Positions 1 through 64,000 of a DNA stretch of 64,000 nt are shown piece by piece. Every line of letters starts with the position of its first letter. Position 1 is the stretch's first letter. The notes under the pieces are model-generated. The model worked only from the letters and a program-made list of their open reading frames with translations, did no database searches and was not told the DNA's origin. Made by a program: the position numbers and the translations under genes. The stretch covers positions 973,637 through 1,037,636 of the forward strand of contig JAHFJN010000001.1 of NCBI GenBank assembly GCA_023245865.1, in the 5' to 3' direction. The stretch comes from Candidatus Peribacteria bacterium. GTDB lineage: Bacteria; Patescibacteriota; Gracilibacteria; Peribacterales; Peribacteraceae.

Positions 1-1030
1 GAAGACCCCCCATTATTGCACTGCAAGCACGGGAAATCAGGGAGTGTCTGACACGTCTGCCCTTGCTGTGCGCAGAAGAAGTCCCCTCCGCCACTCGCAC
101 ACTCCGTCCCGTCACAATCATTGGTACTGGAGTTACTTGAATTTCTCGAACTTCTACTCACACTGCTATTGGATCCTGAACTTAACTGTCCGTTACACCG
201 CATGCACGGATCGACATTCAACGTCTGACATCCTTGCCCGATCTGGCTGCAGAGCACATTCCCGATGATCGTACATTCATTGCCGTTGCATGCTGCAGAG
301 GAAGAGGAACCGGAGAAACCAGAGGAACTGGAAGAATAAGAAGGGCCAGATGAACTGGAGCCCGCGTGATGGAGCGACGAACTGCTCGACGACCCCCCAT
401 TATTGCACTGCAAGCACGGGAAATCAGGGAGTGTCTGACACGTCTGCCCTTGCTGTGCGCAGAAGAAGTCCCCTCCGCCACTCGCACACTCCGTCCCGTC
501 ACAATCATTGGTACTGGAGTTACTTGAATTTCTCGAACTTCTACTCACACTGCTATTGGATCCTGAACTTAACTGTCCGTTACACCGCATGCACGGATCG
601 ACATTCAACGTCTGACATCCTTGCCCGATCTGGCTGCAGAGCACATTCCCGATGATCGTACATTCATTGCCGTTGCATGCTGCAGAGGAAGAGGAACCGG
701 AGAAACCAGAGGAACTGGAAGAATAAGAAGGGCCAGATGAACTGGAGCCCGCGTGATGGAGCGACGAACTGCTCGACGACCCCCCATTGTTGCACTGCAA
801 GCAGGGGAAATCAGGAAGTGTCTGACACGTCTGCCCTTGCTGTGCGCAGAAGAAGTCCCCTCCGCCACTCGCACACTCCATCCCATCACAATCATTGGTA
901 CTGGAGTTACTCGAATTTCTCGAACTTCTACTCACACTGCTATTGGATCCTGAACTTAACTGTCCGTTACACCGCATGCACGGATCGACATTCAACGTCT
1001 GACACCCCTGCCCGATCTGACTGCAGAGCA
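1..1030 (-). repeat. 387-bp tandem DNA repeats inside the giant gene
   Basis: The same sequence recurs with an exact 387-base period (129 codons) at 4, 391 and 778. The first two copies look identical apart from the very edge, and the third differs at a few bases before diverging near 1020. Each unit encodes two six-cysteine modules plus two Ser-rich linkers. The period is a multiple of three, so copy-number change keeps the frame. The array may continue past the window edge. Confidence 0.9.
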
Positions 1031-3692
1031 ACGTCCCGATCGCGGCACAGGCATCGCCGGGACACTGCGCGGAGGAACCCGAAGACTGAGACGACCCCGA
1101 AGAATTATTGGACACCCCCGAGGACACCGAACTATGACTCAGTGATCCTGCCGATGACGACCCTCCTCCCCCGCAGCTGAAGCAGAATTCAGAGTCGTCA
1201 TTGCTGCAGTCGAGCCCCTGCTCGGCACAAACGACATCGGCACCAAAAGAACATGCATCGATCCCATCGCAAATTCCGCTTGAGGATTTTGAGCTTGAAG
1301 AGAGACTGGAAACAGTCGACGACGAGGCGAAGGAAAATGAAAGCGAACTGCTCCGTGAGCTGTAACTCAGCGACTGCGAAGAGCTGCCATTGTTATCGAT
1401 GCAATGGATGCAGGTATCGGGATCGTCAGAAACATCCACGCATGTTGCATTTGTCTGAGCACAGACAAAATCTCCAAATTGTGCGCACTCATCGCCGTGG
1501 CAGCGCTCGGAACTGTCCGAACTATTACCGGATGCAGACGACGAAGAATCGGAAAAATTACTGCTTCGCGAGCTGCGGCTGAGCGAGAACGACGAACTGG
1601 AACCCGCAGGGATGCATCGCTTGCAGGGCGAGGTTGTAAGATTCTCACAGATCAAACCTACTTGCGGACAGAGTGTATCGTTCGCGCATGGGTTCTGGGG
1701 ACACCCGGAAGCGGAAGACGAGGCTGAAGATAATGTGAGAGGACATCGTGCAGGATTTTGCACGCAGGAAACAATTCCATATGGGAGCGTCGGTTGCATG
1801 CCGCAGAGGCCTCCTTTTTTCGAGCAGCACCCCGCATTACTCCCGCACGCCGCGCACGCGCTGCAGCACACTATTGCTTGCGTACAACTATTCGGGCAAC
1901 AGTCGATCACGCCCGGAACCGCATCGCAGGTGTCGCGCGGTTGCCAGACATACGTGCAACCGACAGGAGGTGTATTACATGTGAGTATGGCTGAACAAGC
2001 GGAAGCTGATGAAGACGAGGACGAAGAAGCACTGCTACTTCCACCGACACACTGCATGCAGGTGGGGTAAGGGGCCGGAGCGCACGTTTTACCAACCATG
2101 GAACAGAGCAGAGCTCCGTAGGTGTTGCAGGGATTACTGCCGCATTGCGGATCGATCGATGCCGATGAACTGCTGCGAGAGGACGAAGTCGATGATGAGG
2201 AAGACGAAGACGAGGAGGAAGATGAACGAGAAGATGATGAGGAAGGAGACGAGGAACCTCCGAGGCACCGCATGCAGGGAGCAATCGTCAGCTGCGCGCA
2301 GATACCACCTTGTCCCGCACATGTGGCATCCCCACCTCCTGAGCATTCCGTACCTGTGCATTGGTTACTGCTGGAGGAGGCAGGTCCGCTACTGACGGAG
2401 CTGGATCGGGGACTGCTTGGGGAAGACCCGGAAGAAGGCGAGTTAGCAGAACTGTTGCTCCCACCCGATGATCCTCCCGGCCCATCACCCCCAGGCCCGC
2501 TCGCTCCGGGGCCGGAACCTCCGGGTCCGGTCCCTGCACCTGCTCCGTTTACCCCGACTCCATTGGTACCAACGCCATTGTTGCCCGGTCCTGCACCTGG
2601 GCCACTTCCGTTGCCACTGCTCCCTCCGCAGTAGGCATCGTAATTAAGATTGCACGCCGAGGCGATTGCGCCACAAGAAATATGACAGGTGTGCATAGGC
2701 TGTGCGTCAAGATCGCAGTAAATGCCGTTATCGATCGTCGCCGTATTGGCAGTCCCACCAGGACATGAATAGCCTGTGATTACGTCACAGCAGTCATTGT
2801 AAATATCTCCACACTGTTCACCAGGCAGTGAACAATTTCTTTTGCAATTATTTTTACATTTATCGGTATCCACTGTGTTCCCGTCGTCACACTCTTCAGC
2901 AACGCCTGCACCGTTCGGATTTTGCGTTTTTCCATCCCCACATTTCGTTTTTTTACATTGTGTATTGCATTCACCGAATGTGTCGTTTGAGGCTCCTTTA
3001 TCGCATTCTTCACTATCACCATATCCATTCGTTGCTTGTTTGGTTCCATCTCCACACCAGGTTTTGTGACAATCCGTATTGCATGTTCCGGTATCACTAT
3101 TTATCCCTGTTCCCAAATCGCATTCTTCACCGAGAATGGGAGTTTTAATTTTGTCACCGCAGTATTCATCTTTGCAGTCATGAGTGCAGGCATCGCCATC
3201 CATATTATTGCCGTCATCACACTGTTCGTACAGATACGATGACTCAATACCGTCCCCACAAAAGCCGTATTTGCAGGCATTCGTGCAAGCATCAGCATCG
3301 TTGTTATTGCCATCGTCACATTCTTCTCGTGGTGATTGCACCATGTTGTCGCCACATCGCTCCATCTTACACACATCACTGCAACCATCATTATTTCTCG
3401 TATTGCTGTCGTCACATTCTTCAGGGCTCTCTATTTTACTATCACCGCACACAGCATCACAGGTACAAGCCCCTTGTTTTGTTTTGCAAGAATGACCGGT
3501 GGAACAACTACCTCCGCACGAGGGATCATTCACTCCGCACGCGGTCGACCCCGCAGACACATTCGCGCCGAACCTCGCCATCTTATTAAACTCCTTAGTA
3601 AATTCATTATGAGAAAAATACACTCCGATGCTAAGCACCAAAAGAAGGGAGAGAGTGATATACCTCGTGGATGCTTTAGGAAACTGAGCCAT
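1..3692 (-). CDS. Giant Ser/Cys-rich surface protein (C-terminus outside window)
   Basis: The frame opens at the ATG ending at 3692, 12 bases after the stop of the upstream giant gene, and is still open at base 1, so at least 1,230 residues are seen. Residues 12-26 (ITLSLLLVLSIGVYF) form an N-terminal signal anchor. Residues about 50-290 hold at least six repeats of the Myxococcus cysteine-rich type (CGDG...EECDDGN...DGC). A Gly/Pro-rich stretch follows. The rest is six-cysteine modules (CxGxEC, CxxxG, PCxxC) separated by poly-Ser linkers. The likely role is an exported, disulfide-rich stalk or adhesin. The tight spacing suggests co-transcription with the upstream paralogue. No enzyme domain was seen. 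The function is unknown. Confidence 0.85.
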   Translation of the reverse strand, partial: MAQFPKASTRYITLSLLLVLSIGVYFSHNEFTKEFNKMARFGANVSAGSTACGVNDPSCGGSCSTGHSCKTKQGACTCDAVCGDSKIESPEECDDSNTRNNDGCSDVCKMERCGDNMVQSPREECDDGNNNDADACTNACKYGFCGDGIESSYLYEQCDDGNNMDGDACTHDCKDEYCGDKIKTPILGEECDLGTGINSDTGTCNTDCHKTWCGDGTKQATNGYGDSEECDKGASNDTFGECNTQCKKTKCGDGKTQNPNGAGVAEECDDGNTVDTDKCKNNCKRNCSLPGEQCGDIYNDCCDVITGYSCPGGTANTATIDNGIYCDLDAQPMHTCHISCGAIASACNLNYDAYCGGSSGNGSGPGAGPGNNGVGTNGVGVNGAGAGTGPGGSGPGASGPGGDGPGGSSGGSNSSANSPSSGSSPSSPRSSSVSSGPASSSSNQCTGTECSGGGDATCAGQGGICAQLTIAPCMRCLGGSSSPSSSSSRSSSSSSSSSSSSTSSSRSSSSASIDPQCGSNPCNTYGALLCSMVGKTCAPAPYPTCMQCVGGSSSASSSSSSSASACSAILTCNTPPVGCTYVWQPRDTCDAVPGVIDCCPNSCTQAIVCCSACAACGSNAGCCSKKGGLCGMQPTLPYGIVSCVQNPARCPLTLSSASSSASGCPQNPCANDTLCPQVGLICENLTTSPCKRCIPAGSSSSFSLSRSSRSSNFSDSSSSASGNSSDSSERCHGDECAQFGDFVCAQTNATCVDVSDDPDTCIHCIDNNGSSSQSLSYSSRSSSLSFSFASSSTVSSLSSSSKSSSGICDGIDACSFGADVVCAEQGLDCSNDDSEFCFSCGGGGSSSAGSLSHSSVSSGVSNNSSGSSQSSGSSAQCPGDACAAIGTLLCSQIGQGCQTLNVDPCMRCNGQLSSGSNSSVSRSSRNSSNSSTNDCDGMECASGGGDFFCAQQGQTCQTLPDFPCLQCNNGGSSSSSSLHHAGSSSSGPSYSSSSSGFSGSSSSAACNGNECTIIGNVLCSQIGQGCQTLNVDPCMRCNGQLSSGSNSSVSRSSRNSSNSSTNDCDGTECASGGGDFFCAQQGQTCQTLPDFPCLQCNNGGSSSSSSLHHAGSSSSGPSYSSSSSGFSGSSSSAACNGNECTIIGNVLCSQIGQGCQTLNVDPCMRCNGQLSSGSNSSVSRSSRNSSNSSTNDCDGTECASGGGDFFCAQQGQTCQTLPDFPCLQCNNGGS

Positions 3693-3704
3693 CGATGGCT
3701 CACA

Positions 3705-6700
3705 CTATAGCCTCTTTCTCCGCATAAACGCCACTCCCGCACTCGCGCCCGCCGCGATGATGATAATCGCCTCAGGACCGGTGCTACCGACGGGGGGATG
3801 TTGAATCAATATCGGGTTTGGGTTCGGGTTAGGACGAAGATCACCCGGAGTTCCGAAGAAGGGAATCTCAAACATACTCGCGGGCAGCGCGTCTATCGTC
3901 GTGCTCGCGTGCTCGCTCACGCACGTTGCACTGCAGCCGTCGCCGTCGTTGCGGTTACCGTCATCACAGAGTTCGAGCGGCGTATCGACAATGCTATCTC
4001 CGCACCGTCCCGGCGTGCAATCGGGACGACAGGCGGCGTTTGGAGCTATGGAATTGAGAGCGCCGTTGTCGCAAAGTTCTCCCGCGTCGATTTTTCCATT
4101 GCCACAGAAGGTACCGCGCGCAGCAACCTGCGTACTCTTCACACATGCACCATTGATACAGAGACCACCGGAGCACTCTGTATTATTGGTACAGGCATTG
4201 CACTTTCCCTTCATGCAGAGCCCCGTTGCACACTGATTATCCTGCAAGCAGCCGCAAGTCCCTTGCTGGCAGAGTCCGCTCTTGCACTGATTATTATTGC
4301 GACACGCTTGGCAAACGCTGCGAACACAGAGCCCCGTCCCGCATTGATTGTCCTGCGCGCAAGGCTGGCACACACCGTTGCTGCAGAGGCCGCTCGGGCA
4401 TTGTGCGCTCGTGATGCACTGCGCCAAGCACTCCCCATTGCGGCACGTTTCCCACGCCGCGCAGTCGGTATTGCCTGTGCAGCGAGAAGAGTTTGAGACT
4501 TGGGATGCCACAGCATTTGAACTGAGACTTCCTGCGCACCGCAGACAGGGAGGAACCCCCGTTTGCTCGCATGATTTTCCTTGCAGTCCGCAGAGGTACC
4601 TGCCTCCGAGCGTGCACTCATCGCCGTAACACTGGGTGATCGTGAACGACGCGCTCGAATTGCCGCTGCGAGAACTCCGGGTAAAGGAACTTGCCGAGGA
4701 AGAATGATTCGGCGCGCACCGTCGGCATGGAGGACCTTGCATCAGCTCGCACGTGAGTCCCTGATTGTCGCAGAGCAAGTTTCCTCCATTGATGCATTCC
4801 TGACCCGTGCAGAGAACGGAGGAAAGAGAAGACCCAGAAGAGCCGGACGTTCCGGAAGATCCGGACGAACGAGACGAATGCGAGGTACTGCTCTGCGAAC
4901 TGCTACTCCCATTTACACAGCGCTTACACGGAGAAGTAGGAATTGTTTCACACGTTAATCCCTGATTTTTACACAGTAAATCTCCGATGCATTCATTCCC
5001 CGTGCACAACATCGAGGAAGATGATCCGGATGAACGAGACGAATGCGAAGAAAGAGAAGAAGAGTTACTACTTCCATTCACGCACCGTTTGCACGGAGAA
5101 GTAGGAATTGTTTCACACGTTAATCCCTGATTTTTGCAGAGCAGATCTCCGATGCATTCATTCCCCGTGCAGATCAACGAAGAAGAAGAATGAGAAGAAC
5201 CAGAAGAGCCGGACGTTCCGGAAGATCCGGACGAACGAGAGGAGTGAGAGGAGAGAGAAGAAGAATTACTACTTCCAATCACGCACCGTTTACACGGAGA
5301 AGTAGGAATTGTTTCACACGTGAGCCCCTGATTTTTGCAGAGCAGATCTCCGATGCATTCACTGCCCGTGCACAACATCGAGGAGGATGATCCGGACGAA
5401 CGAGAGGAGTGAGAGGAAGAACTTTGTGAGCTACTACTCCCATTCGTACACCGTTTACACGGAGAAGTAGGAATTGTTTCACACGTGAGCCCCTGATTTT
5501 TGCAGAGCAGATCTCCAATACATTCATTTCCCGTGCACAACATCGAGGAAGATGATCCGGACGAACGAGACGAATGCGAAGAAAGAGATGAAGAGCTACT
5601 ACTCCCATTCACGCATCGTTTGCAGGGTGATGTTGGAATTGTTTCACACGTTAATCCCTGATTTTTACACAATAAATCTCCGATACATTCATTCCCCGTA
5701 CACAACATCGAGGAAGATGATCCGGACGAACGAGACGAATGCGAAGAAAGAGATGAAGAGTTACTGCTTCCAATCACGCACCGCCTGCAGGGTGATGTTG
5801 GAATTGTTTCACATGTGAGTCCCTGATTACCACAGAGCAGATCTCCAATGCATTCTGTGCCCGTACAAGTCATGGTCGAAATAGATGAAGACGAAGAAGG
5901 GGAGCGCGAAGAGGAACTTCGTGAACTGCTGCTCACTATTCCACATTGGAAACATGGATTCGCCGGGAGATTCGTACATGTTTTTCCGATCGATGCGCAG
6001 AGGATATTGCCAAACGTCTCGCATTCATCGCCGCGGCATTGCCCGGGAACGCTGCTGCTGCGGGAACTTCTGCTCAGTGACGATGCTGAACTGCCGCTTC
6101 CCGGTATGCATCGTTTGCAGGGTGGGTTTGGAATAATCTCACACGTAAGCCCTTGATTGCTGCACATCGTATCGTTGTCACATTCGATGCCTATACACAC
6201 TCCGATCGAAAAGGAAGAAGAGGAGCGAGAGGAGGCGGAGGAGCCGGAACTTCTGCTGGATGAGCTCAGTGAGATGCTCACAGAACTGCTGCTACGACTG
6301 TTGCCACTGCTCGCACTGCTACTACCTCCGTTACAGATAAGACAATCGGGGTACGGTGCCGGGCTGCAGGTTTTCCCTACCATGCTGCAGAGCAAGTTTC
6401 CATAGCGGCTGCACTCATCGCCATGGCAACCCGGGGAGACTGAAGATGTGGAAGAAGTGGAAGAAGAGGAGCTGGAGCTTCCACCCCCGAGACATTGGTA
6501 CGTATTATTTGCAGTATTGTGTCCGCACGATTCTCCTTTGGACGGATCGCAACAGAGCCAAGAGTTCCCGTCGGTGGGACCGCAAGAGGTCAAAGGAGGA
6601 GGGTAACAAATATTCACACACCAGTGACAGACACAACCCGGTCCGGTGCCGGGAATCTCACGGCACTGCTGGTACGACTGGCAGCCATTGCCACAGGTGA

Positions 6701-7607
6701 AATGACAATCATCACATTCAGGCGGACCGCCACTCCCCGACGACCCGCTCGATGCTTCCGAACTGGATCCTCCGGATGACCGAGAAGACCCAGAAGAACC
6801 GGAGGAACCCGAAGACCCGGAGGACCCGGATGAACCTGAAGACCCCGAGCTTCCCTGCGAACTGTTCGATCCGCTACTCGAAGGCGAGCTGCCACCCGGA
6901 CCGCCGGGCCCTCCGGGGCCCCCCGGTCCGTCTCCGCTTGGCCCTCCCGGTCCGCCTGGGCCACCGCAACCGGGTCCCGGTACAGGAGTGCTGACGCAAT
7001 AGCCGTTGCTCGGGAGCCCCGTGCACATTCCAACCGCACACGCACTCCCTGTATTACAGGGATTCCCCCCCTGGCAGATCGCAAGCCAACATCCCCCGAG
7101 TCCCGCGCAGGGGTTTCCCCCCGGCCCCCCTGGGCCGCCATCAACGGTGCAGTTCGCATTGGTGCCACAGTCCAAATTCATCGCACCGCACGATGCGTGG
7201 CAGATGTCATCGGTACCGCAGTAGATGCCACCTTTCAGATTCATACTCGAATTATTCGGGCATACGCTCGTTTCGCAACAGTACGACGCACCACCGCAAG
7301 AGCCTCCGACCTGACTGCAAGGTGCGCAGAAACCGAGTCCACTGCATCGTTCATTGGGTCCGCATTCACTCACTAAATTCCAACATTTATTACCACTACA
7401 TGTACCATTCGAACATGTAGGACCATCAAAACAATGAGCCCCGTCAGGCTTACCCAAACAAGTAATACTCACGGGATCAATACCATTCTCTATGAGGGCC
7501 GAACGAATATCCTTTCTCTCATGCCCTCTCGATGACACCCAGAGCGCCAGCAGCACCGCGGCGGCGATGCCGAGAATAACATTGCGACGGAAATAAAATC
7601 CCATCAT
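3705..7607 (-). CDS. Giant Ser/Cys-rich surface protein with C-terminal sorting-like tail
   Basis: The product has 1,300 residues from the ATG at 7607. An upstream in-frame ATG at 7628 is possible, but a TACAGT hexamer lies 7 bases before 7607. In order: a signal anchor (residues about 8-25), Cys-rich segments, a collagen-like GGPGGP stretch, long Ser-Gly linkers, and eleven six-cysteine modules (e.g. CTGNECIGDLLC...PCKRC), several nearly identical. Next come Cys-rich EGF/Dickkopf-like repeats, two Myxococcus-type cysteine repeats (CGDSIVDTPLELCDDGN), and a C-terminal tail TGPEAIIIIAAGASAG ending MRRKRL. The tail has the layout of a cell-surface sorting signal: short motif, hydrophobic helix, Arg/Lys cluster. 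It is a paralogue of the genes at 43555 and 47929. Confidence 0.85.
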   Translation of the reverse strand: MMGFYFRRNVILGIAAAVLLALWVSSRGHERKDIRSALIENGIDPVSITCLGKPDGAHCFDGPTCSNGTCSGNKCWNLVSECGPNERCSGLGFCAPCSQVGGSCGGASYCCETSVCPNNSSMNLKGGIYCGTDDICHASCGAMNLDCGTNANCTVDGGPGGPGGNPCAGLGGCWLAICQGGNPCNTGSACAVGMCTGLPSNGYCVSTPVPGPGCGGPGGPGGPSGDGPGGPGGPGGPGGSSPSSSGSNSSQGSSGSSGSSGSSGSSGSSGSSGSSRSSGGSSSEASSGSSGSGGPPECDDCHFTCGNGCQSYQQCREIPGTGPGCVCHWCVNICYPPPLTSCGPTDGNSWLCCDPSKGESCGHNTANNTYQCLGGGSSSSSSSTSSTSSVSPGCHGDECSRYGNLLCSMVGKTCSPAPYPDCLICNGGSSSASSGNSRSSSSVSISLSSSSRSSGSSASSRSSSSFSIGVCIGIECDNDTMCSNQGLTCEIIPNPPCKRCIPGSGSSASSLSRSSRSSSVPGQCRGDECETFGNILCASIGKTCTNLPANPCFQCGIVSSSSRSSSSRSPSSSSSISTMTCTGTECIGDLLCGNQGLTCETIPTSPCRRCVIGSSNSSSLSSHSSRSSGSSSSMLCTGNECIGDLLCKNQGLTCETIPTSPCKRCVNGSSSSSSLSSHSSRSSGSSSSMLCTGNECIGDLLCKNQGLTCETIPTSPCKRCTNGSSSSQSSSSHSSRSSGSSSSMLCTGSECIGDLLCKNQGLTCETIPTSPCKRCVIGSSNSSSLSSHSSRSSGSSGTSGSSGSSHSSSSLICTGNECIGDLLCKNQGLTCETIPTSPCKRCVNGSSNSSSLSSHSSRSSGSSSSMLCTGNECIGDLLCKNQGLTCETIPTSPCKRCVNGSSSSQSSTSHSSRSSGSSGTSGSSGSSLSSVLCTGQECINGGNLLCDNQGLTCELMQGPPCRRCAPNHSSSASSFTRSSRSGNSSASFTITQCYGDECTLGGRYLCGLQGKSCEQTGVPPCLRCAGSLSSNAVASQVSNSSRCTGNTDCAAWETCRNGECLAQCITSAQCPSGLCSNGVCQPCAQDNQCGTGLCVRSVCQACRNNNQCKSGLCQQGTCGCLQDNQCATGLCMKGKCNACTNNTECSGGLCINGACVKSTQVAARGTFCGNGKIDAGELCDNGALNSIAPNAACRPDCTPGRCGDSIVDTPLELCDDGNRNDGDGCSATCVSEHASTTIDALPASMFEIPFFGTPGDLRPNPNPNPILIQHPPVGSTGPEAIIIIAAGASAGVAFMRRKRL
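4880..5840 (-). repeat. Internal repeats of six-cysteine module plus Ser linker
   Basis: Near-identical stretches encoding NQGLTCETIPTSPCKRC and the linker SSLSSHSSRSSGSS recur at least five times between these positions. Spacing is uneven because the linkers differ in length. They look like recent duplications inside the gene. Confidence 0.8.
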
Positions 7608-7653
7608 TGCAAATACTGTAGCATGCAAGATTTATTTTACCGCAGAGAAAGGC

Positions 7654-8532
7654 CTACTCTGCAATCTTGATCTTTGCTCCCACTTCCGGTTTTGAAAATT
7701 GCAAATATGCGGAACGATACAGCCGCGTGTAACTGTCTTCATTGGGCATCCACTTGCGAAGTAAGTCGATGTCTTTGTTCCGGTACACGACCAGCGCCCC
7801 CGGATCCGTGTCTTTTAGGCTTGAGCCGATCGCCATCTTCTGGCTCACATTTCCGACGATCAGTTTCACGGTGTTGTCGGCTTTATCTGTCTTCGCCTCG
7901 ATCTCCCCCCACTTCTTCGCAACGTCTTTGGTGTAGGTCACCATGTTCCCGAAACGGTCGACGTAACTGAGCACCCACTCGTCTTCCGGGTAATCGGGAA
8001 TAATACTCACCTTGTCCTCGATCAAATCGATCTCATGATCGGGGTGGAGCAGGTAGGCCGTGTAGCTGCTGCGGAATTGTTCGGTGCCTCCGTAGATGAC
8101 GTTCTTGTCATTGTCTAAGTGATACAGCTTCTCGATCTTGTCCTTTACGGTCGCGAGCCCCGCTAAATTCGTCGTGACGATGCGGATGTTGTCGCTCATG
8201 GCGATGTAAAAAGGGCTTCCGTTTTCATGGGTCAGCCGCGGAGCTGCATTGATGAAGATTCCCGTCAGCATTTTTTTAAATTCCGTCTTTGTCTCTTTGC
8301 TGAGGTAGGGCGAATTTTTCGTATTGTCATTCAGTTCAAAAATCAGCCGCAGCATGTGCTCGGTGATACTCTCTCTGCCGTAGATATCGAACTCCCGCCG
8401 CACGCTCTCCAGCGGAAACGAGCGGAAATCCGTCGAAATCAGCGCATCGGCGTCATCTTGGAGAAACGGATTTTTACTGCGTCCGTACGTGTCCGAGAAT
8501 GCGTAAATGCGTCGCAGGGGCATGTAGGCCAT
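7654..8532 (-). CDS. Uncharacterised protein with DUF62-like C-terminal part
   Basis: The product has 292 residues and no signal peptide. Residues about 185-200 read VLSYVDRFGNMVTYT. This resembles the conserved VDRFGN motif of the DUF62 / SAM hydroxide adenosyltransferase family, and NGSPFYIA...DNIRIVTTNL could match the preceding family segment. If so, the protein would act on S-adenosylmethionine, but the usual N-terminal motifs were not recognised, so this is a tentative family hint only. It lies 46 bases downstream of the giant gene's start and reads the same way as gatCA. No clear Shine-Dalgarno sequence precedes it. Confidence 0.5.
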   Translation of the reverse strand: MAYMPLRRIYAFSDTYGRSKNPFLQDDADALISTDFRSFPLESVRREFDIYGRESITEHMLRLIFELNDNTKNSPYLSKETKTEFKKMLTGIFINAAPRLTHENGSPFYIAMSDNIRIVTTNLAGLATVKDKIEKLYHLDNDKNVIYGGTEQFRSSYTAYLLHPDHEIDLIEDKVSIIPDYPEDEWVLSYVDRFGNMVTYTKDVAKKWGEIEAKTDKADNTVKLIVGNVSQKMAIGSSLKDTDPGALVVYRNKDIDLLRKWMPNEDSYTRLYRSAYLQFSKPEVGAKIKIAE

Positions 8533-8665
8533 AAGCGCAAGCGGGAAGCAGGCGCGGGCATGATAGACGAGCGGACGATAAAGTAAAGAAAGTAAGGAAA
8601 GTCCGGAAAGTAATCAAGGTTTTTACCTTCTATACCTCCATTACCTTCGTTACATCCATTACTTT

Positions 8666-10183
8666 TCAAAGCGCTGGCTTGCGTCTCTGCCACTCTGTCG
8701 CCCCCTCATACGCATGTGCGGCACGGAGAATCATTTCTTCTCCCCATTGCGGCCCCATGATTTGTAATCCGATCGGCAACCCCTCGACTGTGCTCGGGGT
8801 GACACTTTTAGCAAAACCACACAGCACGGACATCGCCGGGATCCCCGCCATCACCTGGGCGACTGTGAACACGTCTTCCAAATACATCGCAACCGGGTCG
8901 GCACTATTGGCGCCGATCGTGAATGCCGTATGTGGCGACACCGGTGAAAGCAGAAGATCCACTTTTTGAAAAGCTGCATCAAAATCTTGTTTGATCAATG
9001 TTCGCACTTTCTGTGCTTGCCGGTAGTACGCGTCGAAGTATCCGGCGCTCAGTGCGTAGGTGCCGATCATGATGCGTCGTTTCACTTCGGGGCCAAATCC
9101 CTCGCTTCGTACTTGATGGTAGTAGTCGACGAGATTGTCAGCGCTTTTCACAGTATGCCCATAGCGAATGCCGTCGTACCGCGCCATGTTGCTGCTCACT
9201 TCGCAGGGGCAGAGAACATAGTACGTCGCGACCGCGTACTTGGTGTACGGCAGCGACACATCGACGATCAAAGCTCCGAGTTTTTTCAAGACCTCTGCTG
9301 CATCGCGTACAGCTTTTTCTACTTCCGGGTGAATCCCTTCGATGAAGTATTCTTTTGGGAGACCGATCCGTAGTCCCTTGATCGACTTTTGCAATCCTGC
9401 GCGGTAGTCGGGAACGGGCTGATCGCCGGTCGTGCCATCGAGCGGATCGCGCCCTGCGATGGCTCCGAGTACGACTGCATAGTCCTCCGTGGATTTCGTG
9501 AGTGCCCCTATGGTATCGAGCGTACTTGCCATGCTCATGACGCCAAATCTGCTCGTTCGCCCATAGGTCACGCGCATGCCTGCACATCCACAAAAACTTG
9601 CGGGCTGCCGGATCGATCCTCCCGTGTCTGTCCCAAGCGCAAACATGCATTCATCGGCTGCGACTGCTGCCGCGGACCCACCGGAAGATCCCCCCGCGAC
9701 ACGTGTCGTATCCCACGGATTTTTGGTAACGCCATAGCATGAGGTTTCCGTGGAGGCACCCATTGTGAATTCATCGGTGTTCGTCTTGCCAAGGCTGATC
9801 GCACCGACATTTTTTAATCGTTTGGTCGTTGTCGAGTCGAAGGGCGGGACGTAACTTGCCCCGTGAAGTCCGCCTGAGGCGGACGAAGTGGGGTCGTTCT
9901 GTAACATATTCGAGCATGCGGTCGTGGGCACACCCTCCTCGCAATAGACGTCTTTGGTGAGGTAGGGGATGCCGGTGAGCGGATGGTTGAACACATTTTT
10001 TGTATCTACTTTTTTGGCTTCAATAAGGGCTCTCTCAAAATTCCTATGCACGACGGCATTGAAGTTTTTATCGACCGATTCGATCCGCTTGATGCAGGCT
10101 CTCACGAGCTCCTCGGAGGTGATCTCTTTCTTCTTCAATTTTTCATGGGCCTGCGTAATTGTCAGCGTATGAAGTTCAGCCAT
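8666..10183 (-). CDS. gatA: Glutamyl-tRNA(Gln)/aspartyl-tRNA(Asn) amidotransferase subunit A
   Basis: GatA is the amidase that frees ammonia from glutamine so that misacylated Glu-tRNA(Gln) or Asp-tRNA(Asn) can be amidated. The product has 505 residues. The Ser-cisSer-Lys triad is visible as Lys77 (TKDV), Ser166 (GGSSGGS) and Ser190 (DTGGSIR). The start MAELHTLTI is chosen because it fits the family N-terminus; the frame is open further upstream. It overlaps gatC by 8 bases (ATGGCTGA), suggesting translational coupling. Odd: residues about 99-108 (TSSASGGLHG) are an extra in-frame piece encoded by a short palindrome found elsewhere in the window. gatB is not in the window. Confidence 0.95.
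   Translation of the reverse strand: MAELHTLTITQAHEKLKKKEITSEELVRACIKRIESVDKNFNAVVHRNFERALIEAKKVDTKNVFNHPLTGIPYLTKDVYCEEGVPTTACSNMLQNDPTSSASGGLHGASYVPPFDSTTTKRLKNVGAISLGKTNTDEFTMGASTETSCYGVTKNPWDTTRVAGGSSGGSAAAVAADECMFALGTDTGGSIRQPASFCGCAGMRVTYGRTSRFGVMSMASTLDTIGALTKSTEDYAVVLGAIAGRDPLDGTTGDQPVPDYRAGLQKSIKGLRIGLPKEYFIEGIHPEVEKAVRDAAEVLKKLGALIVDVSLPYTKYAVATYYVLCPCEVSSNMARYDGIRYGHTVKSADNLVDYYHQVRSEGFGPEVKRRIMIGTYALSAGYFDAYYRQAQKVRTLIKQDFDAAFQKVDLLLSPVSPHTAFTIGANSADPVAMYLEDVFTVAQVMAGIPAMSVLCGFAKSVTPSTVEGLPIGLQIMGPQWGEEMILRAAHAYEGATEWQRRKPAL
9868..9884. repeat. TCCGCC-type palindrome inside gatA
   Basis: GTCCGCC-TGA-GGCGGAC is a perfect inverted repeat in the gatA coding sequence. Related TCCGCC/GGCGGA palindromes occur at 13807, 29398, 31275 (23S), 33226 and 34664 (introns) and 41244. 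Confidence 0.85.
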
Positions 10184-10475
10184 GTGCGCTTGGGGTTTGA
10201 ATCTGATGCTCGACAATGGGCAGCGGTGAGGTCGCAAGGAGCGCATCTGGCTCAGCAATCGGTGTTTCCCAGATCACATCATCGCGAAGCACATTTGCCC
10301 GCCCTGTTACCTGCGCGGTCGGCTCGACTCCTTTCGTATCGACCTCCTGCAGCATCTCGATGTATCCAAGGATGTTCGTGAGTTCCTTGGCATATTTTTC
10401 GACCTCCGCGTCGTCCAAATTCAACCGCGCGAGCTTCGCAATGTGCCGAACTTGGGCGGGAGTAAGGGATGGCAT
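10176..10475 (-). CDS. gatC: Asp/Glu-tRNA amidotransferase subunit C
   Basis: This 99-residue GatC is the small subunit that holds GatA and GatB together. The start MPSLTPAQVRHIAKLARLNL fits the family N-terminus. The frame continues upstream for 40 codons with no family match and would cross the divergent rnpA start, so the longer form was rejected. It is followed by gatA with an 8-base overlap. A TATGAT hexamer lies 15 bases before the start, and no Shine-Dalgarno sequence is seen. It diverges from rnpA, with 30 bases between the starts. Confidence 0.9.
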   Translation of the reverse strand: MPSLTPAQVRHIAKLARLNLDDAEVEKYAKELTNILGYIEMLQEVDTKGVEPTAQVTGRANVLRDDVIWETPIAEPDALLATSPLPIVEHQIQTPSAHG

Positions 10476-10489
10476 GAGTGAGGCGAGTG

Positions 10490-10498
10490 TATCATACT
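10490..10498. promoter_or_regulatory. Shared -10-like region between gatC and rnpA
   Basis: The sequence GTATCATACT reads as TATGAT towards gatC on the minus strand and CATACT towards rnpA on the plus strand. CATACT ends 7 bases before the rnpA ATG, which would give a leaderless mRNA. No convincing -35 box is visible. Inference from position only. Confidence 0.4.
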
Positions 10499-10505
10499 GC
10501 GTTGC

Positions 10506-10883
10506 ATGCAGCCCCTCCCCTACCACAGCCGCAAAGCCTGCGACAATGTGCTTCGTAAGGGCAGGGTCTGGAAAGGCCAAACAATGATGATCCATTGGAT
10601 GCCCGGCGTACCTCGATCAGCAAAGAGTCGTGTCATCCTGAGCCTGTCGAAGGACGAACCACGACACGTATACCTCGGCACCTTCGCCTCCACCTCTCTC
10701 CATAAATCCGCAGTCAAACGCAACCGCATGCGGCGGCGCTGCAGGGAGGCATTTCGATTGAGCTTGAAAAATCGGAGCAATCTCCCAAGTGTGCAGTTGT
10801 TGATCCGTCCGAGGATCGCTAGTCTGACGGTACCGTTTGAGGAAATCCAGACTGACGTCAAACGATTCCTCTCCATTCTCTAA
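10506..10883 (+). CDS. rnpA: Ribonuclease P protein component
   Basis: The RnpA protein helps RNase P RNA remove tRNA 5' leaders. The product has 125 residues. The N-terminus (LPYHSRKACDNVLRKGRVWKG) fits the family, and the RNR signature is clear in SAVKRNRMRRRCREAFR. It lies 9 bases before yidC, the usual rnpA-yidC order, but rpmH, normally just upstream, is absent and gatC lies there in the opposite direction. Odd: residues about 41-53 (RVILSLSKDEP) are the translation of a dispersed palindromic repeat inserted in frame in a loop before the RNR helix. Confidence 0.9.
   Translation: MQPLPYHSRKACDNVLRKGRVWKGQTMMIHWMPGVPRSAKSRVILSLSKDEPRHVYLGTFASTSLHKSAVKRNRMRRRCREAFRLSLKNRSNLPSVQLLIRPRIASLTVPFEEIQTDVKRFLSIL
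10629..10668. repeat. Dispersed GAGCCTGTCGAAGG-type palindromic repeat inside rnpA
   Basis: The arms CGTGTC and GACACG flank the core CCTGAGCCTGTCGAAGGA. Relatives, complete or in part, occur at 12096, 41126, 53477-53564 (lysS), 56872-56927 and 62703-62734 (rplX). Confidence 0.8.
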
Positions 10884-10892
10884 CGTGTACTC

Positions 10893-12095
10893 ATGGCCGA
10901 ACTGAAAAAAGCATCGCGCTTGCTCGATTTTCTCCTCATTTTTGCGTTGGTGTATGTCATCAGCCAGTTCGGGTTAAAATTCTTCTTCCCGCCAAAAAAT
11001 ACGCAGCAATCGACTGCCGCCATAACGCTTACGCCGCAGAGTGCGAGCATCCGGACGGGTAATGCGATTCTGCTCACGGTGAAAAATAATACGGAGCATC
11101 CGTACGTGATACCAAGTCACTGTCCTCTGCCGCCGGTCGCGGTGTTTGCCGTGAGAGGAACCGGCTCGAGTGCATTGGCTCCGGTGAAGCCTGCCGCAAG
11201 CCCGGACTCGACATGCGTTGCCATGAAAACAATAACGGACGGAGACCAAGCGATCCTCGATCTCAGTCCGTGGAAATACGCAATGTTCGCCACGATCGGG
11301 ACCTACGAAGTGCGCTTGCCTTCGAATACCTCGGCGCGTTTCGCCATCACCGAGCCCAACGCATTCATCAAACTCTTTCGCACATTCATTACAAAACCAT
11401 TCCTCAATTTCCTCGTTCTCGTCGCTTCGATTCTCCCTGATCACAGTCTTGGCGCGGGGATTATTCTCCTCACACTGATCGTCAAATTATTGCTCTTCAT
11501 TCCGACGCAGCACGCGCTCGAGGGCCAGAAGAAAATGCAGCTGCTCCAGCCGAAGCTCGAGGCCGTACGCAAACAGTTCAAAGATGACACCAAGCGTGCT
11601 CAGGAGGAAACCATGAAGCTCTGGAAGGAGCACGGCGTGAACCCGCTGCAGTCGTGCCTGCCGATCCTTGTGCAGTTCCCCGTCCTCATCGGGCTCTTCT
11701 ATGTCATCCGCGATAACGTCAACTTAAGCCTCTCGCAGCACTTGCTCTACCCCGTGTACAGTCACCTCAATTGGAACTTCAGCACACACTTCTTGGGTCT
11801 GGACCTCACCGATCCGCAAGTGTGGATCTTCCCGCCGCTCCTTGTGGTGATGCAATTCCTGCAAATGAAGCTCAGTTTCATGATCGCGGATAAAAAGAAA
11901 GAGAAGCAAATCGAAAAGGCCGAACGCGACTCAGCCCAAGAAATGCAGCAGCGGGTGATGACCTATGCGCTTCCCCTTATGATCGGCTTCTTCGCACTCA
12001 AATTCCCCTCGGCGGTCAGCCTTTACTGGGGTGTCTCCACCCTCTTTGCGATTGGGCAGCAGGTGATTGTCAACCGTGAGCATATCAAAGCGTAA
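10893..12095 (+). CDS. yidC: Membrane protein insertase YidC/OxaA
   Basis: YidC inserts and folds inner-membrane proteins. The product has 400 residues: an N-terminal membrane helix (residues about 10-30), an external domain of about 100 residues shorter than in E. coli, then the conserved insertase core (ILLTLIVKLLLFIPTQ; a cytoplasmic charged hairpin EGQKKMQLLQPKLEAVRKQF; LQSCLPILVQFPVLIGLFYVIRD; later helices FPPLLVVMQF and FPSAVSLYWGVSTLFAIGQQ). It is co-directional with rnpA, 9 bases apart. No Shine-Dalgarno sequence precedes the ATG. Confidence 0.95.
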   Translation: MAELKKASRLLDFLLIFALVYVISQFGLKFFFPPKNTQQSTAAITLTPQSASIRTGNAILLTVKNNTEHPYVIPSHCPLPPVAVFAVRGTGSSALAPVKPAASPDSTCVAMKTITDGDQAILDLSPWKYAMFATIGTYEVRLPSNTSARFAITEPNAFIKLFRTFITKPFLNFLVLVASILPDHSLGAGIILLTLIVKLLLFIPTQHALEGQKKMQLLQPKLEAVRKQFKDDTKRAQEETMKLWKEHGVNPLQSCLPILVQFPVLIGLFYVIRDNVNLSLSQHLLYPVYSHLNWNFSTHFLGLDLTDPQVWIFPPLLVVMQFLQMKLSFMIADKKKEKQIEKAERDSAQEMQQRVMTYALPLMIGFFALKFPSAVSLYWGVSTLFAIGQQVIVNREHIKA

Positions 12096-12128
12096 GTGTC
12101 ATGGTGAGCACAGTCGAACCACGAACCA

Positions 12129-13031
12129 TCATGTCAGCGATGCCCTGTAGATACTCTCGATCGCTGCATCGAGTGCTGCGGTGAATTCCTCATCGCTCTG
12201 ATTCGCCCGCAGATCCTCGACGAGTGCCCGGGAGAAGCTGGCCGTCATCCCGGGGTTTTGCGCAAGTTTTTCGTTTGCGTCTCTGCAGCTGTACCCGCCG
12301 GAGAGGGCGACGACCCGTAGCACGCGTGGGTGCTGGATCAGCGACGCAAAGAAGCCGGGCTCACTTGGTAGCGTGAGCTTGAGCATAATCTGCGCGTCTT
12401 TCGGAAGCGTATCGAGATGTGTGATAATCGCATCGCGCAGGAGCATTTCGCATGCCGACTTATCGGGCGATTTGATGTTCACTTCCGGTTCGAGGATCGG
12501 CATCAGACCAGACTCTAGAATGGTTTTGCCGGCGTCAAACTGCTGCGCGACGATCGCGGAGATACCTGCAGCATTTGCACTATGTACCACCGATCGCATC
12601 TTTGTGCCAAAGACATTGCGTGAGGCAGCGCTCTTTAAACGCCCTTCCAGTCCTGCCATCGGTTTCATAAGCTGGACGCCATTTTGCTCTTCCTCAAGGC
12701 CTTCATCGACCTTCAGGAATGGGACGATTTGTTTTTTTTGCCATAGGTAATCTGCTGTGAACACTCCCTCAATCTGGCTGTTCATGGTTTTTTCAAAGAG
12801 GATGGCACCCGAAATGCGCCGGTCGAACGCACGGTTGACGATGATCCGCGTGCGCATGGCATGCATCAGATCGAACATCTTCTCCTTGTCGCCACCCCAC
12901 CCACTCTCCTCAATGCCGTACGCCGCCAGCGCTTTTGGCGTGCTGCCGCCGCTCTGGTCGAGTGCGGCAATAAAACCTTTTCCGGCAATACGTTTCTTTG
13001 CCGCGACAATATCAAGGTCAGAGAGGGCCAT
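12129..13031 (-). CDS. Class I fructose-bisphosphate aldolase
   Basis: This glycolytic aldolase interconverts fructose-1,6-bisphosphate with dihydroxyacetone phosphate and glyceraldehyde-3-phosphate through a lysine Schiff base. The product has 300 residues from MALSDLDIV; 31 in-frame codons upstream do not fit the family. Family features include FIAALDQSGGSTPKAL, ILFEKTM, LMPILEPEVNI and IMLKLTLP (probable Schiff-base Lys). The length agrees with the bacterial class I type. It is a stand-alone gene, convergent with yidC, with a partial dispersed repeat (12096-12120) between them. No Shine-Dalgarno sequence is seen. Confidence 0.9.
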   Translation of the reverse strand: MALSDLDIVAAKKRIAGKGFIAALDQSGGSTPKALAAYGIEESGWGGDKEKMFDLMHAMRTRIIVNRAFDRRISGAILFEKTMNSQIEGVFTADYLWQKKQIVPFLKVDEGLEEEQNGVQLMKPMAGLEGRLKSAASRNVFGTKMRSVVHSANAAGISAIVAQQFDAGKTILESGLMPILEPEVNIKSPDKSACEMLLRDAIITHLDTLPKDAQIMLKLTLPSEPGFFASLIQHPRVLRVVALSGGYSCRDANEKLAQNPGMTASFSRALVEDLRANQSDEEFTAALDAAIESIYRASLT

Positions 13032-13110
13032 AGAAATGGGGGAGTTGTAGAGGACTGTAGCAGGAAGTGTTCGCAGCGTCATTCCCCCCCTTGCAGGAGG
13101 GGATGAGAGA

Positions 13111-13139
13111 TTGACTCTCTCCAAAAGTAGAGAATAATC
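13111..13139 (+). promoter_or_regulatory. Sigma70-type promoter for the 77-residue small gene
   Basis: TTGACT at 13111-13116 and an ATAATC/AATAAT -10 around 13133-13139 are spaced 16-17 bases. The predicted leader of about 70 bases contains the hairpin ACAGCC...GGCTGT before the gene. Confidence 0.55.
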
Positions 13140-13215
13140 AGCGCAATCTTTGCCATGTACAGCCCCTTGGATGAGGCTGTGTGGCCAAGGTAAGGAAGTC
13201 TCTCAGGAGAGCAAC

Positions 13216-13449
13216 ATGTCACGATCTTTCAAGCTTTCGTCTCACTCTGAAACCAATGTTGCCGGCGCGCGGATCATGCCCGGCAGCATTGTTGATGGCA
13301 AATTGCAGACACGCGTCAATGGACGCGACATGCAACTTAACATCGACGACACGTTCGAAGTGAACGGAGCACACTTTGAGGTGAAGGCGATTCGCCCTTG
13401 CCTTGAGGTGAATGTCACACTGCCGGTCCTCGTGCCGGCAACCGCCTGA
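13216..13449 (+). CDS. Small uncharacterised protein (77 aa)
   Basis: The start is fixed by a good Shine-Dalgarno sequence (AGGAGagcaacATG). The product is soluble with no membrane helix. It looks like a small beta-rich domain (GKLQTRVNGRDMQLNIDDTFEVNG, VKAIRPCLEVNVTLPV). It has its own promoter and is followed 61 bases later by an intrinsic terminator, so it is likely a single-gene transcript. No family was recognised. Confidence 0.7.
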   Translation: MSRSFKLSSHSETNVAGARIMPGSIVDGKLQTRVNGRDMQLNIDDTFEVNGAHFEVKAIRPCLEVNVTLPVLVPATA

Positions 13450-13510
13450 TGAGTACTCCCGCCGAGGCTGTCTCACAGCTTCACAAAGAACCCTCCCCGG
13501 GTTCGTAAAA

Positions 13511-13541
13511 CCCGAAGCGGCGCTGTCGCCTCGGGTTTTTT
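13511..13541 (+). terminator. Intrinsic terminator after the 77-residue gene
   Basis: CCCGAaGCG and CGCcTCGGG pair across a short loop and are followed by a run of six T. Confidence 0.85.
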
Positions 13542-13570
13542 ATAGAACCTGATCCACTTTCTCAAAAATG

Positions 13571-13595
13571 TTCCTGGGCCCTTGGAAGAGCCCAG
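13571..13595 (-). terminator. Probable hairpin terminator after the 45-residue gene
   Basis: CCTGGGC and GCCCAGG pair across about ten bases. Read on the minus strand, the hairpin is followed by AACATTTTT. The T run is offset, so the assignment is moderate. Confidence 0.45.
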
Positions 13596-13624
13596 GAAAA
13601 ACGTGTCAGCAATCGCGTCATTGC

Positions 13625-13762
13625 CTATTTTTTGTTTGGCAATGAGCCTTTTCGTTGCCTGAAGTCTTTCGCACAGATCATTCCTACTGTGCTTTGACCT
13701 TGGCGCGAGCGAGGGTTAGGACCATCTGATCTGCCGTGGCGCCTGCCTTTTTTTCTTCGCAT
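13625..13762 (-). CDS. Small basic protein (45 aa), small-gene array member 6
   Basis: The start at 13762 is set by a strong Shine-Dalgarno sequence (GGGAGGcgacgATG). The product begins MRRKKGRRHGRSDG and is very rich in Arg and Lys, so it could bind nucleic acid; this is inferred from charge only. Its leader carries the shared CTGTTCATTCACATCACC motif 89 bases upstream and a TCCGC...GCGGA hairpin at 13807-13824. No family was recognised. Confidence 0.65.
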   Translation of the reverse strand: MRRKKGRRHGRSDGPNPRSRQGQSTVGMICAKDFRQRKGSLPNKK

Positions 13763-13850
13763 CGTCGCCTCCCTTACTGATGCTGACATTTGCCCTTTCA
13801 CTCCTTGTCCGCCGAAAAGCGGACCAATGGAAAGGGGATCACGTTCTACA

Positions 13851-13872
13851 TAAGGTGATGTGAATGAACAGA
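13851..13872 (-). promoter_or_regulatory. Shared leader motif, copy 6
   Basis: The minus strand reads CTGTTCATTCACATCACC, about 89 bases before the 13762 start. It aligns with motifs at the same distance before five other small genes. Confidence 0.5.
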
Positions 13873-13890
13873 AACACATCTATCTTCTTC

Positions 13891-13927
13891 AAAAAGATGA
13901 TACCCCCCCGACTGCCGGGGAGGTATC
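13891..13927 (-). terminator. Terminator after small-gene array member 5
   Basis: On the minus strand, GATACCTCCCC pairs with GGGGGGTATC across a short loop, followed by ATCTTTTTG. Confidence 0.7.
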
Positions 13928-13956
13928 AAGAACAGCAATCAGCAGCCCGTGTTGCA

Positions 13957-14088
13957 TCACTCTGATGCGAAAGTACCGGTTGTCGTTTTCATGCGAAGGG
14001 TTGTCTTGTCACTCCGGCGACTTGATCGAATCTCCCTGCGCTTGAGACGAGATTCCCGGTTACGTTTTTGCTTGCTGGGCTTTGACAT
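13957..14088 (-). CDS. Small basic protein (43 aa), small-gene array member 5
   Basis: The product starts MSKPSKQKRNRESRLKRREI, with about a third Arg/Lys residues. The start has a weak Shine-Dalgarno (GGGAattatcATG) and lies 89 bases from the shared leader motif. A hairpin terminator lies 30 bases after the stop. No family was recognised; nucleic-acid binding is a guess from charge. Confidence 0.6.
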   Translation of the reverse strand: MSKPSKQKRNRESRLKRREIRSSRRSDKTTLRMKTTTGTFASE

Positions 14089-14176
14089 GATAATTCCCAA
14101 TTGCTGCGCGGATACGGTATCCGCTCGGATTCTGTCCACTCTCATCATTGAGAACTCAAAGGACAGATGCCTTTCT

Positions 14177-14203
14177 GCATTGCGATGCTATGAGAGAACA
14201 GGA
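14177..14203 (-). promoter_or_regulatory. Shared leader motif, copy 5
   Basis: The minus strand reads CTGTTCTCTCATAGCATCGC, 89 bases upstream of the 14088 start. Confidence 0.5.
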
Positions 14204-14232
14204 AATGATCCGGGGTCGTATAAAATTCCCCA

Positions 14233-14254
14233 CCCCTCCCTTTCTAAGGAGGGG
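14233..14254 (-). terminator. Hairpin after small-gene array member 4
   Basis: CCCCTCC and GGAGGGG pair across eight bases. On the minus strand the hairpin is followed by TGGGGAATTTTA, a poor but possible termination tract. Confidence 0.5.
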
Positions 14255-14288
14255 CGGGGGGAAGTTGGACAATCCTCATGGCTAAGCA

Positions 14289-14399
14289 TCAACAGCGGCG
14301 CATCTTTCGCCTTTGAATAAAGGCGATGAAACTGTTCGTATAAACGACGCGCACAAAGACGTGACTGTCAACGCGAGGCCACCGTTTCCGATTCTTCAT
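14289..14399 (-). CDS. Small basic protein (36 aa), small-gene array member 4
   Basis: The product starts MKNRKRWPRVDSHVFVRVVY and ends in a basic RRKMRRC. A Shine-Dalgarno (AAGGAacgatcATG) supports the start at 14399, and the leader motif lies 83 bases upstream. No family was recognised. Very short, but the layout matches its neighbours. Confidence 0.5.
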   Translation of the reverse strand: MKNRKRWPRVDSHVFVRVVYTNSFIAFIQRRKMRRC

Positions 14400-14481
14400 G
14401 ATCGTTCCTTGCAAGAGGACTGATCCAGTATCCCTGGTTGGTTTCACGATGAAACCGGGAACACCAGGTCACTTCATGTTG

Positions 14482-14503
14482 GAGATGATTTGAATGAACA
14501 GGA
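14482..14503 (-). promoter_or_regulatory. Shared leader motif, copy 4
   Basis: The minus strand reads CCTGTTCATTCAAATCATCT, 83 bases upstream of the 14399 start. Confidence 0.5.
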
Positions 14504-14523
14504 ACTGAGGTGCTTTTGGCGGG

Positions 14524-14553
14524 AGCCGGGGAGTGGCGGACCACTCCCCGGCT
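14524..14553. other. Strong hairpin between small genes
   Basis: AGCCGGGGAGTGG and CCACTCCCCGGCT form a perfect 13-bp stem with a 4-base loop. It lies after array member 3. No T run follows on the minus strand, so it may act as an RNA 3'-end protector rather than a terminator. Confidence 0.75.
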
Positions 14554-14584
14554 TGATATTGAGGGAATCTTTTGCAGTGCCAGG

Positions 14585-14740
14585 CTAGCGCCTGTTACTG
14601 CAAGCTTGCAATCGCGCTTTCGTAGTGTCGCGATCGGTGTGTCGCATGAGGATTTTGAGCTCCTCATCGGTCGGTTGACGTCGATTCTCTTCATAAAAAT
14701 GCTGACGAACCGCCGTTTCACGTTTGGAACGTTTCGACAT
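14585..14740 (-). CDS. Small protein (51 aa), small-gene array member 3
   Basis: The product starts MSKRSKRETAVRQHFYEENR, followed by a likely helix (PTDEELKILMRHTDRDTTKARL). It is highly charged. GGGAG lies 9 bases and GAGG 2 bases before the ATG at 14740. The leader motif is 91 bases upstream and a strong hairpin follows the stop. No family was recognised. Confidence 0.65.
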   Translation of the reverse strand: MSKRSKRETAVRQHFYEENRRQPTDEELKILMRHTDRDTTKARLQACSNRR

Positions 14741-14830
14741 AACCTCAGACTCCCAAAAAAGTTCAGTACCCTGCGTCCGCCTCATCCAAAGGCAGAATTA
14801 TTTTCCATTCGCAAAGGCACCTCATTTCCT

Positions 14831-14855
14831 GTGGATCGATGCTGTCAAAGAACAA
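14831..14855 (-). promoter_or_regulatory. Shared leader motif, copy 3
   Basis: The minus strand reads GTTCTTTGACAGCATCGATC, 91 bases upstream of the 14740 start. Confidence 0.5.
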
Positions 14856-14901
14856 TCACAGGTCCACCTTCATGCGCGCGCATAATACTCATTTTTTGAT
14901 G

Positions 14902-14928
14902 CTGGGGAAGGGCAAAGCCCTTCCCCAG
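14902..14928. other. Perfect 12-bp hairpin after small-gene array member 2
   Basis: CTGGGGAAGGGC and GCCCTTCCCCAG pair with a 3-base loop. On the minus strand it is followed by CATCAAAAAATG rather than a T run, so it is not a classical terminator in that direction. Confidence 0.75.
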
Positions 14929-14942
14929 ATCGGTCAAACGCC

Positions 14943-15068
14943 CTAATCGGGGCAACCCGCCTCCTCCGGGTCGTAGACTTCCGTGATCGGTTTCTCAGGT
15001 TCTCCGATTTCGATCGTCTGGATTCCACGATCCGGTGGCGGTTCCTCGTTGACGGGGTATCTGAACAT
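14943..15068 (-). CDS. Small acidic protein (41 aa), small-gene array member 2
   Basis: The product starts MFRYPVNEEPPPDRG and ends EEAGCPD. Unlike its basic neighbours it is acidic and Pro-rich, and probably disordered. The start at 15068 has a good Shine-Dalgarno (CAGGAGaaaacaATG), and the leader motif is 95 bases upstream. No family was recognised. Confidence 0.65.
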   Translation of the reverse strand: MFRYPVNEEPPPDRGIQTIEIGEPEKPITEVYDPEEAGCPD

Positions 15069-15162
15069 TGTTTTCTCCTGCGGGTCGTCCGCAATGGGTT
15101 GACCGAATCCTGACATCCATGATGGTGTGCGACTCTGTACACCGGAAGCAGGCCTGTTATTG

Positions 15163-15186
15163 TATCTATCAATGCTGTGAAGGACC
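15163..15186 (-). promoter_or_regulatory. Shared leader motif, copy 2
   Basis: The minus strand reads GTCCTTCACAGCATTGATAG, 95 bases upstream of the 15068 start. Resemblance to copy 1 continues downstream (CAATaaCAGgCCTGCtTC against CAATggCAGtgaCCTGCgTTC). Confidence 0.5.
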
Positions 15187-15363
15187 AAAAAAAAGCCTCT
15201 CTTGCGAAGGGGCGTTGTGGAGTCGAAGGTCAGATTCATTCATCGCTCCATGCCCCCTCGATTGAGGAGATTCTTGGAGACGATGATGGTGCATGATGAC
15301 AGCACGGCGAGATCGTATCAGTTCTACGCACATTGTCAATGGGCGCCATTGTCGAGTGTTTTA

Positions 15364-15372
15364 TGCTATAGT
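15364..15372 (+). promoter_or_regulatory. Extended -10 promoter for the 70-residue gene
   Basis: TGCTATAGT fits an extended -10 element (TGnTATAnT). No good -35 lies at the right distance. The leader to the ATG at 15447 would be about 68 bases. Confidence 0.4.
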
Positions 15373-15446
15373 ACCGGTACTTCCAGTCCCCACACACGAC
15401 GTGTTTGGATGATGGAAGATCGATCTTTTTTGCAAGGAGGCTTCGT

Positions 15447-15659
15447 ATGAGAAATCAGGATTTTCTCTCTGCCGCGATCGCGGCAGAATTGTCACCGCTG
15501 TGTACTCAATTGCTCCACAGCGGAGCCGGACCCGACGATCTCGGTGAGGTCGTCGCAACTTGCATCGATCGGATGCTCTTTGTGGACACGATGGTCTTTG
15601 GACCTTCGGTCCCAACCACTGCATTCGATGACATTCGTGGGCAGGCGCCATTGAATTGA
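15447..15659 (+). CDS. Small uncharacterised protein (70 aa)
   Basis: A strong Shine-Dalgarno (AAGGAGGcttcgtATG) fixes the start. The product is acidic and probably helical (MRNQDFLSAAIAAELSPLCT...DDLGEVVATCIDRMLFVD), with no membrane segment. A perfect intrinsic terminator follows 17 bases after the stop. It is the only plus-strand gene in the small-gene array. No family was recognised. Confidence 0.7.
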   Translation: MRNQDFLSAAIAAELSPLCTQLLHSGAGPDDLGEVVATCIDRMLFVDTMVFGPSVPTTAFDDIRGQAPLN

Positions 15660-15675
15660 CGCTTGCTCACACTCA

Positions 15676-15708
15676 ACCGGTCCGCAAACGGCGGACCGGT
15701 AGTTTTTT
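15676..15708 (+). terminator. Intrinsic terminator after the 70-residue gene
   Basis: ACCGGTCCGC and GCGGACCGGT form a perfect 10-bp stem followed by AGTTTTTT. Confidence 0.9.
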
Positions 15709-15727
15709 CAAACAGTGATCTGCATTC

Positions 15728-15770
15728 AAAAGGTGATGACCGAGCGTGTTTTGAGGCACACCCGGTCATC
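15728..15770 (-). terminator. Intrinsic terminator after small-gene array member 1
   Basis: On the minus strand, GATGACCG and CGGTCATC pair, with further pairing inside. The stem is followed by ACCTTTTG. Confidence 0.65.
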
Positions 15771-15778
15771 GTCAGCTT

Positions 15779-16009
15779 TCAATCCAAGACGGCGAACGCT
15801 GTTGCGAATTCGCCCTCGCGAGAAAGAACCATCCCATCCACTCGCAATAAATACGAATCAATTGGATTGACCCGCGGAGGGGCCGTTGGAAGGGCCGAGC
15901 CGCATGCAATGACGGGCGGTAAATCCTTGATCCTGTGGTTGCCCTGGTGCTTCCGCCGTTTGAATTTCGTTCCGCTGCGCTTTCCGTTGGACGTCATTGT
16001 TGTCTTCAT
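15779..16009 (-). CDS. Small protein with basic N-terminus (76 aa), small-gene array member 1
   Basis: The product starts MKTTMTSNGKRSGTKFKRRK, with a basic N-terminal third and a Pro-rich middle. The start at 16009 is preceded by AGGGAGAaagcaATG. A near-consensus promoter lies 124 bases upstream, and a terminator lies directly after the stop. A longer frame from 16060 has no start signal and was rejected. No family was recognised. Confidence 0.7.
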   Translation of the reverse strand: MKTTMTSNGKRSGTKFKRRKHQGNHRIKDLPPVIACGSALPTAPPRVNPIDSYLLRVDGMVLSREGEFATAFAVLD

Positions 16010-16095
16010 TGCTTTCTCCCTGTGTGGACCAAAAGCTGAATCCTGCGGCACTTCAGTCATCCATTTTTTGACTGAACGCAGGTCACTGCCATTGA

Positions 16096-16118
16096 AAATC
16101 GCTGCTGTGAAAGGGCAA
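16096..16118 (-). promoter_or_regulatory. Shared leader motif, copy 1
   Basis: The minus strand reads CCCTTTCACAGCAGCGATTT, about 90-105 bases upstream of the 16009 start and some 10 bases into the predicted transcript. This suggests an RNA-level element. Confidence 0.5.
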
Positions 16119-16132
16119 AATGCTCAATTATG

Positions 16133-16161
16133 AATATATAATAATTATAGTAAATTGTCAA
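16133..16161 (-). promoter_or_regulatory. Near-consensus sigma70 promoter
   Basis: On the minus strand, TTGACA (16161-16156) and TATATT (16138-16133) are separated by exactly 17 bases. Transcription would start near 16126 and give a leader of about 117 bases before the 76-residue gene. Confidence 0.8.
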
Positions 16162-16229
16162 TGTTCTTCTTCTCCTTTAATCGCGTACGAATGGCGTTTT
16201 AAGGCTTCTTTTCGTATGCTGGCTTTGCT

Positions 16230-17693
16230 ATGTCTCTGAACCTCTATAATTCCCTCACGAAACGCGAGGAACAATTTGTGTCCTTGGTCGAAGGTATTGT
16301 GACCATGTACACCTGCGGGCCCACCGTCTACGGCCGCCCGCACATTGGGAATTATTCTTCTTTTTTGATGGCAGACTTACTGCGACGTTGGCTGGAGTTT
16401 GGCGGGTACCAGGTGAAGCAGGTCAAAAATATTACCGATGTCGGACACTTGCTCCACGATGCGGATCACGGTGATGACAAAGTGGAGAAGGAGGCGGCCA
16501 AAGAAAAAGTCCACCCGCTGAGGGTCGCGGAAAAATATACGAAGGAATATTTGGAGGATGAAGCGGCGCTCCAGATCCTCGAACCCTTCGCGCGTCCGCG
16601 CGCGACCGAGTACATCGCAGAGATGCGCGAGATGATTGAAGTGTTACTGCAGAAGGGGATCGCGTACACGACTGACGAAGGCATTTATTTTGATGTCATG
16701 AAATTTCCGCACTACGGAGCCCTTTCCGGGAACACTGTGGAGAATCTCAGCGCCGGCGCGCGCGTCGAAGTGAATGAAGCGAAGCATCACCCGGCAGACT
16801 TCGCGCTCTGGAAATTCTGCGTCGGCCCCAATGCCGATCACGTGCTTCGCTGGCCCAGCCCCTCACCCCAACCCTCTCCCGCGGGGAGAGGGAGGATCGA
16901 TTCTCCGGACGGCTTTCCCGGTTGGCACATCGAGTGCAGTGCGATGAGTCGGAGCCTCCTCGGAGACACCATCGATATCCACACCGGCGGTGAAGACAAC
17001 ATCTTCCCCCACCACGAATGCGAGATCGCGCAGAGCGAATCCGTCACGGGAAAACCGTTCGTGCGCTTCTTCCTTCACAAGCGAAGAATCGACCTTGGCA
17101 CCACAAAAATGAGTAAGAGCCTTGGCAACGTGTTCAGTCTTCCTGACATTGTTGCGAAGGGTTATGACGCCTTGGATCTTCGCTACTACTTGCTGAGTGT
17201 GCACTATCGCACGCGCCTGAAATTCACATGGAAGGGCATGGAGGATAGCAAGATCGCACGACGAAAAATTGTGGAGTGGATCGATGTGCTCAAGCGAGTG
17301 ATGCGCGAAGAAAAAGTAACGGGCAAGAGTGACGACGCACCGACTATAGCGGTCCAATCATTCAAAGATGCGATGAACAGCGACCTCAATACACCGGCGG
17401 CTCTCGGCACGGTATTTTCCCTGATGAATCACTACTACGCACATGCACCATTCGATGCTGCAACGCAGATGCGGTTCATTGATTTCGCCGAGATGATTCG
17501 CCATACATTCGGATGCTTCGAGCCTGCGGTGTCAGAGAGTATCCCCGTCGAGGTACAATCACTCCTTGATGCGCGCGCCACGGCGCGCGCCCGCAAAGAC
17601 TTTGCAGAGTCCGATCGACTGCGTATGGAGATCGAGCAGAGAGGGTATGAAGTGCGTGACAGTAAAGGAAAACAGGAAGTGAAGAAAATGTAA
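16230..17693 (+). CDS. cysS: Cysteinyl-tRNA synthetase
   Basis: This class I synthetase charges tRNA-Cys. The product has 487 residues. The zinc site is visible as Cys in TCGPTVYG, Cys in WHIECSAM, and His/Glu in [10 protein letters not shown]. The ATP-binding motifs are RPHIGNYSS and KMSKS. Odd: residues about 210-224 ([16 protein letters not shown]) interrupt the usual run between the Rossmann-fold segment and the GWHIECSAM block. They are encoded by a GC-rich dispersed palindrome. A TATGCT hexamer ends 9 bases before the ATG, and there is no Shine-Dalgarno sequence. Confidence 0.95.
16858..16894. repeat. GC-rich palindromic repeat inside cysS
   Basis: CCCTCTCCC and GGGAGAGGG are inverted around GCG, and CCTCACCCCAAC precedes them. 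It is translated in frame as a Pro/Ser-rich insert. Confidence 0.75.
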
Positions 17694-18343
17694 TCGAATC
17701 GCCCAATAGATCCATTTAATAAATTTTGTGTTCAAAAATGTCAAAAAAAACAGTTAAAATGTCAAGTCGAATATACGCATTCCCGAATGGATAGAAGATT
17801 TGCACAACAAGCGCGGAATATTTCAACACCACTTTCATGCAGCGGTCAGAGGGTTATTGGCCCGATTTGCCCAAGAATTCACAGGAAGAATGACACATTA
17901 AGACCTCTTTAAGGGCGTGAAACGCCAAAGAAAATCTCCCCCCTTCTGTAACAGAGTGTGCGAATAGGCGTTTGATGTACTGCATAGGGAGATCTGCCTC
18001 TCTTGCGCACCTATGTGCGTAATCGGTAGCATCTCCCGTGATCCGCCTCCTTCGAGGGGTGCGAGATCTGTGCACGGATCCTTCACATCGCGGCAACTTG
18101 CCTTTCCTTATTGGAAACGACAAGCAATTCACATCCTCATCCGACTTCCTTATATATAGGGAAATTTCCGTGATGACGGATCGTGTCCCTACAGCAATCA
18201 ACCAGAGCGCTTCCCAGCGCACGTCCATCGAGTGGTGTCCTCTCTTTATATTTAAGGAGGTGAGCATAACGTTTCATACGATGCTCCTCTCAACACCGAT
18301 GGTCGGAACTTTGTTTTTATTTCTCATTTTCTCACTATCTCCT
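17694..18343 (+). other. Long intergenic region / leader before the S-layer gene
   Basis: There is no convincing gene in these 650 bases. The 17710-17760 stretch is AT-rich, with a possible promoter ending in TAAAAT. At 18254-18263, AAGGAGGTGA matches the anti-Shine-Dalgarno sequence perfectly, but no ATG lies at a normal distance; the nearest is at 18281, 20 bases on. The S-layer reading frame itself is open back to 18038. Confidence 0.6.
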
Positions 18344-21300
18344 ATGGACATTTCTCGTTTGAAGAAACTGTTCGCCGGAGTGTCTGCTGTTGCGATCTCC
18401 CTCACGCAAGTGGGGAGCGTGTTCGCCGCCTACAGCGACGTCCCGGCTGGTGTTTGGTTTGAGGACGGGGTCAATGCGTTTACGGACGCAGGATACCTCG
18501 ATGCCTCCCAGACCCGCTTCCGCGGTAATGACAACGCGAACCGCGCGGAGTTCATCAAGCTCGTGGTCGAGCTCAACGGTGGAATCCTTTCCACCCCGCC
18601 GTCCGTCGCCAGCTTTGACGATGTCAAGGCAGGTGCCTGGTACTACGGGTACATGGAAGAGGCCGCCAAAGAGGGTTGGGTCAAGGGTGACAAGAACTGC
18701 TACGGCAGCCACCCGTGTTACGCCCGCCCGAGCGCGAACATCAACCGCGCCGAGGCAGCAGCCCTCATCGTCCGCGCCTTCGGTCTCGATGCGACCGGTG
18801 ACGCAGGATCCTTCGTCGACGTTCCCTCCGGACAGTGGTACTCGGACTCCGTGCAAACGGCAGCCGATCACTGCGTCCTCCAGGGTGACGATTCCACGGG
18901 ACGCGCACGCCCGTCGGATAACATGAATCGCGCCGAAATGGTTGTGATGCTCCACCGCGTGGACCAGAACATGACGTACGGCGTTGATTGTGGCACAACC
19001 ACTCCCGCAGCGGAGCCGGCCATCAAGAGCACAACTGCAACGGCCGCTTCGACCGTGGAAGTGATGTTCAACATGGAAATGGACAGCGCAACCTTGACGG
19101 ATGCCAGTCACTATAAGGTGAGTGGTGCCTCCAAGATCAGTGTGTCCAGCGTCAAGAAAGTTGACGGCAAGACCGTCGAACTGACGCTCGCCGACTCGAC
19201 CGATTCCAGCGCGTCTTACACGCTCTCCGTGGAAGACATGCAATCGTCCGACGGTACGACCTTCTCTGACACGATGGATTTCGATGGATACACCCAGATC
19301 GTGCAGGGCAAGGGAACGATGGAAGTGTCTCTCGCCTCCACGAACCCGGTTGGGGACTCTGTTCCCCGCGGTGCCGTGGGAGTCGTGATGGCTTCCCTCG
19401 ACCTGACCGCTTCCTGCGATGACGCTGTCGTCGTGCAGGATGTGACGGTTCTCCATGAAGGTTTCGGTGCAACGACCGATATTGATGGTGTGTACGCTTC
19501 CGTCGATGGCGGCCGCGTGACCCGCAGAAGGACGATCGATTCCCAGAATCAGACCGCCACCCTGCGCTTCACGAAGCCTCTGACGATCGATGCTTGCAAG
19601 ACCAAGACGGTCGACATCGTCGCCGACTTCAACTCGACGTCAACGGTCAGTGCCGAGCACAACGTTGCCGTGGAACTCCCGACAGACTTCCAGAGCAATG
19701 CCAAGCAGGTGAAGGGTAACTTCCCTCTGCGCGGCAACAGCTTCCGCGTCGCCGCAGTGACGAGCGGAAAAGTCTCTGTCACCTACCGCACGGTCTCGCC
19801 GAGCGAGGTCAGCGTCGGTGATAAGGGCAAGATTCTCGGCCGCTTCGAATTGGCCGCGAACTCCGTGGAAGATCAGACGATCTACAGCATCACCCTCCAG
19901 CAGAACGGTTCTGCCAAGGATGGCGATGTCAGCAATCTCAAGATCCGCCGCACCGATGGAACAGTGGTGACCAACACGGTTGCCGCAACAGTCGGTGACT
20001 ACGCAACATTTGTCTTTGATCCGCCTCTGACGATCCTCGAGGGTGACAAAATCACCGTCGAAGTCGTTGGTGACGTCAATGACGGTGCTGCGGAGACGGT
20101 CATCATGCACTTCGAAGAGACCTCTGACCTCTTTGCGGTCGGTTCTCTCTACGGATACGGCGTGAACGGCCAGCTCTACGGATCCATCGTTTCGTTGCCC
20201 GCAACGGACAACTCGACGACGGTCACGATCAAGGCCGGTGAATTCACGGTCGAAATCGACGGTCCGGTTCAACAGAAGTACACGCGGAGCCAGCATGGTG
20301 CTCTCCTTGCCAAGATCGTCATGACAACGGCAGGAGATGACATCGATGTTCGCAACCTGTTCGTGGCTATTCAAGGCCAGACGAGCACGGGTGCAGGTCT
20401 CCAAATGGCCTCTCTGAACACTTCGTACGACAACATCAGTGAAGTGCTCGAGAACGTCCAGCTGCGAAACAGCAAGACGGGTCAGTCCATCTCGGCGGTC
20501 CGTCTGACATCCAGCACAGACTTCGGTACAGGTACCAGCTCAACCGCTACGTACCAGATCTATCGCTTCGATGACTTCAGCGTCACGGGTAAGTCGACCT
20601 ATGAATTGAAGGCTGACTTCATTGATAACGGATCGGGTGTCCACCCGATGAACGGAGACAAGTTCCGCGTGCACGTTTGTACGCAGACAACCTCCGTCAC
20701 GGTCGGTTGTAACTTCGGCGGCATCTTCAGCGCCACGACCAACACGAGCTACAACATGAAAGTGAAGGGTCTTTCCACCGGTGATGCCGTCACGGACGTT
20801 CGTCCGGGAGGCACGGTGACAGGAAACTTCCACCGCATCTCGACACCGTCTCTGAACGTCGCCGTCAAAGCGATCGGTACCAGCGATACGGCTGTCAAGA
20901 ACAGCAAGAACATTCCGTTGCTGCGGTTTGAAGCACGCTCCGGCGATGCCGAAGATGTGCTCTTCACCAAGGCGATCTTCCGCTCAGAGTCCGGTTCGCT
21001 CGTCAACGGGCAGAACTACACTCTGTGGGTCGATACCGACGGTGACAACGTGGTCGACACGATCCTCATGAAGGGCGTGGCGGCGACGACAGCCGGCCAA
21101 GTGAGCTTCAACCAGCTCGCAGGTGGCGGATACGTCATCCCGGCGGAGTCCACGGTCGTGTTCGAAGTACACAGCGATATCACCGCTTCTCTCACGAACA
21201 ATGACCTGCTCCTTGCCTTCGACACAGGTGCAAGCGTGACCTACATCGAGGCAGAACAGTTGAAGAACGGCTCCAGCTTGTCGGGCCTGCGCACGAACAA

Positions 21301-22594
21301 CGCGGCAGGAACACAGGCCACAACGCCGACGGTTGCCAACGGAAACTGTGCTTCGAACTGTGATATTACGGTCAGCATCACACGTTCCAAGCTCTGGTTG
21401 CTCGTCAGTCAGGGTAACCTCTTCGTCTCGAAGGACACCACGCCACGCAGCCGTCAGCTGCTCGGTGGAGCTCTTGGCGATGAGATCCTGCGCTTGCAAT
21501 TCCGCGCACAGAACGAAGACATCGATGTGACGAACATCCAGCTCACCTCTTCCGGTGGTGCTGCGACGTCGCTCGATCGTCTCGAACTCTACAAAGTTGG
21601 TGAGACATCGCCGTTCGCGACCGCCACGGTTGGTGGTTGTGGAAGCGATGACGTGCTCACGACTTGGATCAGCTCTGCCGGCACCGCACAGACCTTCTGT
21701 GCCAGCATGCAGAACCGCCAGCTCGTCGTGAAGAACGGTCAGAACCAGATCGTCACGGTACGCCCGCGCATGAAGTCCGATGAACAAGGTGCGACGTCCA
21801 ACGATAAGATTCAGATCTTCATCACCAAGCAGGCCGTGTCGGACAACTCCACCGGTTCCGGTGCCGTCCGCGCACGTGGTTCGCAATCCAGCAACAACCT
21901 GACAGCGAGCACGACGCCGTTCTCTTCGAACGGTTCCGTCTTCATCGGTCAGGACACAACGGGTTCCGCGAACATCGACATTCTCGGACCTGAAAGCAAG
22001 ACGGTTCTCGCGAGGATCACCTCGATCACGAACGCCAACCCGGATGCGGACAACACGAACGTTCCGACCGGCGTCAGCTCGTTCGGTCAATTCAAGTTCA
22101 CGGCAGCGACAAACACGAACTCGCTCAATGGCTTGAACAAGGCCACGCTCTCCGGTGTGATCTTCAACATCAGCGCGACGAACGTCAGCTTGGATGCAAC
22201 TGCGTTCAAGTTCTACAACAAGTCCGACTCTTCCAACAAAGTGAACTGTACGACCTGGAGCACGGCCGGTGTACGTAACACCAACTCTGCTTCCGGCTCC
22301 GTGCTCGTCGAGTGTAAGTCTCTGAAGGGAAGCGTGGTTGATACCCGCATCCCATCGGGCGCCTCGTCGACATTCGTGCTTGAAGGCAACATCACCAACC
22401 CGAAGACGGGCACCAGCAACTCTGGTCTCCAGGCTTCCATTGGTACCTTCACGACCCTCAACAGCAACATCTTCGATGTGCAAACGACAGGAACAACGCA
22501 CATTGAGTGGGTGGATGAGGACACGAACACAGCGAACTTCTACTGGATCGAGTATCCGGATACGACGATCAAGTCCACAAGCTACAAGAGCTAA
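18344..22594 (+). CDS. SLH-domain S-layer protein
   Basis: The product has 1,416 residues from MDISRLKK, which gives a clean signal peptide (LFAGVSAVAISLTQVGSVFA). In-frame ATGs at 18281 and 18038 are alternatives. Three SLH domains follow (AYSDVPAGVWFEDG..., FDDVKAGAWYYGY..., FVDVPSGQWYSDS..., each ending in an NRAE motif), over residues about 28-210. They normally bind secondary cell-wall polymer. The rest is predicted beta-rich, starting with an Ig-like segment (TVEVMFNMEMDSATLTD) and rich in Thr/Ser/Asn/Asp. It is probably the main surface-layer protein. It has a strong terminator, and codon use looks highly biased to C/G-ending codons, as expected of a high-expression gene. Confidence 0.9.
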   Translation: MDISRLKKLFAGVSAVAISLTQVGSVFAAYSDVPAGVWFEDGVNAFTDAGYLDASQTRFRGNDNANRAEFIKLVVELNGGILSTPPSVASFDDVKAGAWYYGYMEEAAKEGWVKGDKNCYGSHPCYARPSANINRAEAAALIVRAFGLDATGDAGSFVDVPSGQWYSDSVQTAADHCVLQGDDSTGRARPSDNMNRAEMVVMLHRVDQNMTYGVDCGTTTPAAEPAIKSTTATAASTVEVMFNMEMDSATLTDASHYKVSGASKISVSSVKKVDGKTVELTLADSTDSSASYTLSVEDMQSSDGTTFSDTMDFDGYTQIVQGKGTMEVSLASTNPVGDSVPRGAVGVVMASLDLTASCDDAVVVQDVTVLHEGFGATTDIDGVYASVDGGRVTRRRTIDSQNQTATLRFTKPLTIDACKTKTVDIVADFNSTSTVSAEHNVAVELPTDFQSNAKQVKGNFPLRGNSFRVAAVTSGKVSVTYRTVSPSEVSVGDKGKILGRFELAANSVEDQTIYSITLQQNGSAKDGDVSNLKIRRTDGTVVTNTVAATVGDYATFVFDPPLTILEGDKITVEVVGDVNDGAAETVIMHFEETSDLFAVGSLYGYGVNGQLYGSIVSLPATDNSTTVTIKAGEFTVEIDGPVQQKYTRSQHGALLAKIVMTTAGDDIDVRNLFVAIQGQTSTGAGLQMASLNTSYDNISEVLENVQLRNSKTGQSISAVRLTSSTDFGTGTSSTATYQIYRFDDFSVTGKSTYELKADFIDNGSGVHPMNGDKFRVHVCTQTTSVTVGCNFGGIFSATTNTSYNMKVKGLSTGDAVTDVRPGGTVTGNFHRISTPSLNVAVKAIGTSDTAVKNSKNIPLLRFEARSGDAEDVLFTKAIFRSESGSLVNGQNYTLWVDTDGDNVVDTILMKGVAATTAGQVSFNQLAGGGYVIPAESTVVFEVHSDITASLTNNDLLLAFDTGASVTYIEAEQLKNGSSLSGLRTNNAAGTQATTPTVANGNCASNCDITVSITRSKLWLLVSQGNLFVSKDTTPRSRQLLGGALGDEILRLQFRAQNEDIDVTNIQLTSSGGAATSLDRLELYKVGETSPFATATVGGCGSDDVLTTWISSAGTAQTFCASMQNRQLVVKNGQNQIVTVRPRMKSDEQGATSNDKIQIFITKQAVSDNSTGSGAVRARGSQSSNNLTASTTPFSSNGSVFIGQDTTGSANIDILGPESKTVLARITSITNANPDADNTNVPTGVSSFGQFKFTAATNTNSLNGLNKATLSGVIFNISATNVSLDATAFKFYNKSDSSNKVNCTTWSTAGVRNTNSASGSVLVECKSLKGSVVDTRIPSGASSTFVLEGNITNPKTGTSNSGLQASIGTFTTLNSNIFDVQTTGTTHIEWVDEDTNTANFYWIEYPDTTIKSTSYKS

Positions 22595-22635
22595 TGGCTG
22601 AACCTGAGGTTCAAGTCGCGCAAGCGACGCAAAGA

Positions 22636-22662
22636 GGCCCCCGCGAAAGCGGGGGCTTTTTT
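22636..22662 (+). terminator. Strong intrinsic terminator after the S-layer gene
   Basis: GCCCCCGC and GCGGGGGC pair across GAAA and are followed by six T. Confidence 0.95.
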
Positions 22663-22680
22663 GGTATTCCGGTATGTTGG

Positions 22681-22710
22681 TGTAGGGGCGTAGCGCGCTA
22701 CGCCCCTACA
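22681..22710. repeat. Perfect 30-bp palindrome
   Basis: The 15-base arm TGTAGGGGCGTAGCG is followed directly by its exact reverse complement. It lies 3 bases from the end of the convergent femX-like gene and probably serves as its 3' hairpin or is a dispersed repeat. Confidence 0.95.
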
Positions 22711-22713
22711 TGT

Positions 22714-23784
22714 TCATCCGATGATTCTGCGTTTTATTTGTAGCAATACCTTCACCCACGGTCTTAAGACTATCTCTTGCTCTGCTGGATAGGTGACAAC
22801 GGTACCGCCGAATTTGGCTTTGAAGTCGCTGATGCCTTGCCAGGGATGCTCGTCCGTTGCTCGTTGCGGCGCAATCCCCAGTAAATCATACTTTGTACAC
22901 CCCTTCGCTTTACAGTATTTCATCGCTTCCCATTGGAGTAGATACGGGGCCATCAGCGATCGGTGTTCATAGTCTGAGGCGCCATAGTAGTAGATGCCCT
23001 GCCGCGGCGTAGCCCCAGCGGAGCCGGGCCAGATGATGCCAATAAGGCCGGCAATCGGGCGGCGGATAGCGGGTAGCGGGTAGCGACTAGTCGCTGATCG
23101 CTGATCGCTTTTCGCTTCATACGCCATCATGAGGAACGCCCCTGGCAGTTCCCTCAAAAAAGCCCCGTATTGCTTCTCCGATGGCCCTTTGAATCCATCG
23201 CGGGCGGCGGTTTGACGTGCGAGCGCTGCGTAGGATGCGACATCGTCTGATTGCCGGACGACCACACCATTCTTCTGCGCAACTTTGATGTTGTACCGGC
23301 CCTTGGGGTGCATGCGGCGGAGTAATTCTTCTTCCGATGCGCGCACATCGATGATCACAGTTGCCTCGGGATACACATGGCGCCTGGACGTCTGACCGAA
23401 ACCAAACGAAGGAGGACCGTACTTTACCTGCCATGTGTGCGGTGAGCAGAAGATCTGGATGCATTTGTCCATTTTGGCCTCTCCATCGATCCAATGAAAA
23501 AAATTGCACGCGTCATCCACATCGAAGTCCGTATTCCACAAGGGCCCCCTTCCGATGTCCCATGTGCTGTAGCCGCCTGCCGTTCGATCGATGGTCACGA
23601 GTGCAGATGCCCGTATCCGGTCGCCGCCGCGATGATTGCCAACATAGATCCGTGTTTCCCGGCCCAGTGCCTCTTGGTATCGCTTCCACTCCAGTGATTG
23701 CCAGAGTGATCCTTCCGGGTGTGTCTTTACCCACGTATCGTAGGCGGCAAGATCGGCGGGTGTGCTTAACTGGCGGATAAACAT
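22714..23784 (-). CDS. FemAB-family (FemX-like) aminoacyl transferase
   Basis: The 356-residue product resembles FemA/FemB/FemX proteins, which add amino acids from aminoacyl-tRNA to the peptidoglycan cross-bridge. Typical features are [16 protein letters not shown] near the N-terminus, [25 protein letters not shown], and a C-terminal GNAT-like part ([32 protein letters not shown]...YDLLGI). The start MFIRQL at 23784 is 6 bases after a TATACT hexamer. Odd: residues around [18 protein letters not shown] are a low-complexity insert from stuttered GCGGGTAGC-like repeats. The acceptor substrate is unknown. Confidence 0.85.
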
Positions 23785-23787
23785 GGA

Positions 23788-23801
23788 TGCAGTATACTGC
23801 A
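23788..23801. promoter_or_regulatory. Palindromic bidirectional -10 for femX-like gene and superoxide dismutase
   Basis: TGCAGTATACTGCA is a perfect 14-bp palindrome and therefore presents TATACT on both strands. The ATG codons lie 6 bases (minus) and 7 bases (plus) beyond the hexamer, exactly where transcription should start. Both mRNAs would then be leaderless. It could also be an operator. Confidence 0.6.
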
Positions 23802-23805
23802 CGGT

Positions 23806-24432
23806 ATGCTTCACACTCTGCCAAAATTGCCCTACGCCTACGATGCTCTCGAGCCGCACATTGATGCTCGTACAATGGAGGTCCATCATACGAAGCACCA
23901 TCAGGCGTATATCGATAAACTCAATGCCGCATTGGAAAAACATCCGGGGCTCGCCGAGAAATCCGTCGAGGAGCTGGTTGCCGATCTCGAGATGATCCCG
24001 GAGGATATTCGGACCGCCGTGCGCAATCACGGCGGGGGACACTTGAATCACTCGATGTTCTGGGAGCTCATGAGTCCTGAAGGAGGTGGAAAACCAAGCG
24101 GTGCGCTCCTGGAAGCGATCGAGAAGTCCTTTGAAAGTTTCGAAAAATTCCAGGAACAGTTTGCTTTAGCGGCAGCGAACCGCTTCGGCTCCGGCTGGGC
24201 GTGGCTCGTTCTAAGCGGTGAGCGGGTAGCGGGTAGCGGTCAGTTTGAGATTATGAGCACGGCGAACCAGGATAATCCGATCACTGAGGGCAAAACCCCG
24301 ATCCTTAGCCTCGATGTCTGGGAGCATGCCTATTATCTCAAATATCAAAACAAGCGCCCGGACTACGTGAAAGCTTGGTGGAATGTGGTGAATTGGGATG
24401 AAGTCGCTAGGCGGTACGAGGAAGTTGCCTGA
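23806..24432 (+). CDS. Superoxide dismutase (Fe/Mn)
   Basis: This enzyme converts superoxide to oxygen and hydrogen peroxide. The product has 208 residues with family signatures [22 protein letters not shown] (ligand His), [10 protein letters not shown] (ligand His) and [18 protein letters not shown] (ligand Asp and His). There is no signal peptide, so it is cytoplasmic. The metal cannot be assigned by eye. Odd: GERVAGSGQ, between WLVL and [12 protein letters not shown], is slightly longer than usual and is encoded by a GCGGGTAGC stutter also seen in the neighbouring FemX-like gene. The start has no leader or Shine-Dalgarno sequence. Confidence 0.95.
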
Positions 24433-24444
24433 AGCTCGATAGAG

Positions 24445-24472
24445 TTGACTAAAAGCTCCCCGCTGCTATACT
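24445..24472 (+). promoter_or_regulatory. Strong sigma70 promoter for a short RNA
   Basis: TTGACT and TATACT are spaced by 16 bases. TGC precedes the -10, giving an extended -10 as well. Confidence 0.75.
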
Positions 24473-24478
24473 GGGTTC

Positions 24479-24538
24479 GTCGAGTCTGCTGCGCCCCTCC
24501 TGGGGAAAAGAATCCCACCCCTTACGGGGTGTTTTTTT
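24479..24538 (+). ncRNA. Putative 60-nt small RNA
   Basis: A strong promoter ends at 24472 and a perfect intrinsic terminator (CACCCC-TTAC-GGGGTG plus seven T) ends at 24538. The roughly 60-base transcript between them has no start codon with a Shine-Dalgarno sequence. It contains a small CCCC-TCCT-GGGG hairpin whose loop resembles an anti-Shine-Dalgarno sequence. It could also be a truncated, attenuated leader for rpoB downstream. Confidence 0.5.
24516..24538 (+). terminator. Intrinsic terminator of the putative small RNA
   Basis: CACCCC and GGGGTG pair across TTAC and are followed by TTTTTTT. Confidence 0.9.
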
Positions 24539-24547
24539 ATACCGAGC

Positions 24548-24620
24548 TGGTGGACCGTGGGGGAATCGAACCCCAGCAGCGGAATGTCGAGTCCACTACG
24601 CCAACCTGGTCACGGACCCA
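24548..24620 (-). tRNA. tRNA-like sequence, probably degenerate
   Basis: On the minus strand it shows a GGTTCGATT T-loop, an encoded CCA end and an acceptor stem (GGTCCGT with ACGGTCC, one mismatch). The body is only 68 bases without CCA, and the D arm and anticodon arm cannot both form: the D stem CCA/TGG competes with the stem GTGGA/TCCGC, whose 8-base loop contains CGA. The closing T-stem pair is also mismatched. No amino acid is assigned. It may be a tRNA pseudogene or an unusual tRNA. Confidence 0.4.
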
Positions 24621-24803
24621 TGCTCGGCTGTACGATCGTACACCCTACTTTGAACCAGTGCAATCAATAATTGATTTGACGCCTCTTTATTATTCAGTAG
24701 AATTTCCCAGTCAACAGCTGGCTTCGATTGTGTTGTGAGTGGCTGCGGTTTCCTTCTTTATGTCTGTCAGATTTTCGAATCTGATGTACTTCCCTCTCTC
24801 CTT

Positions 24804-27800
24804 ATGGCAAAAAAGTTGAAGAAGAAAGCAAAGAAATCCGTAGCGAAAAAAGCAAAGGTGAAGGCCAAGGCGAAGAGTAAGAAGAGTCACCCCACTTCGC
24901 TAAAGCTTCGCGGGGCAGGGAAGAACAAGAAGAAGATCGTACAAACGAAAAAGCCGTCGACCCCACGTCGTTCGCCGAAGGCGAACTCTGCGGGGCTAAA
25001 GAAGGCAGCAAAGAAGATCGCACCGAAGCTTGCACCGAAGAAAATAATCCCCGTGAAAGTGGAAGCAAAGGTTTTGCCGAAGGGCAAGACGGTACCGCTT
25101 CCCGCAGTCGCGAAGCCGGCGATGAGTCCTAAAAAACTTCCTCCGCGCGCAGCGTATCAGATGGATGTCGATCCGGACATTTTGCCGAAAATCCATCCGC
25201 ACTTACTCCCGCCGCTTGGAAAGATTCCCGCGAGCATCAAGGATCTGCCGGCCGATATTGCCGCCAAGAAAGTCCTCGGCGACCGCGTTTTCATTGTCGA
25301 CGATCAGGGTGTCTCGCACGTGCCGAGCCTGATTGAAATGCAGATCGAAAGTTACAAGTGGTTCCTCACGGAAGGTCTCAAGGAACTCCTCGAGGAAATC
25401 ACCCCGATCACCGACTTTTCGAGTAAGAAGATGGAGCTTCGGATCCTCGGACACACGTTCGATCCCGCCAAGTACGACCCCGATACCTGCCGCCGAAGAA
25501 ACCTCACGTACGAATCCGCGATGAAGGGCCACGTGCAGCTCATCAACAAAGAAACCGGAGAAATCAAAGAACAGGATGTCTTCCTCGGGAGCATCCCGCT
25601 CATGACGGACAGCGGGACCTTCATCATCGGAGGCATCGAGCGCGTCGTTGTGCATCAGCTGGTGCGAAGTCCCGGTGTTTTTTTCTCGCAGATGCCGGAG
25701 TATCCGAAGTTCCATGCGGCGAAGATCATTCCGAAGCGCGGTGTGTGGCTGGAGATCGAAACCGATCGCCGCGGCGTCATTACCTGCAAGATCGATCGCA
25801 AGCGCAAGATCCCGGTCACGCAATTGCTGCGGGTTTTTGGATTTACAACCGACAGTCAGATCATGGATCTCTTCAAAGATGTCCTTGGGGAGGAGCACGA
25901 TTTCATCCTCAAGACCTTGGACAAAGACACTGCGCACGCACTTGAGGATGCGTATCAGTCGATCTACCGGCGCATCCGCCCGGGGGACTATGCGACGCCC
26001 GAGAACGCCAAGCAGCTGATCGACGGCCTTTTCTTCGATTTCAAGAAGTACGACATGGGCTCTATCGCCCGTTACAAACTCAACCGCCGCTTCAACACGA
26101 ATACCCCGAGTGATGAAGCGCATCGTGTGTTCCAAGTGAAAGATTTCATCGAGATCATCAAGGAATTGATCCGTCTCAATAATGGCATCGGCACGCCCGA
26201 CGACATCGATCACCTGAGCAATCGTCGTGTCCGCAGCGTCGGCGAGCTTGTGCAGAACAAATACCGCGTGGGACTTGTTCGCACCGAACGTATCGTGAAG
26301 GACCGTATGACGGTCATGGACTTGGAAACCGTCACCCCGACGCAGCTCATCAACTGCCGCCCGGTCACGGCCGCGATGCGCGAATTTTTTGCATCGTCGC
26401 AGCTCAGTCAGTTTATGGATCAAACGAACCCGCTGTCGGAGCTCGCGCACAAGCGACGCTTGTCTGCGATGGGACCCGGAGGGCTCTCGCGTGAGCGCGC
26501 TTCTTTCGATGTACGCGACGTGCACACCAGCCACTACGGACGCATCTGTCCGATCGCGACCCCGGAAGGTCCGAACATCGGTCTCGTTGTTCACTTGGCA
26601 GGGTTCGCCCGCGTGAACTCGTACGGATTCCTCGAGACACCGTACAAGGAGGTGAAACAGACCGTTGCGCTCGATGCCGACGCGCTCCTCGGCCGCATGA
26701 TGGACATGGTGGTCAAAGACGGTCGCAAGGTTATTGTGAAGGAAGGGGATACCATTGCCACCAAGGAACTCGCACGCCAAGTCGTTGCCATTCTCAAACA
26801 TGACGGTCGCAAAGAAATACCCGTCCGGGCGTATGTGACGAACAAAGTGATCTTTATGGACGCCGAGCAGGAGCGACGATTGGTGATCGCGCAGGCCCAG
26901 GAGAGCGGCAGCCTGTCGCCTTTCGGTGAATTCCTCGAGACGCGCGTGTCTTCCCGCAAGAGCGGGGAGGCTCTCGTCGCGCACGTGCGCGACGTCACGC
27001 ACATCGATGTTTCTCCCAAGCAGATTCTGAGTATCTCGACCGCGCTCATTCCGTTCCTCGAGCACGACGACAACACGCGTGCATCGATGGGAACCAACAT
27101 GCAACGGCAATCCGTGCCGCTCGTGCGCCCGCACGCGCCGCTCGTGGGGACCGGCATCGAAGCACTCGCCGCACGGGCTTCGGGCCATGCGCTCCTTGCG
27201 GAGGAAGATGGCGAAGTGACATACATTGATGCGAATGAAATCAGCATCGTCTATAAGACCGGTCGGAAGGAAACGTACAAGATGCAGACATTTTTGCGCT
27301 CGAACCAAGGAACGTGTTTCCACATGCGACCTCTGGTCGTGCGTGGCGAGAAGGTGCACAAAGGTCAGGCGATCGCCGACGGATCGGCTGTCGAAAACGG
27401 AGAATTGGCGCTCGGGCAAAACCTGCTCGTCGCCTACATGTCGTGGCAGGGCTACAACTTCGAAGATGCCATCATCATCTCTGATCGCATCGTCGAGCAA
27501 GGCGCGTTCGATTCCATTCACATCGAATCGTACATCACGGATGTCCGTGAAACGAAACTCGGACCCGAAACCGTCACGCGCGACATCCCGAACGTCGGCG
27601 AAGCAAAATTGAAAGATTTGGACGTCGATGGCATCGTACGAATCGGAGCGACGGTCCATGAAGGAGATATTCTCGCCGGCAAGATCACGCCGAAGGGCGA
27701 GACGGAACTGACACCGGAGGAGAGGTTGCTCCAGGCGATCTTCGGGGACAAAGCCAAAGATGTGAAAGATTCGTCGCTCCGCCTCCCGGGCGGTGCGGGT

Positions 27801-28871
27801 GGCAAGGTCGTGGACGTACACATTTTCGATCGCGCTGCGGGCGATGAACTGCCGACCGGTGTCATGAAGCAGATCGAAGTGTTCGTGGCCCAAACGCGCA
27901 AGACTCAAGTGGGAGACAAGATGGCCGGCCGCCACGGAAACAAAGGCGTCATCTCACGCATAGTCCCAAAGGAGGACATGCCGTTCATGGAAGACGGCAC
28001 GCCGGTTGACATCATCTTGAACCCCCTTGGCGTCACCTCGCGTATGAACATCGGACAGATTCTCGAGACACACCTCGGTTGGGCGTGTCAGATCCTCGGC
28101 ATCAAGATCGCCACCCCCGCGCTCGACGGTATTTCCCCCGAACAGATCGTCGGATTTCTGAGAGCGGCGCACCTGCCCGAGGACGGCAAAGTCCAGCTCT
28201 TCGACGGCCGCAACGGCGAGCCGTTTGCACACAAGACAACCATCGGCATGGTGTACATGCTCAAACTTCTCCACCTCGTCGAGGACAAGATCCACGCGAG
28301 AAGTGTCGGACCGTACTCACTGGTGACCCAACAGCCGCTCGGCGGCAAAGCGCAGCACGGCGGACAGCGTTTTGGAGAAATGGAAGTGTGGGCGCTCGAA
28401 GCGTACGGCGCGGCGTACACGCTCCAGGAAATGCTCACGATCAAATCCGACGATGTGATCGGACGAAGCAAAGCCTACGAAGCGATCGTCAAAGGAGAAG
28501 TGATCCAGCGGCCCAGTATTCCGGAATCCTTCAACGTGCTTGTGAAAGAACTGCAGGCGCTCGGTCTCAAGGTGGAACTGCTGAAATTCAAAGATGAAAT
28601 TCCGCCGGTCGAACGCACGGTCGTTGAGCAAGATGAAGTCGAAACCGTCGCGCTCCCCTCGCGCATGGACGCGGAGGATGAGACGGAGGAGGCGGTTCCC
28701 GCGGGCGACAAGATTGCGGAACTGAGCGACCTCGTCGCGGCTGCGGAGGCGGAGTCCGAGGATGAAGTCGTGAAGGGAATCGAGGAGGGGGCGGAGGTGG
28801 AGGCGAGTGGCGAAGGTGCGAAGCAGGAAATGAAAGACGCCGTGAGTGAGGATGCTATGAATGAAGCGTAA
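24804..28871 (+). CDS. rpoB: DNA-directed RNA polymerase beta subunit
   Basis: This catalytic-core subunit has 1,355 residues. Conserved blocks include SSQLSQFMDQTNPLSELAHK (rifampicin-site region), RICPIATPEGPNIGL, SPFGEFLETRV, MGTNMQRQSVPL, GYNFEDAIIIS, GDKMAGRHGNKGVIS and GKAQHGGQRFGEMEVWALEA. Odd: residues 1 to about 125 are a Lys/Ala/Pro-rich histone-H1-like extension (start MAKKLKKKAKKSVAKKAK), and the last 80 residues are acidic. The start follows a pyrimidine-rich CTCTCCTT rather than a Shine-Dalgarno sequence. rpoC does not follow; the next genes downstream are a small ORF on the other strand and the 23S rRNA. Confidence 0.97.
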   Translation: MAKKLKKKAKKSVAKKAKVKAKAKSKKSHPTSLKLRGAGKNKKKIVQTKKPSTPRRSPKANSAGLKKAAKKIAPKLAPKKIIPVKVEAKVLPKGKTVPLPAVAKPAMSPKKLPPRAAYQMDVDPDILPKIHPHLLPPLGKIPASIKDLPADIAAKKVLGDRVFIVDDQGVSHVPSLIEMQIESYKWFLTEGLKELLEEITPITDFSSKKMELRILGHTFDPAKYDPDTCRRRNLTYESAMKGHVQLINKETGEIKEQDVFLGSIPLMTDSGTFIIGGIERVVVHQLVRSPGVFFSQMPEYPKFHAAKIIPKRGVWLEIETDRRGVITCKIDRKRKIPVTQLLRVFGFTTDSQIMDLFKDVLGEEHDFILKTLDKDTAHALEDAYQSIYRRIRPGDYATPENAKQLIDGLFFDFKKYDMGSIARYKLNRRFNTNTPSDEAHRVFQVKDFIEIIKELIRLNNGIGTPDDIDHLSNRRVRSVGELVQNKYRVGLVRTERIVKDRMTVMDLETVTPTQLINCRPVTAAMREFFASSQLSQFMDQTNPLSELAHKRRLSAMGPGGLSRERASFDVRDVHTSHYGRICPIATPEGPNIGLVVHLAGFARVNSYGFLETPYKEVKQTVALDADALLGRMMDMVVKDGRKVIVKEGDTIATKELARQVVAILKHDGRKEIPVRAYVTNKVIFMDAEQERRLVIAQAQESGSLSPFGEFLETRVSSRKSGEALVAHVRDVTHIDVSPKQILSISTALIPFLEHDDNTRASMGTNMQRQSVPLVRPHAPLVGTGIEALAARASGHALLAEEDGEVTYIDANEISIVYKTGRKETYKMQTFLRSNQGTCFHMRPLVVRGEKVHKGQAIADGSAVENGELALGQNLLVAYMSWQGYNFEDAIIISDRIVEQGAFDSIHIESYITDVRETKLGPETVTRDIPNVGEAKLKDLDVDGIVRIGATVHEGDILAGKITPKGETELTPEERLLQAIFGDKAKDVKDSSLRLPGGAGGKVVDVHIFDRAAGDELPTGVMKQIEVFVAQTRKTQVGDKMAGRHGNKGVISRIVPKEDMPFMEDGTPVDIILNPLGVTSRMNIGQILETHLGWACQILGIKIATPALDGISPEQIVGFLRAAHLPEDGKVQLFDGRNGEPFAHKTTIGMVYMLKLLHLVEDKIHARSVGPYSLVTQQPLGGKAQHGGQRFGEMEVWALEAYGAAYTLQEMLTIKSDDVIGRSKAYEAIVKGEVIQRPSIPESFNVLVKELQALGLKVELLKFKDEIPPVERTVVEQDEVETVALPSRMDAEDETEEAVPAGDKIAELSDLVAAAEAESEDEVVKGIEEGAEVEASGEGAKQEMKDAVSEDAMNEA

Positions 28872-28937
28872 ATCGGTTCTGGGTTTGGGTTGGGACAGAC
28901 GAAATTCTGGATTCCCAATCCAAATCCTGCCCGACCA

Positions 28938-29159
28938 TTATCGATTATGGTGTGGTGCTTTCCATGCTGACATTGTTTGCATGAGTGCATACATCCTCTT
29001 TCGAAGCTTGAATAATTGCGTCTCACCTTTTGCCTCGGCTTCCTCAGAAACGCCATTCGTGTACTCGTCCGCCTCAGCTTGAAAGATGGAACGCATAGGT
29101 TCCTCCGTTTGTCTCAGTAATTCTGCAAATGGTGGCACTTGCTCATTCATTGAGCTCAT
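28938..29159 (-). CDS. Small uncharacterised protein (73 aa)
   Basis: The frame encodes a charged, probably helical protein (MSSMNEQVPPFAELLRQTEE...FKLRKRMYALMQTMSAW). An alternative start 10 codons upstream (29189) has AAGGAGA about 20 bases before it. A small inverted repeat (ACCATTATC/GATTATGGT) follows the stop. It is convergent with rpoB. No family was recognised. Confidence 0.5.
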   Translation of the reverse strand: MSSMNEQVPPFAELLRQTEEPMRSIFQAEADEYTNGVSEEAEAKGETQLFKLRKRMYALMQTMSAWKAPHHNR

Positions 29160-29213
29160 TCTTCCCGCATCGATCGTGAGAGTCAACATCGTTCACAATC
29201 GTTGATTTTCTCC

Positions 29214-29241
29214 TTGACCATGGCATTTGCCCCAGTAGAAT
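29214..29241 (+). promoter_or_regulatory. Sigma70 promoter upstream of a short RNA
   Basis: TTGACC and TAGAAT are spaced by 16 bases. Confidence 0.65.
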
Positions 29242-29247
29242 CTCTCT

Positions 29248-29333
29248 ACTCTATGACGTCCCGCGACCACCCGTAGGATTAGTACTGATTTCAAACTAAT
29301 TCTGCGGGTGTGCGTGAGCCACCCGCTTTTTTT
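29248..29333 (+). ncRNA. Putative ~85-nt small RNA or attenuated leader
   Basis: The transcript would start near 29248 and end at a terminator (GCGGGTG, 9-base loop, CACCCGC, seven T). Inside are GATTAGT...ACTAATTC, able to form a hairpin, and a 7-codon open frame (MTSRDHP) just after the start. It lies upstream of the 23S gene, so either a free small RNA or an attenuator is possible. Confidence 0.45.
29304..29333 (+). terminator. Intrinsic terminator upstream of the 23S rRNA gene
   Basis: GCGGGTG and CACCCGC form the stem and are followed by TTTTTTT. Confidence 0.85.
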
Positions 29334-29616
29334 GTTTCCCGGGAGAGCGGTCCCCTCGCGAGCGAAAGCGAGCAGGGGAATGCCGAACCGGAAACAATCC
29401 GCCGAAGCCTTGGCGAAGGCGGATGCGCCACTCTCACCTCGGTCATTCAAACCATCGGCCGACATGCATCGAATGTTTCACATCGCATTCGATACATTTG
29501 TAAAATTGAGATGTGAAAATTGTAAAGATGATTCAAAAAACCGCTGTTCCGTGAACACACTGTGAGCATGTCCTGCTCGCTTTCGTGGCACGAGAACAGT
29601 ATGGGTTCAAAAGTAG
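29334..29616. other. Non-coding stretch before 23S rRNA with a dispersed palindrome
   Basis: At 29398-29423 lies the imperfect palindrome TCCGCCGAAGCC/TTGGCGAAGGCGGA, a known kind of dispersed repeat. TTCACATC and GATGTGAA form a possible hairpin near 29476-29517. The 23S promoter could not be placed with confidence. Confidence 0.5.
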
Positions 29617-30700
29617 AAAAACGTTACTCAACGCATCACACGGATGCCTCGACTCTGCATTCCGATGAAGGACGCAGCCAGCTGCGATAAGCTTCGGTCA
29701 GCCGCTAGGCAGGCATTATGAGCCGGAGATTTCCGAATGGGGCAACCCCTCGAGAGTTATGTCTCGAGACTCCCGCAAGGGAGAGGTCACACTGCCAACT
29801 GAAACATCTCAGTAACAGTGGAAAAGAAATCAAATCAGAGATTCCCCGAGTAGTGGCGAGCGAAAGGGGAACAGCCCAAACCCGCAGTTTACTGTGGGGG
29901 TTGTAGGACCTCCAATATCGACTGTGAGTCCATAGACGAACGTGCCTGGAACGGCCGGCCATAGAGGGTGAGAGCCCCGTAGGCGAAATGGACTCATTAC
30001 GTAGGAGGATTCCTGAGTAAGGTCGGACACGTGAAATCCGGCCCGAATCCGGGTGGACCACCACCCAAGGCTAAACAGATGCAGAGATCAATAGCGGATA
30101 GTACCGTGAGGGAAAGGTGAAAAGCACCCCGAAAGGGGGATGAAATAGTACCTGAAATGTGATGCGTACAAAGAAGTTGGAGCGGTCGCAAGACCGTCAC
30201 AGCGTGCCTTTTGCATAATGAGCCAACGAGTTAGCTGTCAGTGGCTGTGGCTAAGGGAGTAATACCCGGAGCCGGAGCGAAAGCGAGTCCGAATAGGGCG
30301 AATATGTCGCTGGCACTAGACCCGAAACCCAACGAGCTATCCATGAGCAGGATGAAGGGTGCCGAAAGGCATCTGGAGGTCCGAACCGGTGGTAGTCGCA
30401 AGTACTTCGGATGACTTGTGGATAGGAGTGAAAAGCTAATCGAGTTGGGAGATAGCTGGTTCTCTTCGATATGCCTTTAGGGGCAGCCTCGTCGTACACG
30501 TCAGGGGGTAGAGCTACCGTTTGGATGCGGGGGTCACCTCGACCTACCAAATCCAGCCGAACTCCGAATACCTGGCCTTTGGCGACGGGAGTGAGACAGT
30601 GACAGCGAACTGCCATTGTCGTGAGGGAAATAGCCCAGAGCATTTGCTAAGGTCCCCAAATTGTCGTTCAGTGGAAAAGGAAGTGTCAGTGCTTCAACAA

Positions 30701-30731
<31 letters not shown>

Positions 30732-31274
30732 TAAAGAAAGCGTAACAGCTCACTGGTCGATGCACCGATGCGCCGAAAATGTAACGGGGCAAAACGACAT
30801 ACCGAAGCAGTGCGTGTGCGTTTCGATTTATCGAGACGTGCGCGGTAGAAGAGCGTTCTCTGCAGCAGTGAAGCCGAAGGGGTGACCCCCGGTGGAGCGC
30901 AGAGAAGCGAGAATGTTGGCATGAGTAACTACTAGGCAAGCGAAAAACTTGCCCGCCGAATCCCCAAGGTTTCCCACGCAACGGTAATCGGCGTGGGGTT
31001 AGTCGGTCCTAAGGCCAGGCCGAAAGGCGTAACCGATGGATAACAGGTCAATATTCCTGTACTTCGTACAGATCGTTCAAGGGTGGACGCTGAGAGTTCG
31101 ATCGGCCTCTGTCTCCTTCGGGAGATATGTCTGTCGGAAAGGATGTTTCTAACCTAGGTGCGGCGTGACGGAGTGGGAAGATCAGAGCGTGTGCATTGAC
31201 TGCACGTGGAAAGCGTAAGGCGTTGATCCCGGGAGGCAAATCCCTCGGGTGAGTCGAGCGTTTACCCCAATCAC

Positions 31275-31289
31275 TCCGCCTCTGGCGGA
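31275..31289. repeat. TCCGCC/GGCGGA palindrome inside 23S exon 1
   Basis: TCCGCC-TCT-GGCGGA matches the dispersed palindrome family found in genes and introns. It may simply be the tip of a normal rRNA helix. Confidence 0.6.
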
Positions 31290-31616
31290 CTGAGTCTGTC
31301 CCTTTCTGCTTCCAAGAAAACCGTCGCATTCGAGAGCTGTGCGAAACCGTACCGCAATCCAACACCGGTGGGGTGGTCGAGTAGACCAAGGCGAACGGGT
31401 CATCTTGCGTTAAGGAACTCGGCAATAAAGCGTCCGTAACTTCGGGATAAGGACTGCCCTGCGCCGCAAGGCGCGGGGCTGCAACAAAAGAGCTCAGGCG
31501 ACTGCTTACCAAAAGCACAGGTCCCTGCAAAGCCGCAAGGCCATGTATAGGGGCTGATGCCTGCCCAGTGTCAGAAGGTCACGGAAGGGGGTTTACGCCT
31601 CCGACCTAAGCCCTGA

Positions 31617-32396
<780 letters not shown>

Positions 32397-32863
32397 AGCG
32401 AAATTCCTTGTCGGGTGGTCGATAAAAACTTGCCCGAATCACGAGCAATCGTGAGCACTGAGAAATTTTGTACATGCAGTCCGTCTCCTAGACAGAGACG
32501 TATCGGCTTCAGGCCGATGAGCAAATTTTGTGAAGAAAAGCCCCGGTAGTACATGCTTCTTGCATGACTACAGGGCAAGCTGAGTTTAGAAATTGGCTAC
32601 ACACGGTGTAGCTGTTCAGTTCGTTGAGATCTCCCTGTTCTTTAAGAACGAGCGGAGATGCCACTAGTTCACCCCACTACGCTCTCTCTTGAGAGCTACG
32701 CGGGGCAAGCAGTGTAAAACGTCGCTATATGCTGGAATATCCGAGAATGCAGCGGTACGCTGCAACAATTGACAGTTGACAATTAACAGTTAACTGGTAA
32801 ATTATTGCACGTTATAATCCGTCTGCTGCGGACAATCAGCAGGAAATTTCTTTCTTCTCTTCT

Positions 32864-33049
32864 ATGCTTGATTATTTCGGAACATCAGAAAATCCACCGC
32901 CTTCCATCAAGATTGGTCAACGAACAGATGCTCTAGGCAACCTATCATCTGACACTATTCAATCATTCATTGGTGCGGTGATGAAGGCAAAAGCAATTGA
33001 ATTAGAGGAAGAAAGCTCCTCAGAGACTACACGCGACGCGTCTCATTAG
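32864..33049 (+). CDS. Short ORF in intron 2 (61 aa), function unknown
   Basis: It occupies the same place between Q and R as the homing endonuclease of intron 1, but the product (MLDYFGTSENPPPSIKIGQR...) has no LAGLIDADG motif. It could be a remnant or chance open frame. Its last codons overlap the intron R element. Confidence 0.3.
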   Translation: MLDYFGTSENPPPSIKIGQRTDALGNLSSDTIQSFIGAVMKAKAIELEEESSSETTRDASH

Positions 33050-33368
33050 CTTCATGGGCTTCCAAAGCTTCATAAGCTTCGTTAGGGTTTTCCTAATGAA
33101 GCTGTACGAAGCTAACGCAGCTAACGAAGCTCGTCAGATGATGATATAGTCCGATCCCTGCAGCGATGCAGGGGAGCGCGAATCGCGCGCTCGATAAAAA
33201 ACAAGCGATGTGTATGGTTCGTGGTTCGCCTTAGGCGGACACCTCACCATGACACATTGGTTTCCGTGCGCCCTACTGAGTAGGGTTCTGCCTAACCAGC
33301 AGAGGAAATTTTCTAGTCGAATTAGCCTAATGAAGCTAACGAAGCTACAAGCTAAGGAAGCTAGTCAT
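33045..33368. repeat. Stuttered AAGCT/AACGAAGCT repeats in intron 2
   Basis: Short units such as GCTTCAT, GCTTCGTTAG, GAAGCTAACG and GAAGCTACAAGCTAA recur in both orientations at 33045-33135 and 33325-33368, able to form long imperfect hairpins. A TTCGCCT/TAGGCGGA palindrome (33226-33239) lies between them. Confidence 0.75.
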
Positions 33369-33942
33369 GAAGTTCCGACCCGCACGAATGGTATAACGAT
33401 CTGAGCACTGTCTCGACGCAAGGCCCGGTGAAATTTCATTGACGGTGCAAATGCCGTCTTGATCACGGAAGGACGAAAAGACCCTATGAAGCTTTACTAT
33501 ACGCTGGCATTGTATTGTTTGTTTGCGTGCGCAGGATAGGTGGGACCCTCTGAAGTTGGAGCTTTGGCTCTGATGGAGGGGCCGTTGAGATACCACCCTC
33601 GCGTACAGACGATACTCACCTTGTCGCTGAAACGGCGCAAGGGACCGTGCTTGCTGGGTAGTTTAACTGGGGCGGTTGCCTCCTAAAATGTAACGGAGGC
33701 GCGCAATGGTCCACTAGCGCCGGATGGAAATCGGCGTGGTAGTGTAATCGCACACGTGGGCCTGACTGTGAGGCTGACAAGCCGAGCAGAGACGAAAGTC
33801 GGCGATAGTGATCCGGCAACCTGAGCATTTAATAGTGCTCATTACCACGTGGGTGGGTTGTCGCTCAACGGATAAAAGTTACTCTAGGGATAACAGGCTG
33901 ATCAGTCCCAAGCGCCCACAGCGACGGACTGGTTTGGCACCT

Positions 33943-34789
33943 TAAATTCGGGGTGCTATGAGGGTAACCTCATACCAAAAATTCGGCTTATAACGGTGAA
34001 CCCGTCCGTAGCATTGGTGGGTGTACGAGTGTACCATTATGTCCATGCTACCCGGCGATACCGCGGGAAGTCTGAATGCATTGCAACATGCAATTTTGGT
34101 CGGCAGTCTTCTGGGCGATGGAACGCTCCGGAGACAAGGGACGCGCACAAATGCGCTGTTCGAAGTGAATCACTCGTTTGCTTTCAAAGACTACGTCGAT
34201 TGGAAGTACGAGCAACTGAGAACATTGGTCCTCACGCCGCCGAAAGCCCGAAGGGGCAATGGAAAGCGTGTTGCGTATCGATTTACGACTCGGAGTCTTC
34301 CGATTTTTACTCGCTACTACGAATGGTTCTACAAAAGCGGGAAGAAGCGGATTCCACGAGATATCATCCTCAATCCTATAATTCTAGCAGTATGGTTTAT
34401 GGATGATGGAACGAAGAGTCGATCAGCGATCGTTCTCAATACACAGCAGTGCAATCTGAGTGAGCAGCAATGCCTCCAGCGTGCGCTGCAAAAGAGTTTT
34501 GGGATCAGATCCGCGTTGAACCGTGATCGAGGATATCTTCGATTGCGTATAACAACGGAAAGCACAACGGTCTTCGAAAAAATTGTACGACCGTACGTGC
34601 TCCCCTGTTTTCGATACAAATTGCATTCATGACCCTGTAACGACTGACCCGAAAGGGGAGACTGTCCGCCTCAAGCGGACGGTAAGACGCCGAGTCCTGC
34701 CACACTTATATCAGGCTATGGTCGCTGACCTACGGCCGATGGCAGGAACAAGATATAGTCTGCGCCATGTGAAAGCATGGAATACCGTA
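33943..34789 (+). mobile_element. Group I intron 3 in 23S rRNA (after U2500) with LAGLIDADG gene
   Basis: The 847-base insert splits TTTGGCACCT from CGATGTCGGCTC, inside the peptidyl-transferase loop. A core-like AACGGTGAACCC is near 33996 and AAGATATAGTC near 34750, which fits a group I S element. Its core differs from introns 1 and 2, so it is probably of another subgroup. The last base by alignment is A rather than G. A TCCGC/GCGGA palindrome lies at 34664-34680. Confidence 0.8.
34039..34632 (+). CDS. LAGLIDADG homing endonuclease in intron 3
   Basis: The product has about 197 residues from ATG 34039, with a GTG start possible at 34021. Two LAGLIDADG-type motifs are present: ILVGSLLGDGTL near the N-terminus and ILAVWFMDDGTK in the middle, so a single chain can cut DNA. 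Between them, FKDYVDWKYEQLRTLV and RFTTRSLPIFTRYYEWFY are typical of the family. It is a different branch from the intron 1 enzyme. Confidence 0.9.
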   Translation: MSMLPGDTAGSLNALQHAILVGSLLGDGTLRRQGTRTNALFEVNHSFAFKDYVDWKYEQLRTLVLTPPKARRGNGKRVAYRFTTRSLPIFTRYYEWFYKSGKKRIPRDIILNPIILAVWFMDDGTKSRSAIVLNTQQCNLSEQQCLQRALQKSFGIRSALNRDRGYLRLRITTESTTVFEKIVRPYVLPCFRYKLHS

Positions 34790-34850
34790 CGATGTCGGCT
34801 CATCACATCCTGGGGGTGGAGAAGCTCCCAAGGGTCCGGCTGTTCGCCGG

Positions 34851-34894
<44 letters not shown>

Positions 34895-35176
34895 TGGCCT
34901 CTATCCTCCGTGGTCCCGTGGAAACTTGAAGGAAGCTGCTCCTAGTACGAGAGGACCGGAGCGGACGAACCTCTGGTGTACCTGTTGTCGTGTCAACGGC
35001 ATTGCAGGGTAGCTATGTTCGGCCGGGATAACCGCTGAAGGCATCTAAGCGGGAAGCCCCTCCTAAGATAGTGTTTCCCCATAAGCCCGCAGGAAGATCA
35101 CCTGCTAGATCGGTCACAGGTGCACGCGCAGTAATGCGTTTAGCCGAGTGATACGAACGGGCAATTGAACGTTTTT

Positions 35177-35197
35177 CAACTTCGCAATGCGAAGTTG
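35177..35197 (+). terminator. Perfect 9-bp hairpin directly after 23S
   Basis: CAACTTCGC-AAT-GCGAAGTTG begins right at the inferred 23S end. It is probably part of the precursor processing stem or spacer. The spacer to 5S (35177-35349) holds no tRNA that could be recognised. Confidence 0.5.
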
Positions 35198-35349
35198 TCC
35201 ACCGTAGCTTTATGCGAAGGTGGATTACTTCCTTTGCAACAACCCTGTACTGTTCTTGTGTCATAAAGCGAGCATGATTTGCTCATAGATTGCATGTCGG
35301 CCGATGGAACTTGGATGTATCATGCCATTGTTCCTTTATATCAGAGTTC

Positions 35350-35472
35350 AAAGTCTTGGTGTCTCGAGCGGTGAGGATACACCTGATCCCATACCGAACT
35401 CAGCAGTTAAGCTCACCAGCGCCGATGATAGTAGACCCCTGGTCTGTGAAAGTAGGCCGATGCCAAGACTTT
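35350..35472 (+). rRNA. rrf: 5S ribosomal RNA
   Basis: The terminal helix AAGTCTTGG/CCAAGACTT frames about 120 bases with the conserved core GATCCCATACCGAACTC and GCCGATGATAGTAG. It lies about 175 bases after 23S in the same direction. Confidence 0.92.
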
Positions 35473-35524
35473 GAACTTTGCTTTTGTTACAATCCTTAAG
35501 GGGTCAAGAAGGTCCTCAGTGACA

Positions 35525-37042
35525 TCACTTTGTCTGTTCGTTCTGTCCCACAACCTTCACTGCAGCTTTCTTCTTTCCAGGTACCGAGAAGATCCGCATT
35601 GCGCGTAGGTGCAGTTTTTCGCCTTTGAGGAGGAAATTGCCGAACTGCCACGTATCCGCGGTCGGATTTTTCGTGCCCGTCGGTGTCCAGTCGAGGGGTA
35701 CGGAGGGGATCTGCCCAAGGTACGGGGCGGCGATGGCGAGGATTTCTTTGTATGGGAGCTGATCGGGAACGAGCACGCCCTCGCGCGGATGTTCGATCAT
35801 CCAGCAGACGGCAGCGAGGACGGACGCTGCGACCTGGAGGGTGGTGGCGTTTTGGTGAGGAACGAGAGATCGCGCTTCGTTGATGTCGAGGATGGTGCCG
35901 GTCCACCAAGACTTGTACGGGTGGCCCATGAGCAGCACCCCGAGTTCGTCGTGTCCGCTGATGATTTCATCGCTGAGGATCTTCCACTTGTCTTGGAGCT
36001 GGTAGTTATGGACGCGCATGCTCTCGAGGGACTTCCACGCGTCTTTGCAGGGACAGTAGGCGTAGTGAACGGTCGGGCGATACACGGCCGTACCATTTTC
36101 CCAGACTGTGAGGGCGTCGGACATCGTGAAGGCTTCCCCGTGCCGCACGATCATCCCTGTGATTTCCGCGCTCGGGACGCGGGACCGGACGTACGTATCG
36201 ATACCGAACTGGTTGATACAGATCTGATTCTTAGGTCCTTGCTCATGCTCGCAGGCGCCTGCGGGCAGCGTACGTTCGTGCGTACCCCAACCGAGTTCGG
36301 CGGGCGCGATGCCTTCCTCACGAAAACCTTCCACGCTCCACGTATTACGAAACTCGTGCGGGTTGTGACGGTCGCTGGTGGTTTGGGTGTCGATTTCGCT
36401 GATGTGAATGACGTTGACGTTGAGCAGCTGGGCGAGACGCGGGAACGATTCCTCGCGCAAGGCGGACTCGAGGGCCGTGCGTCCGGGATCCATGGGCTTC
36501 TCGGACAGTACCTTCTGCGCGATGTCCGCGAGAGCCATTTTTGTGAAATGCGAGACGAGGCCGGGGTTGGCGCCGTGCTCGAGGATCGCGGTCGCTCCGA
36601 ATTTCTTTTTCCATCCGGCGACCATGTTGCGGATCGCCATGTGGCGGACGTAGAGCGTTTTTTCCGTCGGCTTTTTTTGGTCGGCATTCGTGTACGGGTC
36701 CCAGAGTTCGACCGAGGTGTTCACGTAGAGGACGTCCTGTTCGTGGCACCAGTCGAGGAGGTCGCAGCAGTCAATGTTCCACGCCAAATCGATGATCATA
36801 TCGCCGGCACCCACATACTCGGAAAGTTGCTGCCTGTAGCGCTCAATGACAATGCGTTCCTGCACGTACCGTACGCCCTCTGCGAGGATGTCTTTCACTC
36901 CCTCCCGGCAGTCCGTCATATCGAGGATCGTGATCCGCTCGCGCGGCATGTCGAGGTGCTTGAGCAGGAGCGGCAACGTGCAGCGTGCGACCCCGCCGCA
37001 GCCGAGGACGAGGATCTTGCCGTTGAAAGGAATCTTCTTCAT
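35525..37042 (-). CDS. hss: Homospermidine synthase-like protein
   Basis: The product has 505 residues. It carries an N-terminal NAD-binding fold (GKILVLGCGGVARCTLPLLL) and the family landmarks DMIIDLAWNIDCCDLLDWC, VLYVNTSVELWDPY and ILEHGANPGLVSHFTKMAL. Homospermidine synthase makes homospermidine from putrescine (or spermidine plus putrescine) using NAD. A saccharopine-dehydrogenase-like role is the alternative. A TACACT hexamer ends 8 bases before the ATG and no Shine-Dalgarno sequence is present. It is a single gene, convergent with the 5S gene. Confidence 0.85.
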   Translation of the reverse strand: MKKIPFNGKILVLGCGGVARCTLPLLLKHLDMPRERITILDMTDCREGVKDILAEGVRYVQERIVIERYRQQLSEYVGAGDMIIDLAWNIDCCDLLDWCHEQDVLYVNTSVELWDPYTNADQKKPTEKTLYVRHMAIRNMVAGWKKKFGATAILEHGANPGLVSHFTKMALADIAQKVLSEKPMDPGRTALESALREESFPRLAQLLNVNVIHISEIDTQTTSDRHNPHEFRNTWSVEGFREEGIAPAELGWGTHERTLPAGACEHEQGPKNQICINQFGIDTYVRSRVPSAEITGMIVRHGEAFTMSDALTVWENGTAVYRPTVHYAYCPCKDAWKSLESMRVHNYQLQDKWKILSDEIISGHDELGVLLMGHPYKSWWTGTILDINEARSLVPHQNATTLQVAASVLAAVCWMIEHPREGVLVPDQLPYKEILAIAAPYLGQIPSVPLDWTPTGTKNPTADTWQFGNFLLKGEKLHLRAMRIFSVPGKKKAAVKVVGQNEQTK

Positions 37043-37118
37043 GTCGCGTCAGTGTACAAACATTGCACGCAAAATCTAGAGGAATTTCTGGAAAATTTCC
37101 CTCGATGTTGCGTAGGCA

Positions 37119-38411
37119 TCATTGTCGGAGGAGCATCTCGTCGATCTGTCCCTCGAGGCCGGTTTTGCCCGAGAGTTCGAGAGACTGGAGCAAGCTCGCA
37201 CGCATGACTTCCAGGTGGTTCAGCACATCGCCGATCGCCGTGCAGTGATCGGCGTTCGCGAGACACTTGGTGCGCGTGTTCGTGTAGAGCGTGAGGGCCG
37301 TCAGGTATTCCGTCGATGTGGTCGAGGACGAATTCACCTGTTCCTGCTGGAGCAGCGTGAAGACGTTTGGCAGCGCGCCAAAGATGCCGTCGAGCTTCGC
37401 GATGATGCCGTCGGCTTTGGGTGCGCTCACCGCAGGTGCCGCCTTCGCTATCGCCTGCTGAGCATCTTGGAGCATGACACGCAGTTCTCCCGCCTTCGCC
37501 TCGATGTCACCGGCCGTCAGGTCCTCTGTATCGATGTCGATGCTCAGTTGCGTCAGACGTGTGACGGTCTGCGAGACTGCAGCCGAGGCATCCGGACTGA
37601 GCGGCTGCTCTGAGAGCACGTGCATGCGCTGCGTCGCGCTCGTGATGGCATCGCGCAGTTTCTGCATTGCTTCATTGCGGATCGCTTGCGTGTGAAACTT
37701 TTCATCGAGACGAATCTGGAGCTCTTCGTCCTGTGCCTGTATCTCTTCCTCTGTGGGGGAGTCCGAAGGGGGCGGTGGGGCGACGAGCGTTGGAACAGTT
37801 TGGATGCGCGGGCGCGTGGGTCCGCCGTCCGTAGGTTCGGGGGTGACGGGTGGTTGAACGGATGGCGTGCCGAGGTGTCCGCTTTGATCGCGATCGCACG
37901 CTTCACGGTCGGTCGTCCATTCTCCATTGTTTTTGAAACAACCGAGCTTCGGCTGCGTATCGCTCGGGCCGGAGTTACCGGTTGGCGGCTGTGGAATGGG
38001 AGGTAGTGGAATCGTTGGTACCGTGCCCGAGGGGGCAGGAACCCCGGGAACAATGGGCGGGACAACGGGGCCGCCGTTGCCCGTGCCGGCAGTACCCGTT
38101 GCAGCAGCGCTGCTCGCACTGCTTTTTTCACCTTCTGCATCTTTACAATCAGGATTGAATGTACACAAAGGGTCATTACAACGAATCAAGGTCAGCATGC
38201 CGGGAAGCTTGCAGAGATGCTCGCGATCTTCACTGCTCTTGCTGCTCGCACTCGACTGTCTAGATGTTTCACCGCTTCCTCTTCCACCTGATGTGCCATT
38301 GCCAGGCCCCGATTGGCCTCGCAGATCTACCATGGTGGTGAGTCCCGCCATGAGTGCGGACACGAGCGTGACGAGCAGAACTTGGTTTCCAAGAATGGTG
38401 CGTCTGTTCAT
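37119..38411 (-). CDS. Exported Pro/Ser-rich protein with helical C-terminal half
   Basis: The product has 430 residues from MNRRTILGNQ. A signal anchor spans residues about 8-26 (NQVLLVTLVSALMAGLTTMV). A Ser/Gly/Pro-rich low-complexity region with one Cys-rich segment (LCKLPGMLTLIRCNDPLCTFNPDC) follows to about residue 240. The C-terminal 190 residues look helical and possibly coiled-coil (EEEIQAQDEELQIRLDEKFH...). It resembles the local giant surface proteins in style but has no GPE tail. The function is unknown. 41 open codons upstream of the chosen start were not included. Confidence 0.75.
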   Translation of the reverse strand: MNRRTILGNQVLLVTLVSALMAGLTTMVDLRGQSGPGNGTSGGRGSGETSRQSSASSKSSEDREHLCKLPGMLTLIRCNDPLCTFNPDCKDAEGEKSSASSAAATGTAGTGNGGPVVPPIVPGVPAPSGTVPTIPLPPIPQPPTGNSGPSDTQPKLGCFKNNGEWTTDREACDRDQSGHLGTPSVQPPVTPEPTDGGPTRPRIQTVPTLVAPPPPSDSPTEEEIQAQDEELQIRLDEKFHTQAIRNEAMQKLRDAITSATQRMHVLSEQPLSPDASAAVSQTVTRLTQLSIDIDTEDLTAGDIEAKAGELRVMLQDAQQAIAKAAPAVSAPKADGIIAKLDGIFGALPNVFTLLQQEQVNSSSTTSTEYLTALTLYTNTRTKCLANADHCTAIGDVLNHLEVMRASLLQSLELSGKTGLEGQIDEMLLRQ

Positions 38412-38478
38412 AGAGAGTGGGTGTGGATGTGAATGTTTCCTAGATAGTATACACCAAAATGCATGCTCTTGCCAAGAA

Positions 38479-38507
38479 TTGTCTGTGATGCAAAAAAATG
38501 GTACAAT
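38479..38507 (+). promoter_or_regulatory. Promoter of the histidine kinase gene
   Basis: TTGTCT and TACAAT are spaced by 17 bases. The -10 ends 9 bases before the ATG, so the leader would be about 3 bases. Confidence 0.65.
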
Positions 38508-38516
38508 GAACAGATT

Positions 38517-40172
38517 ATGGTGAAAAATTTCCACTCACTGCGATGGGGCCTGCCGTTCCTCGCGGCACTCCTCCCGATCGTGCTCCTGAGCGTGTATTCC
38601 TTCAATACCGCCTCGCGGTCGGTGGAGGATCTTGTCGAGTCGAGCAATCTCTCCGCCACCAATGATGTCGGACAACTCCTCACGCAAGACATGCTGCGCA
38701 CGGTGACGATCGGCCATGCCATCGCGTCGGTCCCCTCGACACTCCGTGCCATCAAAAACCAAGATGACTTCGCGATGCGCACGTCCCTGCAGGCGATTGT
38801 CCTTACGTATCCGCAAATCGACCGCGCCTTCATTACCGACAAGCGCGGCATTCTCTGGAGCAACTTCCCGCCTGTGCCGGGGGTCTTTGGCTCACACCAG
38901 CAAGATACCGAATGGTACCGGGGCGTTTCGCAGCACTGGAAGCCTTACATTTCGGGGGTGTACCTTTCGTCGCGTGTTGCGAAATCTCCCGTCGTTGCGA
39001 TCGCGATTCCGATTCAGGACGGTTCGGGCGCGGTGCAAGGGTCGCTGGTGCTCGAGTATCGTACGGCGCAGATCAACCGCTGGTTGCAAAACATTCGCTT
39101 GGCTCGTACGGGGTTCCTCTACGTCGTCGACCAGTCCGGATCGATCGTCGCGCATCCGCACGTGAACTCCAACGATCAGGTTTCAAAACAGTATGCCGAC
39201 GTACTCCTGATCAAGCGGGCGCAGCAAGGAGTCTTTTCGACGGCGCAGTATCGCGATCCGATGTCCGGAAAAACCATGATCGCAAGCTTCCAGCCCATCT
39301 CCATCGGTCACAACACCTGGGTGATCGTTGCGCAGCAGCCTGTCGACGAGGCTTATGAATTACTCGATCGTCTGAAGTGGCGCATCAGTATAGCCGGGGG
39401 ACTCTTGACCCTTCTCACGCTCGGGATGGTGGTGGCCCTCGCTGCCACGAGCGCGCGCAATGAACGGCTCAATCGACAGCTCGCTAGCAAGAATCAGACG
39501 CTCCAGGATATCACTTCGTTTGTGTCGCATCAGTTGCGCGCTCCTGTGACCGCCATGCGCTGGACCATCGAAAGTATCCTCGACGGAGATTACGGGTCTT
39601 TGAGCGAGGAGATGAAAGGCCAGATCAAAAATCTCGATGATGTTGCGGTGCAGAATGGCAACCTCATCAATGACATTCTGAATATCTCGCGTATCGATCG
39701 CGGTGTGATCGAGGTGAAGACGGAGCAAGTGCCATTGAAAGACGTGGTGGAGCGGGCACTGCGCGATTATCGAGTCGCGCTCGAGAAAGCGGGGCTCAGC
39801 CTGACGCTCGTTGGAATGGATCTGCCGATCACCGTGATGGTCGATAAAGAAAAAATGGCGGAGTCGGTGACGAACGCGATCAGCAACGCCATCAAGCATA
39901 CGAAGACCGGCGGTATCACGGTGCGACTCCGCAAGGATGAAAAAAACGGATACATCGATGTCACGGATACCGGCGAGGGCATAAGCCAAGAAATCATGGA
40001 CAGACTCTTCAGTCGCACGGGTATCGCGGGCAGTAACACCAACTCCGCGCTGAGCACCGGTCTGGGGCTCTACATCGCGCGCAACTTCATGCAGCTCCAA
40101 AAAGGCGATATCACGGTTTCCTCCGAAGTCGGGAAAGGAAGCACTTTCACCTACAGCATTCCTCTGCTATAA
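38517..40172 (+). CDS. Membrane sensor histidine kinase with Cache-type sensor
   Basis: The product has 551 residues. A first membrane helix (residues about 10-28) is followed by an external dCache/PAS-like sensor (e.g. IDRAFITDKRGILWSNFP, KPYISGVYLSSR, VVAIAIPIQDGSG, GFLYVVDQSGSIVAHP), a second helix (WRISIAGGLLTLLTLGMVVA), then HisKA with His338 in FVSHQLRAPVTAMRW. The ATPase domain shows the N box (NAISNAIKH), DTGEGIS and GLGLYIA. It probably signals external chemicals through an unlinked response regulator; none is in the window. An SLH protein follows 34 bases later with its own promoter. Confidence 0.93.
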   Translation: MVKNFHSLRWGLPFLAALLPIVLLSVYSFNTASRSVEDLVESSNLSATNDVGQLLTQDMLRTVTIGHAIASVPSTLRAIKNQDDFAMRTSLQAIVLTYPQIDRAFITDKRGILWSNFPPVPGVFGSHQQDTEWYRGVSQHWKPYISGVYLSSRVAKSPVVAIAIPIQDGSGAVQGSLVLEYRTAQINRWLQNIRLARTGFLYVVDQSGSIVAHPHVNSNDQVSKQYADVLLIKRAQQGVFSTAQYRDPMSGKTMIASFQPISIGHNTWVIVAQQPVDEAYELLDRLKWRISIAGGLLTLLTLGMVVALAATSARNERLNRQLASKNQTLQDITSFVSHQLRAPVTAMRWTIESILDGDYGSLSEEMKGQIKNLDDVAVQNGNLINDILNISRIDRGVIEVKTEQVPLKDVVERALRDYRVALEKAGLSLTLVGMDLPITVMVDKEKMAESVTNAISNAIKHTKTGGITVRLRKDEKNGYIDVTDTGEGISQEIMDRLFSRTGIAGSNTNSALSTGLGLYIARNFMQLQKGDITVSSEVGKGSTFTYSIPLL

Positions 40173-40173
40173 T
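40145..40173 (+). promoter_or_regulatory. Promoter of the small SLH protein
   Basis: TTTCAC and a consensus TATAAT are spaced by 17 bases, at the very end of the kinase gene. The leader would be about 26 bases. Confidence 0.65.
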
Positions 40174-40206
40174 AGAACCGAACATACACATCCCTTCCAC
40201 TCTCCT

Positions 40207-40968
40207 ATGTCACGCGCTCTTCTGATTCTCTCGAATGTCTTGATGGGACTGCTCTTGGTACCGGTCGCACACGGATTTTTCAATCAGCTCGATGAGCTCA
40301 AGGCGGAACTCGCGACGCTCCAGACCGCCCATGCTGCGGATTTCGGGGACTTGATGAATACGCTCGACGACATCTCCGGACCGAGCTTCTCGGATGTGAG
40401 TGCGACGAAGGATTGGTTCGGAAAGTATGTCGCGTCTGTCAGTGACTGGGGAATTGTGTCTGGCTACCGCGATGCGCAGGGAAACCTCATCGGAAAGTTT
40501 GGTCCCGGCAACAATGTGACGGTCGCGGAATTACTCAAAATGTCTTTCAAGGCGGCGCAGGTGGATGAAGCGCAGTGCAGCCTCGTGCCTCCGACTCTCT
40601 CGCAGGCGATCGGCCACTGGGCCGCAAGCTATGTATCGTGTGGTGAACAGAAGAATGTGCGGATCCTCAAGGATCCGAATGTTGATCTCAATCGCCCTGC
40701 CAAGCGCGCCGAAGTCGTGAGCGTGCTCGATGATGTCTTTGGTGAGAAGGTGCCGCCTCTGTTTTCGAACTTTAAGGACACGCAGGGGCATCCGCTGGAG
40801 TCCGATATTGCGTATGCCTACACGCGCGGTATCGTAAGTGGTGACGAGAAGAATGGTGTGGAGCTCGGGACATTCCGTCCCGACGCAGCCATCAATCGGG
40901 CCGAAGTTGCAAAGATCGTGTATCAATGGCTCAAGCAGAAGGTGAAACAGGAGGTTGCACAGTCATAA
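40207..40968 (+). CDS. SLH-domain surface protein
   Basis: The product has 253 residues: a signal peptide (LLILSNVLMGLLLVPVAHG), a short helical piece (FNQLDELKAELATLQTAHA), then three SLH-type repeats (SFSDVSATKDWFGKYVASVSDW..., the SQAIGHWAASYVSCGEQKN region, and FKDTQGHPLESDIAYAYTRG...INRAEVAKIVYQWL). SLH domains attach proteins to the cell wall. It may organise the envelope together with the large S-layer protein at 18344. It is probably transcribed alone as well as by read-through from the kinase gene. Confidence 0.88.
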   Translation: MSRALLILSNVLMGLLLVPVAHGFFNQLDELKAELATLQTAHAADFGDLMNTLDDISGPSFSDVSATKDWFGKYVASVSDWGIVSGYRDAQGNLIGKFGPGNNVTVAELLKMSFKAAQVDEAQCSLVPPTLSQAIGHWAASYVSCGEQKNVRILKDPNVDLNRPAKRAEVVSVLDDVFGEKVPPLFSNFKDTQGHPLESDIAYAYTRGIVSGDEKNGVELGTFRPDAAINRAEVAKIVYQWLKQKVKQEVAQS

Positions 40969-41301
40969 AGGGTGCACAAGTTTTTTTTGTTCCCTTTATT
41001 TTTTTATGTGTCCTTTCTTGTCAGGGCAACAAGAAAGGACCAAAGAAATGCTCCGCCAGGTGGCGCCCCCTCCGCTGGCCGCAACACCCCCGCGGCACTG
41101 GCGGGGTCCCCTCCGTCTATTCCTTGTGTCATTCTGAGCGTAGTCGAAGAACACATCTCCGAGTCGAACATGCCTCCTTGGTTCAAGAACAGTCGGCACG
41201 TTGTTCATTGGCGGCGGGCACCTCCTGTGTCATGTCGAGTGTCCGCCTAAGGCGGATGTATCGAGACACGGCATGATTCTACGAAGTGCTATCATCCATT
41301 C
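40969..41301. other. Intergenic repeat-rich region
   Basis: No gene is seen. It holds a T-rich tract (40981-41005), a perfect 12-bp inverted repeat (GTCCTTTCTTGT/ACAAGAAAGGAC, 41010-41040), a dispersed repeat (41126-41154, GTGTCATTCTGAGC...GAACAC), and a TCCGCCT/AAGGCGGA palindrome (41244-41258). A TATCAT hexamer lies 6 bases before the next gene. Confidence 0.7.
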
Positions 41302-42069
41302 ATGCTCGAACGACTCCAGAAAATCCTCTCTGCCCGCGGTATCGCCTCGCGCCGCAAGGCCGAGGAGTACATCCTCGCGGGACACGTGACCGTGAATGGC
41401 AAGGTTGCCGTGCTCGGGCAGAAGGCGGACCCCGAGAAAGACACCGTGGAAGTCGATGGCAAAGTCATGCAGGAGCGGGCGGAGATGTTTTATTACCTGA
41501 TGAATAAGCCGGTGGGAGTGGAGACAAGCAATGTTGCGCGTTCCTCGTTCACTGGTTCCTCGAATACAAAAAAACGAGAAACAAGTAACGAGCCAACGAG
41601 AAACGATGTAACAATCCGCGATCTATTGCCAAAAAATCTCCAAGGGAAAATCTACCCCGTCGGCAGGCTGGATAAAGACAGCGGGGGACTGCTGCTCCTC
41701 ACGAACGACGGCCCCTTAAGTTTTCGCCTCACGCACCCGAAGTTCGATCATGAGAAAGAGTACGAGGTGACGGTCGCCGGGGAGATCAAGAACGGCGCGC
41801 TGAAAAAACTGGAGGAGGGAGTGATGATCGATGGCAGTAAAACAAAACCCGCGATCATCAAACGCCTTGCCCCGAATACATTTCTGATCACCCTTACTGA
41901 AGGCCGCAACCGCCAGATCCGGCGGATGTCGCAGAAGGTGGGATCGCCGGTGGACAAGCTTACGCGCGTCCGGATTATGACGTTGCAGGATGCGAACTTA
42001 AAACCGGGGGAGGTGCGAGTGCTCAGCAAGGACGAGGTGAAAAAATTATTGGGTGCGGTGGGATTATGA
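41302..42069 (+). CDS. RsuA/RluB-family rRNA pseudouridine synthase
   Basis: The product has 255 residues. An S4 RNA-binding domain (LQKILSARGIASRRKAEEYI...GHVTVNG) precedes the catalytic domain with its active-site Asp in GRLDKDSGGLLLLTNDG and the end motif EGRNRQIRRM. It isomerises uridine in rRNA; whether 16S or 23S is the target cannot be read. Odd: residues about 75-103, between KPVGVE and IRDLLP, are a low-complexity insert (SSFTGSSNTKKRETSNE) encoded by stuttered GTTCCTCG/CGAGAAAC inverted repeats. Confidence 0.92.
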   Translation: MLERLQKILSARGIASRRKAEEYILAGHVTVNGKVAVLGQKADPEKDTVEVDGKVMQERAEMFYYLMNKPVGVETSNVARSSFTGSSNTKKRETSNEPTRNDVTIRDLLPKNLQGKIYPVGRLDKDSGGLLLLTNDGPLSFRLTHPKFDHEKEYEVTVAGEIKNGALKKLEEGVMIDGSKTKPAIIKRLAPNTFLITLTEGRNRQIRRMSQKVGSPVDKLTRVRIMTLQDANLKPGEVRVLSKDEVKKLLGAVGL

Positions 42070-42084
42070 GCGTATCCTTTCTCT

Positions 42085-43485
42085 ATGAAAATCATCCCCC
42101 ACGGTGCTGCGCAGGAAGTCACCGGCACCTGCCATGAAATTCAGGTCAATGGAAAAAGAATCCTCCTCGATTGCGGGCTCTTTCAAGGAAAGCGCTCGGA
42201 ATCCGCCGTCAAAAATTCCACATTCACGTTTGATCCTGCAAAAGATATTGATGCGTTGATCCTCAGTCATGCACACATGGATCACGTCGGTCGCATCCCT
42301 GTGCTCTGGAAGAAGGGATATAGGCAAGCCGTGCATAGCACGTACGCGACAAAAGATCTGGCGGCGGTCATGCTCAGTGACGGTGGGTATATTCAAGAAA
42401 AGGACGAAGAATTTCATCAAAAGCATTTGAAAGCATCGATGATGAAATCGGAAGGTCCTCTCTACACCCAAGCGGATGCAGTTGCATGCATGACGCTTTT
42501 TCATGGGAAGAATTACAACGAATGGTTTGAGGTCGTAGAAGGGGTCAAGGCTATGTTCATAGAGGCTGGGCACGTGCTTGGGGCGGCGATGGTGGTGCTG
42601 GAAATTTTCGAAGACGGTCGCAAGCGCATGATCGGATTTTCGGCCGATCTTGGTCGTAACTCTCTCCCGATCATCCGTGATCCGGTTGCGATGCCGCCCG
42701 TGGAACTTCTCATCTGCGAATCGACCTATGGCAACCGCAAACATGAAGACTTAGCGACCGCGCAGACGAGATTAGGCGAAGTGATCAATGCGACCGCGAA
42801 GCGCGGCGGGAAGATCATCATCCCAGCGTTCTCCCTCGAGCGGACGCAACAACTTGTGTATGACTTGCACTTGCTCTGGGACGCAAAAAAAATTCCCCCC
42901 ATCCCGATCGTCATCGATTCGCCCTTGGCGTCCAAAGTGACCGACGTGTTCATGAAGCATCCGGAGTGCTACGACAAGGAAATGTACGAGCAGTTTTTGG
43001 TGCGTGCCCATAATCCGTTCCAGTTTTCGCTCGTGCGCTACACCGAGAGCAACGAAGAGAGCAAGGCACTCAACGGAACGCCGGGGCCGATGGTGCTCAT
43101 GGCGGGTTCGGGGATGTGCGAAGCGGGGCGGATTCGTCACCATCTCAAAAACGAAATCGAAAATCCTCTGAATACAATCCTTGCCGTCGGTTTCATGGCG
43201 GCGGATACGCTCGGTGCACGCATCATTGACCCCGCCGTCAGCGAAGTAAAAATCTTCGATCAGGTTTACCGGAAACGTGCGGAGGTCGTCTACATCGACG
43301 CATACTCGGGCCATGCGGACTGTATTGATCTTGATGCATTTGTGAAAAACACCGCGGATGTCAAAAAAATTATCCTTGTGCACGGGGAGTTGGAACAGAT
43401 GCAACCCTTCGCGGGGCGGATCAAAAAAATGCGCCCGGGCATCACCGTCGAGATGCCGAAGCGTGAAGAGGAGATCGTAATCTAA
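42085..43485 (+). CDS. Metallo-beta-lactamase/beta-CASP ribonuclease-like protein
   Basis: The 466-residue product resembles the YSH1/CPSF-73-type RNA-processing hydrolases. The metal motif is SHAHMDHVGRIP. Later metal ligands are GHVLGAAM and SADLGR, and the beta-CASP motifs are PAFSLERTQQLVYDL, MVLMAGSGMCEAGRIRHHL and YSGHADCIDL. It probably cleaves or trims RNA in the cytoplasm. It lies 15 bases after the pseudouridine synthase, suggesting an operon, yet TATCCT sits 6 bases before the ATG. Confidence 0.93.
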   Translation: MKIIPHGAAQEVTGTCHEIQVNGKRILLDCGLFQGKRSESAVKNSTFTFDPAKDIDALILSHAHMDHVGRIPVLWKKGYRQAVHSTYATKDLAAVMLSDGGYIQEKDEEFHQKHLKASMMKSEGPLYTQADAVACMTLFHGKNYNEWFEVVEGVKAMFIEAGHVLGAAMVVLEIFEDGRKRMIGFSADLGRNSLPIIRDPVAMPPVELLICESTYGNRKHEDLATAQTRLGEVINATAKRGGKIIIPAFSLERTQQLVYDLHLLWDAKKIPPIPIVIDSPLASKVTDVFMKHPECYDKEMYEQFLVRAHNPFQFSLVRYTESNEESKALNGTPGPMVLMAGSGMCEAGRIRHHLKNEIENPLNTILAVGFMAADTLGARIIDPAVSEVKIFDQVYRKRAEVVYIDAYSGHADCIDLDAFVKNTADVKKIILVHGELEQMQPFAGRIKKMRPGITVEMPKREEEIVI

Positions 43486-43554
43486 TGTTGCGAGGTATCT
43501 TCAAGTGTTGCATGCTGAGTAGTCAAGTGGCCTGCTTTCAGCGATAGTCAGCCT

Positions 43555-46500
43555 ATGTATCTGCGTCAGAGAGCCGCCGTGCTCGGACTCGTCACTGTGA
43601 TGGTGGTGGGGCTCGTCAGCTGGTGGGCGGTCGGCTCGGAGCGTTCAACCACCCTACTCGGACAATTCGGACCGCCGCAGCCAATGTCCGACCCCGGGGG
43701 AATGTCCATGAGTAGTTCTTCCAACATGTATGGTTGTAACGGTCATGAATGTGATCCTGGTGGCATGGCAGATGCAGCCTGTACGTCGCAAGGCAAAACG
43801 TGTCAGCTGTATCCGAGTCAAAGCTGTTTTATCTGCGTTGGGGGAAGTTCATCTTCCGCAAGCGGTGGCGCCTGTGCCGGTGCCCCGCCGGCGTGCGGAG
43901 GTACGACAACGCCCGCTGCTCCGAAGTGTTGCAACAACAATTGGGCGTGTGTTTTTGGAGATGATTGCAGTTGCTATTGTCAGGGCGGCATGCCGAGCAT
44001 GGGGTGCGGAATCGCATTCTCCGAAAATCCCTGTGCGCCGACGGGGCAGAGTTCCTCTTCCAGCAGCGTGGCCTCGAGTGCCAGTTCCAGCGTGCCACCG
44101 AGTTCGAGCAGCGCTGCATCGAGTGGGAGCAGCAGCAGTTCATCGGTGTGTGTGAGTTTCTTGCCGGATTGCAATAATGCAAACTTGAATACACTCCCCG
44201 CAGGTGCTGCCTGCCCGAAAAATTGTACGAATATGCTGACATGTGTTAATAATCAAGAAAATTGCGCAGCGGGTCTTTCGTGCGTCAGTGGCATATGCCG
44301 TGCGCCGTCTTCATCGTCCAATTCCTCTTCGTCACGTTCGTCTTCCAGCAGTGCCTGTCCCACCGATGGTTTATATACGTATCCGCTACCACCAGGGTGC
44401 ACGTGCGGAGTGTATGCTTACGATAGTCATCATTGTCTCTACTGTGATGATTCATGGGGCATCGTCTGCGGCTCTTCCCAGTCCAGCTCGTCCTCTCGCT
44501 CGGCTGTCGCTTGTACGACCTCTGCCGATTGCGCACAGCAATTTCCCACGACCCAGTGCGGCGTGCGCGGCCCCGGAGACTGCGTGTATAAAACCGGAGA
44601 ATGTCTTGGGAACGGCCTAGGGCAGACATATTGCGCGCAAATCACGTGGGGGTGTTTGTGCCCATCGAGCGGGTCGTCGTCCTCCGGTTCCTCCGGCTCT
44701 TCTGGTTCCTCCCAATCTTCCTCTCCCACGCACCTCGCCTGCGCCGGCTATTCCTGCCTTATTACCTCCGGCCCCGGCGCCAATACCTGCACCAACAATC
44801 CCGATTGCGTTCCATCCAATGAACACCTCGCTTGCCAGAACTTTGAGTGCACGGTCGTAACGGGAGCGGGCAATGACACCTGTGCCACCAATCCCGACTG
44901 TGTACCCCCCACCAGTCACCTCGCCTGCGCCGGTTTCTCCTGCCTTATTACCTCCGGCCCCGGCGCCAATACCTGCACCAACAATCCCGATTGCATTCCA
45001 CCAAATGAACATCTCGCTTGCGTCAATAATTCTTGTACGGTCGTAGCGGGAATGGGCAATGACACCTGTGCCACCAATCCCGACTGCGTACCTCCCACCA
45101 ATCATCTCGCCTGCGCCGGTTTCTCCTGCCTTATTACCTCCGGCCCCGGCGCCAATACCTGCACCAACAATCCCGATTGCGTTCCACCTACTGCTCACCT
45201 TGCCTGTGTGAGTAATGCCTGCACGGTCGTACCGGGAGCAGGCAATGACACCTGTGCGACGAATCCCGATTGTATTCCCCCCGATAAGCACCTTGCCTGC
45301 GTGAGTAATGCCTGCACGGTTGTGAATGGCGTAGGGAGTGATCTATGTGCTTCTAACCCTGATTGCATCCCCCCCGATAAACACCTCGCTTGCGTGAGTA
45401 ATGCTTGCACCGTCGTGAATGGAGCGGGCAATGACACCTGCGCGACGAATCCCGATTGTACCGCGAGCTCCGCTCCATCGAGCAGCAGTGTGAGTAGTAG
45501 CTCCAATAGCAGTAATAGCTCTGCGACTGCCTGCACGTCGGACTTTGACTGCGGACCGATCCCGAATTGTCCGATCGATGCACAGGGTCGTTTCTGTTGT
45601 GCGATGCCGCATTGCGATCTTTCCTTGCATCTCTGTGGAACGGTCATGACCGGCAACGCCTGCTCCTCCCAATCGAGTCAGAGCTCCGGGCAATCAAGCA
45701 GCAGTACGGCGAGTAATGCGAGCACCTCCTTCGTCGGCCGCTATGCGTATGTGACGAATGATGGAAAAAATACGTTCCAGGTGATTGATATTCAAAATCC
45801 CAATGCGCCCGTCATCGTGAACTCCGTGGCAACGGGCACAGCGCCGGCGCGCATTGCCGGAACAAGTGCCTATGTGTACGTACTCAATCAACAAGACAAT
45901 ACGATGCAAACCTTTGACATTGCAGATCCCCGTTCCCCCGTGAGTGTGGGGACAACTTTTGCGGGGAATCTTCCGTATGATCTTTTCATCCAAGGGAACT
46001 ATATCTATGTCGTTCATCAGGCTGGCGGGAGCGCGGACATGCGCGTGTTTGATATCAGCAATCCTCGCTCCCCTCAGAATGTGGCGACTGTCCCCGCAGG
46101 CACGCAGGCGCGCGTGTTCGCCCAAGACCAGTATGTGTATGTGGTGAGTAAGCAAGACAGCACGCTCCAGATTTTTGATGTCAGCAATCCTCGCGCTCCT
46201 GCAAGTGTTGCAACGGTTCCAACCGGCTATAGTCCTGAACACATCTTTGTCCGTGGTTCTTATGCTTATGTGGGTTCTACCGGTGCGTACTCCATTGGCG
46301 GACAACAATTTGGTGGCCCGGTGTTGCAGATCTTTGATGTCGGCAACCCTCGCTCTCCTGTTCTCGCAACAACCTTACCTTCCGTATTCGGGGGGACAGG
46401 TCTCGATGCACAGGGCACGTACCTCTATTATTTGCAATACAGCGGAGGCACGCCGGGGTACGCCCCCGGTGGGGGAGTGGAAGTCATAGACATCGCAGAC

Positions 46501-47895
46501 CCGCGCGCCCCCGTGAGTGTGAAGAAACTGGACATGCAATACTCACCATGGAGTTTCGCGATTGCCGGCCAATACATGTACGTGGGGATGGGCAATAACA
46601 GTTTCTACGTCTACGACATCACAGATCCGCGCTCACCCGTGAAAAAGGGAGGATTCATGTCCGCTCTTCTTTCTCTCCCGAGTGACATCTTTGTTACCGA
46701 TCGAACGGGCGGCGGCGGATCTTCCGGTGGCAATTCCCAGAGTTCCGCTGTGAGCAGTGGCGGTTCGAGTGGCAGCACCGGCCCGGGTTACTGCTGCGTT
46801 GCAAACACTTGCTACACCTCCGTTAGTTGTGTGCTCACACAAAATCAATGCCAAGCGAACTGCGGAGCCAATTCCAGTGGAGGTTCCCAAGGTTCCAGCG
46901 GTTCAGTTGCTTCACAACCATCCGTGTGCTTTGGAGACGAATGCAGCCATGGCGGAGATGCATTTTGCCAAGCGATCGGACAGAGTTGCATCGCTACAGC
47001 ACAATTGCCGTGTCTGATGTGTGGAAATGCTGCGAGCAGTACGGGGAGTAACGGAAGTACGGGAAGTACGGGAAGTACAGGAGGTAATGGAAGTAGCGGA
47101 AGTAATGGGGCCCTCTTCCTTGGGGAACCATCCACGAATGGCACCCCCGATCATAATGCAGCCCCCGATGGTGTTACTCTTCAAACCGGTGCCTCCACCT
47201 CATTTGGTTACTGCTGCTTCAATCAACTCTGTATTGCTGCTATCTCCTGTCCTCTCACAGAGAATCAGTGTCTCCAAACCTGTGCTCCACCTCTTCTAGC
47301 TTCTCAAGGATCTCTGGACGGTTCTAACACGACCCTCTCTCCCTACGCTTGCCTTGGCGACGAATGCGCGCGCGGAGGAACAGACTTCTGTAAGTCCCTT
47401 GGACAACTGTGTGAACAGAGCTCCGCTCTTCCCTGCGCACGCTGTATCGACATCCCAACCTCTTCTTCTCCTTTTACTCTCACACCTTCTCCGCTCACAC
47501 CTTCCCCTACGTCTGCCTCTTTCCTGAGCTTGCATCTTCCACCCGTCCTGTTCGCTTCCTCTTCCTCCGTAAAAACCACCACGACTATGAGTCCCCCCAC
47601 GGTCGCTGCAGAGCAGGAAACCGTCATTGCACTACCGTCGACGACACTCCTCTCAGAAGTTCCCGCACCCATTGTTTCTCCCACTGCCATGATCGGGAGC
47701 ACCGAATTCCCTTCAACTTTGTATGGCCCCTTCCATGCTGAAGTCGCACCGAATTCCTTCGCCATGCTAGATGGCAAAGTAATGTACGGTACCAATCGTC
47801 CTCCCACCAACACCTCCAGCGGTCCCGAAACTCTCGCAATCATGGTGGCGGGAGCGAGTGCCGGCTATGGATGGATGCGTAGAAGAAGGTCATAA
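43555..47895 (+). CDS. Giant Ser/Cys-rich surface protein with LVIVD propeller and sorting-like tail
   Basis: The product has 1,446 residues: a signal anchor (residues about 5-28), six-cysteine modules with Ser linkers, then 62-residue tandem repeats with Cys pairs (residues about 393-636). Next is a beta-propeller of LVIVD-type repeats (residues about 724-1045; VIDIQNPNAPVIV, TFDIADPRSPVSV, IFDVSNPRAPASV). More six-cysteine modules (CFGDECSHGGDAFC...) and Ser/Pro-rich linkers follow. The tail is SGPETLAIMVAGASAG ending MRRRRS. The propeller suggests ligand or polysaccharide binding, which is inference. GATAGT lies 6 bases before the start. It is followed by a paralogue 33 bases later. Confidence 0.88.
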   Translation: MYLRQRAAVLGLVTVMVVGLVSWWAVGSERSTTLLGQFGPPQPMSDPGGMSMSSSSNMYGCNGHECDPGGMADAACTSQGKTCQLYPSQSCFICVGGSSSSASGGACAGAPPACGGTTTPAAPKCCNNNWACVFGDDCSCYCQGGMPSMGCGIAFSENPCAPTGQSSSSSSVASSASSSVPPSSSSAASSGSSSSSSVCVSFLPDCNNANLNTLPAGAACPKNCTNMLTCVNNQENCAAGLSCVSGICRAPSSSSNSSSSRSSSSSACPTDGLYTYPLPPGCTCGVYAYDSHHCLYCDDSWGIVCGSSQSSSSSRSAVACTTSADCAQQFPTTQCGVRGPGDCVYKTGECLGNGLGQTYCAQITWGCLCPSSGSSSSGSSGSSGSSQSSSPTHLACAGYSCLITSGPGANTCTNNPDCVPSNEHLACQNFECTVVTGAGNDTCATNPDCVPPTSHLACAGFSCLITSGPGANTCTNNPDCIPPNEHLACVNNSCTVVAGMGNDTCATNPDCVPPTNHLACAGFSCLITSGPGANTCTNNPDCVPPTAHLACVSNACTVVPGAGNDTCATNPDCIPPDKHLACVSNACTVVNGVGSDLCASNPDCIPPDKHLACVSNACTVVNGAGNDTCATNPDCTASSAPSSSSVSSSSNSSNSSATACTSDFDCGPIPNCPIDAQGRFCCAMPHCDLSLHLCGTVMTGNACSSQSSQSSGQSSSSTASNASTSFVGRYAYVTNDGKNTFQVIDIQNPNAPVIVNSVATGTAPARIAGTSAYVYVLNQQDNTMQTFDIADPRSPVSVGTTFAGNLPYDLFIQGNYIYVVHQAGGSADMRVFDISNPRSPQNVATVPAGTQARVFAQDQYVYVVSKQDSTLQIFDVSNPRAPASVATVPTGYSPEHIFVRGSYAYVGSTGAYSIGGQQFGGPVLQIFDVGNPRSPVLATTLPSVFGGTGLDAQGTYLYYLQYSGGTPGYAPGGGVEVIDIADPRAPVSVKKLDMQYSPWSFAIAGQYMYVGMGNNSFYVYDITDPRSPVKKGGFMSALLSLPSDIFVTDRTGGGGSSGGNSQSSAVSSGGSSGSTGPGYCCVANTCYTSVSCVLTQNQCQANCGANSSGGSQGSSGSVASQPSVCFGDECSHGGDAFCQAIGQSCIATAQLPCLMCGNAASSTGSNGSTGSTGSTGGNGSSGSNGALFLGEPSTNGTPDHNAAPDGVTLQTGASTSFGYCCFNQLCIAAISCPLTENQCLQTCAPPLLASQGSLDGSNTTLSPYACLGDECARGGTDFCKSLGQLCEQSSALPCARCIDIPTSSSPFTLTPSPLTPSPTSASFLSLHLPPVLFASSSSVKTTTTMSPPTVAAEQETVIALPSTTLLSEVPAPIVSPTAMIGSTEFPSTLYGPFHAEVAPNSFAMLDGKVMYGTNRPPTNTSSGPETLAIMVAGASAGYGWMRRRRS
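44731..45463 (+). repeat. 186-bp (62-residue) tandem repeats with half-repeats
   Basis: CACCTCGCCTGCGCCGG-type starts recur at 44731, 44917 and 45103, a 186-base period. Each unit holds two related halves of 31 residues (HLAC...CTNNPDC and HLAC...CATNPDC). Single 93-base units follow to 45463. The near-identical DNA indicates recent amplification. Confidence 0.9.
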
Positions 47896-47928
47896 TATTT
47901 CGGGAGCGTGGTACACTCCGTACAGTAT

Positions 47929-50900
47929 ATGCAGAAGAGGTTTATTATTTTTCTCGGAGTCGTCATTCCCATAACGATTGTGGTGGGCATACTCCTGTCA
48001 CGACACGGGGGAAAATTTCAGGCTCAGGTGTACGACAACGCGTACTGCCAAGCGTCGGGAATTCCTATTTGCGATGATAATAGGGGAGCCGGAGGAAGCT
48101 GCGGAACGTATTGCTGCAAGGCAGGGTATACGTATCAGTACGGGCAAAGTTGGGACTACCAGCAATGTTCCGCTGGATACACATGCCAGGGTGGCGTGTG
48201 TCAAGCTGCGATGGGTTATGGAGGTGGTTCCTCTGCAAGCGGCGGTTCCTGTAACGGCGCACCGCCATCGTGCGCAGGAACCTTGGCGACGACCACTCCG
48301 CAATGCTGCGGCGGCAATTGGGCGTGCACATTGATGAATAATTGTAATTGCTCATGTTCAGGGGGCGCGCTCAATATCAATTGTCCCTATCGCCCGTACA
48401 TCAACCCCTGCGCGCCCGCAAGCTCAGCAGCAAGCAGTAACCCTTCATCCTCATCCAGTGATTCGAGTAGCGCAAGCTCTGCTTCCAGCAGCGTGGCGTC
48501 GAGCGGGAGCAGTGCAAACAGCTCAGTATGTGGGGCATGTCCTGCGATCAATTTCTGCCAACCGGGTGGTGCGGGAGGTTACGAGGATTGCCAGTTTCGA
48601 GGTATGGCGTGTGTGAATGGACAAGACATGGTCACCTGTAACTGTTATTCCTGCACGGCTCTCAGTAGTTCATCGTCCGTCGTTTCTTCATCCTCATCTG
48701 CATCATCCAATCCTCAATGCAGAATCGATGGAGATTGCTCGAAGCCTCCCCCAACATGTGCCAATGCCGTTGGGCCCGCACGAAGCAATATATGCACGGG
48801 CGCCACACCCGACAGTTGTATTTCTGCGGGCCAGTGCTATTACCGTGATTTATTTTGCCAAGCAGATCAACAATGCGGAGCGAAGCTGGTCGTGTGTCCG
48901 TGCCCCGCCAGTTCGAGCTCGTCTTCCAGCTCGTCCGTGCAATGCAACACAGACGCAGATTGTCCGATGAATAATATGACATGTGCGGAGGCAACCGCCC
49001 CGACATCTCAACGATATTGTCCGAGTGGGAATCCCGATCCCGCTGCATGCGTACCCATAGGAAGTTGTTTTATTGGACATCGCGTTTGTACGAATCATAA
49101 ATGTTTATTAACTCTTCCACTCTGTCCATGTCTCACTTCCAGCTCCTCCTCTGCGCAAATGTGTAATGGAGTGGCCCGACCTTCCACCAACCCCTGCTAC
49201 TCCACGACTGAATTCAAGTGTTGCTCGATAGGGTGGACATGCGCACCGCTTGGGCAGGTGGGAGGGGCGGGACCATGGGTGGGCATTTGTCCGACTGTCA
49301 ATTCTTCTTCATCATCCTCTTCCATGTCGAGCAGTAATTCATCTTGGGTCAATCTCCTCTGTGGCAATGGAAAAATAGACACGAAGCTGGGGTACGCTGA
49401 ACAGTGCGACAATGGAGGGGGCGGTAATCAGGACGACTCGAATTGCACATCCACATGTCAGCTCGCCTACTGTGGCGATGGCCTCATTTTCAATAACATC
49501 ATCATTCCCGTCACTGTTTCTCCCCCCGCACGCGGCCAAGAAGAATGCGACAATTTTACGTGGGCAAATCTTGCCAATGCTCGTTGTACGCCAAAGTGCA
49601 AGATTGAACGGTGCGGAGATGGGTACCTTTTTGACGGCTACAACCCCTCTGTCTCGATCGGGACCAGGTTCGTCGGTACCGGCTACGATGAATGTGATGA
49701 CGGGAATAACATCAATAACGACGGATGTTCATGGGATTGTAAAATCGAATCCAGCTCTTCCTCGAAAAAAAGTTCATCGAGTTCCAGTTCTTCTCCGAGC
49801 AGCTCTTCCTCTGCAAGTGCATGTACGTTGGATTCTCAGTGTCATAGCTTCACCATTTGCGAACTCTATCGTCCCGATGATCCTTGCTGTAACGGCAACC
49901 CACTCCACCTGCCGACGTGCTGTCCCGCTGATGCCTGTATCAGTGGTGTGTGTGGTATCAAATATGTGGGCAACGCCTGTTCCTCGCAATCGAGCCAAGG
50001 CTCGGGAGGATCACAAAGCTCCGGTTCTTCAAACTCCTCTGGTCATTCCGATTTCTCCAGTAGCTCCGGTTCCTCAGGTTCCTCGGGAAGTTCTGGCAGT
50101 TCCGGTTCTTCCGGTTCCTCGGGCAGCAGCGGACCCGGGTACAATTGCATCGCAGGGGTTTGTTACATCGATAGTTCTTTCACCCTCACGCAGCAGCAAT
50201 GTGCGATGTCCTGCGGAGGATCTTCCTCGTCGGGTTCCTTCCACTCCGCCCCTCCACCGTCGGAGTGTCAGGGGGGTGAATGTGCGAATGGCGGCACTAT
50301 CTACTGCCAAGCACTCGGACAGAGCTGTACGGAAATCAGTACGTTACCGTGCTTGCGGTGCGGTGCTGCCTCGAGTAGCGCTTCTTCCATCGGTTCTGTG
50401 GGGTCTTCTGGCTCCTCCTCTTCCATCAATAATTTTTCAGCCGTGTGCGGTAATGGCATTGTAGAGGGAACGGAACTCTGTGATTTTGGAGCCTTCAATG
50501 GCGTCTACGGGAAACCCGTTCCCGGGCAGGCTGTGAATGATTTTTGTACGGAGCAATGTAAACCTCCTACATGCGGCGATGGAGTCGTACAAAAAAATTA
50601 TATCTATCAAGGCGGTGATTGGTACACCTCGGAACAGTGCGACTCTCCAAACGCGCCCTGTGACAAATGCATCATTATGCGCTGTGGTGATGGCCGACTG
50701 CAGCCACAAAATGGAGAGGAGTGCGATCCGGGAAGTCGATGTCCGTTTGTGGGGGGCGGAAGGCCGCAGTGTACGTCGAATGAAGAATGTGAATTTTGCG
50801 CCGTGGGCTCTTCGTGGAAATGCGGAGACGGCAGCGCATGTACAAAGCACAGTGACTGTAAGGGGAAGGCCGTGTGTTCGTTTGATCTCAATGCCGCCGC

Positions 50901-52875
50901 TGATTTTGGTCCTCAACATGACGCCAAATGTCTTCCAACGTGTAAGTTAGAACGGCACCTCGTCTGCAGTGGTAACTCCTGCCTCCCCGTCTCCGGACCG
51001 GGAGCCAATACCTGCGACACCGTCCTTGGTTGTGGTGGCTCTCAACATGCAGAGTGTAATGGCACAACCTGCGCGACCGTCTCTGGTCCGGGAGCGAATG
51101 AGTGTAGTGCCGCTATCCCTTGCGGTTCGCAGAGTTCCTCGCAATCCAGTCAGAGCTCCGGTTCTTCAAACTCCTCTGGTCATTCCGATTCCTCCAGTAG
51201 CTCCGGCTCTTCAAATTCCTCCGGAAGTTCTCAGAGTTCCGGCGGGAGTTCTCAGAGCGCCGGTCCCGGTTACTGTTGCATTGCGAATACCTGCTATACC
51301 TCGGTCAGTTGTGTGCTCACACAAAATCAATGTCAAGCATCCTGCGGAGGATCTTCCAGTGGAGGTTCCCAAGGCAGTGGTGGCTCACAAGGTTCTCAGG
51401 GGAGCGGAGGTTCACAAGGTTCTGGTGGAAGCAGTGGTGGTTCGCAGGGGAGCGGTACCTCACAAAATTCCGCTGGTTCAGTTTCTTCAACGCCCCCCGT
51501 GTGCTTTGGAGATGAATGCAGTCACGGAGGCAATGCCTTTTGCCAAGCGATCGGACAGAGCTGCATCGCCACAGCACAACTGCCGTGTTTGATGTGTGGA
51601 AATGCAGGGAGCAGTACGGGAAGTAATGGAAGTACGGGAAGTAATGGAAGTACGGGAAGTAATGGAAGTACGGGAAGTAATGGAAGTAACGGAAGCAACG
51701 GAAGTAGCGGGCTGTGCACAGCTGTCTGCGGCAACACCAAGAAAGAATGCAGTGAGGAGTGCGACGACGGCAATCTGCGCAATGACGACGGCTGCGACAA
51801 TAGTTGTCGTCTGGAAGGAGGTTCCTGCGGGGACGGTGTCATTCAGTCACGTCTGAATGAACAGTGTGAGCCTGCTCTCACGGATCCCAGTTCTCTCTGC
51901 AATGCGCTCACATGTCGATTTAATATCTCATCAGGTTCCTCCTCCGCACGCAGCATCGGTTACTGCTGCAGAGATACCTCATGCATCGCATCGCAAGACT
52001 GTGAGCTCACGAAGCAGCAGTGTGCCGAGAGCTGTGCATCGCCCAAGCCATACACCGGTCACCCCGGCGCCCATAACGCTACCGATACCCTCTTCGGTTC
52101 TCCCGACGATCTCTCTGCTCTCCATACCGCTGCCTCCACCTCATTTGGTTACTGCTGCTTCAATCAACAGTGTATCGCCGCGACCTCCTGCCCTCTCACA
52201 GAGAATCAGTGTCTCCAAACCTGTGCTCCGACTTCTCAAGGATCTCTGGACGGTTCTAATACGACCCTCTCCCCCTACGCCTGCCTTGGCGACGAATGCG
52301 CGCGCGGAGGAACAGACTTTTGCAAGTCTCTCGGACAACTGTGTGAACAGAGCTCCGCTCTTCCCTGCGCACGCTGTATCGATACTCCCACTTCCGCCTC
52401 ATTCCTTGCGGTGAATGTTCCACCTTCAATGCATACTATCTCTTCTGAGATACATGTCTCCCAGATTTCTCAAATGTTGACCTTCTGCGGCAACGGTACA
52501 CTCGACAAGGGCGAACAGTGCGATGGGGGAGCTGATTGTCGTCCCGACTGTTCCCGGGTACGCCCCTCTGATCCTTCCGTCGCCGCAGAACAGGAAACTG
52601 TCATTGCACTGCCATCGATGCCCCCGCTCTCAGGAGTTCCCGCACCCATTGTTTCTCCCACTACCATGATCGGGAGCACCGAATTCCCTTCAACTTTGTA
52701 TGGCCCCTTCCATGCTAAAGTGGCACCAAATTCCTTCACCATGCTAGATGGCAAAGTAATGTACGGTACCAATCGTCCTCCCACCAACACCTCCAGCGGT
52801 CCCGAAACTCTCGCGATCATGGTGGCGGGAGCGAGTGCCGGCTATGGATGGATGCGCAGAAGGCGTCGCCTATAA
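47929..52875 (+). CDS. Giant Ser/Cys-rich surface protein with sorting-like tail
   Basis: The product has 1,648 residues from MQKRFIIFLGVV (signal anchor, residues about 4-24). The body has Cys-rich segments with Ser linkers, Myxococcus-type cysteine repeats (CGDGYLFDGYN..YDECDDGNNINNDGCSWDC, and NTKKECSEECDDGNLRNDDGCD), six-cysteine modules (CQGGECANGG..., CFGDECSHGG..., CLGDECARGG...) and SNGSTG repeats. The tail SGPETLAIMVAGASAG ending RRRRRL is almost identical to the upstream paralogue's. TACACT lies 11 bases before the start. Its last codon region overlaps the convergent lysS stop. Confidence 0.88.
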   Translation: MQKRFIIFLGVVIPITIVVGILLSRHGGKFQAQVYDNAYCQASGIPICDDNRGAGGSCGTYCCKAGYTYQYGQSWDYQQCSAGYTCQGGVCQAAMGYGGGSSASGGSCNGAPPSCAGTLATTTPQCCGGNWACTLMNNCNCSCSGGALNINCPYRPYINPCAPASSAASSNPSSSSSDSSSASSASSSVASSGSSANSSVCGACPAINFCQPGGAGGYEDCQFRGMACVNGQDMVTCNCYSCTALSSSSSVVSSSSSASSNPQCRIDGDCSKPPPTCANAVGPARSNICTGATPDSCISAGQCYYRDLFCQADQQCGAKLVVCPCPASSSSSSSSSVQCNTDADCPMNNMTCAEATAPTSQRYCPSGNPDPAACVPIGSCFIGHRVCTNHKCLLTLPLCPCLTSSSSSAQMCNGVARPSTNPCYSTTEFKCCSIGWTCAPLGQVGGAGPWVGICPTVNSSSSSSSMSSSNSSWVNLLCGNGKIDTKLGYAEQCDNGGGGNQDDSNCTSTCQLAYCGDGLIFNNIIIPVTVSPPARGQEECDNFTWANLANARCTPKCKIERCGDGYLFDGYNPSVSIGTRFVGTGYDECDDGNNINNDGCSWDCKIESSSSSKKSSSSSSSSPSSSSSASACTLDSQCHSFTICELYRPDDPCCNGNPLHLPTCCPADACISGVCGIKYVGNACSSQSSQGSGGSQSSGSSNSSGHSDFSSSSGSSGSSGSSGSSGSSGSSGSSGPGYNCIAGVCYIDSSFTLTQQQCAMSCGGSSSSGSFHSAPPPSECQGGECANGGTIYCQALGQSCTEISTLPCLRCGAASSSASSIGSVGSSGSSSSINNFSAVCGNGIVEGTELCDFGAFNGVYGKPVPGQAVNDFCTEQCKPPTCGDGVVQKNYIYQGGDWYTSEQCDSPNAPCDKCIIMRCGDGRLQPQNGEECDPGSRCPFVGGGRPQCTSNEECEFCAVGSSWKCGDGSACTKHSDCKGKAVCSFDLNAAADFGPQHDAKCLPTCKLERHLVCSGNSCLPVSGPGANTCDTVLGCGGSQHAECNGTTCATVSGPGANECSAAIPCGSQSSSQSSQSSGSSNSSGHSDSSSSSGSSNSSGSSQSSGGSSQSAGPGYCCIANTCYTSVSCVLTQNQCQASCGGSSSGGSQGSGGSQGSQGSGGSQGSGGSSGGSQGSGTSQNSAGSVSSTPPVCFGDECSHGGNAFCQAIGQSCIATAQLPCLMCGNAGSSTGSNGSTGSNGSTGSNGSTGSNGSNGSNGSSGLCTAVCGNTKKECSEECDDGNLRNDDGCDNSCRLEGGSCGDGVIQSRLNEQCEPALTDPSSLCNALTCRFNISSGSSSARSIGYCCRDTSCIASQDCELTKQQCAESCASPKPYTGHPGAHNATDTLFGSPDDLSALHTAASTSFGYCCFNQQCIAATSCPLTENQCLQTCAPTSQGSLDGSNTTLSPYACLGDECARGGTDFCKSLGQLCEQSSALPCARCIDTPTSASFLAVNVPPSMHTISSEIHVSQISQMLTFCGNGTLDKGEQCDGGADCRPDCSRVRPSDPSVAAEQETVIALPSMPPLSGVPAPIVSPTTMIGSTEFPSTLYGPFHAKVAPNSFTMLDGKVMYGTNRPPTNTSSGPETLAIMVAGASAGYGWMRRRRRL

Positions 52876-55026
52876 CCCAAGATCATTCGCAATAGCTTTC
52901 ATGGCATCGAGCGTGAGCCCGATGAACTCCTCGAGCCCTAGTTCTAGCAGTTCTTCGCACTTTTGTATCTGCGTTCTATCCACCTGCGCCGCAAATCCTT
53001 TATCTTTCATTTTTTTGGTGATGCTTTTCACTTCGACGTCCGCCAGCTTCTTGCTCGGCCGCACGAGCGTGACGGCAATGATGAATCCCGTGAGTTCATC
53101 GACGCAGTAGAGACACTTCCGCAGCATGGTATTCAGTGGGTACTCGGCGCCGTATTTGCTTGCGTAGTGCGCACGAATGTCACCGAGAAGTTCGCTCGGG
53201 GCTTGAATCGTTGAGAGCAGTTGTTCCAGTGTACTACCACAGTGTGCCTCGGCATCCTTTTCCAAGTTGTCCCAATCGAGATCATGCAGCATGCCGGCGA
53301 CTTTCCACGTCGGTGCATCGCCCCCGAATTTTTTTGCGAGCGCCTCCATCGCGGCACCGGTCGCAATCAAATGGGCGCGCGTTTGATCCGCATGCTGCAT
53401 CAAAAGATTATGTGCGGCGGGGAGGAGGTGGCCGTAATTCGCATGCTGAAGCATGCTCGAAGATGGAGATGAGAGGGTGTCATGGTGAGCCTTGCCTACC
53501 GGCAGGCAGGCCTGTCGAACCATAGACACGCGTGTCGACCCTTCGACGAGCTCAGGGTGACACGCTTTTTTCTCAGGCTTCATCAATGGAAATAAAACAA
53601 CATCTCTTAAATTCGTCTGCTGTGTGAGGAGCGCCACGATGCGATCAATCCCGAGGCCGAAACCCGAGCACGGCGGACAGCCGTATTCAAGCGCCGTCAC
53701 AAATTCGTCGTCTTTGCGGTGCGCGTCACTATCGCCCTTGGCGCTCGCCTTCGCTTGATCTTCAAAGCGTTTTGCCTGATCGACAGGGTCCACAAGCTCG
53801 CTGTAGGCATTCACGATCTCCCACCCGCCGACGACGAGCTGGAAGCGATCGGTGATGGCGGGATTCTTATCATTTCTTCGCGCAAGAGGGGACAGGTCGA
53901 TCGGGTGCTCGGTGATGAAAGTTGGTTGAATGAGGTTCGGTCGTGCAACTTTCTTGTAGAGTTGATCGATCAGGTTCCCACGTCCCAATTTCTCGATATC
54001 CACATCGAGTCGTATTTTTTTTGACTTTATGGCTTCCATGAGGGCTGAAGCCGAATCACAAGCATGAATGTCAATTCCACTCGACTCAAGAATTGCTTCG
54101 CGCAGTGTTTTTCGCTTCCACTTGGGCTGAAAGTCCACTTCGATAAGTTTCCCATCGCGATCAGGAATCGTAGTCTTTGTGGTGCCGAGCATTTCCTTCA
54201 GAAGTGTGGAGAGCATGTCCTCCGTGAATGCCATCGTGTCTGTAAAATCCCAATACGCGGCGTAACTCTCGACCATCGTAAAGTCTTGCAGATGCGACGG
54301 ATCGAGGCCTTCATTTCTAAAAATTCTCCCGATTTCAAACACGCGATCGAATCCGCCGACGAGGCACTCTTTGAGGAAAGTTTCCGTGGCAATTCGGAGG
54401 TACACGTCCATGTCATACGCCGCATGGTGGGTGACAAACGGGGTCGCGAGTGCGCCCGAAGCGGCGTTTACGAGCACAGGCGTCTCCATTTCCAGAAAAC
54501 CTTTTGACCAATAGAACTCACGCAGTTTTCGGATGAATGCACTTCGAAAAACGAACCGATCAAATGTTTCACGATTGCTCGTCGTATCCAGATACCGTTG
54601 TCGCCATGCCGTCTCCTGGTCTGCGATCCCATGCCATTTCTCGGGTGGCTGGCGCAGCGCTTTACAGAGCATCTGCCATTCCTTAATGGCGACCGTCGGT
54701 TCGTCGCGTTTGGTTGCGAAGCGTTCGCCTGTGATGCCGATAATGTCACCGAGGTCGATGAGGTGGAGGAATTCCTTGTACGCTTCACTTCCAACATCTT
54801 CCTCGCGCAGCGCAATCTGCAGACGTCCTGTGTGATCTTGGAGTGTTGCAAAGGTGAGCCCACCCATATCGCGAAGCAACATCAATCGCCCCGCAACTGA
54901 CACCGCTATGCCATCAGGCTGATTTTTCGCTTCCTCGAGCGTATGCGTGCGGTGGAAGTTGCTCGCGTAAGGCTCTCGTTGCGTGCGCCGCAACTCCGCT
55001 GCTTTAGCTAGACGAACGGTATCCAT
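52870..55026 (-). CDS. lysS: Lysyl-tRNA synthetase fused to an HD-domain phosphohydrolase
   Basis: The product has 718 residues. Residues 1 to about 500 form class II LysRS: an OB-fold anticodon domain (IAVSVAGRLMLLRDMGGLTF), then motif 2 FEIGRIFRNEGLDPSHLQDF and motif 3 GFGLGIDRIVAL. After the normal LysRS end (RDVVLFPLMKPE) comes a linker of about 35 residues (CHPELVEGSTRVS...RQACLPVGKAH) that is the translation of two dispersed palindromic repeats. From about residue 535 to the end there is an HD domain (VAGMLHDLDWD, CVDELTGFIIA) that is usually a separate protein. TAGGCT lies 7 bases before the ATG. The two parts may have been joined by repeat insertion across a stop codon. Confidence 0.93.
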   Translation of the reverse strand: MDTVRLAKAAELRRTQREPYASNFHRTHTLEEAKNQPDGIAVSVAGRLMLLRDMGGLTFATLQDHTGRLQIALREEDVGSEAYKEFLHLIDLGDIIGITGERFATKRDEPTVAIKEWQMLCKALRQPPEKWHGIADQETAWRQRYLDTTSNRETFDRFVFRSAFIRKLREFYWSKGFLEMETPVLVNAASGALATPFVTHHAAYDMDVYLRIATETFLKECLVGGFDRVFEIGRIFRNEGLDPSHLQDFTMVESYAAYWDFTDTMAFTEDMLSTLLKEMLGTTKTTIPDRDGKLIEVDFQPKWKRKTLREAILESSGIDIHACDSASALMEAIKSKKIRLDVDIEKLGRGNLIDQLYKKVARPNLIQPTFITEHPIDLSPLARRNDKNPAITDRFQLVVGGWEIVNAYSELVDPVDQAKRFEDQAKASAKGDSDAHRKDDEFVTALEYGCPPCSGFGLGIDRIVALLTQQTNLRDVVLFPLMKPEKKACHPELVEGSTRVSMVRQACLPVGKAHHDTLSSPSSSMLQHANYGHLLPAAHNLLMQHADQTRAHLIATGAAMEALAKKFGGDAPTWKVAGMLHDLDWDNLEKDAEAHCGSTLEQLLSTIQAPSELLGDIRAHYASKYGAEYPLNTMLRKCLYCVDELTGFIIAVTLVRPSKKLADVEVKSITKKMKDKGFAAQVDRTQIQKCEELLELGLEEFIGLTLDAMKAIANDLGL
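53477..53564. repeat. Pair of dispersed palindromic repeats at the LysRS-HD junction
   Basis: The elements contain CTTGCCTACCGGCAGGCAGG and CCCTTCGACGAGCTCAGGGT, flanked by GTGTC/GACAC ends. They relate to the repeats in rnpA, rplX and before rplC. Confidence 0.8.
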
Positions 55027-55078
55027 AGTCGCTAGCCTATTCGACGTTCATCGATCTGACAATCCTCCCCCATCCCTC

Positions 55079-56644
55079 ATGCGTCGTTTTCTCTCTTCAC
55101 TTCTTATTGCATTCTTTGCATTCCAGCCTGTCGTAGCTTCTGCATTCTTCGATACGCCCGCAGAACTCTCGCAGGGGATTCGCAATGATCCAACCGCTCG
55201 CACATTGGAGGGGCAAGCGCGCGGCAATGCCGGTACAACGTATTTTTCTCTATGGATGAAGGGCGCACAGCAAGGGATGGGTTGGGAAGATGGCAGCCTC
55301 GACCTGCACATGACGATCGATGTCGATGCACCGGATCAACACCTCAAGATGCGCCTGAAAACAGATATCATGCTGCTCGAAAAAACTCTGTACGTGCGCC
55401 TGAATACAATCGAGGGGAGTGTTGAAGATGAAATGATGCTTATCAATCTCAAGATGTTGCAGAAGAAATGGATTATGATTCCCTTGGATCAATCGGGGAT
55501 GCCGGATTTGGCCACTCTCGAGGAAGAGTTGCAGGCCACAGCCAGTGAGATGAATAATGATCTCTTCTCACTCGAGCGCAGTCCCACCGCGGCCGGGTCT
55601 CATTATTCCATGCGCCTGACTCCCGAGACCGAGCAGCAACTGAAGGATTTGTTTTTCGGTGCAACAGCAGTGCATGAAGAGACGAATTTCCATGGCACCG
55701 TCGACACGAACATGCGCGATCAATTTCTCTCATCGAAATTGTATCTCTCTTTTAAAACAGACGATGCCGAATTTGTCGTGCAAGGCAAGAGTCAGCGGAA
55801 AAATTCACCTCTGACGCTCACTGTCCCGACGCAGACAATCACCATCGATGAGCTCATGAAGTATATTGACGACATGAAGAGTCCGCTGTCGATCGATGAC
55901 TTCATACCACATCCGAATGAAGGAGACAGTTGGTCCGTCGACCCATTCAATTCCGGAAGATCCTCTTCGTTCAGGACAAATGCGATGGATCGTTACCAAG
56001 CGCGACAAGCTGCGCGCGTACGCAGAACATCGTCATCGTCTTCCTCCCGAGCATCCGCCTATTCCTCTTCTCAAGCGTCGTCCGATCAGGGGATGGTACC
56101 AGCGACCGATGGTGGATTGTCCCTTGGCGATAGCAATGCACCCGTGACCATCATCGAATTCACCGATTTCGAGTGTCCTTTCTGCGCACGGTTCGCCAAC
56201 AGTACATTCCCCGTTTTAAAGTCGGATTACATCTATGCAGGGAAGGTTCGTTTCATCATCCGCAATTTTCCTCTAAGTTTCCACCCGTTTGCCAATGAAG
56301 CCGCCAACGCGGTGCTCTGTATGCAAGATCAAGGCAGTGCGCTCGCGTGGAAGTACGTCGGGATCCTTTTCCAGAAACAAGAAAGCGGCCCTGCACTCGA
56401 TAACGATGTCATCCGCAGTTGGGCCAAGAATATACCCGGCGTACGTGGCACTACGTTCGATGCTTGCATGGACGCGCACACGCATCAAGGTGTCATCACC
56501 GCGGATACCACTGCTGCTGCGCGTGCGGGCATTGATGGCACACCGGGATTCTGGGTGCTCGGTCCAAACGGTCAGGCGCAGAAAATCATGGGCGCGCAGC
56601 CGTATGATGAGTTCAAGAAGGTGATCGATGCGATGCTGAAGTAA
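55079..56644 (+). CDS. Exported DsbA-like thiol oxidoreductase with long N-terminal region
   Basis: The product has 521 residues. A signal peptide (FLSSLLIAFFAFQPVVASA) is followed by about 300 residues of unrecognised, probably beta-rich sequence and a Ser-rich linker (TSSSSSSRASAYSSSQASS). The last 170 residues form a thioredoxin-fold domain of the DsbA/Thioredoxin_4 type (VTIIEFTDFECPFCARF; Cys366 and Cys369 in CPFC; DGTPGFWVLG with the cis-Pro). It probably forms or shuffles disulfides outside the cell, which fits the very Cys-rich surface proteins encoded next door; that link is inference. It diverges from lysS. Confidence 0.9.
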   Translation: MRRFLSSLLIAFFAFQPVVASAFFDTPAELSQGIRNDPTARTLEGQARGNAGTTYFSLWMKGAQQGMGWEDGSLDLHMTIDVDAPDQHLKMRLKTDIMLLEKTLYVRLNTIEGSVEDEMMLINLKMLQKKWIMIPLDQSGMPDLATLEEELQATASEMNNDLFSLERSPTAAGSHYSMRLTPETEQQLKDLFFGATAVHEETNFHGTVDTNMRDQFLSSKLYLSFKTDDAEFVVQGKSQRKNSPLTLTVPTQTITIDELMKYIDDMKSPLSIDDFIPHPNEGDSWSVDPFNSGRSSSFRTNAMDRYQARQAARVRRTSSSSSSRASAYSSSQASSDQGMVPATDGGLSLGDSNAPVTIIEFTDFECPFCARFANSTFPVLKSDYIYAGKVRFIIRNFPLSFHPFANEAANAVLCMQDQGSALAWKYVGILFQKQESGPALDNDVIRSWAKNIPGVRGTTFDACMDAHTHQGVITADTTAAARAGIDGTPGFWVLGPNGQAQKIMGAQPYDEFKKVIDAMLK

Positions 56645-56682
56645 AGAGCGTGAACTCTGAAAATTTTCTTCCACTTCGACAG

Positions 56683-56708
56683 GTATCAATGTATTCATAC
56701 ATTGATAC
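56683..56708. promoter_or_regulatory. Perfect 26-base inverted repeat, operator-like
   Basis: GTATCAATGTAT and ATACATTGATAC are exact reverse complements separated by TC. The repeat ends directly before the ATG of a 37-residue frame at 56709. Size and AT content suit a dimeric repressor site, but it could also form an RNA hairpin hiding the start codon. Confidence 0.75.
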
Positions 56709-56822
56709 ATGACTGTACTATCAGAGATGCAAGATCAAGAAAGGCAAAACACAGGCAAAATTGATTTGACTCTCCCCCAAAACATTCCTAAGCTGCTCCA
56801 GCTCATTCGAACCTGCCCTTGA
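56709..56822 (+). CDS. Possible short peptide (37 aa) upstream of the ribosomal operon
   Basis: The open frame starts right after the 26-base palindrome and encodes MTVLSEMQDQERQNTGKIDL followed by TLPQNIPKLLQLIRTCP. No Shine-Dalgarno sequence is present. It could be a small regulator or a leader peptide. It may also be chance, because the frame is short. Confidence 0.35.
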   Translation: MTVLSEMQDQERQNTGKIDLTLPQNIPKLLQLIRTCP

Positions 56823-56871
56823 AATCGCATTTTGAGGGCAAGCTTACGTTCGAGGCTGCCTTAGCGGCGGA

Positions 56872-56927
56872 GTGTCGACCCTCGATGGAGCCTGTCCTGA
56901 GCTCTGCCGAAGGGCTCGGAATGACAC
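56872..56927. repeat. Dispersed palindromic repeat before rplC
   Basis: Ends GTGTCGACCCTCG and CTCGGAATGACAC surround AGCCTGTCCTGAGCTCTGCC, a relative of the element in rnpA and lysS. It lies in the leader of the ribosomal operon. Confidence 0.75.
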
Positions 56928-56969
56928 ATCCTCTCTAATAAGCAGCCCAGAGGAACCTCCAAGTTCATT

Positions 56970-57578
56970 ATGATTGGTCTCATCGCCAAGAAGATCGGTA
57001 TGTCCCGCACGTTTCTCTCAACCGGAGAGGCGGTTGCCGTGACGTATCTGCAAGTCGAACCGAATGTCATCGTTCGCCACAAAACCAAGGAGAAAGACGG
57101 CTACGATGCCGTTGTGCTCGGAGTTGGTCCCTCGCCCTGGAAGTCGCGCAAGGGCAAGGAGCACACGCGCTACAAGCTCGAAAAGGAATTTCAGGTTGAA
57201 TCCCTCACCGATTTGGAACCGGGAAAGACGGTGACCGCTGAGCTTCTGCCACTCGAGACCATGGTGACGATCCACGGAACGAGCAAAGGAAAAGGTTTTC
57301 AGGGTGTGGTGCGCAGGCACGGATTTGGCGGAGGACCTGCCTCGCACGGATCGCACTTCAAGCGCGAACCCGGGTCGGTCGGTATGCGCGCGGATCCGGG
57401 AAGAATCTTCCGCGGACACCCGATGGCCGGTCACATGGGTCTTATGAGTCTGACTCTCAAGCACCGCCCCATTGTCGCACTGGACCTTTCTAAGAATCTG
57501 ATCGGCGTCAAAGGCCCCGTACCGGGACCAGCCGGCAGCCACGTTTTCCTTACCCTCGAACCCTCTCCCAAGAAATAA
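56970..57578 (+). CDS. rplC: Ribosomal protein L3
   Basis: The product has 202 residues with L3 features: MIGLIAKKIGM at the start, MVTIHGTSKGKGFQGVVRRHGF and GHPMAGHMG. It binds 23S rRNA early in 50S assembly. It is the first recognisable gene of the operon here; rpsJ, usually just upstream, is not present within 325 bases. The stop abuts the rplD ATG with no gap. Confidence 0.97.
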   Translation: MIGLIAKKIGMSRTFLSTGEAVAVTYLQVEPNVIVRHKTKEKDGYDAVVLGVGPSPWKSRKGKEHTRYKLEKEFQVESLTDLEPGKTVTAELLPLETMVTIHGTSKGKGFQGVVRRHGFGGGPASHGSHFKREPGSVGMRADPGRIFRGHPMAGHMGLMSLTLKHRPIVALDLSKNLIGVKGPVPGPAGSHVFLTLEPSPKK

Positions 57579-58283
57579 ATGAAGATCGATGTGTTCTCCG
57601 CCACCGGCGAAAAGCTCAAGTCGATGGACTTGCCTGCGAGCCTGTTTGCATCCGCGGTCAATCGCGGGCTCATGCACCAAGCGGTCGTGCGTCAGCAGAG
57701 CAATCGCAGACAATCCGCCGCCCATGTGCAGACCCGCGGCGAGGTCCAAGGCTCCACACGCAAGCTCTACGCTCAGAAACACACGGGTCGCGCGCGCAGA
57801 GGACCGGTACGATCGCCGCTCCTTCGTGGCGGTGGAAAAATATTCGGACCCAGAAATACCATCAATTATGAGAAGATGATGCCCAAGCAGATGCGCCATG
57901 CGGCGCTCCGATCGTGCCTCACGGTGCAGGCGCAAAAAGGGATGATCGTCGGACTCGAGAGTGCGCCGGACACAATCAAGACCAAAGTGATCGCGGAACT
58001 TTTGAAGAAGCTCCCGATCGAACAGGGCAGGCGCGTGCTCGTGGTCACTGCAGGACGGGAGAAAAGTTTGGAGCGTTCCGCACGCAATATTCCGAATGTC
58101 ACGACCGTCCATGCCGCGTACCTCAACCCCGAGAGCATATTAAACGCTCGTTCGATCCTCTTCCTTGTGGATGCAATAAAGGAAGCGGAGAAGCTTTTTG
58201 GGAGGAGCGAGAAGAGTGAGAAGAACCAGAAGAACAAGAAGAGCGATTCTCGTTTATCCTCTGGTTCCTCTCTCTCCTCTTAA
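57579..58283 (+). CDS. rplD: Ribosomal protein L4
   Basis: The product has 234 residues. The L4 loop is visible (GEVQGSTRKLYAQKHTGRARRGPVRSP, GGGKIFGPR). The last 25 residues (SEKSEKNQKNKKSDSRLSSG) are a low-complexity tail encoded by a purine-rich stretch and its pyrimidine-rich inverted copy, so the natural end was probably before it. It is translationally coupled to rplC (TAAATG). Confidence 0.95.
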   Translation: MKIDVFSATGEKLKSMDLPASLFASAVNRGLMHQAVVRQQSNRRQSAAHVQTRGEVQGSTRKLYAQKHTGRARRGPVRSPLLRGGGKIFGPRNTINYEKMMPKQMRHAALRSCLTVQAQKGMIVGLESAPDTIKTKVIAELLKKLPIEQGRRVLVVTAGREKSLERSARNIPNVTTVHAAYLNPESILNARSILFLVDAIKEAEKLFGRSEKSEKNQKNKKSDSRLSSGSSLSS

Positions 58284-58301
58284 TCCTCTTATTCTTCCGT
58301 C

Positions 58302-58601
58302 ATGGATCTCTCCCGCATCATCATCGGCCCCGTGACCACCGAGAAATCGGAGCGTCAGAAAGTGAGCCGCACCTACACGCTCACGGTGCACCCGGATGCG
58401 ACGAAGGTGGATCTCAGAAACGCCCTCAAGAAACAATATGATGTCGATGTCTCGTCCGTGCGCGCGATGCGGACGACCTCGAAACACCGCATGCTGAGTG
58501 CAGGGCGCAGCATGAAGAAGCGTCCATCGACAAAACGGATGATGGTGACACTCACAAAAAAGAGTCCCGCGCTGGATCTTGCTCAATTCCGCCTCTCCTG
58601 A
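58302..58601 (+). CDS. rplW: Ribosomal protein L23
   Basis: The product has 99 residues with the typical IIGPVTTEKSERQ start and the YTLTVHPDATKVDLRNALKKQY block. It sits near the exit tunnel and contacts trigger factor and SRP. No Shine-Dalgarno sequence; the upstream region is pyrimidine-rich. Confidence 0.95.
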   Translation: MDLSRIIIGPVTTEKSERQKVSRTYTLTVHPDATKVDLRNALKKQYDVDVSSVRAMRTTSKHRMLSAGRSMKKRPSTKRMMVTLTKKSPALDLAQFRLS

Positions 58602-58603
58602 TT

Positions 58604-59452
58604 ATGGCTATGAAGAAAGTCAAACCAACGACTTCCGCACGACGCCAAATGACGATCGCGGACTTCCGTGAGCTCACCAAAAAAGCGCCCGAGAAATCGC
58701 TGGTGTTTGGCAAAAAGAGCAGCTCGGGACGCGATAATAAAGGAAGAATCTCCAGCCGCCGCCGCGGCGGCGGGCACAAGCGTCTCATGCGCATCGTCGA
58801 TTTTCGCCAGAGCGATAAAGAGGGCGTGCCGGCCTCCGTCGTGGCACTCGAGTACGATCCGAACCGCTCCGCGCGGCTTGCGCTGCTCCACTACGGTGAC
58901 GGTGAAAAGCGCTATGTATTGGCGCCGCAGAACTTGAGCGTGGGGGACAGCGTCGTCAGCGGACCGCGCACGAAAGTGAAGGTCGGCAATCGCATGCAAC
59001 TGCAGTACATCCCGGTCGGATACAAAGTCTTCAATCTCGAAATGACCCCGGGCCAGGGCGGCCAGATTGTCCGCAGCGCCGGCACATCCGCAACGCTCGT
59101 CGGCTTCGACGGCCCGCATGCACTCATCGAACTCCCAAGCAGCGAAATGCGGCGCATTCGCAAGGAGTGTGCAGCGACCATCGGCATCGTGAGCAACCCA
59201 GAACATAACTTGATCAGCATCGGCAAGGCCGGGCGCATGCGCTGGATGGGTCGCCGTCCGGAAGTGCTCGGAAAATCGATGAACGCGGTCGATCACCCGC
59301 ATGGAGGAGGAGAAGGACACGTGCCGATCGGTCTCAAAGCGCCGAAGACTCCATGGGGCAAGAAGGCGATGGGTGTGAAAACGCGCAAGCGCAAACGCCA
59401 CAGTAATCAATTGATCGTCCGCCGCAGGGTCAAGAAGAATAAAAAGAAGTAA
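58604..59452 (+). CDS. rplB: Ribosomal protein L2
   Basis: The product has 282 residues and is near normal size. Features include SSGRDNKGRISSRRRGGGHK, VASVVALEYDPNRSARLALL-like text (here PASVVALEYDPN), and the conserved end NAVDHPHGGGEGHVPIG with the His important for peptidyl transfer. It starts 2 bases after rplW. Confidence 0.97.
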   Translation: MAMKKVKPTTSARRQMTIADFRELTKKAPEKSLVFGKKSSSGRDNKGRISSRRRGGGHKRLMRIVDFRQSDKEGVPASVVALEYDPNRSARLALLHYGDGEKRYVLAPQNLSVGDSVVSGPRTKVKVGNRMQLQYIPVGYKVFNLEMTPGQGGQIVRSAGTSATLVGFDGPHALIELPSSEMRRIRKECAATIGIVSNPEHNLISIGKAGRMRWMGRRPEVLGKSMNAVDHPHGGGEGHVPIGLKAPKTPWGKKAMGVKTRKRKRHSNQLIVRRRVKKNKKK

Positions 59453-59488
59453 TCCATCATTTTACATTCTACATTTTACATTCCCCCT

Positions 59489-59836
59489 ATGTCCCGCTCC
59501 CTCAAAAAAGGCCCCTACGTCAATGACCGACTTCTCGGAAAGGTGATGAGTCAGATCCAGAAAGGAGAGAAGAAGATCATCAAGACGTGGGCGCGTGACT
59601 GCGACATTCCCCCGGAGTTCGTCGGCTTCACCTTCGCGGTTCACAATGGCAAGGAGTTCCTGCCCGTGTATATCACGGAGCAGATGGTGGGGCATAAACT
59701 CGGGGAGTTTTCCTGGACGACGAAGTTCAAAGTGCACGGCGGCAAGATGGCTTCTGCGGAAGCACGCCCGGGTGGTCCGTCTCCATCAACCGCCGGCGCC
59801 GCACCCGCGGCGGCACCTGCTCCCGCAAAATCCTAA
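59489..59836 (+). CDS. rpsS: Ribosomal protein S19 with Ala/Pro tail
   Basis: The product has 115 residues. The first 85 match S19 ([48 protein letters not shown]). The last 30 are a Pro/Ala/Ser-rich tail ([20 protein letters not shown]) not seen in typical S19. The gap before it (59453-59488) has a TTTACATTCTACATTTTACA stutter. Confidence 0.95.
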
Positions 59837-59845
59837 CCCTCTTCT

Positions 59846-60274
59846 ATGAAAGCTCATCTTCACTCTGTCAGAATAGCCCCCAAGAAAGCGAATCTCATCG
59901 CGAAGCTCGTCCGTGGCATGCGTGTGGAAGAAGCACTCACTGCGCTCGCGCACACGAACAAGAAAGGCGCGCGCATTGTCGAGACACTCCTCAAGTCCGC
60001 GGTGGCCAACGCGCATCACAACGACAAGCAGCACAAGAGCGATCTCCTCATCAAATCGATCATTGTGAATCAATCGATCGGACTCCCTCGCGGCGTGCCG
60101 ATGGCGCGCGGACGCATGCGCCCGATGATGAAGTTCCTGAGTCACATCGATATTGTGCTGGGGATTGCAGGTACCGAAGAGACAAGAGACAAAAAGCAAG
60201 ATACAAAGAGTATGAAAAAAGTCGCATCACCTTCACAAAGCCTGAAAAATCATGTAAAAACACCTGTCTCTTAA
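59846..60274 (+). CDS. rplV: Ribosomal protein L22 with extra C-terminal tail
   Basis: The product has 142 residues. The L22 body is clear (IAPKKANLIAKLVRGMRVEEAL, PRGVPMARGRMRPMMKFLSHIDIVL). After residue about 108 a low-complexity Lys/Thr tail follows (RDKKQDTKSMKKVASPSQSL), encoded by stuttered AGAGACAAGA-type repeats with a matching TCTCTTAATTCC tract after the stop. Confidence 0.95.
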   Translation: MKAHLHSVRIAPKKANLIAKLVRGMRVEEALTALAHTNKKGARIVETLLKSAVANAHHNDKQHKSDLLIKSIIVNQSIGLPRGVPMARGRMRPMMKFLSHIDIVLGIAGTEETRDKKQDTKSMKKVASPSQSLKNHVKTPVS

Positions 60275-60310
60275 TTCCTGTTTCTTACTTCCTCATTCTT
60301 AGTCTCCGCC

Positions 60311-60988
60311 ATGGGTCAAAAAGTGAACGCCAACGGCTTTCGGATCGGGATCACGCATACCTGGGCCTCCACTTGGTTCGCCCGCGGGAAAAAATATCGT
60401 GATTATTTTCTGCAAGATCAGCTGATCAAGCGACACATTATCAAGAAACTTGCGGACGCGGGTCTCAGCGGTATCACGATTGAGCGCGGCAAGAAGGTGA
60501 GCGTGGTCATACAGAGCAGCAAGCCCGGTGTTGTGATTGGCAAGCAGGGGGCTGCGATCGAAGATTTGCGCAAGGAATTGGAGCATACCTTCGGCACAAC
60601 CTTCACGGTGGATATTCAGGAGCTCAGAGCCCCCGATGCCGATGCGAATATTATTGCAGAAACGATCCAAGGACAGATCCAGCGTAGAATGCCGTACCGC
60701 AGAGCGGCAAAGATGTCGATGGAGAAAGCGATGCAGGCGGGGGCACTGGGTGTCAAGGTTCTGGTCGGAGGCCGTTTGAACGGCGCCGAAATCGCCCGCA
60801 GCGAACTCTTCAAGGAAGGAAACGTACCGCTCCAGACCTTGCGTGCCAACATTCAATTCGCACGTCGCCACGCAGTGACGAAGTTCGGCACAATCGGCGT
60901 TCAAGTGTGGGTTTTTAAAGGAATGGTGTTCAAGAACGTCGCCCAAGTGCAATCCGCCTCCCTGACAACGCCCAAATCTTCATCCTAA
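60311..60988 (+). CDS. rpsC: Ribosomal protein S3
   Basis: The product has 225 residues with the MGQKVNANGFRIGI start, the KH-domain GXXG (GVVIGKQGAAI) and the C-terminal RMPYRRAAKMSMEKAMQAGALGVKV block. It forms part of the mRNA entry channel. Confidence 0.97.
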   Translation: MGQKVNANGFRIGITHTWASTWFARGKKYRDYFLQDQLIKRHIIKKLADAGLSGITIERGKKVSVVIQSSKPGVVIGKQGAAIEDLRKELEHTFGTTFTVDIQELRAPDADANIIAETIQGQIQRRMPYRRAAKMSMEKAMQAGALGVKVLVGGRLNGAEIARSELFKEGNVPLQTLRANIQFARRHAVTKFGTIGVQVWVFKGMVFKNVAQVQSASLTTPKSSS

Positions 60989-60995
60989 TCCTACC

Positions 60996-61418
60996 ATGTT
61001 AGAACCCAAGAAACTTAAATATCGCAAGCCCCATCGCAACCGCGGAGCTGTCGGCGGCAAAGCGACGCGTGGTGCTCTGCTCGCGTTCGGAACGATCGGA
61101 CTCAAGGTGACAGAGAGCGGCGAGATCACTGCACGCCAGATCGAAGCGGCGCGCAAAGCGATGACGCACTCCGTCCAGCGCGGCGGCAAAATCTGGATTC
61201 GTATTTTTCCGCACACCGCGGTCACCCGCAAAGCGGCGGAAGTGCCGATGGGTGCGGGCAAGGGATCACTCGAGTACTTCGCAACGACGCTCAAGCGCGG
61301 CGTGATCGTATTTGAAATGGACGGTCTCCCGCACGACAAAGCGCGCGAAGCGCTGCGCCTTGCGGGTCATAAGTTGCCGCTCAAGACCAAGATTGTCACT
61401 TCCCTCCTCACTTCCTAA
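60996..61418 (+). CDS. rplP: Ribosomal protein L16
   Basis: The product has 140 residues of normal length, with RKPHRNRGAVGGKATRGALLAFG, RGGKIWIRIFPHTAVTRKAAEVPMG and GKGSLEYFA. It starts 7 bases after rpsC. Confidence 0.97.
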   Translation: MLEPKKLKYRKPHRNRGAVGGKATRGALLAFGTIGLKVTESGEITARQIEAARKAMTHSVQRGGKIWIRIFPHTAVTRKAAEVPMGAGKGSLEYFATTLKRGVIVFEMDGLPHDKAREALRLAGHKLPLKTKIVTSLLTS

Positions 61419-61423
61419 AAACC

Positions 61424-61708
61424 ATGTCCACGCACCTCACCCCCAAAGAATTGAGAAGTATGCCGAGAGAAGACTTGCATCGCGAGATCAAGGGTAAGAG
61501 CCTGAGCGTCGCCAAAATGCGCCTCGACGTTGCGATCGGCAGCCAGAAGGACACGGCAGAGTATCGTCGCGAGAAGCGCGAGTTTGCAAGGCTCCTCACG
61601 ATCGCGCGCGAGCAGGAGTTGAACAGTAAGCCAAAAAAGACTACAGTGTCCGCCCTTGCCCGCCGTAGCTCGAAGAGCGAAGGAGGGCTCGCCCCCACAA
61701 AATCATGA
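61424..61708 (+). CDS. rpmC: Ribosomal protein L29 with longer C-terminus
   Basis: The product has 94 residues against about 65 in most bacteria. The L29 core is LTPKELRSMPREDLHREI...AEYRREKREFARLLTIAREQEL; the remaining 25 residues are Ser/Lys-rich. Its stop overlaps the rpsQ start by 4 bases (ATGA). Confidence 0.9.
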   Translation: MSTHLTPKELRSMPREDLHREIKGKSLSVAKMRLDVAIGSQKDTAEYRREKREFARLLTIAREQELNSKPKKTTVSALARRSSKSEGGLAPTKS

Positions 61709-62019
61709 TTACCAAGAAAGGCATTGTCACGGCGACGAAGATGACAGGCACCGTCACGGTGACCGTCCACCATCAGGTCAGTCATCCGCTCTATAAAAAG
61801 AGCTATCGCCAGAGCAAAAAATTCCTCGTGGACCTCAACGCCATGAAAGATGTCGGCGTCGGTGACGAAGTGGTGATTCAGGAGTGCAGGCCGCTCAGCA
61901 AGCGCAAGCATTTCCTTCTCAAAGAAGTCCTCAAGCGGGTGCCACGTGTCTCGGAAATGGCCGAGGAGGCGGACCTTGCGACTGCGTTGCGACGAAAGAA
62001 AGCTTCCCCCACCATATGA
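61705..62019 (+). CDS. rpsQ: Ribosomal protein S17
   Basis: The product has 104 residues with [36 protein letters not shown] and a [18 protein letters not shown] motif. The last 25 residues extend beyond the usual end. It overlaps rplN (ATGA). Confidence 0.95.
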
Positions 62020-62384
62020 TCCAGCAACAGACCTACCTCACCGTGGCCGATAACACCGGCGCCAAGCAGGCGATGTGTATCCGCGTACTCGGAGGCTCGG
62101 GCCGCCGCTACGGACGCATTGGTGACATGATCGTTGTCTCCATCAAAGACGCCGCCCCTCGCGGCACGGTCAAAAAGAAGGCAGTGGAGCGCGCGGTCAT
62201 CGTACGCATGCGCAATTTAACGCGTCGCAAGGATGGTTCCGGGGTGCGTTTCGATGACAATGCCTGCGTGATCATTCAGAAGGACGGTCTGCCCAAAGGC
62301 ACCCGTGTCTTCGGTCCGGTCGCGCGGGAACTCAGGGCCAAAGGCTACCAAAAAATTATTTCCCAAGCCCCCGAAGTTTTATGA
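62016..62384 (+). CDS. rplN: Ribosomal protein L14
   Basis: The product has 122 residues and full length: [56 protein letters not shown] and GPVARELR. Four-base overlaps with rpsQ and rplX suggest translational coupling. Confidence 0.97.
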
Positions 62385-62863
62385 AGATCCACGCGGGGGA
62401 CTCTGTCCTCATCATTACCGGCAAGGACAAGGGCAAGCAGGGCACGGTGATCCGCGTGCTTGAGGAAAAGAATCGCCTCGTCGTCGAAGGCATGAATATG
62501 CGCGTGCGCCACATCAAAAAGACTCCGCAGCAAGCGGGGCAGCGCGTGAGCTATGAAGCGAGTCTGCATGCGAGCAATGTGATGATCCTTGATCCGAAAA
62601 CCAAGAAGCCGACGCGCATCGGGTACCGCATTGATGAAAAAACCGGACAGAAGAAGCGCATTGCGAAAGTGAGTGATATGGTGATTGAAAAAGTGGCCGT
62701 AACCCGTTCGACAGGCTCAGGGCAGGCTTCGCCGGAAAAAGGTCCGAAGACTCAGACGCCCTTCTGGAAACGCAGGCCCGGTGGCGCGAAAGCAGATGAG
62801 TCCGGCAAAAATCAGGAAGGCGGTACATCCTTTACTGCCGCTCACCGCGCCCAAGGCGGATAA
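62381..62863 (+). CDS. rplX: Ribosomal protein L24 with repeat-derived C-terminal extension
   Basis: The product has 160 residues against about 105 usually. The KOW core is clear ([35 protein letters not shown]). After VIEKVAVT, a tail of about 55 residues follows whose first part ([13 protein letters not shown]) is translated from the dispersed GACAGGCTCAGGGC repeat at 62703-62734. Confidence 0.95.
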
Positions 62864-62866
62864 TCT

Positions 62867-63433
62867 ATGACATATCTCTCCCTCCATGACCGGCTCCGCG
62901 GACCGATCGCGCAGGCTCTCAAAAAAGAGCTGAAGGTGGAGAACATCCACGCGCTCCCGCGTCTCGACAAGGTAGTCGTGAACGTCGGCATCAACCGCGC
63001 CAACATGGAAGGCAAGGAAATGCTCGAGCTCGTCATGAGCAGTCTCAGCAAGATCACCGGCCAAAAACCTGTGCAACGTTTGAGCCGCAAGGCGATCTCC
63101 AACTTCAAGATTCGCAAGGGTTTGGTCGTGGGCGCAGTGGTGACACTGCGCGGTAAGCGGATGGAAGAATTCCTCGATCGTCTGGTGAGCTTTGTGCTGC
63201 CGCGTATCCGCGATTTCCGCGGACTCCCGACAAAACTCGACGGTCATGGCAATTACGCCATCGGTCTCACCGATCACACGGTTTTTCCTGAGGTGCCCTC
63301 CGGCGATGTTCAAAAGACATTCGGACTCCAGATCCAGATCACGACCAAAGCCAAGGATGATGCCACCGCTCGTGCGCTCTTCAAGCAGATGGGCATACCC
63401 TTCCGTCCCGAGAAGAAATCTGCTACAACCTAA
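62867..63433 (+). CDS. rplE: Ribosomal protein L5
   Basis: The product has 188 residues of normal length, with [46 protein letters not shown] and [16 protein letters not shown]. It binds 5S rRNA. Confidence 0.97.
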
Positions 63434-63438
63434 CCTCC

Positions 63439-63663
63439 ATGGCCCGTACCGCCCTCGTCAACCGGCAGAAAAAAAACCTTCAGGTCTACCTGAAGGATGT
63501 GCAAGCGGGCAAAAAGCCGAAGTTCCCGACGCGCGTTTACAACCGTTGCAAGCTTTGCGGACGCCGGCACGGCTACATGCGATTCTTCAGTGTCTGCCGC
63601 ATCTGCTTCCGCGAACTTGCGAGTAACGGCGACATTCCCGGTATCACCAAATCCAGCTGGTAA
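63439..63663 (+). CDS. rpsN: Ribosomal protein S14 (zinc-binding type)
   Basis: The product has 74 residues. CKLC and CRIC form the zinc site of the short S14 type, followed by [18 protein letters not shown]. It is slightly longer than the usual 61 residues at the N-terminus. Confidence 0.96.
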
Positions 63664-63665
63664 TT

Positions 63666-64000
63666 ATGCCATACGTCACAGACCCCATCGGCGATTTGCT
63701 CACACGGATGCGTAACGCCCAGTCCGCTCGGCGCGGAAGCTGCAGCGCACCATGGTCGCGTCTCAAGCAGGAACTCTGTGAGCTTCTCAAAAAAGGAGGA
63801 TGGATCGCGGATGTCACCGTGACGGGTGCGTCACCGAAACAGGAGATCGTCGTCACGTTTGCCCCCGATAAGAAACTGATGCTCAAGCGCATGAGCAAGC
63901 CCGGACGCCGCCTGTATGCCGCTTCGAGCTCGCTCAAGCCGGTGCTCCGTGGCTATGGCATCGCGGTTCTCACGACGAGCGAGGGACTCCTCACCGATAT
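63666..64000 (+). CDS. rpsH: Ribosomal protein S8 (3' end outside window)
   Basis: The frame starts MPYVTDPIGDLLTRMRNAQS, typical of S8, and is open at the window edge (about 111 residues seen, including SSLKPVLRGYGIAVLTTSEG). It starts 2 bases after rpsN. Confidence 0.95.
   Translation, partial: MPYVTDPIGDLLTRMRNAQSARRGSCSAPWSRLKQELCELLKKGGWIADVTVTGASPKQEIVVTFAPDKKLMLKRMSKPGRRLYAASSSLKPVLRGYGIAVLTTSEGLLTD

Follow-up and report, generated by a model that had tools for sequence, protein, structure and literature searches.

In a small-genome bacterium assigned to the candidate group Peregrinibacteria, the locus between an aldolase gene and cysS is probably a polycistronic array of mini-mRNAs that have the build of rRNA precursors; these would be transcribed and processed in the manner of rRNA, controlled by CsrA and translated into small proteins that are mostly basic and evolve fast. 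Computation establishes the architecture, and from the sequence we infer Nus antitermination, RNase III processing, control by CsrA and the function of the proteins. An earlier note had reported eight very small genes at this locus, and all eight ORFs were confirmed in the window, i.e. the whole stretch of 64,000 nucleotides that was analysed (Table 1). The real finding, which that note missed, is a shared boxA-like element, private helices between the 5′ and 3′ parts of each unit, and GGA hairpins.

Organization of the array

In each of the six minus-strand cassettes (g2 to g6 and g8), a boxA-like element about 100 nt upstream of the ATG is followed by one strand (5′) of a helix and by a short leader with a hairpin; then come a Shine-Dalgarno sequence, an ORF of 36-76 codons, a 3′ hairpin and the other strand (3′) of the helix. 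Judged from the letters of the DNA, the common denominator of these units is their non-coding parts. ATG-initiated ORFs that are 35 codons or longer and carry a Shine-Dalgarno sequence number six on the minus strand, against 1.7 in shuffles (P ~0.003), and four on the plus strand, against 1.4. A near-leaderless ninth ORF has counterparts, seen by eye, at the same place in two related genomes (21 codons in G029, 20 in G018). No boxA was found for g1 or g7, and these two appear to resemble ordinary single genes with their own terminators. A similar small ORF was noticed by eye at the place of g7 in G029.

Good promoters on the minus strand were found only ahead of the first unit and of the 21-codon ORF that precedes g6. 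The strong 3′ hairpins or terminators described earlier stand as hairpins, since nine terminator-like hairpins were observed against 3.5 expected, but most of those between cassettes have no good U-tract and are therefore not convincing as terminators. The other cassettes start with a boxA-like element after such hairpins, in keeping with read-through along a shared precursor that is later cut into units. The view of the genes as independently expressed is not supported.

Table 1. Positions in the window of the array features and of the corresponding parts of the 23S rRNA precursor
Feature	Position	Strand	Remarks
ORF g1	13216..13449	+	77 aa; own promoter 13111-13138 and terminator
ORF g2	13625..13762	-	45 aa, basic
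ORF g3	13957..14088	-	43 aa, basic
ORF g4	14289..14399	-	36 aa, basic, pI 12
ORF g5	14585..14740	-	51 aa, basic
ORF g6	14943..15068	-	41 aa, acidic, pI 4.1
Ninth ORF	15240..15305	-	21 codons, near-leaderless, GTG start; then hairpin with run of 8 T
ORF g7	15447..15659	+	70 aa, opposite strand; gene-like codons
ORF g8	15779..16009	-	76 aa, basic, pI 10.4
Array promoter	16133..16161	-	TTGACA-17-TATATT; G029 has TTTACA-17-TATAAT at the aligned place
Second promoter	15312..15339	-	TTGACA-16-TACGAT; precedes 21-codon ORF before g6; same position in G029 and G018 (by eye)
U-tract terminator of g7	15676-15700	+	
Hairpin, end of array and end of g1	13507..13539	.	possible bidirectional terminator
boxA-like element, g8	16101..16117	-	TGCCCTTTCACAGCAGC
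boxA, g6	15171..15187	-	
boxA, g5	14838..14854	-	
boxA, g4	14484..14500	-	
boxA, g3	14184..14200	-	
boxA, g2	13854..13870	-	
Helix 5′ strand, g8	16072..16099	-	68% identical over 95 nt to G029, promoter and boxA included
Helix 3′ strand, g8	15704..15729	-	TTGAATGCAGATCACTG...
Helix 5′ strand, g6	15144..15168	-	
Helix 3′ strand, g6	14848..14872	-	
Helix 5′ strand, g5	14809..14837	-	
Helix 3′ strand, g5	14491..14522	-	
Helix 5′ strand, g4	14456..14481	-	
Helix 3′ strand, g4	14196..14231	-	
Helix 5′ strand, g3	14155..14179	-	
Helix 3′ strand, g3	13867..13893	-	
Helix 5′ strand, g2	13827..13851	-	
Helix 3′ strand, g2	13540..13565	-	
boxA-like element before own 23S rRNA	29441..29456	+	match to cassette-leader model, C3:1003077, 12 bits
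Outer closing helix of 23S precursor, 5′ strand	29452..29467	+	directly after boxA
Outer closing helix of 23S precursor, 3′ strand	35292..35307	+	16/16 pairs with 5′ strand, perfect

The boxA-like element and the rRNA precursors

The boxA sequence is an antitermination signal of rRNA. A boxA model built from the cassette leaders matches the 16S leader of the same genome (C3:820623, 15.5 bits) as well as the element before its 23S rRNA, and it also matches the 16S and 23S leaders of relatives. When a 15-nt motif pattern was applied to the genome, most matches lay in coding sequence, and the 16S leader was recovered as well. The array boxA departs from the consensus of gamma-proteobacteria; its binding by NusB is a prediction. 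The genome encodes NusB (C3:119634-120005, E=5e-32) and RNase III (C3:120080-120466), the two genes lying about 75 bases apart.

The 23S precursor of this organism has the same plan as the cassettes, with an additional inner stem (z -10.6). In the rrn operons of E. coli, boxA antitermination is likewise accompanied by leader-trailer processing helices (PMC10250234). Bacterial pre-rRNA thus resembles the cassettes in that boxA is followed by a long helix whose 3′ strand closes the unit; the cassettes differ in enclosing a protein-coding message of 200-400 nt, in a helix sequence that is private to each unit and in forming arrays of up to six units. One report describes boxA in the 5′ UTR of protein-coding, non-rRNA genes, namely suhB, rpsJ, prsA and a ParE-like toxin (PMC5725501), a placement which the cassettes share. 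Compared with those genes as described there, the cassettes are set apart by their closing helices and arrays, and they concern other genes, another lineage and another boxA sequence.

Private closing helices

The 5′ strand of each helix follows boxA, and the 3′ strand lies beyond the 3′ hairpin of the ORF. Among 30 cassettes, the helix comprises 18-27 pairs and begins about 17-24 nt after the start of boxA. Each cassette has helix strands of its own, and these covary, with varied pair types along the helix. The pairing of leaders with their own tails was significant in a set of 10 cassettes taken together (p<5e-5), and when the leaders and tails of 31 cassettes were permuted 100,000 times, the observed value was never reached. 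With a wider downstream search, the helices of wg4, wg6, wg3, vA and vB were individually unremarkable, and duplex z-scores were weak for several window cassettes; permutation is a better test than such per-cassette scores when the search is wide. Folding energies of single leaders were unremarkable, and RNAalifold gave no common structure for seven leaders, the reason being that what is conserved is a long-range helix whose sequence differs from cassette to cassette.

Distribution among relatives

Arrays were found at the same aldolase-cysS locus in two other genera (G029 and G018), where the layout is kept while the products differ, as the earlier note had proposed. It had also seen no obvious sequence identity among the products; the cassettes do have sequence in common, and it lies in their non-coding leaders. 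Conservation is concentrated in the non-coding parts, promoter and leader being 68% identical between the window and G029. Cassettes turn up repeatedly in the family, in many cases immediately upstream of the gene for DNA polymerase X (polX), and the counts per genome are lower bounds. The matches L101, L116, L120 and L123 were excluded, and L118 is regarded as doubtful. In L138, another member of the Peregrinibacteria, no cassette was found near cysS, and a class-wide search gave boxA-like matches beyond the family, none of which came with a convincing closing helix or cassette.

GGA hairpins and CsrA

GGA occurs in a hairpin loop in 14 of 24 leaders, compared with 2.1 in shuffles and 10.5% in background tiles, and it is the most frequent loop trinucleotide of the leaders. 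In the minimum free energy structures of the window, g5 and g8 have such loops and g2, g3, g4 and g6 do not. The csrA gene is present in 48 of 74 family genomes, where it often adjoins cysS, and also in the genome studied here. Two genomes have neither GGA loops nor csrA (G076 and G067), and two have GGA loops though csrA was undetected (G006 and G070). A GGA loop together with the Shine-Dalgarno sequence is the classical CsrA site (PMC7652899). Leaders regulated by CsrA/RsmA, such as that of glgC, share with the cassettes a GGA hairpin loop and a GGA-like Shine-Dalgarno sequence (PMC7652899); in the cassettes, unlike these, GGA lies inside units of boxA and closing helix, in some cassettes only, and the CsrA site is a predicted one.

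Coding capacity and alternative explanations

The units could be read as non-coding structured RNAs, for instance CsrA sponges or rRNA-like RNAs, with incidental ORFs. The mainly non-coding conservation would suit this, as would the likeness of the GGA loops to CsrB-type repeats and the overall codon scores of g2-g4, which are not gene-like. However, the Shine-Dalgarno sequence and start codon are similarly placed across units, and coding is supported by a dN/dS of 0.27 in one pair of polX cassettes (L099/L100; 15/14/37 differences at the codon positions), by a first-cassette protein family found in three genera (E to 1e-11) and by synonymous codon bias in the six window ORFs (z=3.4). The non-coding reading is regarded as unlikely.

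The pI exceeds 10 in five of the six minus-strand products (g2, g3, g4, g5 and g8), which bears out the earlier description of mainly very basic peptides with one acidic exception (g6). In Pfam the products had no match, and in NCBIfam none above the cut-off. Homology of products between arrays is weak: that of g5 weakly resembles one cassette product of G074, that of g4 has weak C-terminal similarity to cassette vB of G018, and nothing significant was found for one window peptide against 58 relatives or for another against 56. The proteins are probably small, mostly basic, partly zinc-finger-like, fast-evolving and nucleic-acid-binding.

The type I toxin mRNAs hok and aapA1 combine a small ORF with 5′-3′ long-range pairing and a stable 3′ hairpin. 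The cassettes share these traits and are arrayed, and their end pairing could silence the mRNAs until 3′ trimming makes them translatable. This is improbable, given that the products are very hydrophilic and strongly charged, mostly basic rather than hydrophobic membrane peptides, and that boxA and the likeness to rRNA would be unexpected; on non-systematic inspection, moreover, no antisense RNA came to light. It is just as improbable that the cassettes are ordinary independent small genes whose shared leader is a mere common promoter or ribosome-binding region; g1 and g7 do look like single genes with terminators of their own, yet the element common to the cassettes is matched in rRNA leaders and sits downstream of the promoter at g8, and the private covarying helices would be left unexplained.

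In integrons, gene cassettes form rows of small genes, each a single gene, with inverted repeats between them. An origin of the units as integron-like or MITE-like mobile DNA, with complementary ends as recombination sites, would account for one-orientation rows of this kind but is very improbable: the inverted repeats are private and enclose each ORF instead of forming one site between genes, no attC-type GTTRRRY/RYYYAAC core was seen by eye, the chromosomal positions (aldolase-cysS, polX) are fixed across genera, and rRNA precursors carry the same signals.

Proposed mechanism and significance

Under the preferred reading as an rRNA-like precursor, transcription would start mainly at 16161, and NusB-S10 bound to boxA would allow RNA polymerase to read through hairpins and untranslated stretches. 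The ends of each unit would then pair like rRNA leader-trailer helices and close the messenger into a loop, and cutting of the helix by RNase III or another double-strand nuclease would free stable mini-mRNAs. CsrA could control translation by binding GGA hairpin loops and the Shine-Dalgarno sequence in many leaders, and the products would act as nucleic-acid-binding proteins. Because each unit has a helix of its own, the idea lends itself to a test by compensatory mutation.

The combination of boxA with leader-trailer helices is taken as a signature of rRNA operons, and boxA alone has been reported at a few protein genes. In the open-licence literature, no description was found of boxA with small proteins, of Peregrinibacteria with CsrA or small RNAs, or of small-protein arrays in Patescibacteria. 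Here one candidate lineage has apparently put the whole rRNA-type package to a second use, in many tiny protein genes. More tentatively, these may form a lineage-wide class of protein genes as 'pseudo-ribosomal RNAs', in which boxA-dependent transcription and closing-helix excision would yield end-protected, CsrA-gated mini-mRNAs for fast-evolving basic or zinc-finger products with a common function, e.g. RNA/DNA binding or phage or host conflict. The joint occurrence of boxA, private helix and hairpin offers a handle for small proteins that ordinary annotation overlooks, and such reuse would widen the targets of the Nus complex and RNase III and tie them to CsrA.

Small genes between the aldolase gene and cysS

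The genome is 1.1 Mb in size and the window sits on a contig of 1.07 Mb. Judged by cysS, its closest named relative is a Candidatus Peregrinibacteria genome (59% identity), which suggests that the lineage belongs to Peregrinibacteria. An earlier note had proposed eight tiny genes (g1-g8) between the class I aldolase gene (minus strand) and cysS (plus strand), and all eight ORFs were found to be present. The two plus-strand ORFs, g1 and g7, resemble ordinary single genes and were left out of the cassette count. On the minus strand, six ATG ORFs of at least 35 codons with a Shine-Dalgarno sequence were counted, against 1.7 in dinucleotide shuffles (P ~0.003). The products were said to be mainly basic with one acidic, and this was borne out: among the six products encoded on the minus strand, g6 is acidic and the other five are strongly basic. 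No product had a match in Pfam, nor one over the cut-off in NCBIfam. Within cysS, an insertion at 16853-16910 (17 protein letters) was observed that resembles a coding-compatible repeat (13 letters).

boxA and the closing helix

Ahead of the minus-strand ORFs, in each case at roughly 100 nt from the ATG, a repeat search revealed related stretches of 23-25 nt with a consensus of about TGTTCTTTCACAGCATC. The core of the E. coli rRNA boxA is TGCTCTTTAACA, to which the element is identical at 10/12 positions. A profile built from ten cassette leaders (six from the window and four from one relative) matched, besides the array, the 16S (15.5 bits) and 23S (12 bits) rRNA leaders of the same genome, and 16S and 23S leaders make up many further matches in relatives. 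Hence, given these matches and the agreement with the E. coli core, the element was named boxA. The gamma-proteobacterial boxA consensus as quoted in one paper is GYTCTTTAANA (PMC5725501). Elsewhere in the genome, a boxA-like leader (L003:1422-1524, minus strand) precedes a gene for a 434-aa, possibly SPFH-like protein.

Directly after boxA stands a stretch of about TGAYCTGCNTTC, whose complement is found beyond the cognate ORF and its 3' hairpin, abutting the next boxA. In ten cassettes, cognate duplexes reached -56 kcal/mol and non-cognate ones -44 (p<5e-5), and the total pairing observed in 31 family cassettes was reached by 0/100,000 permutations. For 30 cassettes, each with an assigned tail region, the helices obtained were 18-27 pairs long and started ~17-24 nt past the boxA start. 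A hand-anchored 15-pair core, for which windows were hand-chosen and column homology is only rough, gave a mean of 13.6/15 cognate pairs versus 10.2 non-cognate, with several pair types per column. Taken individually, the helices of g4, g6 and g3 were not outstanding when a wider downstream region was searched. At L104 / L222 (G064:C15:175), boxA and the closing helix enclose a protein of 167 aa whose N terminus is signal-like; the arrangement extends beyond tiny proteins.

The rRNA precursor

In E. coli, 30S formation depends on the leader-trailer helix, which is essential for it, and boxA contributes (PMC10250234). The 23S precursor of the present genome resembles this pre-rRNA, as do the cassettes: in both, boxA is followed by a strand pairing with the distal end. 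The inner stem of the 23S precursor has a z of -10.6. A 16S trailer was not found in the stretch examined, and the 64 kb window contains no 16S or tRNA gene. The length of the 23S rRNA relative to the model indicates ~2.6 kb of interrupting insertions, which are probably introns. The genome also has genes for NusB and RNase III, which lie on the same strand ~75 bases apart (G000:C3:119634-120466, own genome).

Features of the 23S rRNA precursor (window positions)
Feature	Position	Strand	Remark
boxA of 23S precursor	29441-29456		
23S rRNA	29617-35178	+	spans 5.56 kb vs 2.9 kb model
23S trailer strand	35292-35307		16/16 pairs with strand directly after boxA

Coding character and conservation

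Between two loci of the same genus (L099 and L100), differences at codon positions 1/2/3 were 15/14/37, with a dN/dS of 0.27. A cysteine-containing family encoded by first cassettes is represented in three genera; a comparison of five sequences gave E values as low as 1e-11. Synonymous codons of the six window ORFs jointly resemble those of the large genes of the genome (joint z = 3.4); g2 taken alone is unlike them, and g2-g4 have poor total codon scores, probably because of composition. Several cassette products appear zinc finger- or ribbon-like (CPHC...H...C, CPVC...H and CSRCG..CSC; loci L097, L105 and upstream of L099).

Family genomes largely retain the gene order yidC - aldolase - cysS, often with csrA in the gap. 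Next to cysS, csrA is multiplied or diverged in several relatives (L071-L090, G010:C50:4022-5059 and others), with up to four copies in genome G010 and CsrA-like ORFs in L077, L079 and L089. Comparable arrays occupy the same locus in G029 and G018, two genomes that belong to other genera. In the first unit (the g8 cassette in the window), window and G029 are 68% identical over 95 nt of promoter and leader and 81% in the 3' helix strand; their peptides gave no convincing alignment. All three genomes have a near-leaderless ORF of 20-21 codons ahead of an array cassette, preceded by a TTGACA promoter and followed by a terminator-like hairpin. The similarities of g4 to product vB of G018 and of g5 to a product of G074 (E 0.07-0.09) are only suggestive.

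A boxA-block2 model matched 72/74 family genomes at a loose cut-off, rRNA leaders included, and a second model matched 54/74. Non-rRNA cassettes frequently lie immediately 5' of the gene for DNA polymerase X, identified as such from its sequence. Across 144 genomes of the class, searched with filters that miss weak matches, nothing outside the family qualified as a convincing cassette with a closing helix.

CsrA and a proposed mechanism

In the classical CsrA arrangement, a GGA hairpin loop is combined with a second site over the Shine-Dalgarno sequence (PMC7652899). In 14/24 leaders, the segment separating the closing helix from the Shine-Dalgarno is predicted to carry GGA, the commonest loop trinucleotide, in the loop of a hairpin, compared with a mean of 2.1 and a maximum of 8 in shuffles (n=200), 3/24 ordinary upstream regions and 10.5% of 81-nt window tiles. 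csrA was detected in 48/74 family genomes, the copy of the present genome lying at C3:238428-238571. Since leaders of two genomes (G006 and G070) have GGA loops though no csrA was detected, and 4/6 window leaders lack the loop, the predicted link to CsrA is suggestive only.

The most economical reading of these sequences would be a precursor, with transcription starting at 16161 and Nus-assisted read-through. Cleavage in or near the closing helices would yield small, end-protected messages, many of which may be translated under CsrA control.
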